A stretch of 64,000 nucleotides of DNA, taken from Ferrovibrio terrae. GTDB lineage: Bacteria; Pseudomonadota; Alphaproteobacteria; Ferrovibrionales; Ferrovibrionaceae. Under the pieces are notes generated by a model. That model was not told the DNA's origin. It searched no databases and was given only the letters and a program-made list of their open reading frames with translations. Below, piece after piece: positions 1 through 64,000 of this stretch. Position 1 is the stretch's first letter; each line of letters begins with the position of its first letter. Location of the stretch: NCBI RefSeq assembly GCF_007197755.1, contig NZ_CP041636.1, positions 1,648,001 through 1,712,000 on the forward strand, read 5' to 3'. Made by a program: the position numbers and the translations under genes.

Positions 1-189
1 CTCAAGGCCGGCCCAAGTGAGGCGGTGGTCGAGTTTCATCAGCCGGCCACGATCGACCAGTTCAACTCCCGCAAGGGCCTGGCCGCCTGGTGCCATCAGC
101 GGGTGCTGGAAGGCCTCAGCGATATCAATGCCGGGCGCGATCCCGGTCGGCGCACCCCGCCGCAAAAGGCTGCGCAGAAGTCCGAGTAA
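1..189 (+). CDS. plsC: 1-acyl-glycerol-3-phosphate acyltransferase, C-terminal end (partial)
   Basis: The reading frame is open from base 1 and ends at TAA 187-189, giving 62 residues of a protein whose start lies outside the window. The tail contains VEFHQPATIDQF followed by NSRKGLAAWCHQRVLEGLS, which resembles the C-terminus of PlsC-type lysophospholipid acyltransferases of alphaproteobacteria, and plsC commonly sits just before miaB in that group. The enzyme would acylate lysophosphatidic acid in the inner membrane during phospholipid synthesis. The catalytic HX4D motif is not in the window, so the call rests on the tail and on synteny. Confidence 0.6.
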   Translation, partial: LKAGPSEAVVEFHQPATIDQFNSRKGLAAWCHQRVLEGLSDINAGRDPGRRTPPQKAAQKSE

Positions 190-582
190 GTCGGCCGCCG
201 CCCTTGACTGGCGGGCCATGTTTCCATATTGTTCTCTTTGTAAGTCACTGTTTCCACGGCCAGATCAGCAAATAAGAAAAAATAGGCACCGAATAAGCCG
301 GGATTGGGCGGGTTAACGCCACATGGCGCCGGCCCGGAGGGACATAGGCGCGGCACAAACGCGAACAGCTCCGCGCGGAAATGTCTGACGCCAAAGCGGG
401 CATCTCGTTAACTCTTTGATTTTACTGTGAAGAATCTGTGACGCTGCAGCGCAATCGATGCGGTTGTGCTTTCCTTGCGGCGATTCGGATGATACCCTCG
501 GATTCGGTCGTCAATCGTTAACAAGGAGCGTCTGGGGCGCCGCCCACTTCCACCCGGCAGGCCGCCCCGCTGAAACCCGGAT
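190..582. other. Intergenic region plsC-miaB (about 390 bp)
   Basis: No convincing gene is present. The stretch holds a sigma70-like promoter at 204-232, three copies of the palindrome GTTAAC (about 312, 407 and 517), and AT-rich sequence at 413-440. It runs up to the TTG start of miaB. An untranslated RNA or a long miaB leader is possible, but neither is shown by the sequence. Confidence 0.5.
204..232 (+). promoter_or_regulatory. Putative promoter upstream of miaB
   Basis: TTGACT at 204-209 and TATTGT at 227-232 are separated by 17 bp, a good match to the sigma70/RpoD consensus. If used, it would give a leader of roughly 340 bases before miaB. No other strong candidate was seen closer to the gene. 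Confidence 0.45.
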
Positions 583-1962
583 TTGGCCAAAAAGCTGTTC
601 ATCAAGACCCATGGCTGCCAGATGAACGTCTACGACTCCGCCCGCATGGCGGACGTGCTGGCCCCGCTGGGATACGCCAAGACCGAGACGCCCGATGACG
701 CCGACATGGTGATCATCAACACCTGTCACATCCGCGAAAAAGCCGCCGAGAAAGTCTTCTCCGAACTCGGCCACTGGCGCATCCGCAAGCATGCCGCGCA
801 GGCCAGGGGCGCGGACGTCACCATCGCGGTGGCCGGCTGCGTCGCGCAGGCCGAAGGCAAGGAACTGATCAACCGCGCGCCCTTCGTCGATCTCGTGATC
901 GGCAGCCAGGCGTATCACCAGCTGCCCGAACTGCTGGCGCGCGCCGAACGCGCGCGGGTGAAAGGCACCGGCGGGCGCGGCATTCTCGCCACCGACTTTC
1001 CGCCCGATTCCAAATTCGATCATCTTCCAGATGAGATCAGCGCTGCACCCGGACCGGTCGGCTATCTCGCCGTGCAGGAAGGCTGCGACAAGTTCTGCAC
1101 CTTCTGCGTCGTGCCTTACACCCGCGGCGCCGAATATTCGCGCCCGGCCGAAGCCATCCTGCGCGAGGCTGATCGCCTGGTCGCCACCGGCGTGCAGGAA
1201 ATCGCCCTGCTCGGCCAGAATGTGAATGCCTGGCATGGCGAAGGGCCGGACGGTAAAAGCTGGTCGCTCGGCCGACTCTTACGCGTGCTGAATGACCGTT
1301 TCGCCAAGACCCATCCTCACCTGCGCTGGCGCTACACGACGTCTCATCCGCGCGAGATGGGCGACGACCTGATCGCGGCGCATGGCGACGTGGCCGGGCT
1401 GATGCCGTTCCTGCATCTGCCGATCCAGGCCGGCTCGGACGCCGTGCTGAAGGCGATGAACCGCGGCCATCGCGCCGGGGATTACCTGCGCGTGGTCGAG
1501 AAGCTGCGTGCCGCTCGGCCCGACATCGCACTGAGCGGCGATTTCATCACCGGCTTCCCCGGCGAGACCGATGCCGATTTTGAAGCAACGCTGCGCGTCG
1601 TGCGCGAAGCGCGCTTTGCCGCCGGCTATTCCTTCAAATATTCCAATCGCCCCGGCACGCCGGGCAGCCTGCTGGGTAAACAGGTGCCTGACGCGGTCAG
1701 CAGCGAACGGCTCCAGGCGCTGCAGGCCCTGCTGCAGGAGCTGTCGGGCGACTTCAACCGTGCCTGCGAGGGCCGCGAACTGGATGTGCTGTTCCAGAAG
1801 CCGGGCCGCCAGAACGGCCAACTGATCGGCTATTCGCAATACATGCAGGCCATCTATGTCACCGATGCTGCGCTGAAGATCGGCGACCGCCTGCCGGTGA
1901 CGATCGCCGGCGGCTATGCCAATTCACTTGCCGGCGAGATCGTCCGGCGAGAGGCCGCGTGA
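583..1962 (+). CDS. miaB: tRNA-2-methylthio-N6-dimethylallyladenosine synthase MiaB
   Basis: A radical-SAM methylthiotransferase of 459 residues that adds the 2-methylthio group to i6A37 in tRNA. The N-terminal UPF0004 domain carries Cys12, Cys48 and Cys86 for the auxiliary 4Fe-4S cluster. The radical SAM core has C168-x3-C172-x2-C175, and the C-terminal part (about 385-455) fits a TRAM domain. The start is TTG at 583: an in-frame stop at 571-573 excludes anything much further upstream, and the next ATG (622) would cut into the conserved THGCQMN motif. The stop overlaps the GTG of phoH, so the two are probably co-transcribed and translationally coupled. Confidence 0.96.
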   Translation: MAKKLFIKTHGCQMNVYDSARMADVLAPLGYAKTETPDDADMVIINTCHIREKAAEKVFSELGHWRIRKHAAQARGADVTIAVAGCVAQAEGKELINRAPFVDLVIGSQAYHQLPELLARAERARVKGTGGRGILATDFPPDSKFDHLPDEISAAPGPVGYLAVQEGCDKFCTFCVVPYTRGAEYSRPAEAILREADRLVATGVQEIALLGQNVNAWHGEGPDGKSWSLGRLLRVLNDRFAKTHPHLRWRYTTSHPREMGDDLIAAHGDVAGLMPFLHLPIQAGSDAVLKAMNRGHRAGDYLRVVEKLRAARPDIALSGDFITGFPGETDADFEATLRVVREARFAAGYSFKYSNRPGTPGSLLGKQVPDAVSSERLQALQALLQELSGDFNRACEGRELDVLFQKPGRQNGQLIGYSQYMQAIYVTDAALKIGDRLPVTIAGGYANSLAGEIVRREAA

Positions 1963-3077
1963 CGCGGGCGCGGCACGGGAATCTTTTGGAAGCAACGAGG
2001 CTGAAGCCTGTGAGCGATGCACGCGGTCCGGACACATCCGGTCAACCGATCATTCTCGACTTCGATGACAACCGCGTGCTGGCGCTGCTGTTCGGCGAAC
2101 ACGATCGCCATCTGGCGCGCATAGAAGAGCGCATCGGCGTGGCGGTCGCCTCGCGCGGCAACCGGCTGATGATCACCGGCCCTGCCGAAGCGCAGGCGCA
2201 GGCGAAAAAGGTTCTGACCGATCTCTATCGCCGCCTTGAGGGCGGGGCGGAGATCGAGATGGGTGATGTCGATGGTGCAATCCGTATGACCCAGGGAGGT
2301 CCGATGAACGCTCCGGTGAGTGCGAAGCTGCGTGACAAGGCGGAACTGATCCGCGACGACCGGCCGATTCCGGAAGGTGCGGTGCGCACCAAGAAGCGCG
2401 TCATCCTGCCGCGATCGCATACCCAGAAAGTCTATTTCGACGCCCTGCAGAACAACGAGCTGGTCTTCGGCCTCGGCCCGGCCGGCACCGGCAAGACCTA
2501 TCTCGCGGTCGCCATGGCGGTGAACTTCCTGCTGGAAGGCCGCGTCGATCGCATCATCCTGTCGCGTCCTGCGGTGGAAGCCGGCGAACGTCTCGGCTTC
2601 CTGCCCGGTGATATGCGCGACAAGATCGACCCCTACCTGCGTCCGCTCTACGATGCGCTCTACGACATGCTGCCGGCCGAACGCGTCGCCAAGGGCCTGG
2701 AGAGCGGTGAGGTGGAAGTCGCGCCGCTTGCCTTCATGCGCGGCCGCACGCTGGCCAATGCGTTTGTCATTCTCGATGAAGCGCAGAACACTTCGCCGGT
2801 GCAGATGAAGATGCTGCTGACGCGCCTGGGCGAGAATTCCCGCCTGGTGGTCACCGGTGACCTGTCGCAGATCGATCTGCCGATCGGCGTGCCCTCGGGT
2901 CTGCGTCATGCGCTCGACATCCTCGAAGGCGTCGATGGCATTGCCTTCGTGCGTTTCGGCGAAGCCGACGTGGTGCGCCACCCGCTGGTCACCAAGATCG
3001 TGCGGGCCTATTCGGCGCATGAACAGGAACTGGGCCTGTCGCGGCCCGATGCGGCCGGGCGTCCCCGTCGTGGATAA
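1959..3077 (+). CDS. phoH: PhoH family protein (PhoH-like ATPase)
   Basis: A cytoplasmic ATPase of the PhoH/YbeZ family, 372 residues. Walker A is GPAGTGKT at about 173-180 and Walker B is in the segment VILDEAQN. An N-terminal KH-like region precedes the ATPase core. In many bacteria it is encoded next to ybeY and is linked to RNA metabolism. The GTG at 1959 overlaps the miaB stop; an alternative in-frame GTG lies at 2010. It sits between miaB and ybeY in the usual alphaproteobacterial order. Confidence 0.93.
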   Translation: MTRARHGNLLEATRLKPVSDARGPDTSGQPIILDFDDNRVLALLFGEHDRHLARIEERIGVAVASRGNRLMITGPAEAQAQAKKVLTDLYRRLEGGAEIEMGDVDGAIRMTQGGPMNAPVSAKLRDKAELIRDDRPIPEGAVRTKKRVILPRSHTQKVYFDALQNNELVFGLGPAGTGKTYLAVAMAVNFLLEGRVDRIILSRPAVEAGERLGFLPGDMRDKIDPYLRPLYDALYDMLPAERVAKGLESGEVEVAPLAFMRGRTLANAFVILDEAQNTSPVQMKMLLTRLGENSRLVVTGDLSQIDLPIGVPSGLRHALDILEGVDGIAFVRFGEADVVRHPLVTKIVRAYSAHEQELGLSRPDAAGRPRRG

Positions 3078-3126
3078 GTCCAACAGGTTGAATTGAGCCG
3101 CCGAATTTGCCAAAAAGCCCTGCACC

Positions 3127-3744
3127 ATGCCCGACGGTTCCAGTATTGAGATCGATATCCGCATTGCCAGCAGCGCCTGGCGTGCGGCGCTGCCCAATCC
3201 GGCAGCCGCAGTGCGTCGCGCGGTCATTGCCGCGCTGAAGGCCGAACTGCCCGCCCAGAAGAGGGGCGCGCCGAAGACCAGTCTGAGCATCCTGCTCACC
3301 GACGATGCCGAGATGCGCAAGCTGAATGCCGGCTGGCGCGCCAAGGACAAGCCGACCAACGTGCTGTCCTTTCCGTCTGAAAATGCCATCGACCCGGCAA
3401 AGCCGCCGGCCTATCTCGGCGACGTGGCGCTGGGCCTCGCCACCTGCAAACGCGAAGCGCGCGAGCAGAAAAAGACGCTGGCCGATCATGTCGCGCATCT
3501 GATTGTGCATGGCGTGCTGCATCTGCTCGGCTACGATCATATGGATGACGACCAGGCCGAGGCGATGGAGCCGCTGGAAACCGTGATCCTGGCCGGTATG
3601 GGGATCGCCGATCCGTACAGGCTGGCGGCGCCGGCAAAGAAGAAGCCGGCCGCGAAGAAAAAACCCGCCAAAAAGAAAGCCGCGAAAAAAGCGGTGAAGA
3701 AGATCGTGAAGAAGAAGACCGCCAGAAGGCGGAAGGCCGCATGA
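3127..3744 (+). CDS. ybeY: Endoribonuclease YbeY / rRNA maturation factor with a Lys/Ala-rich tail
   Basis: A single-strand endoribonuclease needed for 16S rRNA 3' maturation and ribosome quality control in bacteria. The zinc-binding motif H128-x3-H132-x5-H138 is intact (HGVLHLLGYDH). At 205 residues it is longer than the usual 150-165, because residues about 168-205 form a very basic Lys/Ala/Pro tail with repeated KKKPA-type units. The tail is in frame and runs into the ATGA overlap with the next gene, so it is not an obvious frameshift product. Neighbours phoH and corC support the assignment. Confidence 0.94.
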   Translation: MPDGSSIEIDIRIASSAWRAALPNPAAAVRRAVIAALKAELPAQKRGAPKTSLSILLTDDAEMRKLNAGWRAKDKPTNVLSFPSENAIDPAKPPAYLGDVALGLATCKREAREQKKTLADHVAHLIVHGVLHLLGYDHMDDDQAEAMEPLETVILAGMGIADPYRLAAPAKKKPAAKKKPAKKKAAKKAVKKIVKKKTARRRKAA

Positions 3745-4619
3745 GCGAGACGCGCGAAAACGGCGCCACACTCTGGAAGCGGCTGCTGACGCTGCTGCGC
3801 GGCCGTGGCGATGAATCTCTGCGCGACAGCATCGAAGAACTGCTGGAAGAGCATGCTGACGACAGCGCCACGCCGGAGGAAACCGCCGAGCGTGCGCTGC
3901 TGCGCAATGTGCTCGAAGTGGGCGAGCTGCGCGTTGGCGAGATTCGTGTGCCGCGCACCGATATCATCGCCGTACCGCTCGAGATCGACTTCGAGAAGCT
4001 GGTGAAGACGCTGGTCGATGCCGAGCATTCGCGCCTGCCGATTTATCGCGGCAATCTCGATGACGTGATCGGCATGATCCACGTCAAGGATGTGCTGCCT
4101 TATCTCTCCGGAGCGCGCAGCAACTTCTCGCTCGAAAAAGTGCTGCGCAAGCTGCTGGTGGTACCGCCGTCGAAATCGGTGCTCGAACTGCTGCGAGAGA
4201 TGCGCGACACCCGAGTGCACATGGCCATCGTGGTGGACGAATACGGCGGCCTCGACGGCCTGGTCACCATCGAGGACCTGGTCGAGCAGATTGTCGGCGA
4301 GATCGATGACGAGCACGATGTCGCCGCCGGCGGCATGCTGATCCAGCGCGCCGACGGCGTGCTGGAAGCGCTTGGCCGCTGCCCGATCGACGACCTTGAG
4401 GAAAAACTCGGCCGCAGCCTGCTTGATCCCGAAGACGACGATGATGTCGATACCGTCGGCGGCCTGATCGTGTCGCATCTCGGCCGTGTGCCACTGCGTG
4501 GCGAGGTGATCGAACATCCCGCCGGGCTGTCCTTCGAGGTGCTTGAGGCCGATCCGCGCCGCGTCAAGCGCGTGCGCATCCGCCAGCTGGCGCCGCAACC
4601 CAGCGCCGATGTGGTCTGA
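3741..4619 (+). CDS. corC: Hemolysin-like CBS-domain protein, CorC/TlyC family
   Basis: A 292-residue protein with tandem CBS domains (about 70-125 and 137-190; VVDEYGGLDGLVTIEDLVEQ is typical) and a C-terminal CorC_HlyC domain (about 205-285). The DUF21 membrane domain of longer relatives is absent, so it is the short cytosolic form. Members are linked to Mg/Co efflux, though their molecular role is poorly defined. The ATG overlaps the ybeY stop by four bases, and lnt follows after 24 bases, matching the conserved ybeZ-ybeY-corC-lnt order. Confidence 0.9.
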   Translation: MSETRENGATLWKRLLTLLRGRGDESLRDSIEELLEEHADDSATPEETAERALLRNVLEVGELRVGEIRVPRTDIIAVPLEIDFEKLVKTLVDAEHSRLPIYRGNLDDVIGMIHVKDVLPYLSGARSNFSLEKVLRKLLVVPPSKSVLELLREMRDTRVHMAIVVDEYGGLDGLVTIEDLVEQIVGEIDDEHDVAAGGMLIQRADGVLEALGRCPIDDLEEKLGRSLLDPEDDDDVDTVGGLIVSHLGRVPLRGEVIEHPAGLSFEVLEADPRRVKRVRIRQLAPQPSADVV

Positions 4620-4643
4620 TCTCTAGATGACCCTGTCTTCAAG

Positions 4644-6230
4644 ATGACGCTGCACGGCGCTCTGGCGGCCTGGCAGGCTTTGCGCGGCTGGCGCCGCTAT
4701 GCTGCGGCGTTGCTGCTCGGTGTGCTGCTGGCCGCGGCACAGGCACCGCTGTCGCTCTGGCCGCTGGCCTTCCTCGCATTCATCCTGCTGTTGCATCTCG
4801 ACGATGGCGGCCGCGACATGGCGGCGCGCCGCCGCAGCTTCTTCACGCTGTTCACCTTCTGCTACGGCTATTTTGTCGCCGGTCATTACTGGATCGGCAT
4901 CTCCTTCTTTGTCGATGCGGCGAAATACGCGCTGCTGCTGCCGCTGCCGATGCTCGGCCTGCCCATCGTGCTGGCGGTGTTTCCCGCCACCGGCGCATGG
5001 CTTGCCTGGCTGATCGCGCGGGGCCATCGTCTGGCCTACATGCTGCTGATGCCGTTCGGCTGGCTGGTCGGCGAATGGCTGCGCGGCCATGTCGGCACCG
5101 GCTTTTCGTGGAATCTGATCGGTTATGTCTGGGGCGACTGGCCGGCGGCGATGCAGCTTGCGGGTTATATGGGCGCGCAGGGTCTCGGCCTGCTGACCAT
5201 GCTGGCGGCCAGCGGCCTTGCTATAGCGCTGGTCCCCGGTCGTCGCATCGCACTCATGTTGCCCGCCCTGTTAGCTCTTGCGATGGGCCTGGCGTCGCTT
5301 CGCATGCCGGCAGACATCGCCATGCTGCCGGATGTCCATCTGCGGCTGGTGCAGCCCAGCATCGAACAGACTCTGAAATGGCAGGACGATCTGCGCCAGC
5401 AGCATCTGCAGCAGCATGTCGCGCTCAGCCTGCAGTCCCCAAAAACCAATCCCGAAAAGCCGCTCACGCATGTGATCTGGCCCGAGACTGCGATCCCCTA
5501 TCTGCTGGATGAAGAACCCGGCCTGCGCGACGCGCTGGCGCAACGGCTGGCACCGGGAACGGTGCTGATCACCGGCGCGCCGAGACGAGAACAGCTTTCC
5601 GCCAATCCGCGCGACATCGCAGTCTACAACAGCGTCTTCGCGCTCGGCAGCGATGCGCAGATCGCCGCGCGGTATGACAAGGTGCATCTGGTGCCGTTCG
5701 GCGAATACCTGCCGTTCCGCAGCCTGCTCAAACCGCTCGGCCTCGATGCCGTGGCGGCCGGTGCGGTGGATTTCTCAGCAGGCCGTGACGCGACGCCCAT
5801 CGCGATTCCGGGTTTGCCGTTTGCGCGTGTGCTGATCTGCTATGAAGCAATCTTCCCCGATGAATCGATGCAGCAGTTCGATGACGGAAAACCGGCGGCG
5901 GGTCTCCTGCTGAATCTCACCAACGACGCCTGGTTCGGTCGCTCGTCCGGTCCGTACCAGCATTTTGCTGCGGCGCGCTTCCGTGCTGTCGAACAGGGAT
6001 TGCCGTTGGTGCGCGCCGCCAACAACGGCATCAGCGCCATTGTCGATCCATATGGTCGTGTCACGGTGCGGCTTGGCCTCGATGAAGTCGGCGTCGTCGA
6101 TGGCGGTTTACCGGCCGCAACGGCAGAGCGTCCGCCTTACGCGCGTATCGGCGACGCACCTCTGCTCGCTTTTGCAATAGTCATTCTTGTCGCCGCTTTT
6201 GTCGCATTGCTCCGGACCGCAAAGCATTGA
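4644..6230 (+). CDS. lnt: Apolipoprotein N-acyltransferase
   Basis: An inner-membrane enzyme that adds the third acyl chain to lipoproteins before Lol-dependent sorting. It has 528 residues: hydrophobic helices in residues 1-225 and a nitrilase-like periplasmic domain. Candidate catalytic residues are Glu281 (WPETAIPY), Lys346 (YDKVHLVPFGEYLP) and Cys399 (ICYEAIFP), spaced as in the E. coli enzyme. A last helix lies at the C-terminus. A seven-codon open frame starting at ATG 4627 ends in a TGA that overlaps this ATG, which might couple initiation. Confidence 0.96.
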   Translation: MTLHGALAAWQALRGWRRYAAALLLGVLLAAAQAPLSLWPLAFLAFILLLHLDDGGRDMAARRRSFFTLFTFCYGYFVAGHYWIGISFFVDAAKYALLLPLPMLGLPIVLAVFPATGAWLAWLIARGHRLAYMLLMPFGWLVGEWLRGHVGTGFSWNLIGYVWGDWPAAMQLAGYMGAQGLGLLTMLAASGLAIALVPGRRIALMLPALLALAMGLASLRMPADIAMLPDVHLRLVQPSIEQTLKWQDDLRQQHLQQHVALSLQSPKTNPEKPLTHVIWPETAIPYLLDEEPGLRDALAQRLAPGTVLITGAPRREQLSANPRDIAVYNSVFALGSDAQIAARYDKVHLVPFGEYLPFRSLLKPLGLDAVAAGAVDFSAGRDATPIAIPGLPFARVLICYEAIFPDESMQQFDDGKPAAGLLLNLTNDAWFGRSSGPYQHFAAARFRAVEQGLPLVRAANNGISAIVDPYGRVTVRLGLDEVGVVDGGLPAATAERPPYARIGDAPLLAFAIVILVAAFVALLRTAKH

Positions 6231-6314
6231 CCACGTCGGCCCTGGAGGGTTTATTCGGGGGCGAGTTATTCCATTGTGTGATTGTGATTACCGTACAGAG
6301 TAGAGGGCAGTTCA

Positions 6315-6758
6315 GTGCCGAAGAATTCGGTTGATGTGCATGTTGGCAATCGTTTGAAGTTGCGCCGCACCATGGTCGGCATGAGTCAGGATCGCCTCGG
6401 CCAGATGGTCGGCCTGACTTTCCAGCAAATCCAGAAATACGAGAAAGGCGCCAATCGCATCGGTGCCAGCCGGCTCTATCAGTTCGCCACGTTGCTCGAT
6501 GTGCCGCCGGCCTATTTCTTCGAGGGGCTGGAAGGCCAGCCGGTCACCGCCCGGGATGGCCGCACGCTGAGCGTTGCCGTGCCGGCCGGCAGCCCCGCCG
6601 CGTCAATCACGCGGGAAGATGTGGAATTGCTGCGGGCCTTCCGCGGCCTGCAGCAGCAGGGCCTGCGTCGCCGCATCATTGATCTTGTCTGGGCCATGAA
6701 TGGCGACAGCGAGGCCGCAGAGCCCGCCGCCAGCCCCGAAACTCTGCCGGCAGCCTGA
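6315..6758 (+). CDS. XRE-family helix-turn-helix transcriptional regulator
   Basis: A 147-residue DNA-binding protein starting at GTG. Residues about 9-63 form a Cro/CI-type HTH (GNRLKLRR, then MSQDRLGQMVGLTFQQIQKYEKG). The C-terminal half is charged with an Ala/Pro/Glu-rich end and no sensor domain. Regulators of this kind between lnt and metK are common in alphaproteobacteria and resemble the PraR/PhrR group of rhizobia; that relationship is inferred from sequence feel and position. Its targets are unknown, though the metK leader directly downstream is an obvious candidate. Confidence 0.85.
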   Translation: MPKNSVDVHVGNRLKLRRTMVGMSQDRLGQMVGLTFQQIQKYEKGANRIGASRLYQFATLLDVPPAYFFEGLEGQPVTARDGRTLSVAVPAGSPAASITREDVELLRAFRGLQQQGLRRRIIDLVWAMNGDSEAAEPAASPETLPAA

Positions 6759-6784
6759 TCAATCCGGCCGTTCGGGCCCCATAC

Positions 6785-6824
6785 GGTCACGCCGAACAGG
6801 GTCATGCCCCAAGAGGGTCACGCC
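6785..6824 (+). repeat. Three direct copies of GGTCAYGCC before metK
   Basis: GGTCACGCC at 6785-6793, GGTCATGCC at 6800-6808 and GGTCACGCC at 6816-6824 are spaced 15 and 16 bp apart. They lie between the XRE regulator stop and the metK leader hairpin. They could be iterated protein-binding sites or part of an RNA leader; the sequence alone does not decide. Confidence 0.55.
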
Positions 6825-6892
6825 ATTGTGCTTGACCATCGCGGCAACCTCTGCGAAATAACCGGACTTTCGCGTTTTCCCAATTCCGGCGT

Positions 6893-6941
6893 GCGCCAAG
6901 CGACCGGTGCGGGGGAACGTCAGCTTCGGGCCGGTTGGCGC
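6893..6941 (+). promoter_or_regulatory. Leader hairpin upstream of metK
   Basis: GCGCCAA (6893-6899) pairs with TTGGCGC (6935-6941). An inner CCGG (6904-6907) pairs with CCGG (6931-6934) across a four-base bulge on the 5' side. The loop holds a G-rich run and a TTCG. The structure ends about nine bases before the ribosome-binding site GAGGAG (6950-6955). It does not match the SAM riboswitch folds I can recall, so it is listed only as a structured leader. Confidence 0.4.
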
Positions 6942-6963
6942 GGCCGCTTGAGGAGATATAAAC

Positions 6964-8178
6964 GTGGCGCGTTCCTCTTATCTGTTTACCAGCGAATCGG
7001 TTTCCGAAGGCCATCCGGACAAGGTCTGCGACCAGATTTCCGACGGCGTGCTGGATCTCTTCCTGAAGGAAGACCCGTATTCGCGCGTGGCCTGCGAAAC
7101 CCTGACCACCACCAACCGCGTCGTGATTGCCGGCGAAGTGCGTGGCCCGAAGAGCCTGGTGTCGAAGTCGGGCGCGGTGAACAAGAAGAAGATCGAAGAG
7201 GTGGCGCGCGCCACCATCAAGAAGATCGGCTACGAACAGAAGGGCTTCCACTGGAAGACCGCCAAGGTCGACGTGCTGCTGCATGGCCAGTCGGCCGATA
7301 TCGCTGTCGGCGTCGACTCCGCCGGCAACAAGGATGAAGGCGCGGGCGACCAGGGCATCATGTTCGGTTACGCCACCAACGAGACGCCGGAGCTGATGCC
7401 GGCGCCGCTGCAGCTGTCGCACAACATCCTGTCGGCGCTCGCCGCCGTCCGTCACAGCGGCAAGGAGCCGCTGCTGGGCCCGGACGCCAAGAGCCAGGTC
7501 ACGCTACTGTACAAGAACGGCAAGCCGACCGGCGCCACCGCCATCGTGGTATCGACCCAGCATGCCGCCAAGGACAAGAAGGGCCGCGAGCTCGAGTCCG
7601 GCGACATCAAGCGCATCGTGAAGCCCTACGTGCAGAAGGTGATGCCGAAGGGCTGGATGTGCGATGACGAGCATTTCTACGTCAACCCGACTGGCCGTTT
7701 CGTCATCGGCGGTCCGGACGGCGATTGCGGCCTGACCGGCCGCAAGATTATCGTCGACACTTACGGCGGCGCGGCCCCGCATGGCGGCGGCGCCTTCTCG
7801 GGCAAGGATCCGACCAAGGTTGACCGCTCAGCTGCCTATGTCGCGCGCTATCTGGCGAAAAACGTGGTCGCCGCCGGCCTGTCTGACAAGTGCCTGATCC
7901 AGCTGTCCTACGCCATCGGCGTGGCCTATCCGCTGTCGGTTTATGTCGACACCTACGGCACCGGCAAGGTCGACGAGAACAAGATCTCGAAGGTTCTGCA
8001 GGAGCTGGTGAAGCTCAGCCCGCGCGGCATCCGCGAGCATCTGAAGCTGAACCGTGCGATCTATGCCCGCACCGCTGCTTATGGCCATTTCGGCCGCAAG
8101 CCGGAAAAGGACGGCGGTTTCTCGTGGGAGAAGACCGACCTGGTCAAGGACCTGAAGTCGGCCTTCAACGTCCGCTAA
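6964..8178 (+). CDS. metK: S-adenosylmethionine synthase
   Basis: Makes SAM from methionine and ATP in the cytoplasm. It has 404 residues. GHPDK (16-20) and GAGDQG (126-131) are the ATP and methionine-loop motifs, and the segment [16 protein letters not shown] is the phosphate-binding region. Start is GTG 6964 with a strong GAGGAG eight bases upstream. It is longer than the E. coli enzyme, with extra Lys-rich stretches near 61-95, as is usual in alphaproteobacteria. It precedes trmB, a SAM-dependent enzyme, by 18 bases. Confidence 0.97.
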
Positions 8179-8196
8179 GGGCGTTGAAGCACCACC

Positions 8197-8913
8197 GTGT
8201 CTGACGAAGAGTCCGCGGCCGCGTCCAGACGCCTGATTTTCGGGCGTCGGCGCGGCCGCAAATTTTCTCCCGCCCGCGAAACGACATTCGCTGACTGGCT
8301 GCCGCGCCTGCGCATTGTGCTGCCGCCAGAAGGACGCGTGCTGACTCCGGCGGCGCTGTTCGCACAGCCGATGCGCGAATACTGGGTCGAGGTCGGTTTC
8401 GGCGACGGCCAGCACCTGTTTGCGCTGGCGGAAGCCAATCCTGATGTGGGGTTCCTCGGCGTCGAGCCTTATGAGCCCGGTGTGGCCAAGCTGGTGTCGC
8501 GCATTGCCGCGCGCGTGAATGCTGGCGGTGCCGACAATATCCGGATTCTCACCGACGATGCGCGCCTGTTGCTGAAGTCGCTGCCCGATGGCAGCATCGC
8601 GCGCGGCTTCACGCTGTTCCCGGATCCCTGGCCGAAGAAACGCCATCAGTGGCGTCGCATCGTCAACACGGAGACGCTGGAGCAATGGGCGCGGCTGATT
8701 CCGCCGGGCGGCGCGTTGCGGCTGGCCACCGATGTGCCGGATTACCAGCGCTGGATGCTGCGCCATATCCTGGCCGCGCCGCGTTTCGACTGGCTGGCCG
8801 AGACCAGCGCCGACTGGCTGCGCCGCCCGGCCGACTGGCCGGCCAGCAAATACGAGCAGAAGGCGATATCCGCCGGTCGCACCCCGCATTACTATCGTCT
8901 GCACCGGGTCTGA
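8197..8913 (+). CDS. trmB: tRNA (guanine-N7-)-methyltransferase
   Basis: Forms m7G46 in the tRNA variable loop using SAM. It has 238 residues, starting at GTG. The SAM-binding motif lies in VEVGFGDGQHLFALAEANP, and the family signature FPDPWPKKRH is followed by QWRRIVN. The N-terminal RRLIFGRRRGRK segment is conserved in alphaproteobacterial homologues and supports the upstream GTG. Located just behind metK, probably in the same transcript. Confidence 0.95.
   Translation: MSDEESAAASRRLIFGRRRGRKFSPARETTFADWLPRLRIVLPPEGRVLTPAALFAQPMREYWVEVGFGDGQHLFALAEANPDVGFLGVEPYEPGVAKLVSRIAARVNAGGADNIRILTDDARLLLKSLPDGSIARGFTLFPDPWPKKRHQWRRIVNTETLEQWARLIPPGGALRLATDVPDYQRWMLRHILAAPRFDWLAETSADWLRRPADWPASKYEQKAISAGRTPHYYRLHRV
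8215..8259 (+). other. Strong hairpin inside the first codons of trmB
   Basis: GCGGCCGCG (8215-8223) is a perfect complement of CGCGGCCGC (8251-8259). An inner GACGCC (8228-8233) pairs with GGCGTC (8243-8248), leaving a nine-base loop. It begins about 18 bases after the trmB GTG and is followed by AAATTTTC. It could limit trmB translation or stabilise the metK 3' end; coding constraint from the Arg-rich N-terminus may also explain part of it. Confidence 0.4.
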
Positions 8914-8935
8914 GGTCTTTTCCAAGAGGGCGCCG

Positions 8936-9670
8936 ATGCCGTTTCGCCTGCTGGTGGCCGCCTTTGCCGCGGCGCTGCTGGCCACCCTGGGCCTGATGTT
9001 CGCCCGGGTGGCGACCACGCCGGCCGGCCTGCTGGACCCCCGCGAAGGCGATTTTCTGCTGCTGCACCATCTGGCGCTTGGCCTGTTCGGCGGGTTTGCC
9101 CTGCAGGTTTTCCTGCTTTACCGCCCTTTGACCGGGCTTTACCGCGCCCTGGCCTGGGGGATGGCGGGGTTTCTGGCCCTGACCCTGATGCCCTGGCTGG
9201 TCCTGCCCGAGACGGTACCCGGACAGATGACCGCCCGGCATCCGTTGCGCTGGCTGATCGTGGTGGCCTGCACGGCTGGCGGCTTTTGGCTGCTCTGGTC
9301 GCCGGGTATGGGCGAAAAGTCGCGCCGCAATCGCCGGCTGGCCGGCCTGGGCCTGATCCTGCTGCCGCTGCTGGCCGGGGCGGCGGGTGGCGACAATCCC
9401 GGCCTGCCGGATCCGGGGGCGGGGGTGCTGGGCGACGCCGCTGCCGATGCCGCGCCAGAGTTTGCGGTCTTGCGGGGACTCGGCCTCAACCTGCTGTTCT
9501 GGCTGCTGCTGGGGCTGTTTTCGGTGCTGACCGCCCGCCGGATCGTGCAACGGCCCCAGGGCGGTATGGGAGGCGGCACGGGGGGCGGCAGCGGGGATGG
9601 AGACGGCCGCGAAAACCGGCCCGGAAAGGGCCCGGAAAATGGCCCCGGAATCGGCCCCGGCATGCCCTGA
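8936..9670 (+). CDS. CbtA-like integral membrane protein
   Basis: A predicted membrane protein of 244 residues with about five hydrophobic helices. The spacing of a Pro-rich LVLPETVPGQM motif, a basic/aromatic segment, LPDPGAG, and a final FWLLLG helix resembles the CbtA family of proposed cobalt transporter subunits. The tail (about 210-244) is Gly/Pro-rich and disordered. Neither a CbtB gene nor a cobalamin riboswitch is next to it, which is unusual for CbtA. The ATG at 8936 was chosen because upstream codons overlap trmB. Function remains uncertain. Confidence 0.5.
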   Translation: MPFRLLVAAFAAALLATLGLMFARVATTPAGLLDPREGDFLLLHHLALGLFGGFALQVFLLYRPLTGLYRALAWGMAGFLALTLMPWLVLPETVPGQMTARHPLRWLIVVACTAGGFWLLWSPGMGEKSRRNRRLAGLGLILLPLLAGAAGGDNPGLPDPGAGVLGDAAADAAPEFAVLRGLGLNLLFWLLLGLFSVLTARRIVQRPQGGMGGGTGGGSGDGDGRENRPGKGPENGPGIGPGMP

Positions 9671-9699
9671 CCGGGTGGGTTAAAATGGGCGCAAAAGCC

Positions 9700-9727
9700 T
9701 TGCATTGGCTGAATTTGCCGCTATAAC
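9700..9727 (+). promoter_or_regulatory. Putative promoter of the rimP-nusA-infB operon
   Basis: TTGCAT at 9700-9705 and TATAAC at 9722-9727 are 16 bp apart. The predicted start point near 9734 gives a leader of about 165 bases before rimP that contains the terminator at 9776-9798. Confidence 0.5.
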
Positions 9728-9775
9728 AGCGTCCGACATTGCTGGCCTGGTCCATGGCTGGATCGGGAAGAGGAC

Positions 9776-9798
9776 ATGGGCCGGACGGCCCATTTTTT
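9776..9798 (+). terminator. Intrinsic terminator/attenuator in the rimP leader
   Basis: ATGGGCC (9776-9782) and GGCCCAT (9787-9793) form a 7-bp stem with a GGAC loop, followed by a T run at 9793-9798. It sits about 45 bases after the predicted transcription start and 100 bases before rimP. It may therefore act as an attenuator rather than ending the upstream gene, whose stop is 106 bases away and ahead of the promoter. Confidence 0.65.
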
Positions 9799-9900
9799 AT
9801 TTCTGCCAGTTTCACTATCCGCGCAGCGGAATGTGTACCCGGCGGACGTCCCGGGCCGGCACCAGATCGATGACAGGTTAGAACAGGAACCCACGCACGC

Positions 9901-10422
9901 ATGGATGCGGCGACTCGGATTGCGAATTTGATTGCACCCACGCTGGAAGGCATGGGCTTCCAGCTTGTGCGCGTCAAGCTGATGGGCACCGAACGGCCGG
10001 TGCTGCAGATCATGTTCGAACGCGACACCGGCGGTGCCCCGCATGACGGCGGCATCACGGTGGACGATTGCGCCGATGTCAGCCGCGCGGTCAGCGCCGT
10101 GCTCGACGTGGAAGATCCGATCAGCGAGGCCTACCGGCTGGAGGTTTCCTCGCCGGGCCTGGACCGTCCGCTGATCAAGCCGTCCGATTTCGCCCGCTTC
10201 AAGGGCTTTGCCGCCAAGGTCGAACTTGGCCGTCCGCTCGATGGCCGCAAGCGCTTCCAGGGCCGCATCGGCGGTCTGGAGGGCAACGAACTGCTGCTGC
10301 GCGATGAGGAGAAGGGCAGCGAAGCGCGCTTGCCTGTCACCGACATCGCCACTGCCAAACTGATTGTTACCGACGACCTGATTACCGCGAGTCTCGCGGG
10401 ACGCAGTGCGGCGGCGAATTGA
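9901..10422 (+). CDS. rimP: Ribosome maturation factor RimP
   Basis: Assists 30S subunit assembly. It has 173 residues with the N-terminal alpha/beta domain (about 1-85; MDAATRIANLIAPTLEGMGF) and the C-terminal SH3-like domain (about 90-165). YRLEVSSPGLDRPL is the family signature at the domain junction. It is the first gene of rimP-nusA-ylxR-infB-rbfA-truB-rpsO-pnp, and its stop lies 37 bases before the nusA ATG. Confidence 0.95.
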   Translation: MDAATRIANLIAPTLEGMGFQLVRVKLMGTERPVLQIMFERDTGGAPHDGGITVDDCADVSRAVSAVLDVEDPISEAYRLEVSSPGLDRPLIKPSDFARFKGFAAKVELGRPLDGRKRFQGRIGGLEGNELLLRDEEKGSEARLPVTDIATAKLIVTDDLITASLAGRSAAAN

Positions 10423-10459
10423 GTTTCTACCGGTAAACGAGTTTCAAGGAACAGGAACC

Positions 10460-11980
10460 ATGGAAACGGTAACCAGCTTCAACCGGCTCGAGCTGCTGCA
10501 GGTGGCTGATGCGGTCGCCCGCGAGAAGGCGATCGAGCGCGATGTCGTGCTGATGGCGATGGAAGATGCGATCCAGAAGGCGGCGCGCTCGCGCTATGGC
10601 CTGGAGAACGACATCCATGCCGAGATCGATCGCAAGAGCGGCGAAATCCGCCTGGAGCGTCATCTGCAGGTCGTCGAGAAGATCGAGAACGATGCCATCG
10701 AAATCGGCATCGGCGAGGCGCAGCGCCGCAATCCGGATGCCCAGGTGGGCGACGTGATCGCCGAGCCGCTGCCGCCGATCGATTTCGGCCGCATCGCCGC
10801 GCAGACCGCCAAACAGGTGATCGTGCAGAAGGTGCGCGAGGCCGAACGCGAGCGTCAGTATGCCGAATACAAGGACCGCATCGGCGAGGTCGTGAACGGC
10901 CTGGTCAAGCGCGTGGAATACGGCAACGTGACCATCGACATGGGCCGGGCCGAAGCGATCCTGCGTCGCGACGAGCTGCTGCCGCGCGAGACCTTCCGCC
11001 AGGGCGATCGCGTGCGTGCCTATATCTACGACGTGCGCCGCGAACCGCGTGGTCCGCAGATTTTCCTGTCGCGCTCGCATCCGCAGTTCATGGCCAAGCT
11101 GTTTGCCCAGGAAGTGCCGGAAGTCTACGACAGCATCATCGAGATCCGCGCTGTCGCCCGTGATCCGGGCAGCCGCGCCAAGATCGCCGTGCTGTCGAAC
11201 GACAACTCGATCGATCCGGTCGGCGCCTGCGTCGGTATGCGCGGCAGCCGCGTGCAGGCCGTGGTGAACGAACTGCAGGGCGAAAAGATCGACATCATCA
11301 AGTGGTCGCCCGATCCGGCCACCTTCATCGTCAATGCGCTGGCCCCGGCTGAAGTGGCCAAGGTGGTGCTGGACGAGGAAGCCAATGCGGTTGAAGTCGT
11401 GGTGCCGACCGACCAGCTGTCGCTGGCGATTGGCCGTCGCGGCCAGAATGTGCGTCTGGCCTCGCAGCTCACCGGCTACGACATCGACATCCTGACCGAG
11501 GAAGAAGAGTCCGAGCGCCGCCAGAAGGAATTCCGCGAGCGCAGCCAGCTCTTCATCGACGCGCTGGATGTCGACGAGACGCTGGCCCAGCTGCTGGTCA
11601 CCGAAGGCTTCACCAAGATCGAGGAACTCGCCTATCTGCCGGTGGAAGAGCTGGCCGAGATCGAGGGCTTCGACGGCGATGTGGCCAACGAGCTGCATGA
11701 GCGCGCGATGGAATACATCGACAAGCGCAACTCCGAGATGGAAGACAAGCGCAAGACGCTGGGCGTCAGCGACGAGGTGGCCGGTATCGAAGGCCTCACC
11801 CCGCCGATGCTGGTGGCGCTGGGCGAGAAGGGCGTGAAGACGCTCGACGATCTGGGCGATCTGGCCGGCGATGAGCTGCAGGAGATCGTCGGCGAAGGTC
11901 TTTCCAATGACGATGCGAACGCCATCATCATGGCGGCGCGTCAGCATTGGTTCGAAGGCGAGGAAAGCGGCCAGGCGTAA
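10460..11980 (+). CDS. nusA: Transcription termination/antitermination protein NusA
   Basis: Binds RNA polymerase and nascent RNA to modulate pausing, termination and antitermination. It has 506 residues from ATG 10460, preceded by an AGGA-containing site; an earlier in-frame ATG at 10406 overlaps rimP and is less likely. Order of parts: polymerase-binding N-terminal domain (1-130), S1 domain (about 140-205), KH1 (GMRGSRVQ) and KH2 ([11 protein letters not shown]), then two acidic repeat (AR) domains in the last 130 residues. Confidence 0.96.
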
Positions 11981-12005
11981 GCCCGGTCGCCGACGGGATC
12001 GCGCG

Positions 12006-12449
12006 ATGCCGCAGCGGCGCTGTCTGCTGACCGGCCAGCGCGCGGACGCTGAAACCCTGTTGCGGTTCGCTGTAACAGGAGATTCGGTGGTGGTGCCGGA
12101 TCCGGCGCATCGGCTTCCCGGCCGCGGGCTCTGGCTCGCGCCGGCACCGGATGCGGTGGGGCTGGCCGCGGCCAAGGGCATGTTCGCCCGGGCCGCGAAA
12201 CGCAAGCTGCAGGTGCCGGCTGATCTGCCGGCCCGCAGCCAGGACGCCTGGACGGCCCATGTGGCCGGGCAGGTGAAGAAAGCCCGGCAAGCCGGGCTGG
12301 TACTGGCCGATGCGGCCGCAGATGCAGACACGGTGTCTGCCGATGCGAACGTGCTCGGGCTGGGGCGGCTGGCGCTGAAACGCTCGCCGCTGACACGGCG
12401 TGCGGTAGCCGATCTGGCGCTGCTCGCCCGGCTGGTCCCGCCCGCCTGA
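12006..12449 (+). CDS. YlxR/DUF448 RNA-binding protein
   Basis: A 147-residue protein with the YlxR fold in residues 1-75 (PQRRCLLTGQR and the RLPGRGLWLA motif). YlxR proteins are small nucleic-acid-binding proteins almost always placed between nusA and infB, as here. Many alphaproteobacterial versions carry a second L7Ae-like domain; the C-terminal 70 residues here do not clearly match it. ATG 12006 is 25 bases after the nusA stop. Confidence 0.85.
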   Translation: MPQRRCLLTGQRADAETLLRFAVTGDSVVVPDPAHRLPGRGLWLAPAPDAVGLAAAKGMFARAAKRKLQVPADLPARSQDAWTAHVAGQVKKARQAGLVLADAAADADTVSADANVLGLGRLALKRSPLTRRAVADLALLARLVPPA

Positions 12450-12569
12450 CGGCGCGGGACATTGACGGGCCGGGTGGGGGGTGCCAAGAGGCTGGGCCCG
12501 CCATAGATAACCACTGGAGCCATCCGGCATCAGTGGAATGAGTTTGAGCGGTAGGCGGAAGCGGACTGT

Positions 12570-15440
<2,871 letters not shown>

Positions 15441-15471
15441 TCGCGCGTCAGCCTTACCTTCGGAGCAGCAG

Positions 15472-15954
15472 ATGGCGCAGAGCAAGCGCAGTGGTGGCGG
15501 CAAGCCTGCCAAGGGCGGGGGCAAATCCGCCCGCGGCGGCGCCAAAGGCAGTGGTCGCGACGAACTGCCCGGCGGACGCAGCCAGCGCCAGCTGCGCGTC
15601 GGCGAGGAGTTGCGCCACATCCTGTCCGATGTGCTGCGCAACGGCCATTTCCGCGACCCCGATCTGGTCGATCTTGTCGTCACCGTCACCGAAGTGCGCG
15701 TCAGCCCCGATCTGAAGGCGGCGACCGCTTTCGTCATGCCGCTGGGCGGCAGCGATGCGCCCAAGATCATCGCCGGGCTCAACCGCGCCACCTCCTATAT
15801 CCGCATGGAAGCCGTGAAGCAGATCGACCTGCGCGTGGCGCCGCAATTCTCCTTCAAGCTCGACCACAGCTTCGACGAGGCCGCCCGTGTCACCAGGCTG
15901 CTGCAGCAGCCGGCGGTGAAGGCCGATCTCGACAAGCCGTCGGACGAGGAATGA
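15472..15954 (+). CDS. rbfA: 30S ribosome-binding factor A
   Basis: A cold-shock ribosome assembly factor acting on the 16S 5' helix. It has 160 residues. The KH-like core is about 36-150 (RQLRVGEELRHILSDVL at its start). It is preceded by about 33 residues of Gly/Lys/Ala-rich low complexity that is longer than in most homologues. A GGAGCAGCAG site precedes the ATG. It lies between infB and truB as expected. Confidence 0.94.
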   Translation: MAQSKRSGGGKPAKGGGKSARGGAKGSGRDELPGGRSQRQLRVGEELRHILSDVLRNGHFRDPDLVDLVVTVTEVRVSPDLKAATAFVMPLGGSDAPKIIAGLNRATSYIRMEAVKQIDLRVAPQFSFKLDHSFDEAARVTRLLQQPAVKADLDKPSDEE

Positions 15955-15967
15955 AAAAGCCCAACCT

Positions 15968-16873
15968 ATGAAAAGGAAGGGCCGCCCGGTCCATGGCTGG
16001 GTGATCGTCGACAAGCCGCTCGGGCTCACCTCGACGCAATGCCTGGCGAAAGTCCGCCGCCTCACCGATGCCGCCAAGGCCGGCCATGGCGGCACGCTGG
16101 ACCCGCTGGCGACCGGCATCCTGCCGATCGCTTTGGGCGAAGCCACCAAAACCGTGAACTGGGTGATGACGGCGGGCAAGACCTACCGCTTCACCGTGCG
16201 CTGGGGCGAAGCCACCGAAACCGACGATACCGAGGGCGCGATCACGCAGCGCTCGGATGTGCGTCCCGATCGCGCCGCCATCGAGGCGATGCTGCCGAGC
16301 TTTGTGGGCGAGATCATGCAGCGGCCACCGGCTTATTCCGCCATCAAGGTGGACGGCCAGCGCAGCTATGACCTGGCCCGGAAAGGCGAAATGCTGGAGC
16401 TGGCGGCGCGGCCGATCCGCATCGATGCGCTGCGTCTGATCGACTGTCCCGATCCGGATCATGCCGTGTTTGAAGTCGATTGCGGCAAAGGCGCGTATGT
16501 CCGCGCGTTGGGCCGGGATTTTGCTTTATCCTTAGGCACTTACGGACATATCACGGTGCTCCGGCGGACCCGGGTCGGGCGCTACGATGAAAAGGCGGCC
16601 TTTTCGCTGGATTCACTGGAGGAACTGTGCCAAAAGGACGCCGCGCACGCGTATCTGCTGCCGATTGAAACCGCGCTGGACGACATCCCGGCCCTGGTTC
16701 TGACCGGCCCGCAGGCTGACCGCCTCAAACACGGCCAACCTATAAAGATCGCGCTGACGGCCCCCGGACTCCCGCCGGAAGGCGAACTTCTGGTGATGGC
16801 AGACGGCAAGCCCGTCGGCCTCGCAGAGCGTTCCGCCGACGAGGTCCGCCCGCTGCGTTTGTTCAACCTTTGA
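15968..16873 (+). CDS. truB: tRNA pseudouridine(55) synthase TruB
   Basis: Isomerises U55 in the T arm of tRNAs. It has 301 residues. The catalytic motif GGTLDPLATG holds Asp45, and the start HGWVIVDKPLGLTS is typical. The C-terminal region has the PUA-like segment found in the longer proteobacterial forms. It is 13 bases after rbfA and 17 bases before rpsO. Confidence 0.96.
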   Translation: MKRKGRPVHGWVIVDKPLGLTSTQCLAKVRRLTDAAKAGHGGTLDPLATGILPIALGEATKTVNWVMTAGKTYRFTVRWGEATETDDTEGAITQRSDVRPDRAAIEAMLPSFVGEIMQRPPAYSAIKVDGQRSYDLARKGEMLELAARPIRIDALRLIDCPDPDHAVFEVDCGKGAYVRALGRDFALSLGTYGHITVLRRTRVGRYDEKAAFSLDSLEELCQKDAAHAYLLPIETALDDIPALVLTGPQADRLKHGQPIKIALTAPGLPPEGELLVMADGKPVGLAERSADEVRPLRLFNL

Positions 16874-16890
16874 TGTCGCGGAGTTAAGTC

Positions 16891-17160
16891 ATGACGATCA
16901 CTGCCGAGCGCAAGACCGCGCTGGTTGCCGAATATGCCACCAAGAAGGGCGACACTGGTTCGCCGGAAGTCCAGGTGGCCGTGCTCACCGAGCGCATCAA
17001 CAACCTCACCGACCATTTCAAGTCCCACAAGAAAGACGTGCATTCGCGTCGTGGCCTTCTGATGATGGTGAGCAAGCGTCGCAGCCTGCTCGACTACCTG
17101 AAGAATATCGACACCGCGCGGTATGACTCGCTGGTCAAGCGACTGGGTCTCCGCAAGTAA
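16891..17160 (+). CDS. rpsO: 30S ribosomal protein S15 (uS15)
   Basis: An 89-residue primary 16S rRNA-binding protein. The sequence from [18 protein letters not shown] to the C-terminal RLGLRK is full-length and canonical, including the [10 protein letters not shown] and [13 protein letters not shown] segments. It precedes pnp with a 272-base spacer, the same arrangement as in E. coli. Confidence 0.98.
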
Positions 17161-17220
17161 CGACTATGGCAGCTGCAGCGAATGCAATCGCCAGCAGCCG
17201 TATTCCGGATACGATGACAC

Positions 17221-17251
17221 ACGCCCGCTCCCGGACCGCCGGGGCGGGCGT
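17221..17251 (+). other. Hairpin in the rpsO-pnp spacer
   Basis: ACGCCCGC (17221-17228) pairs with GCGGGCGT (17244-17251), an 8-bp GC-rich stem without a T run. In enterobacteria this spacer carries an RNase III-cut hairpin that drives PNPase autoregulation; a similar role here is only inferred. Confidence 0.45.
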
Positions 17252-17346
17252 CTGCATTTCATCGTAGTCCGGACATTGGCCGGCGGCATCGGGATGGACT
17301 CGATGCGCCGGTTTGCCGCGCGCGACTGATGTCGTCGTGCCGGCCG

Positions 17347-17374
17347 GGCGGGAGGCGATGGGCGCCGTCCCGCC
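17347..17374 (+). other. Second hairpin in the pnp leader
   Basis: GGCGGGA (17347-17353) pairs with TCCCGCC (17368-17374), leaving a 14-base loop, about 60 bases before the pnp ATG. Together with the hairpin at 17221-17251 it makes a structured pnp leader. Confidence 0.4.
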
Positions 17375-17432
17375 GGGTGCCTGGGTCAGGGTCAGTCCGA
17401 AGGACCAGGGCGCCGAGGAAGGAAGAAAACAG

Positions 17433-19577
17433 ATGTTCAATATCCACAAGACCGAAGTGATGTGGGGCGGCCGCAAGCTCACCATCGAGACCGGCAAGAT
17501 TGCCCGTCAGGCCGATGGCGCCGTGATGGTGACCTATGGCGACACCATCGTGCTCTGCACGGCGGTCGCCGCGAAGAACCCGAAGCCGGGCGTGGACTTT
17601 TTCCCGCTCACCGTGAATTACCAGGAGAAGACCTTCGCTGCGGGCAAGATCCCCGGCGGCTTCTTCAAGCGTGAAGGCCGTCCGACCGAGAAGGAGACGC
17701 TGACCTCGCGTCTGATCGATCGTCCGATCCGCCCGCTGTTCGCCGACGGTTTCCGCAATGAGACCCAGGTCGTTGCCACCGTGCTGTCGCACGATCTGGA
17801 AAACGATCCCGATATCGTCGCCCTGGTCGGCGCCTCTGCCGCGCTCACCATCTCGGGCATTCCCTTCATGGGCCCGATCGGTGCCGCCCGTGTCGCCTAC
17901 ATCAACGGCGAATATGTGCTGAACCCGACCAAGACCCAGCTGACCGAAGCGGGCAACAAGCTCGACCTCGTCGTCGCCGGCACCGCCGACGCCGTGCTGA
18001 TGGTTGAGTCGGAAGCCCAGCAGCTGCCGGAAGACGTGATGCTCGGCGCCGTGATGTTCGGTCACAAGGGCTTCCAGCCGGTGATCGAAGCCATCATCGG
18101 CCTGGCGGAACGCGCCGCCAAGGATGCGATGCCGCTGCAGGCCCGCACCGGTTACGAGACTGCCTTCAAGAAGCTGCAGGATTCGGGCATCGAAGCCGAG
18201 CTGCGCGTCGCTTACGAAGAGAAGGTCAAGCAGGCCCGCTATGCCAAGGTCGGCGAAGTGAAGGCCAAGGCCAAGGCGCTGTTCGCCGATGGCGAAGCCA
18301 ACCCGGTCGACGTTTCCGATGCCTTCAAGCATCTGGAAGCCCAGGTCGTGCGCTTCAACATCCTCGACACCGGCCTGCGCATCGACGGCCGCGACACCAA
18401 GACCGTGCGTCCGATCGTATCGGAAGTCGGCGTGCTGCCGCGCGCCCACGGTGCCGCGCTGTTCACCCGTGGCGAGACCCAGGCGCTGGTTGTCACCACG
18501 CTGGGCACCGGCACCGATGAACAGATCATCGACGCGCTGGACGGCGAATACCGCGAAGCCTTCATGCTGCACTACAACTTCCCTCCCTACTCGGTCGGCG
18601 AAGCCGGCCGCATGGGTTCGCCGGGCCGCCGCGAAATCGGCCATGGCAAGCTGGCCTGGCGTGCGGTTCGCCCGCTGCTGCCGGCGAAGGAAGCCTTCCC
18701 CTACACGATCCGCGTCGTCTCGGAGATCACCGAGTCGAACGGTTCCTCCTCGATGGCCACCGTCTGCGGCACCTCGCTGGCGCTGATGGATGCCGGCGTG
18801 CCGCTGACCGCTCCGGTCGCCGGCATCGCCATGGGCCTGATCCTGGAAGACAAGCGCTTCGCCGTGCTGTCCGACATCCTGGGCGACGAGGATCACCTCG
18901 GCGACATGGACTTCAAGGTTGCGGGCACCAACGAGGGCGTCACCGCCCTGCAGATGGACATCAAGATCGCCGGCATCACCGAAGAGATCATGAAGGTGGC
19001 GCTGGAGCAGGCCAAGCATGGCCGCGTCCATATCCTGGCTGAGATGGCCAAGGCGATGTCGCAGAACCGCGCTGGCGTGAAGGAAAACGCCCCGCGCATC
19101 ACCACGATGAGCGTGCCGAAGGACAAGATCCGTGAAGTGATCGGGTCGGGCGGCAAGGTGATCCGCGAGATCGTCGAGAAGACCGGCACCAAGATCGACA
19201 TCGAGGATGATGGCACGATCAAGATCGCGTCGAGCGATCCGGCCGCTGCCGACGCTGCCGTGCAGTGGATCAAGTCGATCGTCTCGGAACCCGAGGTCGG
19301 CATGATCTACAAGGGCAAGATCGTCAAGCTGGTCGATTTCGGCGCCTTCGTGAACTTCTTCGGCAGCCGCGACGGCCTCGTGCACGTTTCGGAAATGGCG
19401 CCCAAGCGCATCAACAAGCCGAGCGACGTGGTGTCGGAAGGCCAGGAAGTGCGCGTCAAGGTGCTGGGCATCGACGAGCGCGGCAAGGTCCGCCTGTCCA
19501 TGAAGGTGGTCGATCAGGCCACCGGCGAGGACCTGTCGAACAAGCCGAAGACCGACGAGGCCGAGCAGGCTGAATAA
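17433..19577 (+). CDS. pnp: Polyribonucleotide nucleotidyltransferase (PNPase)
   Basis: A phosphorolytic 3'-5' exoribonuclease and degradosome partner. It has 714 residues from ATG 17433, preceded by GAGGAAGGAAG. Two RNase PH-like domains (about 10-230 and 315-545) flank the alpha-helical linker, then KH ([17 protein letters not shown]) and S1 ([11 protein letters not shown]) domains. An upstream in-frame ATG (17313) would add 40 residues in the structured leader and is unlikely. It ends the supercluster and is followed by a strong terminator. Confidence 0.97.
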
Positions 19578-19597
19578 GCCTTCGGCAGACAAAACGG

Positions 19598-19627
19598 AAA
19601 AGGCCGGGAGCGATCCCGGCCTTTTTT
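19598..19627 (+). terminator. Intrinsic terminator after pnp
   Basis: GGCCGGG (19602-19608) and CCCGGCC (19615-19621) with an AGCGAT loop, preceded by AAAA and followed by six T, form a textbook Rho-independent terminator 24 bases past the pnp stop. Confidence 0.92.
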
Positions 19628-19731
19628 ATTGCCTGGTTCGGTCAGCGCGGCGCGAGGCAATCCCGACCGCCCGCATGGTTTAGGGAATCTTAAGTTCCAG
19701 GCGCGATGTTGGCCGAAACCAGAGGTGTGCT

Positions 19732-20553
19732 TTGCAATTCAGCGGTAAGACGGATCTGCCTTTCGAGCCTTATTTCGTGGTCGGTGCGCCGCGCACCGGC
19801 ACCACGATCCTGCATGCCCTGATCTGCACCGATGACTCGGTGAACGATTACATCGCCGAATGCAGTTACTTCACTGCACTGCTGCCGCCCTTCACAGTGG
19901 GCTGGAACACTTTCGAATCCCATACCTATGCCTATTTCTCTGGCGGCCGTCCGGAATTCGGGCGTTATCACAGCCAGCTGCTGCGCGCGGTGCTGCATGA
20001 TACTTGGGAGCATGCCGGCCGGCCGAAGAAACTGGCGCTGAAGGACCCGGTGCTGAGCCGCCAGATCGGCAACCTGGCGCAGCTGGTGCCAGAAGCGAAA
20101 TTTGTGCTGTCGATCCGCGATGTGCGCGATGTGGCCGCCTCGCGCGTCACCGTGATGCGAAAGGGCAATGCGCAAGCCGTGATTTCCGAACAGGATATCC
20201 TGCGCATCTGCCAGGAGTTCAACGCTTCCTATGCACCGCTGCTCAACGCGCCGGATGTGTTCAGCAAGCGCGCCCTGATCGTGACCTATGAAGGCCTGAG
20301 CCGCAGCGGCAATCTCAAGCCGGTCGACAGCTTCATGGGCATTACCTGCCAGCCGGACCGGGTGTGGAAGTCAGACCTCACCGATATCAACCGTCCGGCC
20401 AGCAAGACCGAATGGCATACCGAGCAGTATGGCCGGCCGCTGAATGCCGACTCGATCGGCAACTACGCCAGCATCCTGACGCCGCCGCAGGTACAGATCG
20501 TGCTGGACCAGTGCGGCCCGCTGATGCAGCAGCTCGGCATGCCGCTCATTTGA
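19732..20553 (+). CDS. Sulfotransferase family protein
   Basis: A 273-residue protein with the 5'-phosphosulfate-binding loop GAPRTGTT at 18-25 and a downstream SIRDVRDVAASR segment that fits the 3'-phosphate-binding region of PAPS-dependent sulfotransferases. The acceptor is unknown. Start is TTG 19732, six bases after an AGAGG site, because no ATG or GTG in frame is available near. It is alone between the pnp terminator and a convergent gene. Confidence 0.75.
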   Translation: MQFSGKTDLPFEPYFVVGAPRTGTTILHALICTDDSVNDYIAECSYFTALLPPFTVGWNTFESHTYAYFSGGRPEFGRYHSQLLRAVLHDTWEHAGRPKKLALKDPVLSRQIGNLAQLVPEAKFVLSIRDVRDVAASRVTVMRKGNAQAVISEQDILRICQEFNASYAPLLNAPDVFSKRALIVTYEGLSRSGNLKPVDSFMGITCQPDRVWKSDLTDINRPASKTEWHTEQYGRPLNADSIGNYASILTPPQVQIVLDQCGPLMQQLGMPLI

Positions 20554-20560
20554 GCGGCAT
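20539..20560. terminator. Palindrome between two convergent stop codons
   Basis: ATGCCGCTCA (20539-20548) and TGAGCGGCAT (20551-20560) are perfect complements with a two-base centre, spanning the sulfotransferase stop and reaching the stop of the opposite gene. There is no T run, so a bidirectional transcription or RNA-stability barrier is possible but unproven. Confidence 0.4.
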
Positions 20561-21384
20561 TACTGCGGATTTTCCAGCGCCAGCAGCGGCGCGATGATGC
20601 GGCGATAGCGACCATCGACACGTGCGGCGCGGTAGGCCGCGCGCAGGGTCGCAACGGTCTGCTCGGGCAGGTCTGCCGAACCCGCAATCCAGAAGGGCAC
20701 GGTGGCAAAAGCCTCGCTGGTCCGCAGTTCGGCCGGATCGAACTGCAGCTGTGCCCAGGTCGCGCGTCCCACCGCACGCAACGTAAACCAGCCGTCGATC
20801 CGTCCGGCATGCAGCAGGCGGGCATTATCGATTTCGCTGTTGCTGGTTTCGAAATTTTCCAGTCCGAAGGACTGCAGCATGCCCTGCAGTTCGGAGCCGC
20901 GCATCACGCTGACGCGCGGCAATTCGCGCGCTGCGGCCAGGCTGCCGACCGGCGTCCTGTCCCGGCGGGTGAAGAAGACGGCGCGGTCGGCGTAAACCTC
21001 ACCGATCCAGATGAAACGGTTCTCGCGCTGCGGGGTGCGCAGCAGTGCGGGATACAGTGTGCTGCCCTGTTCGAGCGCCAGCAGGGCGCGCTGGAACGGC
21101 AGGATGCGCACGGCCTGATCGACGCCGACGCTGCGGGCGAGAATCTGCAGCAACTCGATCGCGGGGCCGGTGCCGACGCCGTTGGTCTCGATGATATAGG
21201 GCGGCCGGGCCGCGCCGATCACCTGTAACGGCTGCGGCGGGGCAGCGGGCGCCGCCGGCTGGGCGAGGGCTGCGGACGGTGCCAGAGCCAGCGCAACCAC
21301 AGCCAGGGCGAGGGCAACAGCCCAACGCCTCCGCCGCGCGCAGCCGGCGAGTCGTGGCAACGAATAAACCCTGTCCTCCCCCAT
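20560..21384 (-). CDS. Periplasmic substrate-binding protein (SBP_bac_3-like)
   Basis: A 274-residue exported protein. Residues about 15-42 form a signal peptide (basic ARRRR then hydrophobic run ending ALAQ). The rest resembles family 3 solute-binding proteins: PPYIIETNGVGTGPAIELLQILA is the N-terminal lobe start and an R-x-N-D-like region occurs at NSEIDNARLLHAGRID. No permease or ATPase gene is adjacent, so it may be an orphan binding protein or a sensor partner. The start is uncertain; ATG 21384 is chosen because upstream sequence looks non-coding. Confidence 0.65.
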   Translation of the reverse strand: MGEDRVYSLPRLAGCARRRRWAVALALAVVALALAPSAALAQPAAPAAPPQPLQVIGAARPPYIIETNGVGTGPAIELLQILARSVGVDQAVRILPFQRALLALEQGSTLYPALLRTPQRENRFIWIGEVYADRAVFFTRRDRTPVGSLAAARELPRVSVMRGSELQGMLQSFGLENFETSNSEIDNARLLHAGRIDGWFTLRAVGRATWAQLQFDPAELRTSEAFATVPFWIAGSADLPEQTVATLRAAYRAARVDGRYRRIIAPLLALENPQ

Positions 21385-21566
21385 AAAGCCCAGATTAATC
21401 CCGCCTGTGGTAAGAAAGCGCTTATTTTCCGTCCTTAATATATGCCGGCAAACCGGGCCGGATGGGCGACAGCGGCATCGTGATCTCGCTCCCGTCCCTT
21501 TCCGGCCAGATTGTTGCCGTTTTTCTGCGTTTGGATTGTGATGCCGAGTCTGTCTGGAGCCATGAA

Positions 21567-22523
21567 ATGCCGATGCCACAGCCGCGCCCTGATGCAACCC
21601 GCCTTGCCGGCCTGTTGACGATCAGGCTGGCGGCCAGGGCGGCAGCTTGCGGCCTTGCGCTTGCCGGCGCCCTGCTGGTCGCTGCGCCGCCGCTGCAGGC
21701 GCAGACCACCTCCCCGGCACCCGCCGCCGACTCCGTCCCGGCCGATACCGAGGATGTGATGGACGGCGCCACCATCGTGCGCGGCAAATACAATACCGGC
21801 GAAACCAGTGCCGACTGGGAAGCCGCGCTGCGCAACGGCAAGCCGGAACGCATCGCCGAATGGCGCGAATACGGCGGCAACGGCAATGCCAATGTGGTGT
21901 TCAGCTTTCACAACGGCGACCTGATGCACTATGCCGAGCATGGCCGCCGTCGCGGCGGTCAGGCCGGGTCGATGGACGGGCTGCGTCGCGTCGATCTCAA
22001 TCTCTCCTTCTCCAACGGCCGTTACACCGGCGGCCGCAAGACGATCGACGGGATCGAAACGGAACCCACCGATGCCGAAATCCGCGGTGCCAATGTGCAG
22101 GCGCTGGCGGCGCTCGAGCGCCTTGCGGTGGCCAAGCCGGCCTGGCAGGACAGCCGCCAGAGCACCGGTTTCTCGATCGCTTCGATCCCGCAGGCGGCGG
22201 CGCCCAGCGCCGAGGCCCGCAAACTGGCCGGCGCCGGCGGCGAGATCGTGTTCCGCTGCACCGAGCAGGTGGTTGCCGTGATGGGGGCTGCGCAGGACCG
22301 GCTGGTGGTGGAAACCCAGGGCCGCGATCCGGTGACCCTGCAGCGCCAGCCGCCCGGCCATCGCTACGATTATTTCGGCGCCGGCTGGGGCGCCCAGCGC
22401 AATGGCGAGGATCTGCGGCTGGAAGAAGCCAGCGGCCGCGCCATGCTCTGCCGCATCGTCTCGGCGGCGGCGCCGCCCGGCTCGCTGCCGCCAGCTTCAG
22501 CGCAGCCCGCCGCGCCGCGCTAA
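21567..22523 (+). CDS. Exported protein of unknown function with an MliC-like C-terminal domain
   Basis: A 318-residue protein starting at ATG 21567 with GGAG seven bases upstream. A signal peptide occupies about residues 1-46 (hydrophobic LALAGALLVAAPPLQAQ). A first domain (about 65-170) contains aromatic, Gly-rich strands that I do not recognise. The last 85 residues have two Cys about 65 residues apart, a GHRYDYFGAGWG turn and an NGEDLRLEE strand, like the MliC/PliC lysozyme-inhibitor fold. The tail is Pro/Ala-rich. MliC similarity is by eye only. Confidence 0.6.
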   Translation: MPMPQPRPDATRLAGLLTIRLAARAAACGLALAGALLVAAPPLQAQTTSPAPAADSVPADTEDVMDGATIVRGKYNTGETSADWEAALRNGKPERIAEWREYGGNGNANVVFSFHNGDLMHYAEHGRRRGGQAGSMDGLRRVDLNLSFSNGRYTGGRKTIDGIETEPTDAEIRGANVQALAALERLAVAKPAWQDSRQSTGFSIASIPQAAAPSAEARKLAGAGGEIVFRCTEQVVAVMGAAQDRLVVETQGRDPVTLQRQPPGHRYDYFGAGWGAQRNGEDLRLEEASGRAMLCRIVSAAAPPGSLPPASAQPAAPR

Positions 22524-22537
22524 CCCGCCGCGTCAAT

Positions 22538-22993
22538 TCAAGGCGCGCGCCGCCCGGCGATCTTGAAGCTGGCGCTGGCGCGATTGGTTACCAGCGATCC
22601 CATCCGCAATTCGCATTGCACAGTCAGGATGTCGCCATCGACCTGCAGGTCGATCAGGTGGCATTCCAGCCAGGCGCCGATCGGCGCCGGCCGGCGATAC
22701 TCCACGGTGAGCTTCGTGGTCCACATTCTGGTGACGTCAGGGCGCTGGTGGTGGATGAACGACGCCATGAAGGTATCGGCCAGGGTGGCGAGGAAACCGC
22801 CATGCCCGGTGCCATTGCGGTTGCCATGCTTGGGTCGCACATGCAGGCCGTAGACCGGCGACGCATCGTTTTCATGATGGCGAACGTAAACCTTGCCCAG
22901 TGCGGCAAAGAATTTCGACACCGGTGGCAGGACGGTGAAACCCGGCGGCACCGGTTTCGACCTGTAGCCCGGCCTGGAGGATTGCTTTGTCAT
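22538..22993 (-). CDS. PaaI-family hotdog thioesterase
   Basis: A 151-residue hotdog-fold acyl-CoA thioesterase. The segment NGTGHGGFLATLADTFM is the PaaI-type active-site helix entrance, and LTVEYRRPAPIGAWLEC is the conserved central strand. The substrate is unknown. Encoded alone on the minus strand, beyond the terminator of the tct operon, so it should have its own promoter in 22994-23060. Confidence 0.85.
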   Translation of the reverse strand: MTKQSSRPGYRSKPVPPGFTVLPPVSKFFAALGKVYVRHHENDASPVYGLHVRPKHGNRNGTGHGGFLATLADTFMASFIHHQRPDVTRMWTTKLTVEYRRPAPIGAWLECHLIDLQVDGDILTVQCELRMGSLVTNRASASFKIAGRRAP

Positions 22994-23059
22994 GCCCCGC
23001 TGAATGGCCTATGCGGACGCGGAAGGCAAGTCATGCATAAGATGCAAAAACGCAGGACA

Positions 23060-23094
23060 AAAAAATGAGGGCGACCGGGGGGAAGGTCGCCCTC
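23060..23094 (-). terminator. Intrinsic terminator of the tctCBA operon (minus strand)
   Basis: GAGGGCGACC (23067-23076) and GGTCGCCCTC (23085-23094) form a perfect 10-bp stem with an eight-base loop. On the minus strand the stem is followed by a T run (A run at 23059-23065 on the plus strand), so it ends transcription arriving from tctA. Confidence 0.9.
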
Positions 23095-23243
23095 AAGGGG
23101 GATTCATAGGGGAGGAAATCCGAAACGAAGCGACTCTGCAAAATCTCTCCGTTCCATGATTCCTATATAGGACGTCCTTGCCCATCTTGCAGTGACGGGC
23201 GTCACTTTTCATGAAATCGCCTCATTCCCCGCCGAGTCAGGCT

Positions 23244-24731
23244 TTACCCGACTTTGCGGGAGCGCAGGCGGAGCAGCAGCGGCACAACTACCAGCAGGGT
23301 TGCGATGATCAGCAAGGTCAGACTGAGTGGGCGGGTTACAAAGGTAGTCATATCGCCGGCCGAGATGGTCATGGCGCGACGGAATTCCTGTTCGGCAAAC
23401 GGCCCGAGGATCATGCCGATCACGGCGGGCGCAGTCGGGAAATCGAAGCGGCGCATCAGATAGCCGACGCCACCGATCAGGTACAGCAGCACCAGATCGA
23501 TCCACGACTGGCTGATGCCATAGGTGCCGATCGTGGCAAAGACCAGGATGCCGCCGTAGAGCCACGGCGCCGGGATGGTGAGAATCTTCGCCCATAATCC
23601 GGCGAGAGGAAGATTCAGCACCAGCAGCATCACGTTGCCGACATACAGCGACGCGATCAGGCCCCAGACCAGTTCGGGCTGGTTCTGCAGCAGCAGCGGC
23701 CCGGGATTGATGCCGTAGGACTGGAAGGCCGACAGCATGATCGCCGCTGTCGCCGAGGTCGGCAGACCCAGCGCCAGCATCGGCACCAGCACGCCGGCGG
23801 CCGAGGCATTGTTGGCGGCTTCCGGTCCGGCCACGCCTTCGATGGCGCCATGGCCGAATTCCTCCGGCTTTTTCGACAGCTTCTTCTCCAGGAAATAGCT
23901 GACGAAGGTGGGGACTTCGGCGCCGCCGGCCGGCAGTGCGCCGAAGGGGAAGCCGAGGAATGAACCGCGCAGCCAGGGTTTCCATGAGCGCTGCCAGTCT
24001 TCCTTCGTCATCCAGGCGCGGCCTTCCAGCTTGATCACACTGGCATCGGTCTTGGGGCGTGCCGCGAGATAGAGCGTCTCGCCGACCGCGAATAAACCAA
24101 CGGCCACGACGATGACGTTGATTCCGTCCAGCAGCTCAGGCAGTCCAAACGTGAAGCGCGCTTGCCCGGTCTGCAGGTCGATGCCGACCAGGCCAAGCAG
24201 AATGCCGAAGGTCAGCGCCGTCAGGCCGCGCAGCATCGATGAGCCCAGCACGGCCGAGACGGCGACGAAGGCCACCACCATCAGCGAGAAGTAATCGGCC
24301 GGACCGAAACGCAGGGCGAACTCCACCAGTGGCGGCGCCACGAATGTCAGACCGAGCGTGCCGATGGTGCCGGCGACAAAGCTGCCGATGGCCGCAGTGG
24401 CAAGGGCAGACGCCGCGCGGCCCTTCTTGGCCATCTTGTTGCCTTCGAGCGCCGTGACAATGGTGGCGCTTTCGCCTGGTGTGTTCAGCAGGATCGAGGT
24501 CGTGCTGCCGCCGTACATCGCGCCGTAATAAATGCCGGCGAACAGGATGAAGGCGGCGGTGGCTGGTACGCTGAAAGTGATCGGCAGCAGCAGCGCAATC
24601 GTCAGGGCGGGGCCCAGACCCGGCAGCACCCCGATCGCGGTGCCCAGCGTGACGCCGACCAGCGCCCAGAGCAGGTTCATCGGCTGCAGCGCGACGGCGA
24701 ACCCGTTGCCGAGGAGATCGAGGGTTTCCAT
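23244..24731 (-). CDS. tctA: Tripartite tricarboxylate transporter, large permease TctA
   Basis: The 12-helix membrane subunit of a TTT-family uptake system, 495 residues. The signature [20 protein letters not shown] is present near the N-terminus and the repeat [20 protein letters not shown] in the second half. Its ATG shares a base with the tctB stop, so the two are translationally coupled. It lies last in the tctC-tctB-tctA operon. The substrate is not deducible from sequence. Confidence 0.93.
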
Positions 24732-25204
24732 CAGTCCAGTGCCCCGAGGAAGCCGGCACCGATGTTGATGCCGAGCAGTTCAGCAAAGCCGAAATAGGTG
24801 ACGGCCGAGAGCACAAAACCGATCAGCGCATCGCGTAGCGGCCGGCGGCTGCCGAAGGCGCGCGCCGTGCAGGCAAACAGCAGCACGGAGGCGGGAATGA
24901 AGCCGAGCGGATCAATCAACCCGACATTCAGCACCAGCCCGAGCAGAAGCCAGCCGATCCCGCGCAGATCGAGTACCGCGTCGCTTTCTTCCGCGTCGCT
25001 GACCCAGCGGCCGCTCACCGCCTGCACCAGCAGCGCGCCGCCCAGTGCGATCAGCAGCGCGCTGGCCAGATAGGCGACCGCCGTGGGCCCGACCTTGGCA
25101 TACATCGGCGAGACCGGAATCTGCGTGGTCTCATACAGCGCCAGCAGGCCGAGGGCGATCACGCCTAGCGCCAGCAATGCCTCGGGCTTACGGAGCCGGT
25201 CCAT
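24731..25204 (-). CDS. tctB: Tripartite tricarboxylate transporter, small permease TctB
   Basis: A 157-residue protein with four predicted helices and the TctB-type [22 protein letters not shown] segment followed by [16 protein letters not shown]. The start at ATG 25204 removes a non-membrane N-terminal stretch that overlaps tctC. Position between tctC and tctA is diagnostic. Confidence 0.85.
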
Positions 25205-25215
25205 GGGTGCGGGAC

Positions 25216-26193
25216 TCAGGCCAAGCCGAGATCCTTCAGGATCGCCTCGATGCGCGTGATCTCGGCATCGAGATATTTGCCATAGGCATCGCCAGCCAGG
25301 AACACGTCGGTCCACTCGCGCGTCTTCAGCTGCTCCTGCCATGGGGCAGAGTCGCGCATCTTGGTCACCAGCTCGATCAGCGCCTTCTTGTCGGCATCCT
25401 TGATGCCCGGCGGCGCAAACACGCCGCGCCAGTTGTAGAGTTCGACATCGAAGCCGGCTTCCCTGATCGTCGGCACGTCGATGCCGGACTGGCGCTTGTC
25501 GGCCGAGATGGCGAGTGCCCGCAGCTTGCCGGCCTTGACCTGCTCGCTGAATTCACCCCAGCCCGAAACGCCGCAGGTCACCTGGTTGCCGAGCAGGGCA
25601 GCGAGAGCCGGTCCGCCGCCGGAATAGGCGACGTAGGATACCTTCTTGGCTTCGCCGCCCGATGCCTTGGCCAGCATGCCGGCCAGGATATGGTCGGTGC
25701 CGCCGGCCGAACCGCCAGCCCACGACACCTTGGCCGGATCGGCCTTGAAGGCTGTCATCAGGTCCTTCAGCGTCTTGTGCGGCGACTCGTTCGGCACGAC
25801 GATCACTTCGAATTCGCCGGTCAGGCGCGCGATCGGCACGGTCTGCGTCACTTTTACCGGCGACTTGTTGGTGATCAGTGCGCCCACCATCACCATGCCG
25901 GCCACCATCAGCGCATTGCCGCGGCCCTTCCACTGGTTCACGAATTGCGGCAGGCCGACAGCCCCACCGGCGCCGCCCACATTGGTCACCTGCGCGCCCT
26001 TGATCAGGTTGGCGCTCTTCAGCGCCTGCTCCATGCTGCGCGCGGTCTGGTCCCAGCCGCCGCCGGGATTGGCCGGCACGAAGAACTGCACCTGGTCGAT
26101 GGCGGCGCGCGCGTCACCGGCGAAGCCGGGTAGCAGGGCGGAAACGGCGGTGGCACAGGCCGTGGTTTGCAGGAAGCTGCGGCGATTCAGCAT
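25216..26193 (-). CDS. tctC: Tripartite tricarboxylate transporter, substrate-binding protein TctC
   Basis: A 325-residue periplasmic receptor (Bug family). The N-terminus MLNRRSFLQTT followed by a hydrophobic run and DARA is a twin-arginine-type signal peptide, so export may use Tat. The FFVPANPGGGWDQTARSM motif and the GTDHILAGMLAK region are typical of Bug proteins. ATG 26193 is preceded by GGGAGAG. First gene of tctCBA. Confidence 0.92.
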   Translation of the reverse strand: MLNRRSFLQTTACATAVSALLPGFAGDARAAIDQVQFFVPANPGGGWDQTARSMEQALKSANLIKGAQVTNVGGAGGAVGLPQFVNQWKGRGNALMVAGMVMVGALITNKSPVKVTQTVPIARLTGEFEVIVVPNESPHKTLKDLMTAFKADPAKVSWAGGSAGGTDHILAGMLAKASGGEAKKVSYVAYSGGGPALAALLGNQVTCGVSGWGEFSEQVKAGKLRALAISADKRQSGIDVPTIREAGFDVELYNWRGVFAPPGIKDADKKALIELVTKMRDSAPWQEQLKTREWTDVFLAGDAYGKYLDAEITRIEAILKDLGLA

Positions 26194-26343
26194 GTTTCTC
26201 TCCCGTACGGATTTGTTCGTTGCCTGCAGTAGAGGACAGACAGGCATCGGAAAACAAGGAAATACGGTGTAAAAACCGCGCGATTACGGGCCGGTTCCCG
26301 GTCTGACGCGAATCAGGCTGCTGCGAAATCGGGCGGCTGCAGA

Positions 26344-28062
26344 TCAGCCCGGCAGCAGCACGTCCACGGTGGTGCCTTTGCCGGGCTGGCTCAGGATTTC
26401 CAGCCGGCCGCCATGCAATTCCACCAGGCTGCGGCAGATCGACAGACCGAGGCCGGCGCCACTATTGGCGCGTGTGCGGTAGACATCAATACGATGCAGA
26501 TGCAGCGGCTGGCTCATCGCGCGGCTTTCGGATTCGCTCATGCCGATGCCGGTGTCGCGCACGCGGATACGGATGATGCCGTTGTCCTTGCTGGCTTCCA
26601 GGCTGACGCTGCCCTGCGGCCGGCTGAACTTTACGGCGTTGCCCAGCAGGTTGACCAGGATCTGCGTCAGCGCGCGGGGATCGGCATGCAGTGTGAGGTC
26701 GGTCGGCGCACAGGACAGTGTGATCTCGGCCTGGCGCGCCTGCGGCTGCACCATCGCCAGGGCACTCTGCGCGATCTGGTCGAAACTGCAGCTCTCGATG
26801 CGGATATCCAGGCGGCCGCTTTCCAGCCGCGAGAGGTCGAGAATGTCGTTCACAAGCCGCAGCAGATGCTCGCCCGATTCCTGCACATTGGCGGCATAGC
26901 CGAGCTGGCGTTCACTCAGAGGCCCGGCATAGCCGCCGGACAGCATCTGCGCAAAACCGATGATGGCATTCAGCGGCGTGCGCAACTCGTGGCTCATGTT
27001 GGACAGGAAGGCGCTTTTCGCGCGACTGGCGCCTTCGGCGGCTTCGCGCTGTTCGATCAGCTGAGCTTCGGTTTCCTTCAGCCGCGAGATGTCGATGCCG
27101 CAGGTGATGATGCCCATGACGCGGCCTTCGGTATCGCGCAACGGCACTTTCAGGGCGAACAGAACGATGGGCCGGCCGTCCGGCCCGGTCCAGGCCTGCT
27201 CCATATGCGTCGGCTCGCCGGTTTCCAGCAGGCGGCGGTCGATATCCTCGATCACCGCGGCCGCGCTGGGTCCGACGATCTCGCTCCAGGTGCGCCCCAT
27301 ATATTCGACATTGTTGGCCTGCCGCAGTTCGCGCATGCGGCGGTTCATCATGCGATAGCGCAGATCGCGGTCCTTGTAGCTCATCGTCGCCGGCATGGCG
27401 TTCAGCAGCGCCTCGAGGAACTGCGCCGTCTCATGCTCGGCGTCACGCGCACGGCGTTCGCTGCGGCGCGCATTGTCGAACTCGATCATCATCAGGCCGA
27501 GGCCGGTCAGCATGATCAGCAGGATGGAGAGCGCCAGCGCTGAATCCATGCTGGTGCTGCGATCGACCAGCCGCATCGTGTAGATCAGCGACAGGCCGCC
27601 GCGCGCCAGCAGGATAATGCCGGTGACGGTATAGAAGATCGAGCGCTGCTTGAGCAGCAGCAGGGTGCCGCCATAGAAGAAGCAGAGCAGGCTGACGAAA
27701 GGCGCCGAGGTGTAGATCGCGTAATGGCCGAGCCGCTGCGCCGCCACCACCGCCACCGTGACCGCAACGCCGGCCAGCAACGCGTAGATCAGGCGGTCGC
27801 CATAGCCGACCAGGACGCGGATGCCGGAGGCGAGCACGATGGCCGAGCTGACGGTGCAGAGCGTCGCCACCATGGTCAGGCCGGAGCCGAGGCCGAGCGG
27901 CGTGACCGCCAGCAGCAGGAACGCCAGCGCCAGCAGTGCATGACCCAGCGCCCAGAACAGAAGGTGCCGGCCGCCATCCAGATAGCGCCAGGCCATCAGG
28001 CAGGCCAGGGCGACCAGCAGAGGGGCGAGGGCCGCGGAAATCTGAATCGTCGAAAGGATCAT
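26344..28062 (-). CDS. Membrane-bound PAS sensor histidine kinase
   Basis: A 572-residue protein. Residues 1-195 form seven hydrophobic helices with no recognised extracytoplasmic domain. A PAS/PAC domain (about 210-330) follows, then HisKA with the phospho-acceptor in FLSNMSHELRTPLN (His358) and an HATPase domain with an N box (NLLGNAVKF) and DTGIG (about 503-507). The lid region before GAGLGLSICRSL is atypical. No response regulator is adjacent; a single-domain receiver lies 3.1 kb away. Likely signals through membrane or redox cues, but the input is unknown. Confidence 0.88.
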   Translation of the reverse strand: MILSTIQISAALAPLLVALACLMAWRYLDGGRHLLFWALGHALLALAFLLLAVTPLGLGSGLTMVATLCTVSSAIVLASGIRVLVGYGDRLIYALLAGVAVTVAVVAAQRLGHYAIYTSAPFVSLLCFFYGGTLLLLKQRSIFYTVTGIILLARGGLSLIYTMRLVDRSTSMDSALALSILLIMLTGLGLMMIEFDNARRSERRARDAEHETAQFLEALLNAMPATMSYKDRDLRYRMMNRRMRELRQANNVEYMGRTWSEIVGPSAAAVIEDIDRRLLETGEPTHMEQAWTGPDGRPIVLFALKVPLRDTEGRVMGIITCGIDISRLKETEAQLIEQREAAEGASRAKSAFLSNMSHELRTPLNAIIGFAQMLSGGYAGPLSERQLGYAANVQESGEHLLRLVNDILDLSRLESGRLDIRIESCSFDQIAQSALAMVQPQARQAEITLSCAPTDLTLHADPRALTQILVNLLGNAVKFSRPQGSVSLEASKDNGIIRIRVRDTGIGMSESESRAMSQPLHLHRIDVYRTRANSGAGLGLSICRSLVELHGGRLEILSQPGKGTTVDVLLPG

Positions 28063-28088
28063 GCCAAGCCTGTGAACACACCCTAACC

Positions 28089-28125
28089 TTTGATTGCGGG
28101 CAGTTCCGTTTCAATCAAAAACTGC
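28089..28125. promoter_or_regulatory. Interleaved inverted repeats between the histidine kinase gene and dgt
   Basis: TTTGATTG (28089-28096) is complementary to CAATCAAA (28112-28119), and GCAGTT (28100-28105) to AACTGC (28120-28125). The two repeats interlock in the 155-bp divergent spacer. They could be overlapping operator sites or alternative RNA hairpins. Confidence 0.4.
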
Positions 28126-28217
28126 AGGCACTGTCACCTATTTCGCCGGACTTCCGCCCCCGCTAAGCCCTTGGCCGGGCCTTGAAAGCCGGAATCAGAG
28201 CCGCCACAGTGCCGGCC

Positions 28218-29537
28218 ATGACGATGCAATGGTCGCGGCTGCTGTCTGCCCAGAGACTCGGGCACCACGGCGCCGAGCCGGTCACGCCGGCACGTAATCC
28301 GTTCCAGAAAGACTGGGACCGTGTGGTCTTCTGCTCGGCCTTCCGGCGCCTGCAGGATAAAACACAGGTGCACTCGCTCCCGGAGAGCGACTATGTGCGC
28401 AACCGGCTGACCCATTCACTGGAAGTGTCATCGGTCGGGCGCTCGCTGGGGGCGCAGGTCGGGCAGGTTGTGCTCGAGCGCCATGGCGCAGCATTGACGG
28501 GCATCAGCGCGGCCGAGTTCGGCCATATCGTTGCCGCGGCGTGCCTGGGGCATGACATCGGCAATCCGCCATTCGGCCATTTCGGCGAAGCGACCATCCA
28601 GCACTGGTTCCAGTCCGGCCCGGGCGCCAGCCTGATGGAGGGCCTGAGCGAGGCCGAGCGTCTCGACTTCCTCTGCTTCGAGGGCAATGCGCAGGGCTTC
28701 CGCGTGATGACACGGCTGCAGAACTGGCGCGATGCCGGCGGTCTGCGGCTCACCTGCGCCACGCTGGCCACCTTCATGAAATACCCCTTCGGCAGCCAGG
28801 CGGCCGACCCGAAGAAAAAGAAATTCGGGCATTTCGCTGCCGAGGCCGGCCTGTTCGAGGAAATGGCCGGCAATGTCGGGCTGGTGTCGCTGGGCAAGGA
28901 TCGCTATGCGCGACATCCGCTGACCTATCTGGTCGAAGCGGCCGACGACATCTGTTACTCGGTGGTCGATGTCGAGGACGGCTTCAAGCTCGGCCGCATC
29001 ACATTCGCTGAAGCCGAAGAGCGGCTGAAGAGCCTGCTGCGCCGCCTGCCGCCGCGCTATGCCGAGATCACCGACGAAACCTGGAAGATCGCTTATCTGC
29101 GCGCCAAGGTGATCGGTGACCTGATCGATCTCGCCGTCGAGGTTTTTCTCGCGCATGAAGCCGAGATCCTGCGGGGCAAATTCACCGGTGACCTGCTGGG
29201 TAAGACTGATGTGACGCCGCAGCTGGACGAGATCGCCAGTTTCACACGCGCCCGCATTTTCGAGACGCGCGAGCGTTTCCAGACCGAGGTGATGGGCGGC
29301 GAAATCCTTACCAGCCTGCTGGCGGCCTTCTGCGAGGCGCATCATGCGCTGGAACTGGCGGGTGGCAGCAGCGTTTCGCTTGCGCCGCGGCAGCGCGCCC
29401 TGCTGCGTCTCATGCCTTCGTTGCCGCGCGGTGAGGCCTCGCGCTACGACTGGCTGCTGACCGTGACCGATTTCATCAGCGGCATGACGGATTCTTACGC
29501 ACTGACGCAGTTCCAGCGGCTGCGCGGTCTGCAGTAA
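28218..29537 (+). CDS. dgt: Deoxyguanosinetriphosphate triphosphohydrolase-like protein
   Basis: An HD-superfamily dNTP triphosphohydrolase that splits dGTP (or other dNTPs) to nucleoside and triphosphate. It has 439 residues from ATG 28218. HD motif: RLTHSLEV with His66, HD at 112-113 in LGHDIGNPPFGHFGE, and a downstream Asp in EAADDICYSVVD. The length fits the type of dGTPase common in alphaproteobacteria. An in-frame TTG at 28182 is a weaker start. Confidence 0.9.
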   Translation: MTMQWSRLLSAQRLGHHGAEPVTPARNPFQKDWDRVVFCSAFRRLQDKTQVHSLPESDYVRNRLTHSLEVSSVGRSLGAQVGQVVLERHGAALTGISAAEFGHIVAAACLGHDIGNPPFGHFGEATIQHWFQSGPGASLMEGLSEAERLDFLCFEGNAQGFRVMTRLQNWRDAGGLRLTCATLATFMKYPFGSQAADPKKKKFGHFAAEAGLFEEMAGNVGLVSLGKDRYARHPLTYLVEAADDICYSVVDVEDGFKLGRITFAEAEERLKSLLRRLPPRYAEITDETWKIAYLRAKVIGDLIDLAVEVFLAHEAEILRGKFTGDLLGKTDVTPQLDEIASFTRARIFETRERFQTEVMGGEILTSLLAAFCEAHHALELAGGSSVSLAPRQRALLRLMPSLPRGEASRYDWLLTVTDFISGMTDSYALTQFQRLRGLQ

Positions 29538-29560
29538 CGATAAAACGGCGACGAGGAAAC

Positions 29561-30169
29561 ATGGCGGTCAAGATTGACTATTACGTCTTCATCAGTTCCC
29601 CCTGGGCCTATCTCGGCTCGGAGCGTTTTGCCACCCTGGCCAGAAAATACGCCGCACAGGTGACGATCATTCCGATGGCGCCGCTCACGCTGTTCGATGC
29701 GACCGGCGGCCTGCCGCTGCTCAAGCGCGCGCAGCAGCGCCAGGATTATCGCTTTGTCGAGCTGGAACGCTGGCGCAGCCATCTCGGCGTCAAGCTGAAC
29801 CTGCGCCCAAAGGGTTTCCCTACCAATGAAACGATGGCGGGCAAGCTGGTGACGGCGGCGCGAGACAGTGCGGGCAATGATAAAGCGATCACGCTGGCGC
29901 ATGCGATGATGCGCGGCCTCTGGGCCGAGGAGCGCGATATCGCCAACCCCGACGACCTGAAGCAGGTTATCACCGAAAACGGCCTCGATGCCGGCAAACT
30001 GTTCGCCGCCATCGAGACGCCGGAACTGCTGGCGGAATACGGACGCGGCACGCAGCAGGCGATTGCCGCCGGCGCTTTCGGCGCGCCCTTCTACGTGATC
30101 GAAGGCGAGCCTTTCTGGGGCCAGGACCGGCTCGACTTCGTCGAACGTAAGCTGGCCGGTCTGACATGA
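29561..30169 (+). CDS. 2-hydroxychromene-2-carboxylate isomerase family protein
   Basis: A 202-residue DsbA-like thioredoxin-fold protein of the HCCA isomerase/kappa-GST family. The active-site position reads ISSPWAYLG (Ser-Pro in place of CxxC), and the C-terminal GVFGAPFYVI-type motif is present as GAFGAPFYVIEGEPFWGQDRL. Members isomerise chromene carboxylates in naphthalene breakdown or act on related glutathione-linked substrates. The stop overlaps the next ATG by four bases. Confidence 0.85.
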   Translation: MAVKIDYYVFISSPWAYLGSERFATLARKYAAQVTIIPMAPLTLFDATGGLPLLKRAQQRQDYRFVELERWRSHLGVKLNLRPKGFPTNETMAGKLVTAARDSAGNDKAITLAHAMMRGLWAEERDIANPDDLKQVITENGLDAGKLFAAIETPELLAEYGRGTQQAIAAGAFGAPFYVIEGEPFWGQDRLDFVERKLAGLT

Positions 30170-30696
30170 GTCTGCGCCGGCTCATTCTGCTGCTGCTTCT
30201 GTCCGGCCTTGTCGCGCCGGATGTGGCAGCCCAGGAGAAGCCGGCGCCGGAGACACCGGCAGAGGTGCCCGTGGCATCCACCGCGACGGTGCCGGCCGCC
30301 ACAATGGATGCCGAGACCAGATGCCTGGCGCTGTCGGTCTACTGGGAAGGCAAGACCGAGACGCGCGAAGGCCAGCTGGCGGTGGCGCATACCGTGCTGA
30401 ACCGCACGAAGAATCCGAAATTCCCGAATACGATCTGCGGTGTCGTGGCGCAGAAGCCGGAAGGCAGGAAAAAGGGCTGCCAGTTCTCCTGGTGGTGCGA
30501 CGGCAAGCGCGACGAACCCAAGGACGACAAGGACTGGCACGAAGCCGTCGATGTCGCCAAGGCGACGATGAAAGCGGAAGCCGGCGATCCGACCGGCGGT
30601 GCACTGTATTTCCACAGCAGCAAGATCAAGCCGCCGGTCTGGGCGACCAAGCGCAAACGGCTCGCCCGTATCGGCGACCACATATTCTACCGATAG
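30166..30696 (+). CDS. Exported cell wall hydrolase, SleB-like
   Basis: A 176-residue protein with an N-terminal signal peptide (about 1-22, ending VAAQ), a short Pro/Ala linker and a Hydrolase_2 (SleB/CwlJ) domain at about 48-175. Signature: CLALSVYWEGKTETREGQLAVAH with the catalytic-type Glu, then VLNR and QFSWWCDG. It would cleave peptidoglycan in the periplasm. ATGA overlap with the isomerase gene. Confidence 0.85.
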   Translation: MSLRRLILLLLLSGLVAPDVAAQEKPAPETPAEVPVASTATVPAATMDAETRCLALSVYWEGKTETREGQLAVAHTVLNRTKNPKFPNTICGVVAQKPEGRKKGCQFSWWCDGKRDEPKDDKDWHEAVDVAKATMKAEAGDPTGGALYFHSSKIKPPVWATKRKRLARIGDHIFYR

Positions 30697-30715
30697 AGAA
30701 AAAGGGGAGGACACT

Positions 30716-31123
30716 ATGGCGAAGGAAGATGAGACCAGGGCGCTGTTTGAAGCTGGCTTGAAAGTGCGCCGCGAGGTGCTGGGTGCCGACTATGTCGATA
30801 AGTCGATCGCCAATGCCAACGACTTCATGATGGCCTTCCAGCATATCACCACCGAATGGTGCTGGGGCTATGGCTGGGACCGCCCCGGCCTGGACCGCAA
30901 GACACGCAGCATGCTCAATCTCGCCATGCTCACCGCGCTCAATCGCGCGCCCGAGATCAAGCTGCATGTGAAGGGCGCGCTGAACAACGGCGTCACCGTC
31001 GACGAGATCAAGGAAGTGCTGCTGCATGCCACGATCTACTGCGGCATTCCGGCCGGCCTGGACGCTTTCAAGGCGGCCAATGAAGTGCTGGTCGAGGCGG
31101 GTGCAGTGCCGAAGAAGGGATGA
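30716..31123 (+). CDS. Carboxymuconolactone decarboxylase family protein (PcaC-like)
   Basis: A 135-residue alpha-helical protein of the CMD/AhpD-like family. The segments MLNLAMLTALNRAPEIKLHV and GVTVDEIKEVLLHATIYCG are characteristic of 4-carboxymuconolactone decarboxylase. No CxxC of AhpD is present, which favours a PcaC-like role. No other protocatechuate genes are nearby, so the pathway is uncertain. ATG 30716 has GGGGAGG six bases upstream. Confidence 0.85.
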   Translation: MAKEDETRALFEAGLKVRREVLGADYVDKSIANANDFMMAFQHITTEWCWGYGWDRPGLDRKTRSMLNLAMLTALNRAPEIKLHVKGALNNGVTVDEIKEVLLHATIYCGIPAGLDAFKAANEVLVEAGAVPKKG

Positions 31124-31212
31124 TAACCGGCCAAGCCAAGCTGTGCCGCAGCGCTATGGCTTGAGCTTGGCGGCATTTACTGGAATCCTGTCGGCATACT
31201 GAGCAATCGAGT

Positions 31213-31656
31213 ATGCCGCACATGGCCATGTCGACCCAGATTACCATCGTAATGATCGAGGATGACGAGGGGCACGCGCGCCTGATCGAGCGCCATCTGC
31301 GTCGCGCCGGCATTGACGACGAGATCGTGCCCTTCACCACCGGCGCTCCGGCGCTGGAATACCTGCTCGGGCCAGATGGCACCGGTGCGGCCAATCACGA
31401 TCGCCCCTTCGTGCTGCTGCTGGATCTGAGTCTGCCCGACATGCATGGCGCCCATATCCTGCAGACGGTGAAGAAGAATCAGAACCTGCAGCATTCGCCC
31501 GTCGTCGTGCTCACCACCACCGACGACAAATACGAGGTCGATCGCTGCTACAGCCTCGGCTGCAATTCCTATGTGGTGAAGCCGATCAATTATGAAGCCT
31601 TCGGCCAGGCTATCCAGAATCTAGGCGCGCTGCTGAAGACCATGAAGCCGGTCTGA
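31213..31656 (+). CDS. Single-domain response regulator
   Basis: A 147-residue receiver without an output domain. Acidic pocket EDDEG at 16-20, phospho-acceptor Asp71 in LLLDLSLPDMHG, Thr101/Thr102 after VVVL, and Lys123 in VVKPINY. It resembles the Rcp1-type receivers that partner phytochrome-like or PAS kinases. No kinase is adjacent. Start could also be at the nearby in-frame ATGs 31222 or 31228. Confidence 0.88.
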   Translation: MPHMAMSTQITIVMIEDDEGHARLIERHLRRAGIDDEIVPFTTGAPALEYLLGPDGTGAANHDRPFVLLLDLSLPDMHGAHILQTVKKNQNLQHSPVVVLTTTDDKYEVDRCYSLGCNSYVVKPINYEAFGQAIQNLGALLKTMKPV

Positions 31657-31700
31657 CGATTTTCTGCACAGCTGTACCCGCGGCGGCGGTTTATCACCAA

Positions 31701-31739
31701 TATTTAAGTGTTGACTTATTTAAGTGAAAATCATAAATA
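31701..31739 (+). promoter_or_regulatory. Promoter and operator of the ArsR-SRPBCC operon
   Basis: TTGACT (31711-31716) and TAAATA (31734-31739) are 17 bp apart. A perfect direct repeat TATTTAAGTG at 31701-31710 and 31717-31726 brackets the -35 box, and AAGTGTTGACTT makes a small inverted repeat across it. The predicted start point coincides with the ArsR ATG at 31746. Autorepression by ArsR is the natural reading. Confidence 0.65.
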
Positions 31740-31745
31740 AAGGTC

Positions 31746-32078
31746 ATGGAGATATTCACAGCCTTGGCCGATCCCACCCGTCGCCGCATCGTCGAACTGC
31801 TGAGTCGCGGCGAATGTGCCGCCGGCGAGATCGTCGAGGCCTTCGATGTCAGCGGACCGGCGATTTCCCAGCATCTGAAAGTATTGCGCGAAGCGGCCCT
31901 GGTGCAGGTGCGCATCGAGGGTCAGCGCCGCATCTACCAGCTCAACCCGCAGGGCCTGAGCGAAATGGATGCCTGGCTGAACGATGTGCGCCGCTTCTGG
32001 GCGCCGCGGCTGGATGCGCTGGAGCGCGAATTGCTGAAGCCGGAACGGAAGCCGAAAGCAAAAAGGAGCAGGCGATGA
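31746..32078 (+). CDS. ArsR-family winged-helix transcriptional regulator
   Basis: A 110-residue HTH regulator. MEIFTALADPTRRRIVELLSRG and VSGPAISQHLKVLREAALV are the typical ArsR wing-helix motifs. No Cys-based metal site (such as ELCVCDL) is seen; this is the type that pairs with an SRPBCC protein rather than a metal exporter. The Lys/Arg-rich tail runs into an ATGA overlap with the next gene. There is hardly any 5' leader (see promoter). Confidence 0.92.
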   Translation: MEIFTALADPTRRRIVELLSRGECAAGEIVEAFDVSGPAISQHLKVLREAALVQVRIEGQRRIYQLNPQGLSEMDAWLNDVRRFWAPRLDALERELLKPERKPKAKRSRR

Positions 32079-32650
32079 ACAGTGTCTCGATGAAGCAGGT
32101 GATCGACAACGACGCCTACGGGAAAATCCTGGAATCCGGTGCAGTGCGTTTCGAGCGCATCCTGCCGGGACCGATCGAGCGCGTCTGGGACTACATCACC
32201 GTGCCGGAAAAGCGCGCGACCTGGCTGGCGGGCGGCGAGATGGAACTGCGTGTCGGCGGCCGGGTGACGCTGGAATTCCATAACGCCACACTGGCGCCGA
32301 AGGGTGAGCCCGTGCCTGACTGGCTCAAACCCTATGCCGGGCCGCTGACCAATCCCGGGCGCATCACGCAACTGGCACCGCCCTATCTGCTGGGCTTTAC
32401 CTGGGGTGATGCCGGCGACGGCAGTCCGGCCTCGGAAGTCGTCTTTGAGCTAAAGGCGCAGGGCAAGAGCGTGATGCTGGCGCTGACGCATCGTCGCCTG
32501 ACCAGCAATACCGAAGGGTTGATGGTCTCCTGCGGCTGGCATGTGCATACCGGCGTGCTGGTGGCGGTGCTGAACGGTGAACCAAAGCCGCCCTACTGGA
32601 GCAAGTTCGACCAGGTGCAGGCGCATTACAAAGCGCAGTTCGCGGTCTGA
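32075..32650 (+). CDS. SRPBCC (AHSA1-like) domain protein
   Basis: A 191-residue START/Bet v1-like protein with FERILPGPIERVWDYIT at the start of the fold and GGEMELRVGGRVTLEFH in the central sheet. ArsR-SRPBCC pairs are widespread and the ligand is usually unknown. ATG 32075 overlaps the ArsR stop and has AAGGAG upstream. Likely co-transcribed with the regulator. Confidence 0.85.
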   Translation: MNSVSMKQVIDNDAYGKILESGAVRFERILPGPIERVWDYITVPEKRATWLAGGEMELRVGGRVTLEFHNATLAPKGEPVPDWLKPYAGPLTNPGRITQLAPPYLLGFTWGDAGDGSPASEVVFELKAQGKSVMLALTHRRLTSNTEGLMVSCGWHVHTGVLVAVLNGEPKPPYWSKFDQVQAHYKAQFAV

Positions 32651-32761
32651 CATCACGTCAATCGGCCTGCCGCCAGGGCCGACATCGAAACCGGGAGCCG
32701 GCTGTGGCCGGCGCCAACGGCACCCCTATGCCAACTGCAGCAAACAGACGGAGATCGAGTT

Positions 32762-33250
32762 ATGGAGAAGCGCGATTACACGATCGGATTTTTGGTCGAT
32801 CAGTCACCGGAAGAGGTTTTCGCCGCCATCTGCAACGTGCGGAAATGGTGGTCTGAAGGGATAGAAGGATCGGCCGACAAAGTCGGCGACCGTTTTATCC
32901 ATAGCGTGCTCGATCTGCACCGCTGCGACATCGCGGTGAAAGAGATGGTCCCGGCCCGGAAGGTCGTGTGGCGTGTGGTCGACAATTACTTCAGCTTCAC
33001 CAAAGACAAGACCGAATGGACGGGAACCGAAATCGTGTTCGATATCGCCAGGGCCGGCGACCGCACCGAGCTTCGCTTCACGCATCTGGGACTGGTGCCG
33101 GAGTATGAATGCTACGATGTGTGCCGGGATGGCTGGAGCACCTATATCAGCAGCCTGCGCGAGCTGATCGCGACCGGTAAAGGTCAGCCCAATATCGGTG
33201 AAGCCAGGACAGGCAGCGAGCAGAGGCTGATCCGGGCGAAGGGTGCCTGA
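32762..33250 (+). CDS. Second SRPBCC domain protein
   Basis: A 162-residue protein of the same fold class as the preceding gene but divergent (FLVDQSPEEVFAAICNVRKWW start, TELRFTHLGLVPEYECYDVC near the end). Preceded by 111 non-coding bases. Its end overlaps or abuts the following oxidoreductase gene. Function unknown; the ligand may be hydrophobic. Confidence 0.8.
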   Translation: MEKRDYTIGFLVDQSPEEVFAAICNVRKWWSEGIEGSADKVGDRFIHSVLDLHRCDIAVKEMVPARKVVWRVVDNYFSFTKDKTEWTGTEIVFDIARAGDRTELRFTHLGLVPEYECYDVCRDGWSTYISSLRELIATGKGQPNIGEARTGSEQRLIRAKGA

Positions 33251-34262
33251 AACGGTCATGCATCTGGTGCGACTGAAAGTTCCGGGCGGCCTTGAGAATC
33301 TCGATCTGGTCGAAGAGGACTGTCCCGCGCCGGGGCCGGGCGAAATGATCGTCAGAATCCGCGCAGCCGCGTTGAACTTCCATGACAGCATGGTGGTGAA
33401 CGGGAAGATTCCCTGCGCCGATGGCTGCATCCCGCTGAGCGACGGCGCCGGTGACGTGGTCGCGCTTGGCGCCGGCGTGGACGCGTTCCGGCCGGGTGAG
33501 ACCGTCGTCAGCGCATTTTATCCCGATTGGGCAGGGGGGAATCTGACGCCGGCGATCCAGCAGGTCGTCCCTGGCGAAAGTGTCGACGGTTTCGCCAGTC
33601 AGTATGTCTGCAGGCCGTCGCGCGCATTCACCAAGGCACCTGCGGGGTATACTCCGGCAGAGGCCGCCACGCTGACCTGCGCTGGCGTCACTGCCTGGCG
33701 CGGCCTTGTGGTGGATGGCGGCGTGAAACCCGGCGATACCGTTCTGGTTCTGGGGACTGGCGGTGTATCCTTGTTCGCACTGCAATTCGCAAAAGTGGCT
33801 GGTGCCAGAGTCATTGCCACCTCTTCCTCGGATGAGAAGCTGGAAAAACTCAAGCGGCTCGGCGCCGATGCCGTCATCAACTACAGGGCGGAGCCGGATT
33901 GGGGCCGGAAAGCGAAAGACCTGACGGACGGACGCGGCGTCGATCATGTGATCGAAGTTGGCGGGGCAACGACGCTGATGCAGTCGGTCGCAGCCTGCAG
34001 GACGGGCGGGCATATCGCGCTCGTGGGTCTTTTGACCGGTTTTACGGCGGACGTGTCGATCCCGGCGCTGTTCTCAAACCGGATCCGCGTGACCGGTGTT
34101 TCGGTGGGCAGCCGGACCGACCAGGAAGACATGATCCGGGCGATTATGGTGAATCGCCTGAAACCTGTGATCGACCGCAGTTTTGCGTTGCAGGACATTG
34201 CCGCCGCCTTCAGGCATTACGAATCGCGGATGCATTTCGGCAAGGTCTGCCTGGAACTCTGA
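33243..34262 (+). CDS. Zinc-independent NAD(P)-dependent alcohol dehydrogenase/quinone oxidoreductase
   Basis: A 339-residue MDR-superfamily protein. N-terminal GroES-like domain (GPGEMIVRIRAAALNFHD) and a Rossmann motif GTGGVSLFALQFAKVAGA, with SDEKLEKLKRLGAD after it. Cys of the catalytic zinc site is replaced by Asn-Phe-His, so it is probably zinc-free. Start may be GTG 33243 or ATG 33258; the first overlaps the SRPBCC stop. Confidence 0.85.
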   Translation: MPETVMHLVRLKVPGGLENLDLVEEDCPAPGPGEMIVRIRAAALNFHDSMVVNGKIPCADGCIPLSDGAGDVVALGAGVDAFRPGETVVSAFYPDWAGGNLTPAIQQVVPGESVDGFASQYVCRPSRAFTKAPAGYTPAEAATLTCAGVTAWRGLVVDGGVKPGDTVLVLGTGGVSLFALQFAKVAGARVIATSSSDEKLEKLKRLGADAVINYRAEPDWGRKAKDLTDGRGVDHVIEVGGATTLMQSVAACRTGGHIALVGLLTGFTADVSIPALFSNRIRVTGVSVGSRTDQEDMIRAIMVNRLKPVIDRSFALQDIAAAFRHYESRMHFGKVCLEL

Positions 34263-34265
34263 CGC

Positions 34266-34302
34266 GAAAAAGCCCGGCCTCCTTTCGCGGGAGACCGGGC
34301 TT
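34266..34302 (-). terminator. Intrinsic terminator of the aminotransferase gene (minus strand)
   Basis: AGCCCGG (34271-34277) pairs with CCGGGCT (34295-34301) and inner CTCC (34279-34282) with GGAG (34290-34293), with one mismatch. On the minus strand it is followed by five T (AAAAA at 34267-34271). It is also 4 bases after the plus-strand oxidoreductase stop, so it may work in both directions. Confidence 0.8.
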
Positions 34303-34331
34303 CTCCATGGAAGCGGGAACTGGCTGCGAAA

Positions 34332-35681
34332 TCAGTTCACGCTCTGGATCGCGTCCTTCAGGATGCCGAAGATATCGTCGATGTGTTTCCTGGTCAGGAT
34401 CAGCGGCGGCGACAGCGCGATGGTGTCGCCGGTGAGCCGTGCCATCAGACCCTTCTCATAGGCCTTCACGAACACCTCGTAGCCGCGCTTGCCCGCGCCG
34501 TCTTCGCGCGGCGCCATTTCAATGCCGGCCATGATGCCGATGTTGCGCAGGTCGATAACGTTCTTCACGCCCTTCAGGCTGTGCACGGCGTCTTCCCAGT
34601 AGGGCGCCAGCGCCTTGGCATTCTCGAAGATGCCTTCGTCGCGATAGAGGTCGAGCGTGGCGATGCCGGCGGCGCAGGCCAGGGCATGCGCCGAATAGGT
34701 ATAGCCGTGGAACAACTCGATCATGTTCTCTGGCCCGCTCATGAAAGCATCATGCACATGCTTGCGGGTGAAGACGGCGGCAGCAGGCACGGCGGCATTG
34801 GTCAGGCCCTTGGCGGTGGTCATCATGTCGGGGATCACGCCGAAGGTCTCGGCGCCGAAGGCGGCACCGGTGCGTCCGAAGCCGGTGATCACTTCGTCGA
34901 AGATCAGCAGGATGCCGTGCTTGTCGCAGATCTGGCGCAGCTTCTGCAGATAACCCTTCGGCGGGATCAGCACGCCGGTCGAGCCGGCGACCGGCTCGAC
35001 GATCACGGCGGCAATCGTGCTGGCGTCGTGTAGCGTGACGATACGCTCCAGGTCGTCGGCCAGATGGGTGCCCCAGTCGGGCTGGCCCTTGCTGAAGGCC
35101 ATGTCCTTCAGGCTGTGGGTGTGCGGCAGGTGATCGACGCCGGCCAGCAGCGGACCGAACACCTTGCGGTTCGACACGATGCCGCCCACGGATATGCCGC
35201 CGAAGCCGACGCCATGATAGCCGCGTTCGCGGCCGATCAGGCGGGTACGTGCACCTTCGCCACGGGCGCGGTGATAGGCGATGGCGATCTTGAGTGCGGT
35301 ATCGACGGCTTCGGAGCCCGAATTGGCAAAGAAGACATGGTTCAGATCGCCCGGCGCCAGATGGGCGAGCCGCGAGGCGAACTCAAAGGCTTTCGGATGG
35401 CCCATCTGGAAGGTGGGCGCGAAATCCATTTCGGCTGCCTGTTTCTGGATCGCCTCGACGATCGGCTTGCGGCAATGGCCGGCATTGACGCACCACAGGC
35501 CGGCCGAACCGTCGATCACCTGGCGGCCGTCATGCGTCGTGTAGTGCATGTCCTTGGCGCCCACCAGCAGTCGCGGATTGGCCTTGAACTGGCGGTTGGC
35601 CGTGAAGGGCATCCACCAGGATTCGAGGTCGTTCGGGACGGCGGTATTTTCGTTGGAAACGCGCGCGGGATTGGCGGACAT
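34332..35681 (-). CDS. Class III aminotransferase (omega-amino acid:pyruvate type)
   Basis: A 449-residue PLP enzyme. PLP-binding Lys291 lies in MTTAKGLTN, Asp262 in IFDEVITGFGRTG, and the N-terminal SWWMPFTANRQFKANPRLL is typical of beta-alanine/omega-amino acid:pyruvate transaminases. The substrate could be an omega-amine or amino acid. It is divergent from the XRE-cupin regulator at 35853, which probably controls it. Confidence 0.85.
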   Translation of the reverse strand: MSANPARVSNENTAVPNDLESWWMPFTANRQFKANPRLLVGAKDMHYTTHDGRQVIDGSAGLWCVNAGHCRKPIVEAIQKQAAEMDFAPTFQMGHPKAFEFASRLAHLAPGDLNHVFFANSGSEAVDTALKIAIAYHRARGEGARTRLIGRERGYHGVGFGGISVGGIVSNRKVFGPLLAGVDHLPHTHSLKDMAFSKGQPDWGTHLADDLERIVTLHDASTIAAVIVEPVAGSTGVLIPPKGYLQKLRQICDKHGILLIFDEVITGFGRTGAAFGAETFGVIPDMMTTAKGLTNAAVPAAAVFTRKHVHDAFMSGPENMIELFHGYTYSAHALACAAGIATLDLYRDEGIFENAKALAPYWEDAVHSLKGVKNVIDLRNIGIMAGIEMAPREDGAGKRGYEVFVKAYEKGLMARLTGDTIALSPPLILTRKHIDDIFGILKDAIQSVN

Positions 35682-35776
35682 GACGAGCTCCGATGATGCC
35701 GGGAAATAGGGGGCAGAGCCGCATCATCGGGGGTTTCAGGGTGGCGAAACAGTGCTTTTCTGACCCGGATAAACCC

Positions 35777-35821
35777 TTGATATTTATAAGATCATGAGCA
35801 GAATGTTCAGGATCGTGAACA
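35777..35821. promoter_or_regulatory. Candidate operator/promoter between aminotransferase and XRE-cupin genes
   Basis: TGTTCA (35804-35809) and TGAACA (35816-35821) form an inverted repeat with a 6-bp spacer. GATCATGA (35790-35797) and GATCGTGA (35811-35818) are near-identical direct repeats 21 bp apart, about two helical turns. On the minus strand CTGAAC and TATAAA lie 16 bp apart, so the repeat would cover the -35 of the aminotransferase promoter. Confidence 0.5.
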
Positions 35822-35852
35822 GTAAAACAGGGCGCCAGAGACGGAGCGGGCC

Positions 35853-36416
35853 ATGGATCAGACCCCGGGTATCGACATCGGCAGCCGGCTGAAAGCGGTG
35901 CGGCTGGCGGCCAAGCTGTCGCAGCGCGAACTGGCCCGCCGCGCCGGGGTCACCAACGCCACCATTTCGCTGATCGAGGCCAACCAGATGAACCCCTCGG
36001 TCGGCGCGCTGAAACGCGTGCTCGACGGCCTGCCGATGTCGCTGGCGCAGTTCTTTGCCCTTGAAGACGCGCCCGCCGCAGCCAAGCCGTTCTATGCGGC
36101 CGATGAACTGGTGGAAGTGGGCAAGGGCAAGATCAGTTATCGCCAGGTCGGCGCCGACCTGCGCAGCCGCGCGCTGCAGATCCTGGTCGAACGCTATGCC
36201 TCCGGCGCGGATACCGGCCGGGTGATGCTGCGGCATAAAGGCGAGGAGGGCGGCGTGGTGATCCGCGGCCGGCTGGAAGTAACGGTGGCCGAGCAGGTGC
36301 GGGTGCTTGGTCCGGGCGATGCCTATTATTTCGAAAGCGACCAGCCGCATCGCTTCCGCAATATCGGTCCCGAACCCTGCGAGCTGATCAGCGCCTGCAC
36401 GCCCCCCACTTTTTGA
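35853..36416 (+). CDS. XRE-cupin transcriptional regulator (PuuR-like)
   Basis: A 187-residue regulator with an N-terminal HTH (residues 8-63; KLSQRELARRAGVTNATISLIEANQ) and a C-terminal cupin (about 110-185; RVMLRHKGEEGGVVIRGRLE). PuuR-type regulators commonly control polyamine or amino-acid catabolism. The transaminase next door and the RidA/TRAP operon beyond fit that pattern. The effector is unknown. Confidence 0.88.
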   Translation: MDQTPGIDIGSRLKAVRLAAKLSQRELARRAGVTNATISLIEANQMNPSVGALKRVLDGLPMSLAQFFALEDAPAAAKPFYAADELVEVGKGKISYRQVGADLRSRALQILVERYASGADTGRVMLRHKGEEGGVVIRGRLEVTVAEQVRVLGPGDAYYFESDQPHRFRNIGPEPCELISACTPPTF

Positions 36417-36437
36417 GGGCCGACGTTTTAAGGGCCG

Positions 36438-36791
36438 TCAGGCCTTCGTCGCCGCGACGCAGACAATCTCGACCATATGCGGATGCTCCAGCGTGGCACC
36501 GATGCAGGCGCGCTGGGGTGCATTGTCCATATCCACCCAGGCATCCCAGGCTTCGTTCATCAGGGGCTTGAGCGCCATGTCGCAGATGTAGACCGTGCAG
36601 GACAGCAGCCGCGATTTGTCGCTGCCGGCCTCCTTGAGGAAGTGCTCGATTTTGGCGAGCGTCTCCGTGGTCTGCCGGCGCATATCCTGCTCGGCGGTGT
36701 CGGCGACAGCAACCGTGTAGATCAGGTTGCCGCGGACGACAGCGCGGCTGCGGGTCGGTGTCATGCCTGAGAGGCGTGTGATCGGCTGCAT
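36438..36791 (-). CDS. RidA family protein (downstream copy)
   Basis: A 117-residue YjgF/YER057c/UK114 protein. Arg94 in QRACIGA occupies the position of the catalytic Arg that binds imine/enamine carboxylate intermediates. It is the last gene of the TRAP-RidA operon and lies five bases from its paralogue. The two share most motifs (SRLLSCTVYI.DMALKP.MNE). Confidence 0.88.
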   Translation of the reverse strand: MQPITRLSGMTPTRSRAVVRGNLIYTVAVADTAEQDMRRQTTETLAKIEHFLKEAGSDKSRLLSCTVYICDMALKPLMNEAWDAWVDMDNAPQRACIGATLEHPHMVEIVCVAATKA

Positions 36792-36796
36792 GGCGC

Positions 36797-37150
36797 CTAC
36801 TCCTTTGTACTGGCGACGGCGACGATCTCGATCAGATCGCCGTCTTCAAGCGCTGCGCCGATGCAGGCGCGCTGCGGCGGATTGGCCATATCGACCCACT
36901 GATCCCACACCTCGTTCATCTGCGGTTTCAGCGCCATGTCGGTGATGTAGACCGTGCAGGACAAGAGCCGTGACTTGTCGGTGCCGGCCAGGGCCAGCTG
37001 CGTGTCCAGATTGGCCAGCGCCTCGGCTGCCTGCTTGCGCATGTCGAGTTCGTAGGTATCGGCGGTCGCCACCGTGAAGACCAGGCCATCATAGGCGACG
37101 GCGCTGCTGCGCCCGGCGACGCTGCCGGGGAAACGTTTGATCGAAGTCAT
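36797..37150 (-). CDS. RidA family protein (upstream copy)
   Basis: A 117-residue RidA paralogue of the neighbouring gene, also with Arg94 and the DKSRLLSCTVYI segment. ATG 37150 is used; an upstream ATG at 37174 would overlap dctM. Enamine/imine deaminases of this family detoxify intermediates of PLP enzymes, consistent with the nearby transaminase. Confidence 0.87.
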   Translation of the reverse strand: MTSIKRFPGSVAGRSSAVAYDGLVFTVATADTYELDMRKQAAEALANLDTQLALAGTDKSRLLSCTVYITDMALKPQMNEVWDQWVDMANPPQRACIGAALEDGDLIEIVAVASTKE

Positions 37151-37160
37151 GCTGTCTCCG

Positions 37161-38474
37161 TCAGCCGGCGGCATTGCCGATCATCTGGTTCGGCAACCAG
37201 GTGACCAGGCCGGGGAAGTAATAGATCAGCGCCACGGCGACGCACATCAGCAGGAACAGCGGGAAGGCCGTCCTGGCGATGTAGGTGATCTGGTGTCCCG
37301 TCATGCCCTGCAGCACGAACAGGTTGAAGCCGACCGGCGGCGTGATCTGCGCCATCTCGACCACAAGCACGAGGAAGATACCGAACCAGACCAGATCGAT
37401 GCCAAGCTTCTCGATCATCGGCAGCACGATCGCCATGGTCAGTACGATCATCGAGATGCCGTCGAGGAAGCAGCCGAGAATGATGTAGAAGACCATGAGC
37501 ACGACGATGAGCGCGCCGGCGGAAAGGCCCATCTGGCCGATCCAGTCGGCCAGATGACGCGGCAGGCCGGTGAAGCCCATCGCCAGCGTCAGGAAGGCTG
37601 CTCCTGCAAGGATCAAAGCAATCATGCAGCTGAGCCGCGTGGCGCCGAGCAGGCTTTCCTTGAAGGTCTGCCAGGTCAGCGAGCCCTGCAGCTTGGCCAC
37701 CAGCAGCGCGCCGACCACGCCCAGGCCGGCGGCCTCGGTGGCAGTGGCGATACCGGTATAGATCGAGCCGAGCACGGCCACGATCAAGGCGACAGTGGGC
37801 AGCAGGTGCCGCGAGGCGAAGATCTTTTCCTTGAGGGTGTAACGCTCGGTCGGTTGCGGAATCTTGCCGGGATTGAGCAGCGACCACACCACGATATAGC
37901 CCATGAACAGCGCACCCAGCATGATGCCGGGAATGACGCCGCCGATGAACAGCTTGGAGATCGAGACATCGGTGGCGACGCCATAGACGATCATGATCAG
38001 CGACGGCGGGATCAGCAGGCCCAGCGTGCCGGCGCCGGCCAGCGTGCCGATCACCAGGTCTTCCGGATATTTGCGCGCGCGCAACTCGGGAATGGTCATC
38101 TTGCCGATGGTGGCGCAGGTGGCGGCGGACGAGCCGGAGACGGCGGCAAAGATGGTGCAGCCGATCACGTTGGTGTGCAGCAGGCGGCCGGGAATGCGCG
38201 TCATCCAAGGGGCCAGACCGCGGAACATGTCTTCCGACAGCTTGGTGCGGAACAGGATCTCGCCCATCCAGATGAACATCGGCAGCGCGGTCAGCGTCCA
38301 GCTCGAGCTGGAGCCCCAGATGGTGGTGACCATGGCGTCGCCGACAGGGCGCGAGGTGAAGACCGCCATGGCGATCCAGCCGCAGGCGAGCAGGCCGAGG
38401 CCGATCCACAGGCCGGCAGCGAAGAGAACGAACAGCGCGGCAATCAGGAAGCCGGCGATAAAAACCTGGTCCAT
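37161..38474 (-). CDS. dctM: TRAP transporter large permease, DctM type
   Basis: A 437-residue membrane protein with about 12 helices. The IGCTIFAAVSGSSAATCATIG segment and GTLAGAGTLGLLIPPSL are diagnostic of TRAP large subunits. Forms the Na+-driven channel with dctQ and dctP, which follow in the same operon. Confidence 0.92.
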   Translation of the reverse strand: MDQVFIAGFLIAALFVLFAAGLWIGLGLLACGWIAMAVFTSRPVGDAMVTTIWGSSSSWTLTALPMFIWMGEILFRTKLSEDMFRGLAPWMTRIPGRLLHTNVIGCTIFAAVSGSSAATCATIGKMTIPELRARKYPEDLVIGTLAGAGTLGLLIPPSLIMIVYGVATDVSISKLFIGGVIPGIMLGALFMGYIVVWSLLNPGKIPQPTERYTLKEKIFASRHLLPTVALIVAVLGSIYTGIATATEAAGLGVVGALLVAKLQGSLTWQTFKESLLGATRLSCMIALILAGAAFLTLAMGFTGLPRHLADWIGQMGLSAGALIVVLMVFYIILGCFLDGISMIVLTMAIVLPMIEKLGIDLVWFGIFLVLVVEMAQITPPVGFNLFVLQGMTGHQITYIARTAFPLFLLMCVAVALIYYFPGLVTWLPNQMIGNAAG

Positions 38475-38487
38475 GCTTCGGTTCCCG

Positions 38488-38997
38488 TTATTCCGTGCGC
38501 GCCAGCTCGTCGGCCGGCTTTTCCAGCGATTTGCCCATCAGCACCATGAACAGCTCCTCGACGAAGGAGATGAAGAACACGGCAATGCCGAGCGCCATGG
38601 GGATCTGCGGAATCCACAACGGCGTGGCGTCATGGCTGCTGCTGATATCGTTAAACTTGTAGGACCACCAGGCCATTTTCACGCTGTAGGCAGCGAAGAC
38701 GCCGGAAATGGCCACGGCCATGATCAGGCAGAAAATCTCGAAGCCGCGGCGCGATTTGCCGGTGAAACGGCTGATCACCAGGGTGACCCGGATATGGTCG
38801 CCCTTGGTGAGCGTGCCGGCCAGTGCCAGGAAGGACGCGGCGGCCATGAAGTAACCCGCATATGCGTCGAGGCCGCGGATATAGAAATCGAACTGGCGGC
38901 CCAGGATGCTGAGGATGATCGCGACCAGCAGGGCGATCATGAACAGTCCGGCCAGCCATAGGGCGGCCTGGTAGAGCGGTGCGAGCGGAGAGCGCAT
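38488..38997 (-). CDS. dctQ: TRAP transporter small permease, DctQ type
   Basis: A 169-residue protein with four helices and the DctQ-type motif GYFMAAASFLALAGTLTKGDHI followed by VTLVISRF. Encoded between dctP and dctM. Confidence 0.88.
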   Translation of the reverse strand: MRSPLAPLYQAALWLAGLFMIALLVAIILSILGRQFDFYIRGLDAYAGYFMAAASFLALAGTLTKGDHIRVTLVISRFTGKSRRGFEIFCLIMAVAISGVFAAYSVKMAWWSYKFNDISSSHDATPLWIPQIPMALGIAVFFISFVEELFMVLMGKSLEKPADELARTE

Positions 38998-39072
38998 GGA
39001 GTGAAACTCGAAAGTAGAAACCGGGGCGCAGAAAAGCGTCGGGCGGGTTTTTGAGGCCCGCCCGACTGCGTT

Positions 39073-40053
39073 TTACATTTTCTTGTAGTTGTCGACGATG
39101 GCCTGGCCATCGGCGCCGGCCTTCTTGATCCACTCTTCGGTCAGCGTCACGCCAATCTTTTCCAGACCGGCCTTCAGTGCCGGCGAGGGCGGCAGAACCT
39201 TCATGCCGTTCTTCGCCAGATCGGCCTTCGACTCTTCGGTTTCCACCTTCGACATGGCGAGGCCACGCGTTTCGGCAGCGGCAGCGGCATCCATCACGGC
39301 CTTCTGGGTCGCCGCATCCAGCTTCTTGAAGGCGTCGTTGTTGACGAAGATCAGGTTCTTCGGCAGCCAGGCCTGGGTGTCATAGAAATGCGTCAGGCCT
39401 TCCCAGACCTTCATGTCGCGGCCGGTCGAACCCGAAGTCATCATCGAGTTGAGCACGCCGGTGGCAAGCGCCTGGGCCAGTTCGGCGACCTGGATGGTCA
39501 CCGGCTGGGCGCCGACCAGTTCGGCAATACGGGCGGTCGCCGGGCTGTAGGAGCGCCACTTGGTGCCCTTCAGGTCTTCAACCGTGTTGATGTCCTTCTT
39601 GGCATAGACGCCCTGCGGCGGCCACGGCACCACATAGAGGCCGGTCATGCCCTGTTCGGCCAGCTTCTTGTCGATCACCGGCTTCTGCGCCTTCCACAGT
39701 TTCACCGAGGCATCGTAGCTGGTGGCGAGGAAGGGCACGGCATCGGCGCCGAACACGGTGATTTCGTTTTCGATGTTGCTCATCAGCACTTCGCCGATCT
39801 GCACCTGACCGGTCTGCACCGCGCGCTTGATTTCCGGCGCCTTGAACAGCGACGCGCCCGGATGGACGGTAATCTCCAGCTTGCCGCCCGACATCTTCTT
39901 CACGTCTTCGGCAAACAGGACCAGATTCTTGGTATGGAAGCTGTTTGCTCCATAGGCACCAGGCAGGTCCCACTTGGTCTGCGCGAAGGCACTCGAGGTA
40001 CCAGCCAGCGCAACGCCGAACACGGCGGCGGAAAGCCACATCTTGCGAGTCAT
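39073..40053 (-). CDS. dctP: TRAP transporter solute-binding protein, DctP type
   Basis: A 326-residue periplasmic protein with a signal peptide (1-25, ending SAFAQ). EDLKGTKWRSYSPATARIAEL contains the conserved Arg-lined binding region. First gene of the TRAP-RidA operon; ATG 40053 is preceded by GGGGAG. The ligand cannot be read from sequence, but RidA and transaminase context suggests an amino or keto acid. Confidence 0.9.
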   Translation of the reverse strand: MTRKMWLSAAVFGVALAGTSSAFAQTKWDLPGAYGANSFHTKNLVLFAEDVKKMSGGKLEITVHPGASLFKAPEIKRAVQTGQVQIGEVLMSNIENEITVFGADAVPFLATSYDASVKLWKAQKPVIDKKLAEQGMTGLYVVPWPPQGVYAKKDINTVEDLKGTKWRSYSPATARIAELVGAQPVTIQVAELAQALATGVLNSMMTSGSTGRDMKVWEGLTHFYDTQAWLPKNLIFVNNDAFKKLDAATQKAVMDAAAAAETRGLAMSKVETEESKADLAKNGMKVLPPSPALKAGLEKIGVTLTEEWIKKAGADGQAIVDNYKKM

Positions 40054-40366
40054 ATCGATTATCTCCCCGTTGGACGATGCGCCCAGGACTTCGCGTGGCG
40101 CGCATGTAAAATAGTTTGTCATCGTATGACCAGTTTTGGCAAGGCCAAGGCGCGCAGAAAACAGGCTGGCGCTGAAACAGGCAAGATGATCGTGAACCGG
40201 TCATTCTTCCTGATGCGAACCAATGGCCCAATCGTCACTCAGACTGCCTTTTCCCTCGCAACCGCAAAAACCCATGCCATCCGTCAGGCATGACGGCAAT
40301 TGGCGCACTGGCCTGGAACCGGCTATGGTGCCGCACAGGCAGGGAACGGCAGAAAAACGGGCAGCC
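40054..40366. other. Divergent intergenic region dctP-MFS (about 310 bp)
   Basis: No convincing gene. It holds the dctP ribosome-binding site, the palindrome at 40118-40130, and sequence up to the ATG of the MFS gene. The MFS frame is open further upstream, but no supported start was found there. Confidence 0.5.
40118..40130. promoter_or_regulatory. Palindrome GTCATCGTATGAC upstream of dctP
   Basis: A perfect 5+3+5 inverted repeat (GTCAT/ATGAC), about 65 bp before the dctP ATG. The size and symmetry fit GntR-type operators often found before TRAP operons; no GntR gene is in the window. Confidence 0.45.
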
Positions 40367-41785
40367 ATGAGCATCGCAGACGATCGGGTCTCCGCCGCGC
40401 CGCAGATTTCCGGTGAACCGCCTGTGCAGCAGCCGGCCTCATGGCGCGCGCGGTTGTCCTGGGCGATGTTCGACTGGGCCAACCAGCCGTATTTCACCGT
40501 CATCACCACTTTCATTTTCGCGCCGTATTTCACCTCGAAGGTCATCGGCAATCCGGTGGACGGGCAGTCGCTCTGGGGCTTCACGCAGGCTTTTTCGGCC
40601 GTCATCGTGGCACTCGGCGCGCCTTTCCTCGGCGCTATCGCCGATGCTGGCGGCCAGCGCAAACCGTGGCTCTTCGCCTTCCAGTTCCAGCTCGCCTTCG
40701 GCTGTGCGCTGCTCTGGCTCGCCCAGCCCGGCCAGCCGCAGCTGATCCCGCTGGTCATTCTCGGGTTGGTGCTGGCCAATATCGCTGCCGAATATTCGAT
40801 CATGTTCAACAATGCGCTGCTGCCATCGCTGGAAACACCGCGCCATGTCGGGCGGCTCAGCGGTCTCGGCTGGGGCATGGGCTATGTCGGCGGGCTGATC
40901 GCGCTGTTTGGCGTGCTGATCGTGTCGCAACCCGAATTGATCGGCATGATGCCGCCGCCGGGCGAGGCGTTGCTCGGCCTGAAGCGCGATGCCTTCGAGG
41001 CCGAACGCATCATCGGACCTGCGGCGGCGATCTGGCTCAGCATCTTCGTGATGCCGATGTTCCTGTTCACGCCCGACCGTCCCGGATCGGGCAAGCCGTT
41101 CCGCACCGTGGTGCGCGACGGTATCCGCCGCGTGATCGACACGATCCGCCATATGCGGCGCTACAAAAACCTGTTGCGCTTCCTGCTGTCCTACATGGTC
41201 TACTACGACGGCCTGGTGGCAGTGATCGGCTTCGGCGGCATTTATGCTGCCGGCGTGTTCGGCTGGGGCACGACGGAGCTTGGCCTGTTCGGCATCGCGC
41301 TCAACGTGATCGCCATTCCCGCCGTGATCTTCGGCGGATGGCTCGAAGACCGCTGGGGCTCCAAACGCGCCGTACAGCTGGCAATCTGCCTGGTGGGCGT
41401 GGGCACGCTCGGCATCATGTCGATCGGACACAGCAGTGTGCTGTTCGTCATCGAGGCCGCGCCGAAGCTCGCCGGTGCCGGGCTGTTCTCCTCCGCGGGC
41501 GAACAGGTCTTCTTCCTCTGCGCGGCCTTCCTCGGGCTTGGCATGGGTACGATGCAGGCGGCCAGTCGTACTTTAGTGGCTCGCCTGTCGCCGCCCGACA
41601 TGGTGGGCGAATTCTTCGGCATCTTCGCACTGTCCGGTCGCGCCACCACATTCCTGGCGCCGCTGCTGATCGGGATCACAACAGCGGTCTTCGCCACCCA
41701 GCGCATCGCGCCGGTGGTGATCCTGGTCTTTCTGGCACTCGGCTTCGCGCTGCTGTGGAAGGTTCAGGAACCGGCGCGTCAGTAA
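40367..41785 (+). CDS. UMF1-family MFS transporter
   Basis: A 472-residue 12-helix transporter. MFDWANQPYFTVITTFIFAPYF near the N-terminus is the hallmark of the UMF1 (Atg22/BtlA) family. ATG 40367 was chosen since the upstream extension lacks membrane character. The substrate is unknown. Confidence 0.85.
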   Translation: MSIADDRVSAAPQISGEPPVQQPASWRARLSWAMFDWANQPYFTVITTFIFAPYFTSKVIGNPVDGQSLWGFTQAFSAVIVALGAPFLGAIADAGGQRKPWLFAFQFQLAFGCALLWLAQPGQPQLIPLVILGLVLANIAAEYSIMFNNALLPSLETPRHVGRLSGLGWGMGYVGGLIALFGVLIVSQPELIGMMPPPGEALLGLKRDAFEAERIIGPAAAIWLSIFVMPMFLFTPDRPGSGKPFRTVVRDGIRRVIDTIRHMRRYKNLLRFLLSYMVYYDGLVAVIGFGGIYAAGVFGWGTTELGLFGIALNVIAIPAVIFGGWLEDRWGSKRAVQLAICLVGVGTLGIMSIGHSSVLFVIEAAPKLAGAGLFSSAGEQVFFLCAAFLGLGMGTMQAASRTLVARLSPPDMVGEFFGIFALSGRATTFLAPLLIGITTAVFATQRIAPVVILVFLALGFALLWKVQEPARQ

Positions 41786-41806
41786 CGCGCCGGGGCCTTT
41801 TCGGTT

Positions 41807-43054
41807 TTACCCGGTCTTGGCAAAACGCTGCGGCTTCTCGCGGTTGGCGAGATCCAGTTCGGCATCATGCATGTAGTCGCGCGTGATCGGCAGGGTGTCG
41901 ACCTTCTTGGCCAGTTGCACCTGGAACACCATATGGCCCCAGTGCCGGAAGGTGATTTCCGATGCCGCCAGGTAGAATTCCCACATGCGGCAGAAGCGCT
42001 CATCGTAAAGCGCCTTGGCCTTGTCCCACTGCGCCATGAAGCGCATGCGCCAGTGTTTCAGGGTCTCGGCATAATGCAGGCGCAGGATCTCCATGTCGGT
42101 GACCCAGAGCTGGCTCTGCTCGATCACCGGCATCACTTCCGACAGCGCCGGGATATAGCCGCCGGGGAAGATGTATTTGCGGATGAAGGCCGGCGTGGTG
42201 CCGGGCCCTTCCGAGCGGCCGATCGAATGCACCAGCGCCACGCCGTCATCGGTCAGCAGGTTGTGGATGCCTGCGAAATATTCGCGGTAATGCGGCACGC
42301 CGACATGCTCGAACATACCGACGGAGACGATACGGTCGAATTTGCGGCCCAGCATCCGGCGGTAGTCGACGATCTCGAATTTCACCCGGTCGCTCAGGCC
42401 GCGTTCCTGCGCGCGGCTGCTGGCGATGGCATGCTGCTCATGGCTCAGCGTGATGCCGACCACCTCCACGCCGCAGGTCTCCGCCAGATACAGCGCCAGC
42501 CCGCCCCAGCCGCAGCCGATCTCCAGCACGCGCATGCCCGGCTTCAGGTTCAGCTTCGCTGCGATGTGGCGCTTCTTGGCCAGTTGCGCCTGTTCCAGCG
42601 TGGTGTCCGGCGTCGGGAAATAGGCGCAGGAATACTGCTTGTCGGTATCAAGGAAGAGGTCGTAGAGCCGGCCGTCCAGATCGTAGTGATGCTGCACGTT
42701 CCTGCTGGCGGCGGCTTCAGGGTTGAACTGGTACCACAGCCGCATCGCGCGTTCCCAGCCGCGCTGGATGCCGGTGAAGGGAATATTGCCGTGGACGCCG
42801 AGATTGCGCACCACCAGGGTGAGGAAGTCGAAGATGCCGCCCTGTTCGAGGACCAGCTCGCCGTTCATGTAGCATTCGCCGACGGCAAGTTTCGGATTCA
42901 GCGCGATGCGCCATTCGGCGCTCAGGCTGGTGATGCGGATCGCCACCGTCTCCGGGCCGGCCGGTTCACCATAATGCCGCCGCTCGCCGCGATGATCGAT
43001 CACCGTCAGCGATCCGGTCCTGATGAGTCTCTTGAACACGGCACCAAGAAGCAT
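41807..43054 (-). CDS. Cyclopropane-fatty-acyl-phospholipid synthase family methyltransferase
   Basis: A 415-residue SAM-dependent enzyme. SAM motif VLEIGCGWGGLA at about 176-187, QYSCAYF near 140-146, and FDRIVSVGMFEHVG and FIRKYIFPGGYIPAL downstream match CFA synthases. Would methylenate unsaturated acyl chains of membrane lipids. The ATG at 43054 is preceded by AAGGAG on the minus strand. Confidence 0.9.
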   Translation of the reverse strand: MLLGAVFKRLIRTGSLTVIDHRGERRHYGEPAGPETVAIRITSLSAEWRIALNPKLAVGECYMNGELVLEQGGIFDFLTLVVRNLGVHGNIPFTGIQRGWERAMRLWYQFNPEAAASRNVQHHYDLDGRLYDLFLDTDKQYSCAYFPTPDTTLEQAQLAKKRHIAAKLNLKPGMRVLEIGCGWGGLALYLAETCGVEVVGITLSHEQHAIASSRAQERGLSDRVKFEIVDYRRMLGRKFDRIVSVGMFEHVGVPHYREYFAGIHNLLTDDGVALVHSIGRSEGPGTTPAFIRKYIFPGGYIPALSEVMPVIEQSQLWVTDMEILRLHYAETLKHWRMRFMAQWDKAKALYDERFCRMWEFYLAASEITFRHWGHMVFQVQLAKKVDTLPITRDYMHDAELDLANREKPQRFAKTG

Positions 43055-43156
43055 GCGGAATCTCCTTGTAAGTCAGAGATAACGCCCCATCCCGTGTTTT
43101 ATATTGGCGCGGCAGACGAGCCTCGACAAGAGGGCTTGTGGCTGCCCGCTGCGATT

Positions 43157-43176
43157 GCCCAGATAGCTATCCGGGC
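43157..43176. promoter_or_regulatory. 20-bp imperfect palindrome upstream of the Cfa gene
   Basis: GATAGCTATC (43162-43171) is a perfect palindrome flanked by GCCC (43157-43160) and GGGC (43173-43176). It lies in the 199-bp spacer between the GST and the Cfa-type gene, about 100 bp before the latter. Could be an operator. Confidence 0.35.
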
Positions 43177-43202
43177 GATATATCCAGTGAGTTGGTTACC
43201 GG

Positions 43203-43219
43203 CCCGCGCTATACGCGGG
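43203..43219 (-). terminator. Hairpin after the purH-GST genes
   Basis: CCCGCG (43203-43208) and CGCGGG (43214-43219) with a CTATA loop, about 35 bases beyond the GST stop on the minus strand. No T run follows, so termination strength is uncertain. Confidence 0.3.
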
Positions 43220-43253
43220 ACAGTTATTTCGTATCGTGTCGCCAGTTTGCGGT

Positions 43254-43895
43254 CTACTTACCCCAGTTCTCGGCCCAGGCAATGCCTTGCTTCTGCAGCA
43301 TGCGCTGGAAGGCCGGGCGGGTATAGGTCGCGCCGACGACGCGTTCGATATTCGCCCAGCGCCACATCGGCCGTTCGAGGAAGCGGCTCCAGCGCGCCAT
43401 CATCGCAAGATAGATGTCGCAGAGGCTGAAGGCCGATCCCAACATGCAGTTGCCGCTGCCGATGCCATCATCCAGAACCTGGAAAGTGCGATAGAGTTTC
43501 GGCTCAGTCGCCAGTTTCAGCGCCGCCTGCTGCGCCGGATCGGCAAATGTCCAGTCAGGATGGAACCAGTCGGTGAACTCCACCTGCACGGTGTTGGTCA
43601 TGTAGGTCAGCCACTGGTAATGCCGCCCGCGCAACGGGTGTTCGGTCGGGACCAGCTTCGCGTCCGCGTGCTTGTCAGCCAGATACTGGCAGATCGCGGC
43701 GGTCTCGAAGATGACGAAATCGCCATCCACCAGCGTCGGAATGCGGCCATTGGGGTTGAGCCGCCTATAGTCGGCCTGCTCGTGTTCCCTGGCGGTCAGG
43801 TCGAGGCGAACCGGCTCGTAGGCTGCGCCGATCTCTTCCAGAACCGCCTGCGGCGCCATCGCCGCCGAGCCGGGAGCCCAATAAAGCTTGTACAT
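43254..43895 (-). CDS. Glutathione S-transferase family protein
   Basis: A 213-residue two-domain GST. N-terminal thioredoxin fold with NPNGRIPTLVDGDFVIFETAAICQYLAD (cis-Pro and Glu-Thr motif for glutathione), then an all-helical C-terminal domain. One base separates its ATG from the purH stop, so it is probably expressed with purH. Confidence 0.87.
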   Translation of the reverse strand: MYKLYWAPGSAAMAPQAVLEEIGAAYEPVRLDLTAREHEQADYRRLNPNGRIPTLVDGDFVIFETAAICQYLADKHADAKLVPTEHPLRGRHYQWLTYMTNTVQVEFTDWFHPDWTFADPAQQAALKLATEPKLYRTFQVLDDGIGSGNCMLGSAFSLCDIYLAMMARWSRFLERPMWRWANIERVVGATYTRPAFQRMLQKQGIAWAENWGK

Positions 43896-43896
43896 T

Positions 43897-45483
43897 TTAA
43901 TGGCGGAAGTGGCGCATGCCGGTGAAGACCATGGCCAGCCCGGCCTTGTCGGCGGCGTCGATCACTTCCTGGTCGCGGATCGACCCCCCGGGCTGGATCA
44001 CCGCGGTCGCGCCGGCTTCCACCAGCACTTCCAGGCCGTCGGCAAACGGGAAGAAGGCGTCCGATGCCGCCGCCGAGCCCCTGGTCAGGGTTTCGCTCAG
44101 GCCAGCGGCCTTGGCGGCATCCTGGGCCTTGCGATAGGCGATGCGCGCGCTGTCGACGCGGCTCATCTGGCCGGCACCGATACCCACCGTCGCGCCGTTC
44201 TTGGCGTACACAATCGTATTCGACTTCACATGCTTGCCGACGCGGAAGGCGAACAGCATGTCGGCCAGTTCCTGCTGCGTGGGCGCGCGTTTGGTCACCA
44301 CCTTGAGATCAGACTCTACAATGCGTCCGGCATCGCGGGTCTGCACCAGATAGCCGCCCGCCACCGATTTGACGAACCAGCCGCTCGCCACCGGATCGGC
44401 CATGCCGCCGGTGACGAGCAGACGCAGGTTTTTCTTCGCCGCCAGGAAGGCCCTGGCGTCTTCATCGACTTCGGGGGCCACGATCACTTCGGTGAAGATC
44501 GCGCCGATCTTCTCGGCGGTGGCCTTGTCCAGCTTGCGGTTCATCGCGACGATGCCGCCAAACGCCGAGGTACTGTCGCAACGCAAAGCCGCATCCCAGG
44601 CCGCGGACAGGCTGTCGGCCATGGCGACGCCGCAGGGATTCGCGTGCTTGATGATGGCGATGGTCGGCTTGTCGCTGAATTCCGACACCAGCTCGAAGGC
44701 GGCGTCGGTGTCGTTCAGGTTGTTGTAGCTGAGTTCCTTGCCCTGCAGCTGCTGCGCCGTGGCCACACCCGGGCGCTTGTCGCCCGTCACATAGAATGCC
44801 GCCTGCTGATGCGGGTTCTCGCCATAGCGCAGTGTCTGCTTGCGCTCGGCCGAGACCAGCAGCGTCGGCGGGAAGCTCTCGCCGTTCTGGCGCGCGAACC
44901 AGGTGGCGATCATCGAGTCATAGGCGCCGGTATGGGCATAGGCCTTGGCGGCCAGTTCGCGGCGCAAACCGAGCGGCGTGGCGCCATTGTTGGCCTTCAG
45001 CGCCTCGACGATCTTTGCGTAGTCAGCGACATCGACCACCACGTTGACGAAGCCGTGGTTCTTGGCTGCCGAGCGGATCATGGCCGGGCCGCCGATATCG
45101 ATATTCTCAATGCAGGTCGGGAAATCCGCGCCCTTGGCGACGGTGGCGGCGAAGGGATAGAGGTTCACCACCACCAGGTCGATCGGCGGGATGTTGTGCT
45201 TTTCCATCGCCGCCTTGTGTTCGGCTTCGTCGCGCAAGGCCAGGATGCCGCCATGGATGGTGGGGTGCAGGGTCTTGACCCGGCCGTCCATCATCTCGGG
45301 GAAGCCCGTATGTTCGGCCACTTCCTTCACCGCCACGCCAGCATCTTTCAGGGCCTTGTAGGTGCCGCCGGTGGACAGGATCTCGATCCCGAAGCCGCTG
45401 AGCGCCTTGCCGAACTCGATCAGGCTGGTCTTGTCGGAGACAGAGAGGAGCGCGCGGCGGACGGGAACGAGATCGGTGGACAT
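43897..45483 (-). CDS. purH: Bifunctional AICAR transformylase/IMP cyclohydrolase
   Basis: Catalyses the last two steps of IMP synthesis. It has 528 residues: MGS-like cyclohydrolase domain (1-200; [13 protein letters not shown] and [15 protein letters not shown]) and AICARFT domain (200-528; [13 protein letters not shown] and IIKHANPCG). Its divergent neighbour is accA. Confidence 0.97.
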
Positions 45484-45629
45484 GGGGCAAAGGCCTCAAA
45501 GGGCAGGAGGGACGGTCGGGCAGGGCTATAGCACGGCGGCTCCACGCGCAAAAGCGGTGTAAAATCGTCCGAAAACAATGGCTTGCAGGGTTTGTCTGGG
45601 GGGCCGATCCGTGCTAAACGATGGCCCCC

Positions 45630-46583
45630 ATGCGCTCATATCTCGAATTCGAAAAGCCGATTGCCGAGCTGGAGGCGAAAATCGCCGAGCTCAAGCAGCT
45701 CGCCAATCAGGGCAACAGCGACATCAGCGACGACCTGGAGCGGCTGGAGGCCAAGGCCACCCAGCAGCTGCAGGCGACCTATGCCAAGCTCGGCGCCTGG
45801 CAGAAAACCCAGGTGGCGCGCCACCAGGACCGCCCGCATTTCGCCGACTATATCGCAGGCCTGGTGACGGATTACGTGCCGCTCTGCGGTGACCGCGCGT
45901 TCGGCGAGGACGGCGCCATCAGCGGCGGCCTGGCGCGATTCCGCGGCCGCGCCGTGATGGTGATGGGCCATGAAAAGGGCCGCACCACCGAAAGCCGCCT
46001 CAAGCACAATTTCGGCATGGCCAAGCCGGAAGGCTATCGCAAGGCGATCCGCCTGATGCGCATGGCCGACCGGTTCCGCCTGCCGGTCATCACCCTGGTC
46101 GATACCGCCGGCGCCTATCCGGGCGTGCAGGCCGAGGAGCGCGGCCAGGCCGAAGCGATCGCACGCGCCATCGACTGCTGCCTCGACATCCGCGTGCCGC
46201 TGGTGGCTGCCATCGTCGGCGAGGGTGGCTCGGGCGGCGCGGTGGCGCTGGCCGCGGCCAATCGCGTGCTGATGTTCGAACATGCGATCTATTCGGTGAT
46301 CTCGCCCGAAGGCTGCGCCGCCATCCTGTGGAATGATGGCAGCAAGGCGCCGGATGCCGCCGAGGCTTTGCGCGTCACCGCGGAAGACCTGCTCAAGCTC
46401 AAGGTGATCGACGAGATCGTGAAGGAACCGCTGGGCGGCGCCCATCGCAATCCGGGTCAGGCGATGACGTCGCTGGGCGATGCGCTGGAGGCCAGTTTGC
46501 GCAATCTGGTCGGGCAGGAGCCCGGCGCGCTGCGCGAAGCCCGCCGCCGCAAATTCCTCGAGATGGGCAGCAACGGGCTGTAA
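45630..46583 (+). CDS. accA: Acetyl-CoA carboxylase carboxyltransferase subunit alpha
   Basis: Transfers carboxyl from biocytin to acetyl-CoA in fatty-acid synthesis. About 317 residues. [18 protein letters not shown] is the typical start; an alternative ATG three codons upstream (45621) is possible. The carboxyltransferase core has [16 protein letters not shown] and [20 protein letters not shown]. Followed by a strong terminator. Confidence 0.96.
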
Positions 46584-46609
46584 CGCCGGCGCAAACTCCT
46601 GATGTCACA

Positions 46610-46639
46610 AAGCCCGCGGCATCCACCGCGGGCTTTTTT
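46610..46639 (+). terminator. Intrinsic terminator after accA
   Basis: AAGCCCGCGG (46610-46619) and CCGCGGGCTT (46626-46635) make a perfect 10-bp stem with loop CATCCA and a T run at 46634-46639, 26 bases past the accA stop. Confidence 0.93.
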
Positions 46640-46643
46640 GCGT

Positions 46644-46745
46644 CCTGTTCCGTCCCAATCGAAGCCTGTTCGAAGCCTGTTTCGTCCCGTTTGAGCCTGT
46701 TCCGTCCCGTTTCGTCCTGTTTGAGCCAGTTTCGTCCCATTCGAT
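46644..46745. repeat. Degenerate 10-bp-period tandem repeat
   Basis: About ten units of roughly 10 bp, each near CCYGTTTCGT or CCCGTTTGAG, tile this stretch with small 10/11-bp phase changes. Larger 20-bp units can also be read (46676-46695, 46696-46715, 46726-46745). Short T runs recur about once per helical turn. It starts four bases after the accA terminator T run. Confidence 0.75.
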
Positions 46746-46826
46746 CCGGGGTGGGACAGTCTGGTTCACGCTGGGCAACAGCGGCAGCGCGGAGGAGGTG
46801 GGGCGGGCTGCGGTGACATTCAAGGG

Positions 46827-46906
46827 CCCTCACCCCACCCCTCTCCCGCAAGCGGGAGAGGGAGGGACCCGCAGCGAAGCGCGGGAGGGCGAGGGTCCGG
46901 GGTGAG
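46827..46906. repeat. REP-like palindromic intergenic element
   Basis: Ends CTCACCCC (46829-46836) and GGGGTGAG (46899-46906) are complementary. Inside, CTCTCCCGC (46841-46849) pairs with GCGGGAGAG (46852-46860), and a smaller CCCGC/GCGGG hairpin follows at 46868-46886. Elements with this CCTCTCCCGCAAGCGGGAGAGG core are common in proteobacterial intergenic DNA. It ends next to the stop of the hydrolase gene. Confidence 0.75.
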
Positions 46907-46908
46907 AT

Positions 46909-47508
46909 CTATTTTTCGATGAACTCACGCACCAGCGGCGCGATCTCGCCCGCCCGCTCCTGCGCGAAACCATGTGTGCCGTCGGCGACCACCTGCAGGC
47001 GGCTGTTCTTCAGCAGCCCGTGCAGATGCCGTCCCACCGCCACCGGGCTGATCGTGTCGGCATCGCCCCACAGCAGCAAAGCCGGCTGCGCGATGCTGGC
47101 GATCTCGGCGGTATGATCGGCGCGCGCCTGCGTGATCCAGGGCGCGGCATTCGGATATTCGGCGCGATAGGCCGGCCGCCAGTCGCCGGCGCCAAAGCGC
47201 ATCACGTCGATGCCGCCGGAGGCTGCCGTCAGCACCAGCCGGATCACCGTCTGTGGATAGAGCAACGCCAGTCGCAGCGCGAAGATGCCGCCCATCGACT
47301 GCGCCACGACCACCGTATCGCTTTTCAGATGCGCGGCGGCATGCGCGGTGAGGGCATCCAGGCTGTCGAGGCCGGGCTTGTGCGCCTGATGGCCCAGTCC
47401 CGGCCAGTTCAGGTAGGTCTTGTCGTATTGCCCCGGCAGCAGCGCGCCGAGCGGGTGCCAGAATTCCGCTGCGCCGCCCGCGCCGGGCAGGAAGAGAAGA
47501 TGCGTCAT
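46909..47508 (-). CDS. Alpha/beta hydrolase
   Basis: A 199-residue small alpha/beta hydrolase. Nucleophile Ser71 in VVVAQSMGGIFAL, acid in LLWGDADTISP, and His in DGTHGF. Substrate unknown. Transcribed on the minus strand, with repeats on both sides. Confidence 0.83.
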   Translation of the reverse strand: MTHLLFLPGAGGAAEFWHPLGALLPGQYDKTYLNWPGLGHQAHKPGLDSLDALTAHAAAHLKSDTVVVAQSMGGIFALRLALLYPQTVIRLVLTAASGGIDVMRFGAGDWRPAYRAEYPNAAPWITQARADHTAEIASIAQPALLLWGDADTISPVAVGRHLHGLLKNSRLQVVADGTHGFAQERAGEIAPLVREFIEK

Positions 47509-47571
47509 GGAGGCAGCATGGCGCAGGGAAGGGAAACCGTCACGCGCCGAGTTGTATCGCTACAATAGACC

Positions 47572-47643
47572 GTCACCCCGGCCTTGAGCCGGGTCGCATT
47601 TCATTGCGGCGAAAAATGGGATTCCCGCTTTCGCGGGAATGAC
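47572..47643. repeat. Inverted pair of GTCA...ATCC palindromic elements (locus A)
   Basis: The first element (47572-47602) begins GTCACCCCGGCCTTGAGCC with a CCCGGC/GCCGGG stem. The second (47619-47643) is on the opposite strand with stem ATTCCCGC/GCGGGAAT and ends GAATGAC. Their tails face each other around ATTTC/GAAAAAT. The second matches a palindrome widely repeated in proteobacterial genomes. Confidence 0.65.
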
Positions 47644-47656
47644 AAAAAAAGAAGCG

Positions 47657-48295
47657 TCACTTCCAGTGCGGCGGCCAGGTCTTCTGCATGATCGGCAGCG
47701 CCTTCATGCGCTCCATCCAGGCGTCGATCTTCGGGCTGAAGATATCGGCCGGAATGGCGTCCGGCTTGCGCAACTGAAAGCGCCCGATGATGGCGAGATG
47801 CGGATACAGCGTGTAGTCCACCGCTGAGATGGTTTCGCCGTTGATGTAGCTGCCGGCGATCTGCGGTTCCCACTGGGCGATCTCGGCCTTCACGGCGGCC
47901 ACGGCCTCCGCCAGCTTCGCGGCATCGGCTTTCTCCGGTGGCGCGAACACCGCCTCGAACAACTCGCCGACCTTGGTGCCGACATCGTCATCGGCTTCGC
48001 GGATCATGCGGCGCTGCGTGGCGCGCAGATGCAGCTCCTTGGCAAACAGCGGCTGCTCGGGCCAGCGCTCCTCGACATATTCCATGACGGCGGCGGATTC
48101 GCGGATGACGAACTCGCCGTCGACCAGGGTCGGTACACGCTGGCGCGGGTTGAGCCGGGTGTATTCCGGCGTCTTCAGGTCGCCGGCGGAAAACGACAGC
48201 ACCTTCACCTCATGCGGCACGGACTTGTGTTCCAGCGCCAGCCAGACGCGCCAGGCATAGGCTGAGCCGGAACCGTAATAGAGCGTGACGGACAT
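47657..48295 (-). CDS. Glutathione S-transferase family protein (second)
   Basis: A 212-residue GST. Start MSVTLYYGSGSAYAWRVWLALE contains the G-site Ser/Tyr region; NPRQRVPTLVDGEFVIRESAAVMEYVE carries cis-Pro and the Glu-Ser motif. Divergent from the hydrolase gene at 48467. Confidence 0.87.
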   Translation of the reverse strand: MSVTLYYGSGSAYAWRVWLALEHKSVPHEVKVLSFSAGDLKTPEYTRLNPRQRVPTLVDGEFVIRESAAVMEYVEERWPEQPLFAKELHLRATQRRMIREADDDVGTKVGELFEAVFAPPEKADAAKLAEAVAAVKAEIAQWEPQIAGSYINGETISAVDYTLYPHLAIIGRFQLRKPDAIPADIFSPKIDAWMERMKALPIMQKTWPPHWK

Positions 48296-48466
48296 GTGGA
48301 TTTACCCCCGAGGGAATTGGTCTCTGACAGAAAAAGGGCAGAGATAGCCTCCGGTCAAGCCGGCGAGCCGAAATTTACACGCTGCCTCACACGGTCGCTT
48401 CCATGGCCATCACCTACACCCTCGGCCAGCCGCCCGGCAGTTGCGCCCGATTCGGCAGGAGAGACC

Positions 48467-49363
48467 ATGATCGATGATGTGATGCCGGCCGGCTTTTCGA
48501 TTGGCTGCGCTGATGATGGCTCCGGCCGGCCGCTGGTGCTGGTGCATTGTTCCGGCGCCGACCGCCATCTCTGGACCAAAACGATGGAGACCTGGGCGGC
48601 GATGGACAACATGCCGTCGCGCCGGATCCTGCGGCCGGAACTGTTTGGCTGCGGCAAGACCGCGGCCTGGCCGGCGGGACGCATCTTCACGCTGGATCAT
48701 GCCGTCGAACTGGTGTCGCGCGCGGTTGGCGACCTGGACGAGCCCTTCGATCTGGTCGGACATTCCTTCGGCGGCGCGGTGGCGCTGCATTTCGCACAGC
48801 GCATGCCTGACCGCCTGCGCAGCCTGACCGTGATCGAGCCGACCTATTTCTCGCTGCTGCGGGACGCCGGCATCGTCGAGGCGGTACTGTTCGACCAGAT
48901 CGCCAGTGTGGCCCAGATCATCCTGCAGGGCGCGGCATCCGACAGCGACTCCACGCGGCGCCATGCCATGGGCGTTTTCGTCGACTATTGGAACGGTGCC
49001 GGCAAATGGGCGGCGATTCCGCCTGAGACACAGAAAACCATGGCCGCGATGGTCCATGTGGTGACCCAGGATTTTACCGCGCTGTTCTCCGAACCGACGC
49101 GCCTGGCTGATTTATGCGATCTGCACGTCCCGACCCTGATCATCAACGGGCTGCGCTCGCCCGAACCGGCGCAGCAGATTGCGGCCCTGCTGGAAAAAAC
49201 CTTGCCTCAGGCCGAGCGCTGCACGATGCCCGATGCGGGGCATATGATTCCGATCAGCCATGCGAAGCAGCTGGCCGGCCTGATCGCCACCTGGCAGCGG
49301 CGCCACAATGCGTCCGGTGCGCCGGCGCCCACTGCCCGTCGTCGCGTAGCAGCCGGAGCCTGA
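48467..49363 (+). CDS. Alpha/beta hydrolase
   Basis: A 298-residue hydrolase. Nucleophile Ser100 in LVGHSFGGAVAL, His in DAGHMIP near the end, oxyanion HCSG near residue 27. ATG 48467 has AGGAGAG upstream. It is four bases before an MFS gene, so the two are likely one operon; an import-and-hydrolyse pair is an inference. Confidence 0.85.
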   Translation: MIDDVMPAGFSIGCADDGSGRPLVLVHCSGADRHLWTKTMETWAAMDNMPSRRILRPELFGCGKTAAWPAGRIFTLDHAVELVSRAVGDLDEPFDLVGHSFGGAVALHFAQRMPDRLRSLTVIEPTYFSLLRDAGIVEAVLFDQIASVAQIILQGAASDSDSTRRHAMGVFVDYWNGAGKWAAIPPETQKTMAAMVHVVTQDFTALFSEPTRLADLCDLHVPTLIINGLRSPEPAQQIAALLEKTLPQAERCTMPDAGHMIPISHAKQLAGLIATWQRRHNASGAPAPTARRRVAAGA

Positions 49364-49367
49364 CATC

Positions 49368-50597
49368 ATGACCGCTACCACTGCGAGCGGCGTTCGCCCG
49401 TCGACCATCGTCTATGCCTGCATCGTTGCGGCCTCGCTGGTCGCCTTCCTGTCGTTTGGCACCCGGACCAGCTTAGGGATTTTTCTCGAACCGGTGCTGC
49501 AGGCGCGTGGCTGGGATCGCGAAACCTTTGGCCTGGCGCTGGCGATCCAGAATCTGGTCTGGGGTCTGTCGCAGCCGTTCTTCAGCGCCTGGGCCGACAG
49601 CAAGGGTAGTGTGCGTGTGCTGTGCAGCGGCGCGCTGTTCTATGTGATCGGCCTGACCGGCATGGCCTTTGCCGATACGCCGCTGGCCTTCTATATTTTT
49701 GGTGGCGTGTTTAACGGCCTCGGCGTGGCCGGCGCGTCCTGGACGATCTGCGTCGGTGCCGTCACGCGGATTGTGCCGCCGGCGATGCAGAGCTGGATTG
49801 CCGGTCTGGCGATCACGGCGTCGTCGCTCGGCCAGATCGTGCTGACCACGCTCAGCCAGGGTTTCATCATGGTGCTCGACTGGCAGACCTCGTTGCTGAT
49901 CCTGGCCGGCTGCACGGCCTGCATCGCGCCGGCGGCCATGGTGCTGCTGCTGGCGCGTAAGGATGCCATTCCTGCGCCGCGCAGCAGCGTGTCGGAAACA
50001 TTGAAGCTGGCGGCAGGCAGCCGCAGCTTCTGGCTGATCGTCTTCGGTTTCACCATCTGCGGCCTGCATGCCGGTTTCGGCTTCACGCATATCCCCGGCT
50101 ATATCGTCAGTATCGGCCTGCCGCCCGAGGCGGGCGCGATGGCCATGGGCGCGCTCGGCATCACCAACCTGTTCGCCTCCTATACCTCGGGCGCGCTCGG
50201 CCAGACCCGCAGCAAGCGCAAGCTGCTGATCTGGATTTACGGCCTGCGCGCCGCCACCATGCTGGCCTTCGTGCTGCTGACGCTCGACCAGCCGCTGATG
50301 CTGGCGCTGATGGCGGTGCTGGGGATTTTCTGGATGTCGTCGATCCCGCCGACCGCCGGCCTGCTGGGGCAGATTTTCGGGCCCTACTATATAGGCACGC
50401 TGCTCGGCGTGGTGTCCTGCGGCCACCAGTTCGGCTCTTTCGTCGGCGCCTGGCTCGGCGGCTTCATTTACGACCGTACCGGCTCGTATGACCTGATGTG
50501 GTGGATCTGTGCGGCGCTGGGCTTCGTGGCGATGGTCGCCAACCTGCCGGTGAAGGAAAAGCCGATCGAACAGGCCGTGAAGCCGGCGGTAAGTTAA
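49368..50597 (+). CDS. MFS transporter
   Basis: A 409-residue 12-helix MFS protein of the type annotated as monocarboxylate or oxalate/formate-like (GTRTSLGIFLEPVLQARGWDRE near the start; motif-A-like GALGQTRSKRKLL after helix 8). Follows the hydrolase gene by four bases. Substrate unknown. Confidence 0.87.
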   Translation: MTATTASGVRPSTIVYACIVAASLVAFLSFGTRTSLGIFLEPVLQARGWDRETFGLALAIQNLVWGLSQPFFSAWADSKGSVRVLCSGALFYVIGLTGMAFADTPLAFYIFGGVFNGLGVAGASWTICVGAVTRIVPPAMQSWIAGLAITASSLGQIVLTTLSQGFIMVLDWQTSLLILAGCTACIAPAAMVLLLARKDAIPAPRSSVSETLKLAAGSRSFWLIVFGFTICGLHAGFGFTHIPGYIVSIGLPPEAGAMAMGALGITNLFASYTSGALGQTRSKRKLLIWIYGLRAATMLAFVLLTLDQPLMLALMAVLGIFWMSSIPPTAGLLGQIFGPYYIGTLLGVVSCGHQFGSFVGAWLGGFIYDRTGSYDLMWWICAALGFVAMVANLPVKEKPIEQAVKPAVS

Positions 50598-51052
50598 GCC
50601 GTCGGTTTCTTCAGCACCATCTGGGTACCAAAGAAGCTCATCACCGTCTCGCCCTTCTGGTTCTCGATCCAGTATTTCATCTTCACGATGCCGCGGTCGG
50701 GTTTCGACGCGCTCTCGCGCTTGTCCTCGATGCTGGCGCGACCGAACAGCGTGTCGCCCGGCCGTACCGGCATGGCCCAGCGGATTTCATCCAGGCCGGG
50801 CGAGCCCATGCTGCCTTTGCCCAGCAGTCCGGCCTGCAGCAGCATGCGGAAGCCCAGCAAGCCTGTCTGCCAGCCCGAGGCGATCAGGCCTTTATACGGC
50901 GACTGCTCGGCGGCCAGCTTGTCGAGGTGAAAGGGCTGCGGATCGTAGGTGAAGGCAAAGGACAGGATCTCGGCCTCCGAGATCGTCACGCCATCGGCGC
51001 GAATCACTTCACCCACCGTGTAATCCTCAAACCAGCGCTCGCTCCGGCTCAT
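50594..51052 (-). CDS. MaoC-family dehydratase
   Basis: A 152-residue hotdog protein of the MaoC/(R)-hydratase family. FTYDPQPFHLD holds the Asp-x4-His hydratase motif. ATG 51052 is used; a GTG at 51061 overlaps the epoxide hydrolase stop. Its stop overlaps the end of the MFS gene on the other strand. Confidence 0.87.
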   Translation of the reverse strand: MSRSERWFEDYTVGEVIRADGVTISEAEILSFAFTYDPQPFHLDKLAAEQSPYKGLIASGWQTGLLGFRMLLQAGLLGKGSMGSPGLDEIRWAMPVRPGDTLFGRASIEDKRESASKPDRGIVKMKYWIENQKGETVMSFFGTQMVLKKPTA

Positions 51053-51057
51053 CTTTT

Positions 51058-52248
51058 TCACACCATCAAGTTTCTGAAAAACGCCTGCACATCGGCCACG
51101 AAGATTTCCGGCTGCTCCATCGCCACGAAATGGCCGCCGCGTTCAAGATCATGGCGATGCGTCACGTTGTAGCCGCGTTCCAGCCAGCCCTTGGGCGATG
51201 GTGGCACGAGGTCCCAGGGCGGCAGCAGGAAGCCGGTCGGGCTGCGCAAGAATTCGCCCGGCTGCATCGCCAGCTCGCCATTCTGCCGCGCCGCCCAGTA
51301 GAGCCAGGTCGAGGTCACGCCCGTCTCGGTCAGCCAGTAGAAGGCGACATTGGCGATCATATGGTCGAGATCGAACACCGGTTTGTGGTCGGCGGGTGCA
51401 CGCGGGAAACCCTGCAGTTTCTCAACGATCCAGCCGGCCAGTCCCGCCGGACTGTCAGCCAGGCCATAACCTAAAGTGGTCGGCTTGGTGCTCTGGATGG
51501 CGTAATAGCCGCCCTCGGCGTCGTGACGCTTGCGGGTGCGCAGCATCCATTCCTTCTCGGCGTTGCTCAGCGGCGGCTGCATGTCGCGCGTCAGCGGTGG
51601 GCGCAGCGGCACCATGTTGAGATGCAGGGCCACGGCATGGTCGGGGAAATCGATGCCGAGCCAGCTCGACACAATCGAGCCCCAGTCGCCAGCCTGCACC
51701 AGGAAGCGCTCGAAGCCCAGCACCTCCACCATCAGGTCGCGCCAGAGTTTCGCAATCGCACGCGGGCCAATGGGCCGCTCCAGCGGCATCGAGAAGCCGT
51801 AACCGGGCAATGACGGGCAGATCACGGTGAAGGCATCTTCCACCCGACCACCGAAACGCTCGGGATGCGCCAGGCGATCGATCACATCGACGAATTCCAG
51901 CACCGAGCCGGGCCAGCCATGCGTCAGCAGCAGCGGCCGTGGCGTGTCGCCCGAGCCGGGTTCGATCAGGAAATGCACCGTCTGCAAGCCAGCTGTATCG
52001 GGCCGCTTCAGCTTGACGCGATACTGCAGCCAGCCATTCAGCCGCGTTTCCCACTGTCGCCAGTCGAAGCCGTCGCGCCAGCGCTGCAGGAAGCCGCGCA
52101 TGTAGCCGACATTGCTGCCGTATTGCCAGGCGGCATCTGTTGGCTCCGGCGGCAGCCGCGTGGCGGCCAGCCGCGCCTTCAGGTCGGCCAGCGCCGCCCC
52201 GGGAATCGCAATGCTGAACTTTTCCGCCGCGGGGGCGAGGCGCAGCAT
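51058..52248 (-). CDS. Epoxide hydrolase with EHN domain
   Basis: A 396-residue alpha/beta hydrolase of the microsomal epoxide hydrolase type. An N-terminal EHN domain (about 8-115) precedes the core; oxyanion HGWPGS at 110-115 and nucleophile Asp188 in QAGDWGSIV, with His in RGGHFVAMEQPE. Converts epoxides to diols. Between LysE and MaoC genes on the same strand with almost no spacing. Confidence 0.9.
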   Translation of the reverse strand: MLRLAPAAEKFSIAIPGAALADLKARLAATRLPPEPTDAAWQYGSNVGYMRGFLQRWRDGFDWRQWETRLNGWLQYRVKLKRPDTAGLQTVHFLIEPGSGDTPRPLLLTHGWPGSVLEFVDVIDRLAHPERFGGRVEDAFTVICPSLPGYGFSMPLERPIGPRAIAKLWRDLMVEVLGFERFLVQAGDWGSIVSSWLGIDFPDHAVALHLNMVPLRPPLTRDMQPPLSNAEKEWMLRTRKRHDAEGGYYAIQSTKPTTLGYGLADSPAGLAGWIVEKLQGFPRAPADHKPVFDLDHMIANVAFYWLTETGVTSTWLYWAARQNGELAMQPGEFLRSPTGFLLPPWDLVPPSPKGWLERGYNVTHRHDLERGGHFVAMEQPEIFVADVQAFFRNLMV

Positions 52249-52249
52249 G

Positions 52250-52876
52250 TCAGCCCCGTTTCAGGGTCGCGGTCAGCATGCCGGCACCGACCAGCATTGC
52301 GCCGCCCGCACGATTCATGTTTTTCAGCATGCGCGGACTGGCGATGCGGTTGCGCGCCTGGCCCATCATGACGATCCAGCAGCCCTGGATGCCGGCCGCC
52401 AGCACATTCATCGTCACCGTCAGCATGGCGACCTGCGGCCAGAGCGGTCGGGTGGGATCGATGAACTGCGGCAGGAAGGCGGCAAAAAACAGGATGCCCT
52501 TGGGATTGAGCAGCGTGACCAGAAAGGTCTGCAGGATGGCGTCGCGCGCCGAGGACTTGCCGGTATTCGCCGGCGTCAAGTCCATCGGCGGTGCGCGCCA
52601 CAGCCTGATGCCGAGATACACCAGATACACCGCGCCGATCCATTTCATCGCGGTGAAGGCTTCGGCCGAGGCCGCCAGAAGCGCGCTGAAGCCGAGCATG
52701 GAGAGCGCGATGGCGCAGACATCGCCCAGGGTCACGCCGATCAGGCTGAGTGCGCCGGTGCGCGGCCCGCCCGCCATGGTATGGCCCAGCACCATCATGG
52801 TGGTGGGGCCGGGGATCAGGATCATGATGCTGGCCGCGGCAATGAAGGCGAGCCAGAGTTCGAGGCTGACGGGCAT
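52250..52876 (-). CDS. LysE/RhtB family exporter
   Basis: A 208-residue membrane protein with about six helices. ILIPGPTTMMVLGHTMAGGPRTG and TLLNPKGILFFAAFLPQF are family signatures. Ligands are usually amino acids or related metabolites. ATG 52876 has an excellent AGGAGG. First gene of a LysE-EHN-MaoC run. Confidence 0.87.
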   Translation of the reverse strand: MPVSLELWLAFIAAASIMILIPGPTTMMVLGHTMAGGPRTGALSLIGVTLGDVCAIALSMLGFSALLAASAEAFTAMKWIGAVYLVYLGIRLWRAPPMDLTPANTGKSSARDAILQTFLVTLLNPKGILFFAAFLPQFIDPTRPLWPQVAMLTVTMNVLAAGIQGCWIVMMGQARNRIASPRMLKNMNRAGGAMLVGAGMLTATLKRG

Positions 52877-52932
52877 GGTGATTTCCTCCTGTTGCCGCCA
52901 GCCAGCCACAGGATGCGCCCGCTTGGCAAGCG

Positions 52933-53931
52933 CTAGTCGGCGAGCCCTTCCACAGACAGAGCCGCGAAAGTGGCGAGCCAGTGTTCACCGCCGTAGTCGC
53001 CGCTTTCCAGATGCGGCAGGCTGGCCTGTTCATGCGCTGCCGCCGATTGCAGCAGGCCCGACTGGTCGCCGGGCAGTCGGGCGGCGATGCCGCGCATGCA
53101 CCAGGCGCGGCTCAGGTTCAGCCCGTCGAGATGCACGGTCTTGGCATCGCTGCGATCCGACACGACGGCCGGCAGGAACAGGGTGGTGGCAGCGGGCAGG
53201 AAACGGTTCCACCAGGCGGCAAACTCGGTCACCGGCAGCAGTTCCGCCATCAGCAGCGCCTCGGTCAATGCGCCGGACAGGAAGTCGTCGCCATTGGGTT
53301 CGTAATGCGCGGGGTAGGCGGTATCCGGCAGATAGACCTTGCGGGCGTAAGCCATGATCGCCGGCTCCAGCGTCGGCTCGGCCGTGACGCGGGCGTAATG
53401 CAGCGCCAGCAGCAGGCCAAACGCGGTGTTGAAATGCGTGCCGACGCGGATCGGATAGGTCAGCTTCTCCATATAGATGGGGAAGCGCGCCACGATGCGC
53501 TGCTCCAGCGGCAGCAAGACCGCGCGCCAGTGTTGCGCCTGCGGCTGGTCCCACAGCGAGAGTTCTGCGCTGAGCGCCAGCAGCCAGCCCCAGCCGTAAG
53601 GCCGTTGCCAGGTGCCGCGTCCGGGTGCATCCAGATAGGCCGCTTCGCCTGCGCCGGCAGTTTTGGTGAAGAAGCGCGCATAGAGATCGTGTGCGCGCGG
53701 CGCGTCGTTCAGCTGCGGATGGCGGCGCAGGCAGCGCGTCAGCAGCCACCAGCCATGCACACAGCTATGCCAGTCGTAACTGCCCCAGAAGATCGGGTGC
53801 AGCTCATGCGGCTCGCGCACGTCGGCGGCGCTGTTATTGAAATGCGTCAGGTTGTTGGGGTATTCGCGATCGAGATTGCGCAGCGGCAATGCGGCGAAAC
53901 GTTCGGCCTGGGCGAGGGTGAGCTGTGTCAT
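52933..53931 (-). CDS. DUF2891 family protein
   Basis: A 332-residue soluble protein. NLDREYPNNLTHFNNSA and HPIFWGSYDWHSCVHGWWLL, and later HYEPNGDDFLSGALTEALLM, match DUF2891. The His/Trp-rich motifs suggest an alpha/alpha-barrel fold, but the function is unknown. Start ATG 53931 (an upstream ATG at 53952 is less likely). Confidence 0.83.
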   Translation of the reverse strand: MTQLTLAQAERFAALPLRNLDREYPNNLTHFNNSAADVREPHELHPIFWGSYDWHSCVHGWWLLTRCLRRHPQLNDAPRAHDLYARFFTKTAGAGEAAYLDAPGRGTWQRPYGWGWLLALSAELSLWDQPQAQHWRAVLLPLEQRIVARFPIYMEKLTYPIRVGTHFNTAFGLLLALHYARVTAEPTLEPAIMAYARKVYLPDTAYPAHYEPNGDDFLSGALTEALLMAELLPVTEFAAWWNRFLPAATTLFLPAVVSDRSDAKTVHLDGLNLSRAWCMRGIAARLPGDQSGLLQSAAAHEQASLPHLESGDYGGEHWLATFAALSVEGLAD

Positions 53932-53970
53932 GCCCGCAGCATTGCACAACACGTCAGATCAACAAAGATC

Positions 53971-54041
53971 GCCATTCCCGCCCCGGCGGCCTTGCCGCCT
54001 TAAATATACTGTCGCGCAAAGCGCGACGGGCGGGAATCCCA
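53971..54041. repeat. Three-stem palindromic element (locus B, first copy)
   Basis: Outer stem ATTCCCGCCC (53974-53983) and GGGCGGGAAT (54028-54037) encloses two hairpins, GGCGGC/GCCGCC (53985-53999) and GTCGCGC/GCGCGAC (54011-54027). The flanks read GCCATTCCCG and GGAATCCCATT, like an enlarged member of the GTCAT...ATCC family. Confidence 0.65.
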
Positions 54042-54065
54042 TTTGTTTCTATGACAAGAGGGAAT

Positions 54066-54094
54066 GGGATCCCGGGTCAAAAGCCCGGGATGAC
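54066..54094. repeat. Palindromic element (locus B, second copy, inverted)
   Basis: On the minus strand it reads GTCAT at one end, an 8-bp stem ATCCCGGG/CCCGGGAT (54069-54076 with 54084-54091), and ATCCC at the other end. It faces the first copy tail to tail (ATCCCATT versus AATGGGAT). Confidence 0.65.
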
Positions 54095-54113
54095 GGCCCC
54101 TTTGGGGACCGTC
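54092..54113 (-). terminator. Hairpin at the secA stop
   Basis: GACGGCCCC (54092-54100) pairs with GGGG-A-CCGTC (54104-54113) with one bulged A. It overlaps the secA stop codon and lacks a T run. Possibly a transcription barrier together with the neighbouring element. Confidence 0.4.
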
Positions 54114-56829
54114 ACTTGCCGTGGCAGTATTTGAACTTCTTGCCCGAGCCGCAGGGGCAGGGCGAGTTGCGCGGCGTGGCTTTCCAGGTCGATTCATCGT
54201 TGGGATCGACCGCAACTGCCGCGCGCGACTGCGACACCGGACGCGATGGCAGGCCGTCATCCTCGCCACCTTCCAGGGCCTCGCCACGGCTTTCGCGCAT
54301 CGGCTGGCTCGGCCGGGCGAACAGCTCGGCTGGCGGCTCCTCGGCGCGCACTTCGACGCGCGAGAGGATCGAGGTCACCTGCTCGCGCACGCGGACCAGC
54401 ATCTGCTCGAACAGCGAGAAAGCCTCGCGCTTGTATTCGTTAAGCGGATCCTTCTGCGCGTAAGCCCGCAGGCCGATGGCCTGGCGCAGGTAATCCAGAT
54501 GATGCAGGTGTTCTTTCCAGGTCTGGTCGAGCACCTGCAGCAGCAGGCTGCGCTCCACCATGCGCATCACCTCGGGGCCGAAATTGGCAGCCTTCTCGGC
54601 CATGCGGCGCTCGATGGCATCGGCCAGGCGTTCGCGGATCTGCTGGTCGGCGATGCCTTCTTCCTTGGCCCATTCCACGATCGGCAGGTCGAGCGCGAAC
54701 AGGCGGTGCACCTCGGCCTGCAGGCCTTCGGAATTCCACTGTTCGGCATAGGCGCGTTCGGGGATATGGCGGTCGACCAGTTCGCTGGCGATTTCCTCGC
54801 GCATGTCGCGCACGGTATCGGCCACGTTGTCGGCGCCCATGATCTCGATGCGCTGCTCGTAGACCACCTTGCGCTGGTCGTTCATCACATCGTCGTATTT
54901 CAGCAGGTTCTTGCGGATTTCGTAGTTCCGCGCTTCCACCTTCTGCTGCGCCTTTTCCAGCGCCTTGTTGATCCAGGGGTGGATGATCGCCTCGCCTTCC
55001 TTCAGGCCGAGCCGCTGCAGCATGCTGTCCATGCGTTCGGAGCCGAAGATGCGCAGCAGGTCGTCTTCCAGGCTGAGGAAGAATTTCGACGCGCCGGGAT
55101 CGCCCTGGCGGCCGGAGCGGCCGCGCAGCTGGTTGTCGATGCGGCGGCTTTCATGGCGCTCGGTGCCGATGACATAAAGACCGCCGGCGGCGCGCACCTT
55201 GTCCTTTTCGACCAGCACTTCGGCGCGGATCTGCGCTTCCATCTTGGCCTTCAGCTCGCCTTCCATGCCCTGCGTTTCCTGCAGGATACGCATGTCGGCG
55301 TTGCCGCCGAGCTGAATGTCGGTGCCGCGACCGGCCATGTTGGTGGCGATGGTCACGGCGCCGAGCCGGCCGGCCTGCGCCACGATGAAGGCTTCCTGGT
55401 CGTGGTGGCGTGCATTCAGCACGTGATGCGGGATGTTGCGCTGCTTGAGGAAGTCGGACAGCAGTTCCGACTTCTCGATCGACACGGTGCCGACCAGCAG
55501 CGGCTGGCCCTTCTCGCGGCATTCGGCGATCAGGGTGACGATGGCTTCATACTTTTCGCGCGCGCTGCGATAGACCTCGTCGTCGCCGTCGATGCGTGCA
55601 ACGCCTACGTTGGTCGGAATCTCGACGACTTCCAGGCGATAGATGTCGGCGAATTCAGCGGCTTCCGTCGAGGCCGTGCCGGTCATGCCAGACAGCTTGG
55701 GATACATGCGGAAGTAATTCTGGAAGGTGATCGAGGCCAGCGTCTGGTTCTCGGTCTGGACACTGACGCCTTCCTTGGCTTCCAGCGCCTGGTGCAGGCC
55801 GTCCGAGTAACGACGGCCTTCCATCATGCGGCCGGTGAACTCGTCGATGATGATGACCTTGTCGTCCTTCACGATGTAATCGACATCGCGGGTGAACAGC
55901 ACATGGGCGCGCAAAGCCTGGTTGGCATGGTGCACGACGGCGATATTCTCGATGTCGTACAGCGAGTCGGATTTCAGCAGGTCGGCGGCGCGCAGGATCT
56001 CTTCGATATGCCCGGTGCCGTCTTCGGTGAAGTGCACCGTGCGCTGCTTCTCGTCCTTCTCGTAGTCTGCCGCCACCAGCTGCGGCACCAGCGCATTGAC
56101 CCGCACATAGAGGTCGGTGGTGTCTTCCGACGGGCCGGAGATGATCAGCGGCGTGCGCGCTTCGTCGATCAGGATCGAGTCGACTTCGTCGACGATGGCA
56201 AAGCTGAACGGGCGCTGCACCATGTCCTCGCGACGGAACTTCATGTTGTCGCGCAGATAGTCGAAACCGTATTCGTTGTTGGTGCCGTAAGTGACGTCGC
56301 AGGCATAGGCCGCGCGGCGTTCCTCGTCGTCCAGGCCGTGCACGATCACGCCGGTGCTCAGGCCCAGGAAATTGTAGACGCGGCCCATCCATTCGGAGTC
56401 GCGGCGGGCCAGGTAGTCGTTCACGGTGACGACATGCACGCCGGTGCCGGGCAGGGCATTGAGATAGACGGCGAGCGTGGCGACCAGGGTCTTGCCTTCG
56501 CCGGTCTTCATTTCGGCGATGCGGCCGTCATGCAGCACCATGCCGCCGATCAGCTGCACATCGTAATGGCGCTGGCCCAGCACGCGCTTGGCGGCCTCGC
56601 GCACCACGGCAAAGGCTTCGGGCAGCAGGTCGTCGAGGTCGACACCGGGCTTGCCGTCCTGACCGGCCAGCTTCTGGCGGAATTCAGCGGTCTTGGCCTG
56701 CAGCTCGGCATCGCTCAGGGCGGCGGTCTGGGCCTCCAGGGCATTAATCGCCTGGACGGTCTTGAGGTAGCTTTTGACGGTGCGGTCGTTGGCCGAACCG
56801 AACAGCTTTTTGGCGATCGCGCCGAACAT
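54112..56829 (-). CDS. secA: Protein translocase subunit SecA
   Basis: The ATPase motor of Sec-dependent export, 905 residues. Walker A is in [11 protein letters not shown] (about 107-117). The [20 protein letters not shown] motif and [12 protein letters not shown] are typical. The C-terminus carries the SecB/zinc motif C-x-C-x8-C-H (last 15 residues). Transcribed alone on the minus strand from a good promoter at 56903-56931. Confidence 0.98.
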
Positions 56830-56902
56830 CTATGCCGTACCCCTGGGAATGCGCTAAATCCACGTCGCGCAACGAGAACCGGCGCAACGGAAACCGGGGC
56901 AT

Positions 56903-56931
56903 TAGATATGCATTGCCCCCCTCCATGTCAA
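56903..56931 (-). promoter_or_regulatory. Putative promoter of secA
   Basis: On the minus strand TTGACA (56931-56926) and TATCTA (56908-56903) are exactly 17 bp apart, giving a predicted start about 67 bases before the secA ATG. Confidence 0.6.
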
Positions 56932-57003
56932 CGAAGGGGCCCTGCGGCATAACCCCGCCAGAGACCCAGCGGGAGGCCAGGCCAGACGCCTGTCCCGGCC
57001 GCA

Positions 57004-57032
57004 TTGACCCGCAGCAATTCAAGGGGTTACAT
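57004..57032 (+). promoter_or_regulatory. Putative promoter of dapE
   Basis: TTGACC (57004-57009) and TTACAT (57027-57032) are 17 bp apart, about 26 bases before the GTG start of dapE. Confidence 0.4.
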
Positions 57033-57057
57033 CGCCCCTTCACAGAAAGGCCCTGTC

Positions 57058-58299
57058 GTGTCCGCTGCCCCCGCCTCGCCCCAGTCCGCCCCCGATGCCG
57101 TGACCCTGGCCCAGGACCTGATCCGCTGCCCGAGCGTGACCCCGGCCGACCAGGGCGCCCTGGGGGTTCTGGAGGCGGTTCTGGCCCCGCTGGGCTTCCG
57201 TTGCGAGCGGCTGAAATTCACCGCTCCCAACACCCCGGACGTGGAAAACCTCTATGCCCGCTGGGGCGAGGGGCCGTTTGGAGAGAACAAGGGGCCGAAT
57301 TTCTGCTTCGCTGGCCATACCGACGTGGTGCCGGTGGGCGATGCCGCCGCCTGGAGCGTCGATCCTTTTGCCGCCGAGATCCGTGACGGCCAGCTCTATG
57401 GCCGCGGCGCCACCGACATGAAATCGGCCATCGCCGCCTTCGTGGCCGCCGCCGGCCGCTTCATCGCCGCGCGGGATGGTAAAATCCCCGGCGGTATCAG
57501 TCTCCTGATCACCGGCGACGAGGAAGGCCCCGCCATCAATGGCACCACCCGCGTGCTCGACTGGCTGAAGGACAAGGGCGAGACCTTAAGCGTCTGCGTG
57601 GTCGGCGAGCCGACCAATCCGCTGCGGCTCGGCGAGATGATGAAAATCGGCCGGCGCGGCTCGCTGACCGCGCGGCTGACCGTGCATGGCGTGCAGGGCC
57701 ATGTCGGCTATCCGCATCTGGCCGATAATCCGATCCCCAAGCTGCTCGATATCCTGTCGGCGCTGAAGTCGCGCCGCCTCGATACCGGCAATGCGCATTT
57801 CGAGGCCTCCAACCTGGAGATCACCACTATCGATGTCGGCAATCCGGCCAACAACGTGATTCCGGCCAATGCGAAAGCGGTGCTCAACATCCGGTACAAC
57901 ACCGAGCAGAGTTCGGCCGGGCTGAAGAACTGGATCATCCGCACCTGTGAAGCCGTGTGCGGTGGGCAGGGCGAGAACCGCGCGCTGCTCGGCACGCGCT
58001 TCGATCTCATGCTGGAAGATGGCGCGATGCCTTTCCTCACGAAACCCGGACCTTTCGTGGCCGCGATGGCAGAAGCCGTGAAGGAAGGCACCGGCCGCGA
58101 ACCCGAGCTCAGCACCACCGGCGGCACCTCGGATGCGCGGTTCATCCAGGCCTATTGCCCGGTGGTGGAATTCGGCCTCGTCGGCCAGACCATGCACAAG
58201 GTCGATGAACGCGCCGGCGTCGATGACATCCGCGCGCTCTCCAAGGTTTATGAAGGCATGCTGCAGCGGTTCTTCGATGGCCTTGCCGTCCAGCGCTGA
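57058..58299 (+). CDS. dapE: Succinyl-diaminopimelate desuccinylase
   Basis: A zinc peptidase-like amidohydrolase of lysine/peptidoglycan DAP synthesis, 413 residues. Metal ligands His87 and Asp120 ([18 protein letters not shown]), base Glu155 in GDEEGPA. Start GTG 57058 with GAAAGG upstream. A start at 57004 would put an odd extension in front. Overlaps the next gene by 23 bases. Confidence 0.94.
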
Positions 58300-58852
58300 G
58301 ATCCGTTCCGCCGTCAAAGGCCTCGGCCTGCTGCTGCGCGGCGACGAGCGCGCGCTGCTCTGCCACGACCTGTCGCTGGACGGCTTCTGGCGCAGCTTCT
58401 GGCTGCCGCTGGCGCTGCTGGTGGTCTATGCGGTGGTGATGCGGCCGACGGCGGACGAGCTTGCGGCCTTCGACGGTGAGCACACCGTCTACACGCTGGT
58501 GCAGGCGCTGAAATTCCTGCTCGGCTGGGCGGCCTATTTCGCGCTGATCGCCGGGATCAGCCGCATTTTCGGCCTGGGCGAACGCTTCGGCATTTTCATC
58601 ATTCTCTACAACTGGGCGCAGGCGATCACGACAGCGGCGACATTGCCGATCCTCGCCGGCGTCAGCTGGGGGCTGCTGCCGCCCAGCGTGCTGGCCGGCT
58701 GGAGCACGGCCTTGCTGCTGGCCTGGCTCTATATCGTGGTGCGGGTGGCGCGCCATGGTCTTGGCGCCACCTGGTCGCTCGCGTTGGCGATCTCGGCGCT
58801 CGACCTGCTCACAAGTCTGGCGATGCACCGGCTGGTCGATCTTCTGCTGTAG
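58277..58852 (+). CDS. Putative YIP1-like integral membrane protein
   Basis: A 191-residue protein with about five hydrophobic helices (the last two include [19 protein letters not shown]). The ATG lies inside dapE in another frame. The arrangement and helix spacing resemble small YIP1-domain proteins. No catalytic motif seen. Convergent with truA. Confidence 0.6.
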
Positions 58853-58875
58853 CCGGCTGCTGCTCTAGCTGGCCT

Positions 58876-59619
58876 TCAGTAATCCACTTTCATCAGGCAC
58901 AGGCCTTCCGGCGGCGCGGTAGGACCTGCCGCGCGGCGGTCGGCCTTTTCGAGCGCGGCGCTGACGTCATCGGCATTCCATCTGCCTTCGCCGACCAGTT
59001 TCAGCGTGCCGGTCATGATGCGCACCTGGTTGTGCAGGAAGCTGCGCGACGAGGTCGTGACATGGATTTCATCACCGACGCGCCGCACATCCAGCGCATC
59101 CAGCGTGCGCAACGACGACTTCGCCTGGCATTCGGTGGAGCGGAAGCTGTTGAAGTCGTGATGTCCGACCAGGCGCTGGGCGGCGACCTGCATGGCATCG
59201 GCATCCAGCAGCACCGGCACATGCCACACACTGCCTGCTTCTATCGCCGGCGGCGGGCGGCGGTTCAGGATGCGATACAGATAATGCCGCGCGGTGGCGG
59301 ACAGCCGCGCGCTGAACTCGCCATCGACAATGGCGGCGTCCAGCACGGCGATGCGGTTCTCGCGCAGGTAAAAGTTCAGCCCGTCGCGCAGGCGGTCGGG
59401 CGTGAAGTCGCGGTCGAGGTCGAAATGCACCACCTGGCCGCGCGCATGCACGCCGGCATCGGTGCGGCCGGCCACCACGGTATCGATGGTCAATTCGCCG
59501 CCGCAGATCGCCTGCACGGCTTCCTCGAAAGTCTGCTGCACTGAGGCGACGTCGCGCTGCTTCTGCCAGCCGGCAAAGCGGCTGCCGTCATATTCCAGTG
59601 TCAGGCGATAGCGCGGCAT
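58876..59619 (-). CDS. truA: tRNA pseudouridine(38-40) synthase TruA
   Basis: A 247-residue enzyme. Catalytic Asp54 in [17 protein letters not shown], plus [13 protein letters not shown]. It modifies U38-U40 in anticodon stems. Third gene of the minus-strand set def-fmt-truA. Confidence 0.95.
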
Positions 59620-59638
59620 GGCGTTTTAAAAGGAAGGC

Positions 59639-59668
59639 GTGGATGGCCGGGTCAAGCCCGGCCATGAC
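59639..59668. repeat. 30-bp palindromic element (locus C, first copy)
   Basis: On the minus strand: GTCATG, stem GCCGGG/CCCGGC with loop, then ATCCAC. It is the mirror partner of 59686-59715, head to head. Confidence 0.7.
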
Positions 59669-59685
59669 AAGGAAAATATATGTGT

Positions 59686-59715
59686 GTCATGCCCGGACTT
59701 GTTCCGGGCATCCAC
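59686..59715. repeat. 30-bp palindromic element (locus C, second copy)
   Basis: Plus strand: GTCATG at the start and ATCCAC at the end, same length as the partner but with a different stem (CCCGGA/TCCGGG), showing paired changes on both arms. The pair lies in the 115-bp truA-fmt spacer. Confidence 0.7.
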
Positions 59716-59734
59716 GTCTTGGGTTCGCATCGGA

Positions 59735-60655
59735 CTAACCAACCCGCGTTCCCTTCGGCAGCGGCAGGCCGCGCAGGAAATCGCCGATGGCAACCGGGGT
59801 CTTGCCCGGGCGCTGCAGCTTCAGCAGGTTCAGCGCGCCGTCTCCGCAGGCAATCTTGCCGGTATCATCCAGTGCGGTGCCGGCTGCGCCACTGCCGGCA
59901 ACAGGCTCGGCGGCCAGCAGCTTGATGCGTTCGCCGTTGATCTCGAAATGCGTGCCGATGCCGGGGTTGAGCGCGCGCACGGCACGGTCGATCTCGATGG
60001 CTGATTTCGTCCAGTCGATGCGGCCTTCGTCCTTCAGCAGCTTGGCGGCGTAAGTGACGCCCTCAGCGGACTGCGCCTGCGGCTGAATCTGGCCTTTGGC
60101 ATACCCATGCACGGCACGCACCATCAGCGGTGCGCCGACGCGCACCAGTTCGTCATGCAGTTCGCTGACCGTCATGCGCGGTGTGATCGCAACGATCTCG
60201 CGCAGCAGCACCGGGCCGGTATCCAGCCCGACATCCATCTGCATCGCGCAGACGCCGGTCTCGAGATCGCCCGCCATGATGGCGCGCTGGATCGGTGCGG
60301 CGCCGCGCCAGCGCGGCAGCAGCGAGGCATGCAGATTGAAGCAGCCATGCTTCGGCGCATCGAGGATCGGCTTTGGCAGCAGCAGGCCATAGGCCACCAC
60401 GATGGCGGCATCGGCCTTGAGGGCTGCGAATTCGGCCTGCGCGTCGGCGCTCTTCAGGCTGACCGGATGGCGCACCGGCAGGCCGTGCTGCTCGGCGAAA
60501 GCCTGCACCGGTGAGGGCGTCAGCTTCTGGCCGCGGCCGGCGGGACGCGGCGGCTGGCTGTAGACAGCCGCGATCTCGTCGCCGGCCTTGAGAAACGCGT
60601 CCAGCACCGGCACGGCGAAATCCGGCGTGCCCATGAAGACCAGACGCAATGTCAT
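59735..60655 (-). CDS. fmt: Methionyl-tRNA formyltransferase
   Basis: Formylates initiator Met-tRNA. It has 306 residues. Catalytic signature FNLHASLLPRWRGAAPIQ with Asn108 and His110, and Asp145 in MDVGLDTGPVL. Ten bases after def on the minus strand. Confidence 0.96.
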   Translation of the reverse strand: MTLRLVFMGTPDFAVPVLDAFLKAGDEIAAVYSQPPRPAGRGQKLTPSPVQAFAEQHGLPVRHPVSLKSADAQAEFAALKADAAIVVAYGLLLPKPILDAPKHGCFNLHASLLPRWRGAAPIQRAIMAGDLETGVCAMQMDVGLDTGPVLLREIVAITPRMTVSELHDELVRVGAPLMVRAVHGYAKGQIQPQAQSAEGVTYAAKLLKDEGRIDWTKSAIEIDRAVRALNPGIGTHFEINGERIKLLAAEPVAGSGAAGTALDDTGKIACGDGALNLLKLQRPGKTPVAIGDFLRGLPLPKGTRVG

Positions 60656-60665
60656 GGGGAGGTGA

Positions 60666-61184
60666 TCAGCTGGCGGTGGCGAGGCGCTTCTGCTTCAGCA
60701 GCTTGCGCAGGATCATGTTGCGCTTCAGCGCGGAGATATGGTCGACGAACAGGATGCCTTCGAGATGGTCCATCTCATGCTGCAGGCAGACCGCGAGGAG
60801 TCCCTCGGCATGCAGTTCCTGCTTCTCGCCGTTGCGGTCGAGATAGCTGACCTTCACTTCGGCCGGGCGCTCGACCTCGGCATAATGTTCCGGCAGCGAC
60901 AGGCAGCCTTCTTCATAGAGCTGGTCGTCGTCCGAGACCCAGGTGATTTCCGGGTTGATGATATAGAGCGGCTGCTTGTCTTCGCCGTCGCGGGCGACGT
61001 CGATCACCAGCATGCGCTTGGGGATGCCGACCTGGATGGCGGCGAGGCCAATGCCCGGCGCGGCATACATGGTCTCCAGCATGTCATCGAGCTGCTGACG
61101 CACCTCGTCCGTCACCGTGTCGACGGGGGTCGAGACGGTTTCCAGGACCGGGTCCGGGGCAATCAGGATGGGCAGCAGGGCCAT
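60666..61184 (-). CDS. def: Peptide deformylase
   Basis: Removes the N-formyl group from nascent proteins. It has 172 residues. Motifs [10 protein letters not shown] (45-54), EGCLSLPE with Cys94, and QHEMDHLEG with His136/Glu137/His140. First gene of def-fmt-truA. Confidence 0.96.
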
Positions 61185-61224
61185 GGTTCAAAATCCGCGA
61201 TACAGCGCCTTAATTCTGGGCCGT

Positions 61225-61254
61225 CACATAGGCTGTGGGCTGGCAGTCCGTCAA
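61225..61254 (-). promoter_or_regulatory. Weak candidate promoter of def-fmt-truA
   Basis: On the minus strand TTGACG (61254-61249) and TATGTG (61230-61225) are 18 bp apart. The -10 is poor. Predicted start about 35 bases before def. Confidence 0.3.
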
Positions 61255-61275
61255 GCCCGCATGATATGAACGGCC

Positions 61276-62619
61276 ATGTCCATGGATATAGTGCCGATTC
61301 TCGCAATCGCCAGTCTCGCCGGCCTGGCGATCATCCTGATTCTGCTGGTTTTTCTGCTCCGCCGCGGTGGCAACCCCAGCGGCGAGGCTGCGCTGCTGGC
61401 CGAGCTGCGCGACCAGGTGGATGCCGCGCGCGACGAAGCCGCCGCTGCCCAGGCCGCCCGGCTGGAGGCCGAACGCCAGGCGGCGGGCCTGCGCAGCGAA
61501 CTGGCGGTGAAGAGCCAGGCTTTCGAGAAGCTGGCCGAGACGGCCACGATGGCCGCCCGTGCGGCGGCGCTGGAAAGCGCCGCCCAGATGTCGAACAAGC
61601 TGCTGGCCGACCACAAGCGCGAGGCCGAAGCGCAGAAGGAAGACTCGCAGAAAAAGGTCCAGCAGGTCACCGAAGGCGTGGTCAAGCAGATGACCGAGGT
61701 GGCGCAGGTGGTTGCCGCCACCGTGGCGCAGCAGCAGAAGGACAACAATCGCGTCGATGCGATTCACCGCATGCTGTCGCATCCGGGCGGGGCCGGTCGG
61801 CTGGCCGAGATCGGGCTGGAAAACACGCTGAAGACCTTTGGCCTGCAGCCCGGCGTCGATTTCATCATGCAGTATCATGTCGCCGGCGACGGCGAACGCG
61901 GCAGCCTGCGGCCCGATGCGATCATTTTCCTGCCGGGCGATGCCGTGCTGGTGGTGGATTCCAAGGCCTCCAAGCTGCTGCTCGATCTGGCCGAGGCCGA
62001 AGGCGAGGTGGCGGAGGCGACAGCGCAGCAGCAGCTGGCCCAGCGCATGACCACGCATCTGCGCCAGCTCACCGCGAAAGACTACGGCAATGCCGTTCTC
62101 AGCGCCTACAAGGAGTCGCAACGCGGCGGCAGTATCAAGCGCAGCATTGTGGCGATGACGCTGCCGAACGATGCCGCTGTCGAAAAGCTGCGGCTGGCCG
62201 CACCCGATTTCGAGCAGCGCGCCATTGCATCTGACGTGATGCTGGCCGGGCCGTCCTCGCTGTTCGCCCTGATCGCCTATTCGCGGATGCAGATCGATAC
62301 CGGCCGGCAGGCCGAGAATCTCGACAAGATCGTCGAGCTGGTGACCAAGCTCACCAACAATCTGGCGGTCTCGCTCGGCCATGTGGTGACGCTGAACAAA
62401 AGCGTCAAGACCGCAGCCGACGCGCTGTCGAATTTCAGCGGTTCGATCAATCGCAACGTTCTGCCTCAAATTCGCCAACTTGCGAAGTACGGTATACGCC
62501 CGTCCAAGGCGGCGCCGGATCAGCTGGCGCGGCTGAATGTGAGCGAACCGATGGATGATGTGATCGAAGCCGACGTCGAGGATGTCACGCCGCAGTTACC
62601 CGGCCTGACCGAGAAATGA
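61276..62619 (+). CDS. rmuC: DNA recombination protein RmuC
   Basis: A 447-residue protein. One N-terminal helix (about 5-28), a long Ala/Glu/Gln coiled coil (40-155) and the RmuC nuclease-like core with DFIMQYHVAGDGERGSLRPDAIIFLP and AVLVVDSKAS. Members limit inversion events at repeats. Overlaps exoD by four bases. Confidence 0.93.
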   Translation: MSMDIVPILAIASLAGLAIILILLVFLLRRGGNPSGEAALLAELRDQVDAARDEAAAAQAARLEAERQAAGLRSELAVKSQAFEKLAETATMAARAAALESAAQMSNKLLADHKREAEAQKEDSQKKVQQVTEGVVKQMTEVAQVVAATVAQQQKDNNRVDAIHRMLSHPGGAGRLAEIGLENTLKTFGLQPGVDFIMQYHVAGDGERGSLRPDAIIFLPGDAVLVVDSKASKLLLDLAEAEGEVAEATAQQQLAQRMTTHLRQLTAKDYGNAVLSAYKESQRGGSIKRSIVAMTLPNDAAVEKLRLAAPDFEQRAIASDVMLAGPSSLFALIAYSRMQIDTGRQAENLDKIVELVTKLTNNLAVSLGHVVTLNKSVKTAADALSNFSGSINRNVLPQIRQLAKYGIRPSKAAPDQLARLNVSEPMDDVIEADVEDVTPQLPGLTEK

Positions 62620-63248
62620 GCGACCAGTCAGACGCGCCTCAGGCTGGCCCCGAAAAGGTCAGCGAGATCGTCGCCGCCATCTGCGATGGCTGGGAGGATG
62701 ACCGCATCAGCCTGGACGAATTGCTGCGCGCCTTTGGCCTGCGCAGCTTCGGTTTCCTGGTGCTGGTCTTTGCGCTGCCCAACGGCATTCCGGCGCCGAT
62801 CGCGCCCGGCCTGTCGGCCATTCTCGGCGCGCCGCTGCTGCTGCTTTCAGTTCAGATGCTGCTGGGATTCAAAACGCCGTGGTTTCCGGCCAGCTGGCGC
62901 GCGCGCAGTTTCGCCCGCAAGGACGTGGCGAAACTGCTGCGTCCGGCGCTGCCTTATATCGTGAAACTCGAACGCTTCATCCGGCCGCGCTTCACGCATC
63001 TGGCCGCCGGGCCGCTGGCCAGCCGCCTGATCGGCGGGCTCATTCTGTGGAACGCCATCCTGCTGTCGCTGCCGATCCCGTTCGGCAACCTGATCCCGGC
63101 CTGGGCGATCATTCTCGCGGCGCTCGGCCAGGTCGAACGCGACGGCGCGCTGGTGGTGGCTGCGGCGGCGTCCAGCATTGTCGCAACCGGCTGGGTCTGG
63201 TTCCTGCTCGATGTGGGCCTGGCCATTCTCGACCGGATTTTCGGATGA
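62616..63248 (+). CDS. exoD: ExoD family exopolysaccharide-related membrane protein
   Basis: A 210-residue protein with about four hydrophobic segments. FGFLVLVFALPNGIPAPIAPG and LLLLSVQMLLGFKTPWFP are ExoD family signatures. In rhizobia it affects exopolysaccharide and alkaline tolerance. Its start overlaps the rmuC stop, and the next gene follows after seven bases. Confidence 0.87.
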   Translation: MSDQSDAPQAGPEKVSEIVAAICDGWEDDRISLDELLRAFGLRSFGFLVLVFALPNGIPAPIAPGLSAILGAPLLLLSVQMLLGFKTPWFPASWRARSFARKDVAKLLRPALPYIVKLERFIRPRFTHLAAGPLASRLIGGLILWNAILLSLPIPFGNLIPAWAIILAALGQVERDGALVVAAAASSIVATGWVWFLLDVGLAILDRIFG

Positions 63249-63255
63249 CCCCGAG

Positions 63256-63678
63256 ATGACAGCTGAAGAAGTGATCAAACTGCTCGGCCTGCAGCCGCAT
63301 CCCGAAGGCGGGCATTACGTCGAGACGTTTCGCGATCCGGCCGCGGATGCACAGGGCCGCAGCCACTCGACCGCGATCTACTTCCTGCTTCGGCAAGGCG
63401 AGACATCGCACTGGCATCGCGTCGATGCGGTGGAGATCTGGCACTGGCATGCCGGCGCGCCGCTGCGGCTGAGTATTGCCGAAAAGGCCGGCGCTGCCGT
63501 GCAGACAATCACGCTGGGCAATGCTCTGGCCAGCGGCGAACGGCCGCAGGGCATCGTGCCGACGCACTGGTGGCAGGCGGCGGAAACGCTCGGCGCCTGG
63601 ACGCTGGTCGGCTGCACGGTCGCGCCGGGGTTTGATTTTGCAGGCTTTGAACTCGCGCCGCCGGGCTGGGCGCCGTAG
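63256..63678 (+). CDS. DUF985 (cupin_5) family protein
   Basis: A 140-residue cupin. PHPEGGHYVETFRD and STAIYFLLRQGETSHWHRVDAVEIWHWHAGAPL match DUF985 proteins; the His residues could bind metal. Function unknown. Immediately after exoD and convergent with the AraC gene. Confidence 0.85.
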   Translation: MTAEEVIKLLGLQPHPEGGHYVETFRDPAADAQGRSHSTAIYFLLRQGETSHWHRVDAVEIWHWHAGAPLRLSIAEKAGAAVQTITLGNALASGERPQGIVPTHWWQAAETLGAWTLVGCTVAPGFDFAGFELAPPGWAP

Positions 63679-64000
63679 TCAGCGTGAGCTGAAATACTTC
63701 CCCGGCGTGGTGCCGAGGCTTCTCCTGAACATCGCCGTAAACGCCGCCGGGCTGGCATAGCCCAGATCGCTCGCCACCAGCGCCACCGGCCTGCCCGTGC
63801 TGAGCTGCGCCAGCGCCTCGGCCAGGCGCGCCTGCTGACGCCAGGCGAGAAAGCCCATGCCGGTCTCGCGCTGGAACAGGCGGGCGAGGCTGCGGCTGCT
63901 CATCGCGGCCTCGCGCGCCAGAGTTTCGATATCGATATCGTCGCTTAAACTTTCCTGCACGCGGCGGCAGACAGTCTGTAGTTTGGCGTCACGTGGCATG
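63679..64000 (-). CDS. AraC-family regulator, C-terminal DNA-binding domain (partial)
   Basis: The frame is open to the end of the window. The visible 107 residues hold the two HTHs of AraC/XylS proteins (IETLAREAAMSSRSLARLFQ and LGYASPAAFTAMFRRSLGTTPG). An internal Met (63999) could be mistaken for a start; family length implies an N-terminal sensory domain outside the window. Ligand and targets unknown. Confidence 0.85.
   Translation of the reverse strand, partial: MPRDAKLQTVCRRVQESLSDDIDIETLAREAAMSSRSLARLFQRETGMGFLAWRQQARLAEALAQLSTGRPVALVASDLGYASPAAFTAMFRRSLGTTPGKYFSSR

Follow-up and report, generated by a model that had tools for sequence, protein, structure and literature searches.

Two 31-nt hairpins occupy the truA-fmt spacer of Ferrovibrio terrae, facing each other through their GTCAT ends. 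The question they raise is whether such a pair is kept for a function at this junction or was carried there by a system that recognises hairpins. The locus was analysed within a stretch of 64,000 nucleotides, hereafter the window, and its features are listed in Table 1. A preliminary description had reported 30-bp copies lying head to head in this spacer: the pair is real and its members do face each other, but their common length is 31 nt, one more than stated. The location was borne out, with truA, fmt and def all confirmed by NCBIfam in the order def-fmt-truA, fmt and truA both being on the minus strand. We refer to the layout as 'GTCAT ends inward', a name used here only and not mapped onto the HH/TT labels of PMC3733652.

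Table 1. Positions of the hairpin pair and neighbouring genes, numbered from the first letter of the window.
Feature	Position	Strand	Description
Left CGTC-REP hairpin	59638-59668	-	GTCATGGCCGGGCTTGACCCGGCCATCCACG; GGCC-stem arm; stem 9, loop 5, tail ATCCACG
AT-rich spacer separating the arms	59669-59685		17 nt
Right CGTC-REP hairpin	59686-59716	+	GTCATGCCCGGACTTGTTCCGGGCATCCACG; GCCC/GGA-stem arm
truA, downstream gene	58876-59619	-	NCBIfam TIGR00071
fmt, upstream gene	59735-60655	-	NCBIfam TIGR00460
def	60666-61184	-	confirmed by NCBIfam

The hairpin pair at the truA-fmt junction

In each arm, nine stem pairs enclose a 5-nt loop. Two stem pairs (G-C/C-G and G-C/A-T), with pairing retained at both, and one loop base distinguish the left arm from the right; the earlier reading that the stem differences preserve pairing was correct for both changes. 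A looser version of the hairpin pattern was found twice in the window, compared with a chance mean of 0.05 and a maximum of 1 in 100 shuffles. When folded as single-stranded DNA, the two arms together form a single long hairpin (z -6.65). An Rfam search gave one match to a microRNA model over the inverted repeat, which was set aside as chance (26.1 bits against a gathering threshold of 197 bits, E 0.034). Two more CGTC-like hairpins, of other types, are present in the window at 47618-47643 and 54066-54094 (-).

Hairpins of this kind might be retained for a role in RNA or chromosome function, such as mRNA stability, termination or protein binding, in which case the nuclease gene described below would be a nearby host gene. 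The RNA of the truA-fmt spacer does fold far better than shuffled sequences (-51.2 kcal/mol, z -6.1). Yet neither an intrinsic terminator, defined as a G+C-rich stem followed by a T run (0 in 59500-59850), nor a promoter pattern was found at truA-fmt, and similar nuclease genes occur in unrelated flanks. The junction itself could be located in 8 of the 9 other Ferrovibrio genomes, the exception being G009 (72% complete). Five of these 8 have no insert at all (G003, G004, G006, G007 and G008), and in two others (G001 and G005) the place is taken by unrelated dimers of opposite layout. Selection on structure had been one of the original suggestions; in the form of an RNA function at truA-fmt it was not upheld by these comparisons, and we regard a retained RNA or chromosomal role as very improbable.

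A family of CGTC REPs with compensated stem changes

In the complete 4.26-Mb genome, the pattern GTCATG-N8-T-N9-ATCCACG had 22 exact matches and its reversed form 0. With up to three mismatches, the GTCATNNNCGGNNTTNNNCCGNNNATCCA pattern gave 73 matches genome-wide, and the reversed pattern 1; 56 genome copies were found at two or fewer mismatches. Neighbours less than about 100 bp apart among these 56 copies were arranged (+,-) in 14 cases, (-,+) in two and (-,-) in one; the window pair belongs to the (-,+) cases, which have their GTCAT ends inward. The same layout recurs in 15 of 19 other Ferrovibrio places, which were picked for their resemblance to the window pair, with spacers of 11-31 nt.

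Both arms begin with TGTCAT, and the unpaired tail ATCCA present in both fits a CCA tail. In the accessible text of Di Nocera, De Gregorio and Rocco (2013, PMC3733652), CGTC REPs are characterised by a CGTC/TGTC tag, A and T residues in the first two stem pairs, stems of 8-9 pairs, loops of 4-5 nt, a CCA tail, occurrence as dimers and heterodimers, and a mostly alphaproteobacterial distribution. The truA-fmt hairpins are an ordinary pair of CGTC REPs, and so belong to a known repeat family, because they combine the tag, the A/T first stem pairs, a 9-pair stem with a 5-nt loop, the CCA tail and dispersed inverted dimers; the preliminary description had likewise seen a REP-like repeat. According to the same portion of PMC3733652, CGTC REPs were present in all alphaproteobacterial orders examined in 2013, their spread was unexplained, they "apparently lack a dedicated transposase", and the Neisseria dRS3 repeats were assigned to CGTC-1.

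Covariation was assessed in 56 distinct 29-mers, among the matches listed from the genome and class-wide searches, with a pattern that left five stem pairs free on both sides; the four fixed pairs are uninformative. Standard pairs were formed in 97.4% of pair cells versus 80.5% in shuffles (0/500 as high), and two-sided changes numbered 72 cells versus 18.2 (0/500 as high). Such changes were seen at all five variable pairs, a count that is not above shuffles (176/500 as high), and slid controls were 21-44% paired. The paired stem changes first noticed in two copies, which the preliminary description had wanted checked in a larger set, are therefore a property of that set as well.

Compensated changes need not reflect selection. 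Palindrome correction can copy one side of a palindrome onto the other, and template switching or arm-to-arm conversion of this kind could in principle have produced the stem changes. A comparison with the G002 genome bears on this possibility: its truA-fmt junction (L199) holds an orthologous pair in which the two arms are exchanged relative to window positions 59638-59716, while the 17-nt spacer matches better unflipped (14/17 by eye). For the whole pair, alignment scores are about alike in both orientations. Exchanged arms around an unflipped spacer fit conversion, but when genomes are compared, each of the five variable pairs is represented by more than one pair type, which argues against it. 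We consider conversion an unlikely source of the compensation; it would in any case account for the stem changes only and is compatible with the preferred reading given below.

A GIY-YIG nuclease gene bounded by the same repeats

A RAYT had been proposed as the enzyme to look for, and the search gave no support to it. The Y1, RAYT-type profile PF01797 has 0 matches in the Ferrovibrio terrae genome. Of 10 Ferrovibrio genomes, one (G004) has a matching gene, and there are no such hairpins within 700 bp of it. With PF01797 absent and the lone Ferrovibrio Y1 gene unflanked, a RAYT was rejected as mobiliser in Ferrovibrio terrae. Negative controls consisting of the two other GIY-YIG genes of this genome and four Y1 loci, only one of the latter in a REP-rich genome, were hairpin-flanked within 700 bp in 0/6 cases.

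Identical 31-nt REP arms at C1:784318-784348 and 784660-784690 surround a gene for a 95-aa product that matches PF01541 (GIY-YIG) with 53.7 bits. The genome has three PF01541 matches, and the other two are without such hairpins within 700 bp. Across 41 sequences, Y7, Y18, R28 and N84 are invariant and E65 is present in at least 90%; we take the conserved Tyr, Arg, Glu and Asn to be the catalytic residues. The gene is under purifying selection, with a median dN/dS of 0.296 over 1162 pairs (range 0.013-1.279, with 2 pairs reaching 1 or more) and values of 0.013-0.117 in the 40 lowest pairs. An AlphaFold2 model of the nuclease had a mean pLDDT of 91.6, and its neighbours in the PDB were UPF0213 (E 6e-4; no other neighbour reached 0.001), Slx1 (0.02), UvrC (0.16) and, weakly, I-TevI (1.2). 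The protein resembles UPF0213, Slx1 (which its structure titles describe as acting on branched DNA), UvrC domains and homing endonucleases such as I-TevI in catalytic fold and residues. Unlike these nucleases, it has 95 aa in a single domain, is encoded between palindromic repeats and matches no NCBIfam family above cut-off. Relatives (E<=1e-6) were found in 29/61 related genomes, including 10/10 Ferrovibrio, and REP matches are likewise present in all 10 Ferrovibrio genomes.

The association of gene and hairpin extends well beyond this genus. The named alphaproteobacterial loci are the best 80 of at least 530 confirmed relatives, four of them contigs already in other sets; within 150 bp of the gene, a REP-form hairpin was present upstream in 63, downstream in 58, on both sides in 48 and on at least one side in 73, compared with 2/142 control windows 1.2 kb away. 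The corresponding numbers for 24 loci from a class-wide search were 16, 20 and 14 (upstream, downstream, both; controls 3/46). Four of these loci (L273, L274, L275 and L279) encode proteins identical to those of named-set loci, apparently being duplicates of these; leaving them out gives counts of 13, 16 and 11 of 20. Genes and controls were scanned with one and the same detector, which demands a paired stem. In non-ORF DNA of 148 loci, hairpin density was 16.2 per kb within 150 bp of the gene versus 2.5 per kb beyond 400 bp. When these two sets and the 61-genome set were pooled, with some duplicates and fragments included, 122/154 gene units had a hairpin within 130 bp; the 32 units without one count against the nuclease as mobiliser.

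Seven records from a plasmid collection gave a similar picture, with REP-form hairpins within 200 bp in 6 and on both sides in 5. The latter were Rhizobium sp. CIAT894 (form 9/5, identical arms), Azospirillum lipoferum 4B (8/4), Novosphingobium aromaticivorans (8/5, identical arms), Aeromonas caviae (8/4) and Neisseria gonorrhoeae (8/4). For Sinorhizobium meliloti the detector found an upstream hairpin only, and the Planktothrix record had no REP-form hairpin within 200 bp. The five records that annotate the gene all label it 'GIY-YIG nuclease family protein'. The linkage spans several REP types, plus the single Aeromonas and Neisseria records.

Gene and repeats also co-occur across genomes. 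The survey covered 387 alphaproteobacterial genomes with a completeness of 90% or more; 78 of them contained the 9/5 CCA-tailed REP pattern and 134 the gene (E<=1e-15). Five or more REPs together with the gene were present in 41 genomes, REPs only in 16, the gene only in 93 and neither in 237 (OR 6.5, p 5e-10, a nominal value as the genomes are related). For the closest genes (E<=1e-34) the numbers were 24, 33, 5 and 325 in the same order (OR 47, p-values again nominal). The class-wide pattern requires an ATCCA tail, and G003 accordingly has 135 matches with the tail left open and 0 with that pattern. Two features of these counts weigh against the nuclease as mobiliser. Of the 57 genomes with at least five REPs, 16 had no detected gene (G013, G249, G292, G256 and 12 others), including one of the same family with 37 copies; possible reasons are losses, divergent enzymes or another mobiliser. 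In addition, 93/134 gene-bearing genomes had fewer than five REPs of the searched 9/5 CCA-tailed pattern, which is one REP type; hairpins of forms 9/5, 8/5, 8/4 and 9/4 stand beside different family members.

Within units, the two arms tend to match. Identical arms were found in 20/45 units with a + hairpin upstream and a - hairpin downstream, compared with a permuted mean of 5.7 and a maximum of 12. Arm order is mixed, however, and the simple '+ | -' arrangement in only 30/122 units with a hairpin speaks against the nuclease as mobiliser. On a tree of 151 proteins, REP class (118 labelled) required 8 changes versus 10.9 in shuffles and tail (114 labelled) 7 versus 14.3, each with 0/300 as low. 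Because the alignment offers 104 columns against 151 rows, near-copies among them, and many forks of the tree are open, we treat this clustering as weak evidence. G005 carries two of the genes about 1.3 kb apart with different tails, CCA and CTT/CTC.

The same anatomy could have arisen if the GIY-YIG gene were a homing-type parasite that cuts REP dimers and enters them through copying when the break is repaired, the REPs themselves being spread by another enzyme. A gene between two arms and the co-occurrence of gene and repeats fit this account about as well, and the 16 REP-bearing genomes with no detected gene agree with it. So does the metC-clpB spacer (C1:784300-784750), which holds the nuclease unit in Ferrovibrio terrae and G001 and an unrelated CGTC-1-like dimer in G002:C36. 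However, no other enzyme has been linked to the repeats so far, given the results for PF01797 above, and a parasite of any REP would need neither the arm match within units nor the tendency of REP type to follow protein type. We therefore hold a homing parasite to be possible but rather unlikely.

Movement of dimers and gene units

Comparison across Ferrovibrio reveals empty junctions, exchanged arms, an inverted pair and a missing dimer, so dimers are gained, lost and inverted where genes meet. The first two were described above for truA-fmt. The inverted case is a second orthologous pair, C1:1068698-1068771 (L010 1458-1531), in which the whole dimer is inverted relative to the flanking genes when compared with G002 (L255): 70/75 columns are identical if one copy is inverted and 61/75 if not. 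The inversion breakpoints lie outside the arms, and simple arm-arm recombination would not give them. One further dimer of G002 is absent from the matching place in the window. Since the metC-clpB spacer holds different inserts in different genomes, some junctions appear to be repeated targets. No target-site duplication of the kind that marks a classical MITE and no base-exact junction was seen at the Ferrovibrio junctions or at the A. lipoferum sufB-sufC site described below, but the compared spacers also differ in these places; this too is counted against the nuclease as mobiliser.

These data favour a mobile element with a recognised hairpin, in line with the transposition mechanism that had been envisaged at the outset. 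Judging from sequence comparison, the truA-fmt pair is likely a passenger, and the small GIY-YIG nuclease is the candidate mobiliser. Our preferred reading, which we consider probable, is that a non-autonomous CGTC-REP heterodimer landed at the truA-fmt junction in a lineage common with Ferrovibrio sp. EaCA-1, and that its hairpin form was retained through recognition as a DNA structure. The recogniser would most likely be the stand-alone GIY-YIG nuclease encoded between copies of these hairpins, so that REP-gene-inverted REP would be the autonomous unit and gene-less pairs its passengers. The nuclease may bind the extruded hairpin and cut it near the unpaired CGTC and CCA ends, after which strand transfer or break repair would copy the hairpin-bounded segment into a new intergenic site. 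In this manner segments with or without the gene could be copied, flipped or reinserted.

In a broader form, on which we lean only slightly towards acceptance, minimal GIY-YIG nucleases would be the dedicated mobiliser of CGTC REPs, acting on the extruded hairpin and moving or inverting hairpin-bounded segments whose breakpoints fall at the outer ends of the REPs. They would constitute a second REP system, parallel to the RAYTs but with an unrelated enzyme, and would act for several CGTC types across Alpha-, Beta- and Gammaproteobacteria, with Neisseria dRS3 perhaps among them. As in the RAYT/REPtron system of GTAG REPs, as outlined in the accessible text of PMC3733652, the repeats bound a gene for a DNA-cutting enzyme and gene-less dimers far outnumber gene units. 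The differences are the tag (GTCAT rather than GTAG, with ends GTCAT and ATCCACG) and the enzyme, GIY-YIG here versus an HUH tyrosine transposase there. In contrast to the CGTC REPs of that text, which come without an associated transposase gene, several CGTC types here bound a GIY-YIG gene. No paper linking a GIY-YIG nuclease to REPs was found in the open-access literature, among the matches listed and with preprints outside the scope. The accessible text of RepRanger (2025, PMC12306157) has 0 occurrences of nuclease, transposase or RAYT, and that of the 2016 study of Bradyrhizobium sORFs (PMC5082802) has 0 of GIY. A named, small and conserved nuclease gene makes the spread of CGTC REPs directly testable. 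If the broader reading holds, GIY-YIG enzymes would gain a repeat-spreading role outside introns, and REP systems would have arisen with at least two unrelated enzymes.

The gene unit itself has moved. No flank similarity was detected in 19/40 gene pairs of at least 84% identity, although some flanks in this comparison were cut by contig ends and 10 of the 19 pairs came from one group of five Magnetospirillum-type loci. Immediately beyond the REPs, these five have a further stretch of about 30 nt in common (25-33 nt per side), and relative to the shared ends REP-gene-REP is inverted in two of the five (L153, L132 and L166 versus L183 and L186). The unit of A. lipoferum 4B stands between sufB and sufC, bordered by one REP dimer at either end (a left arm is imperfect), whereas sufB adjoins sufC without a unit in A. 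ramasamyi, A. oryzae, Azospirillum sp. B510, A. thermophilum and A. brasilense (up to 96.5% identity in this comparison). The plasmid search revealed no clean empty site for the unit of Rhizobium sp. CIAT894. The gene is also inherited vertically, since it occupies one syntenic site in Bradyrhizobium, Rhodopseudomonas and Nitrobacter, an observation that counts against its role as mobiliser. Within Ferrovibrio, GIY-YIG units were also observed at one syntenic place in three genomes, with one of them oppositely oriented with respect to its flanks (L071 and L100 versus L102).
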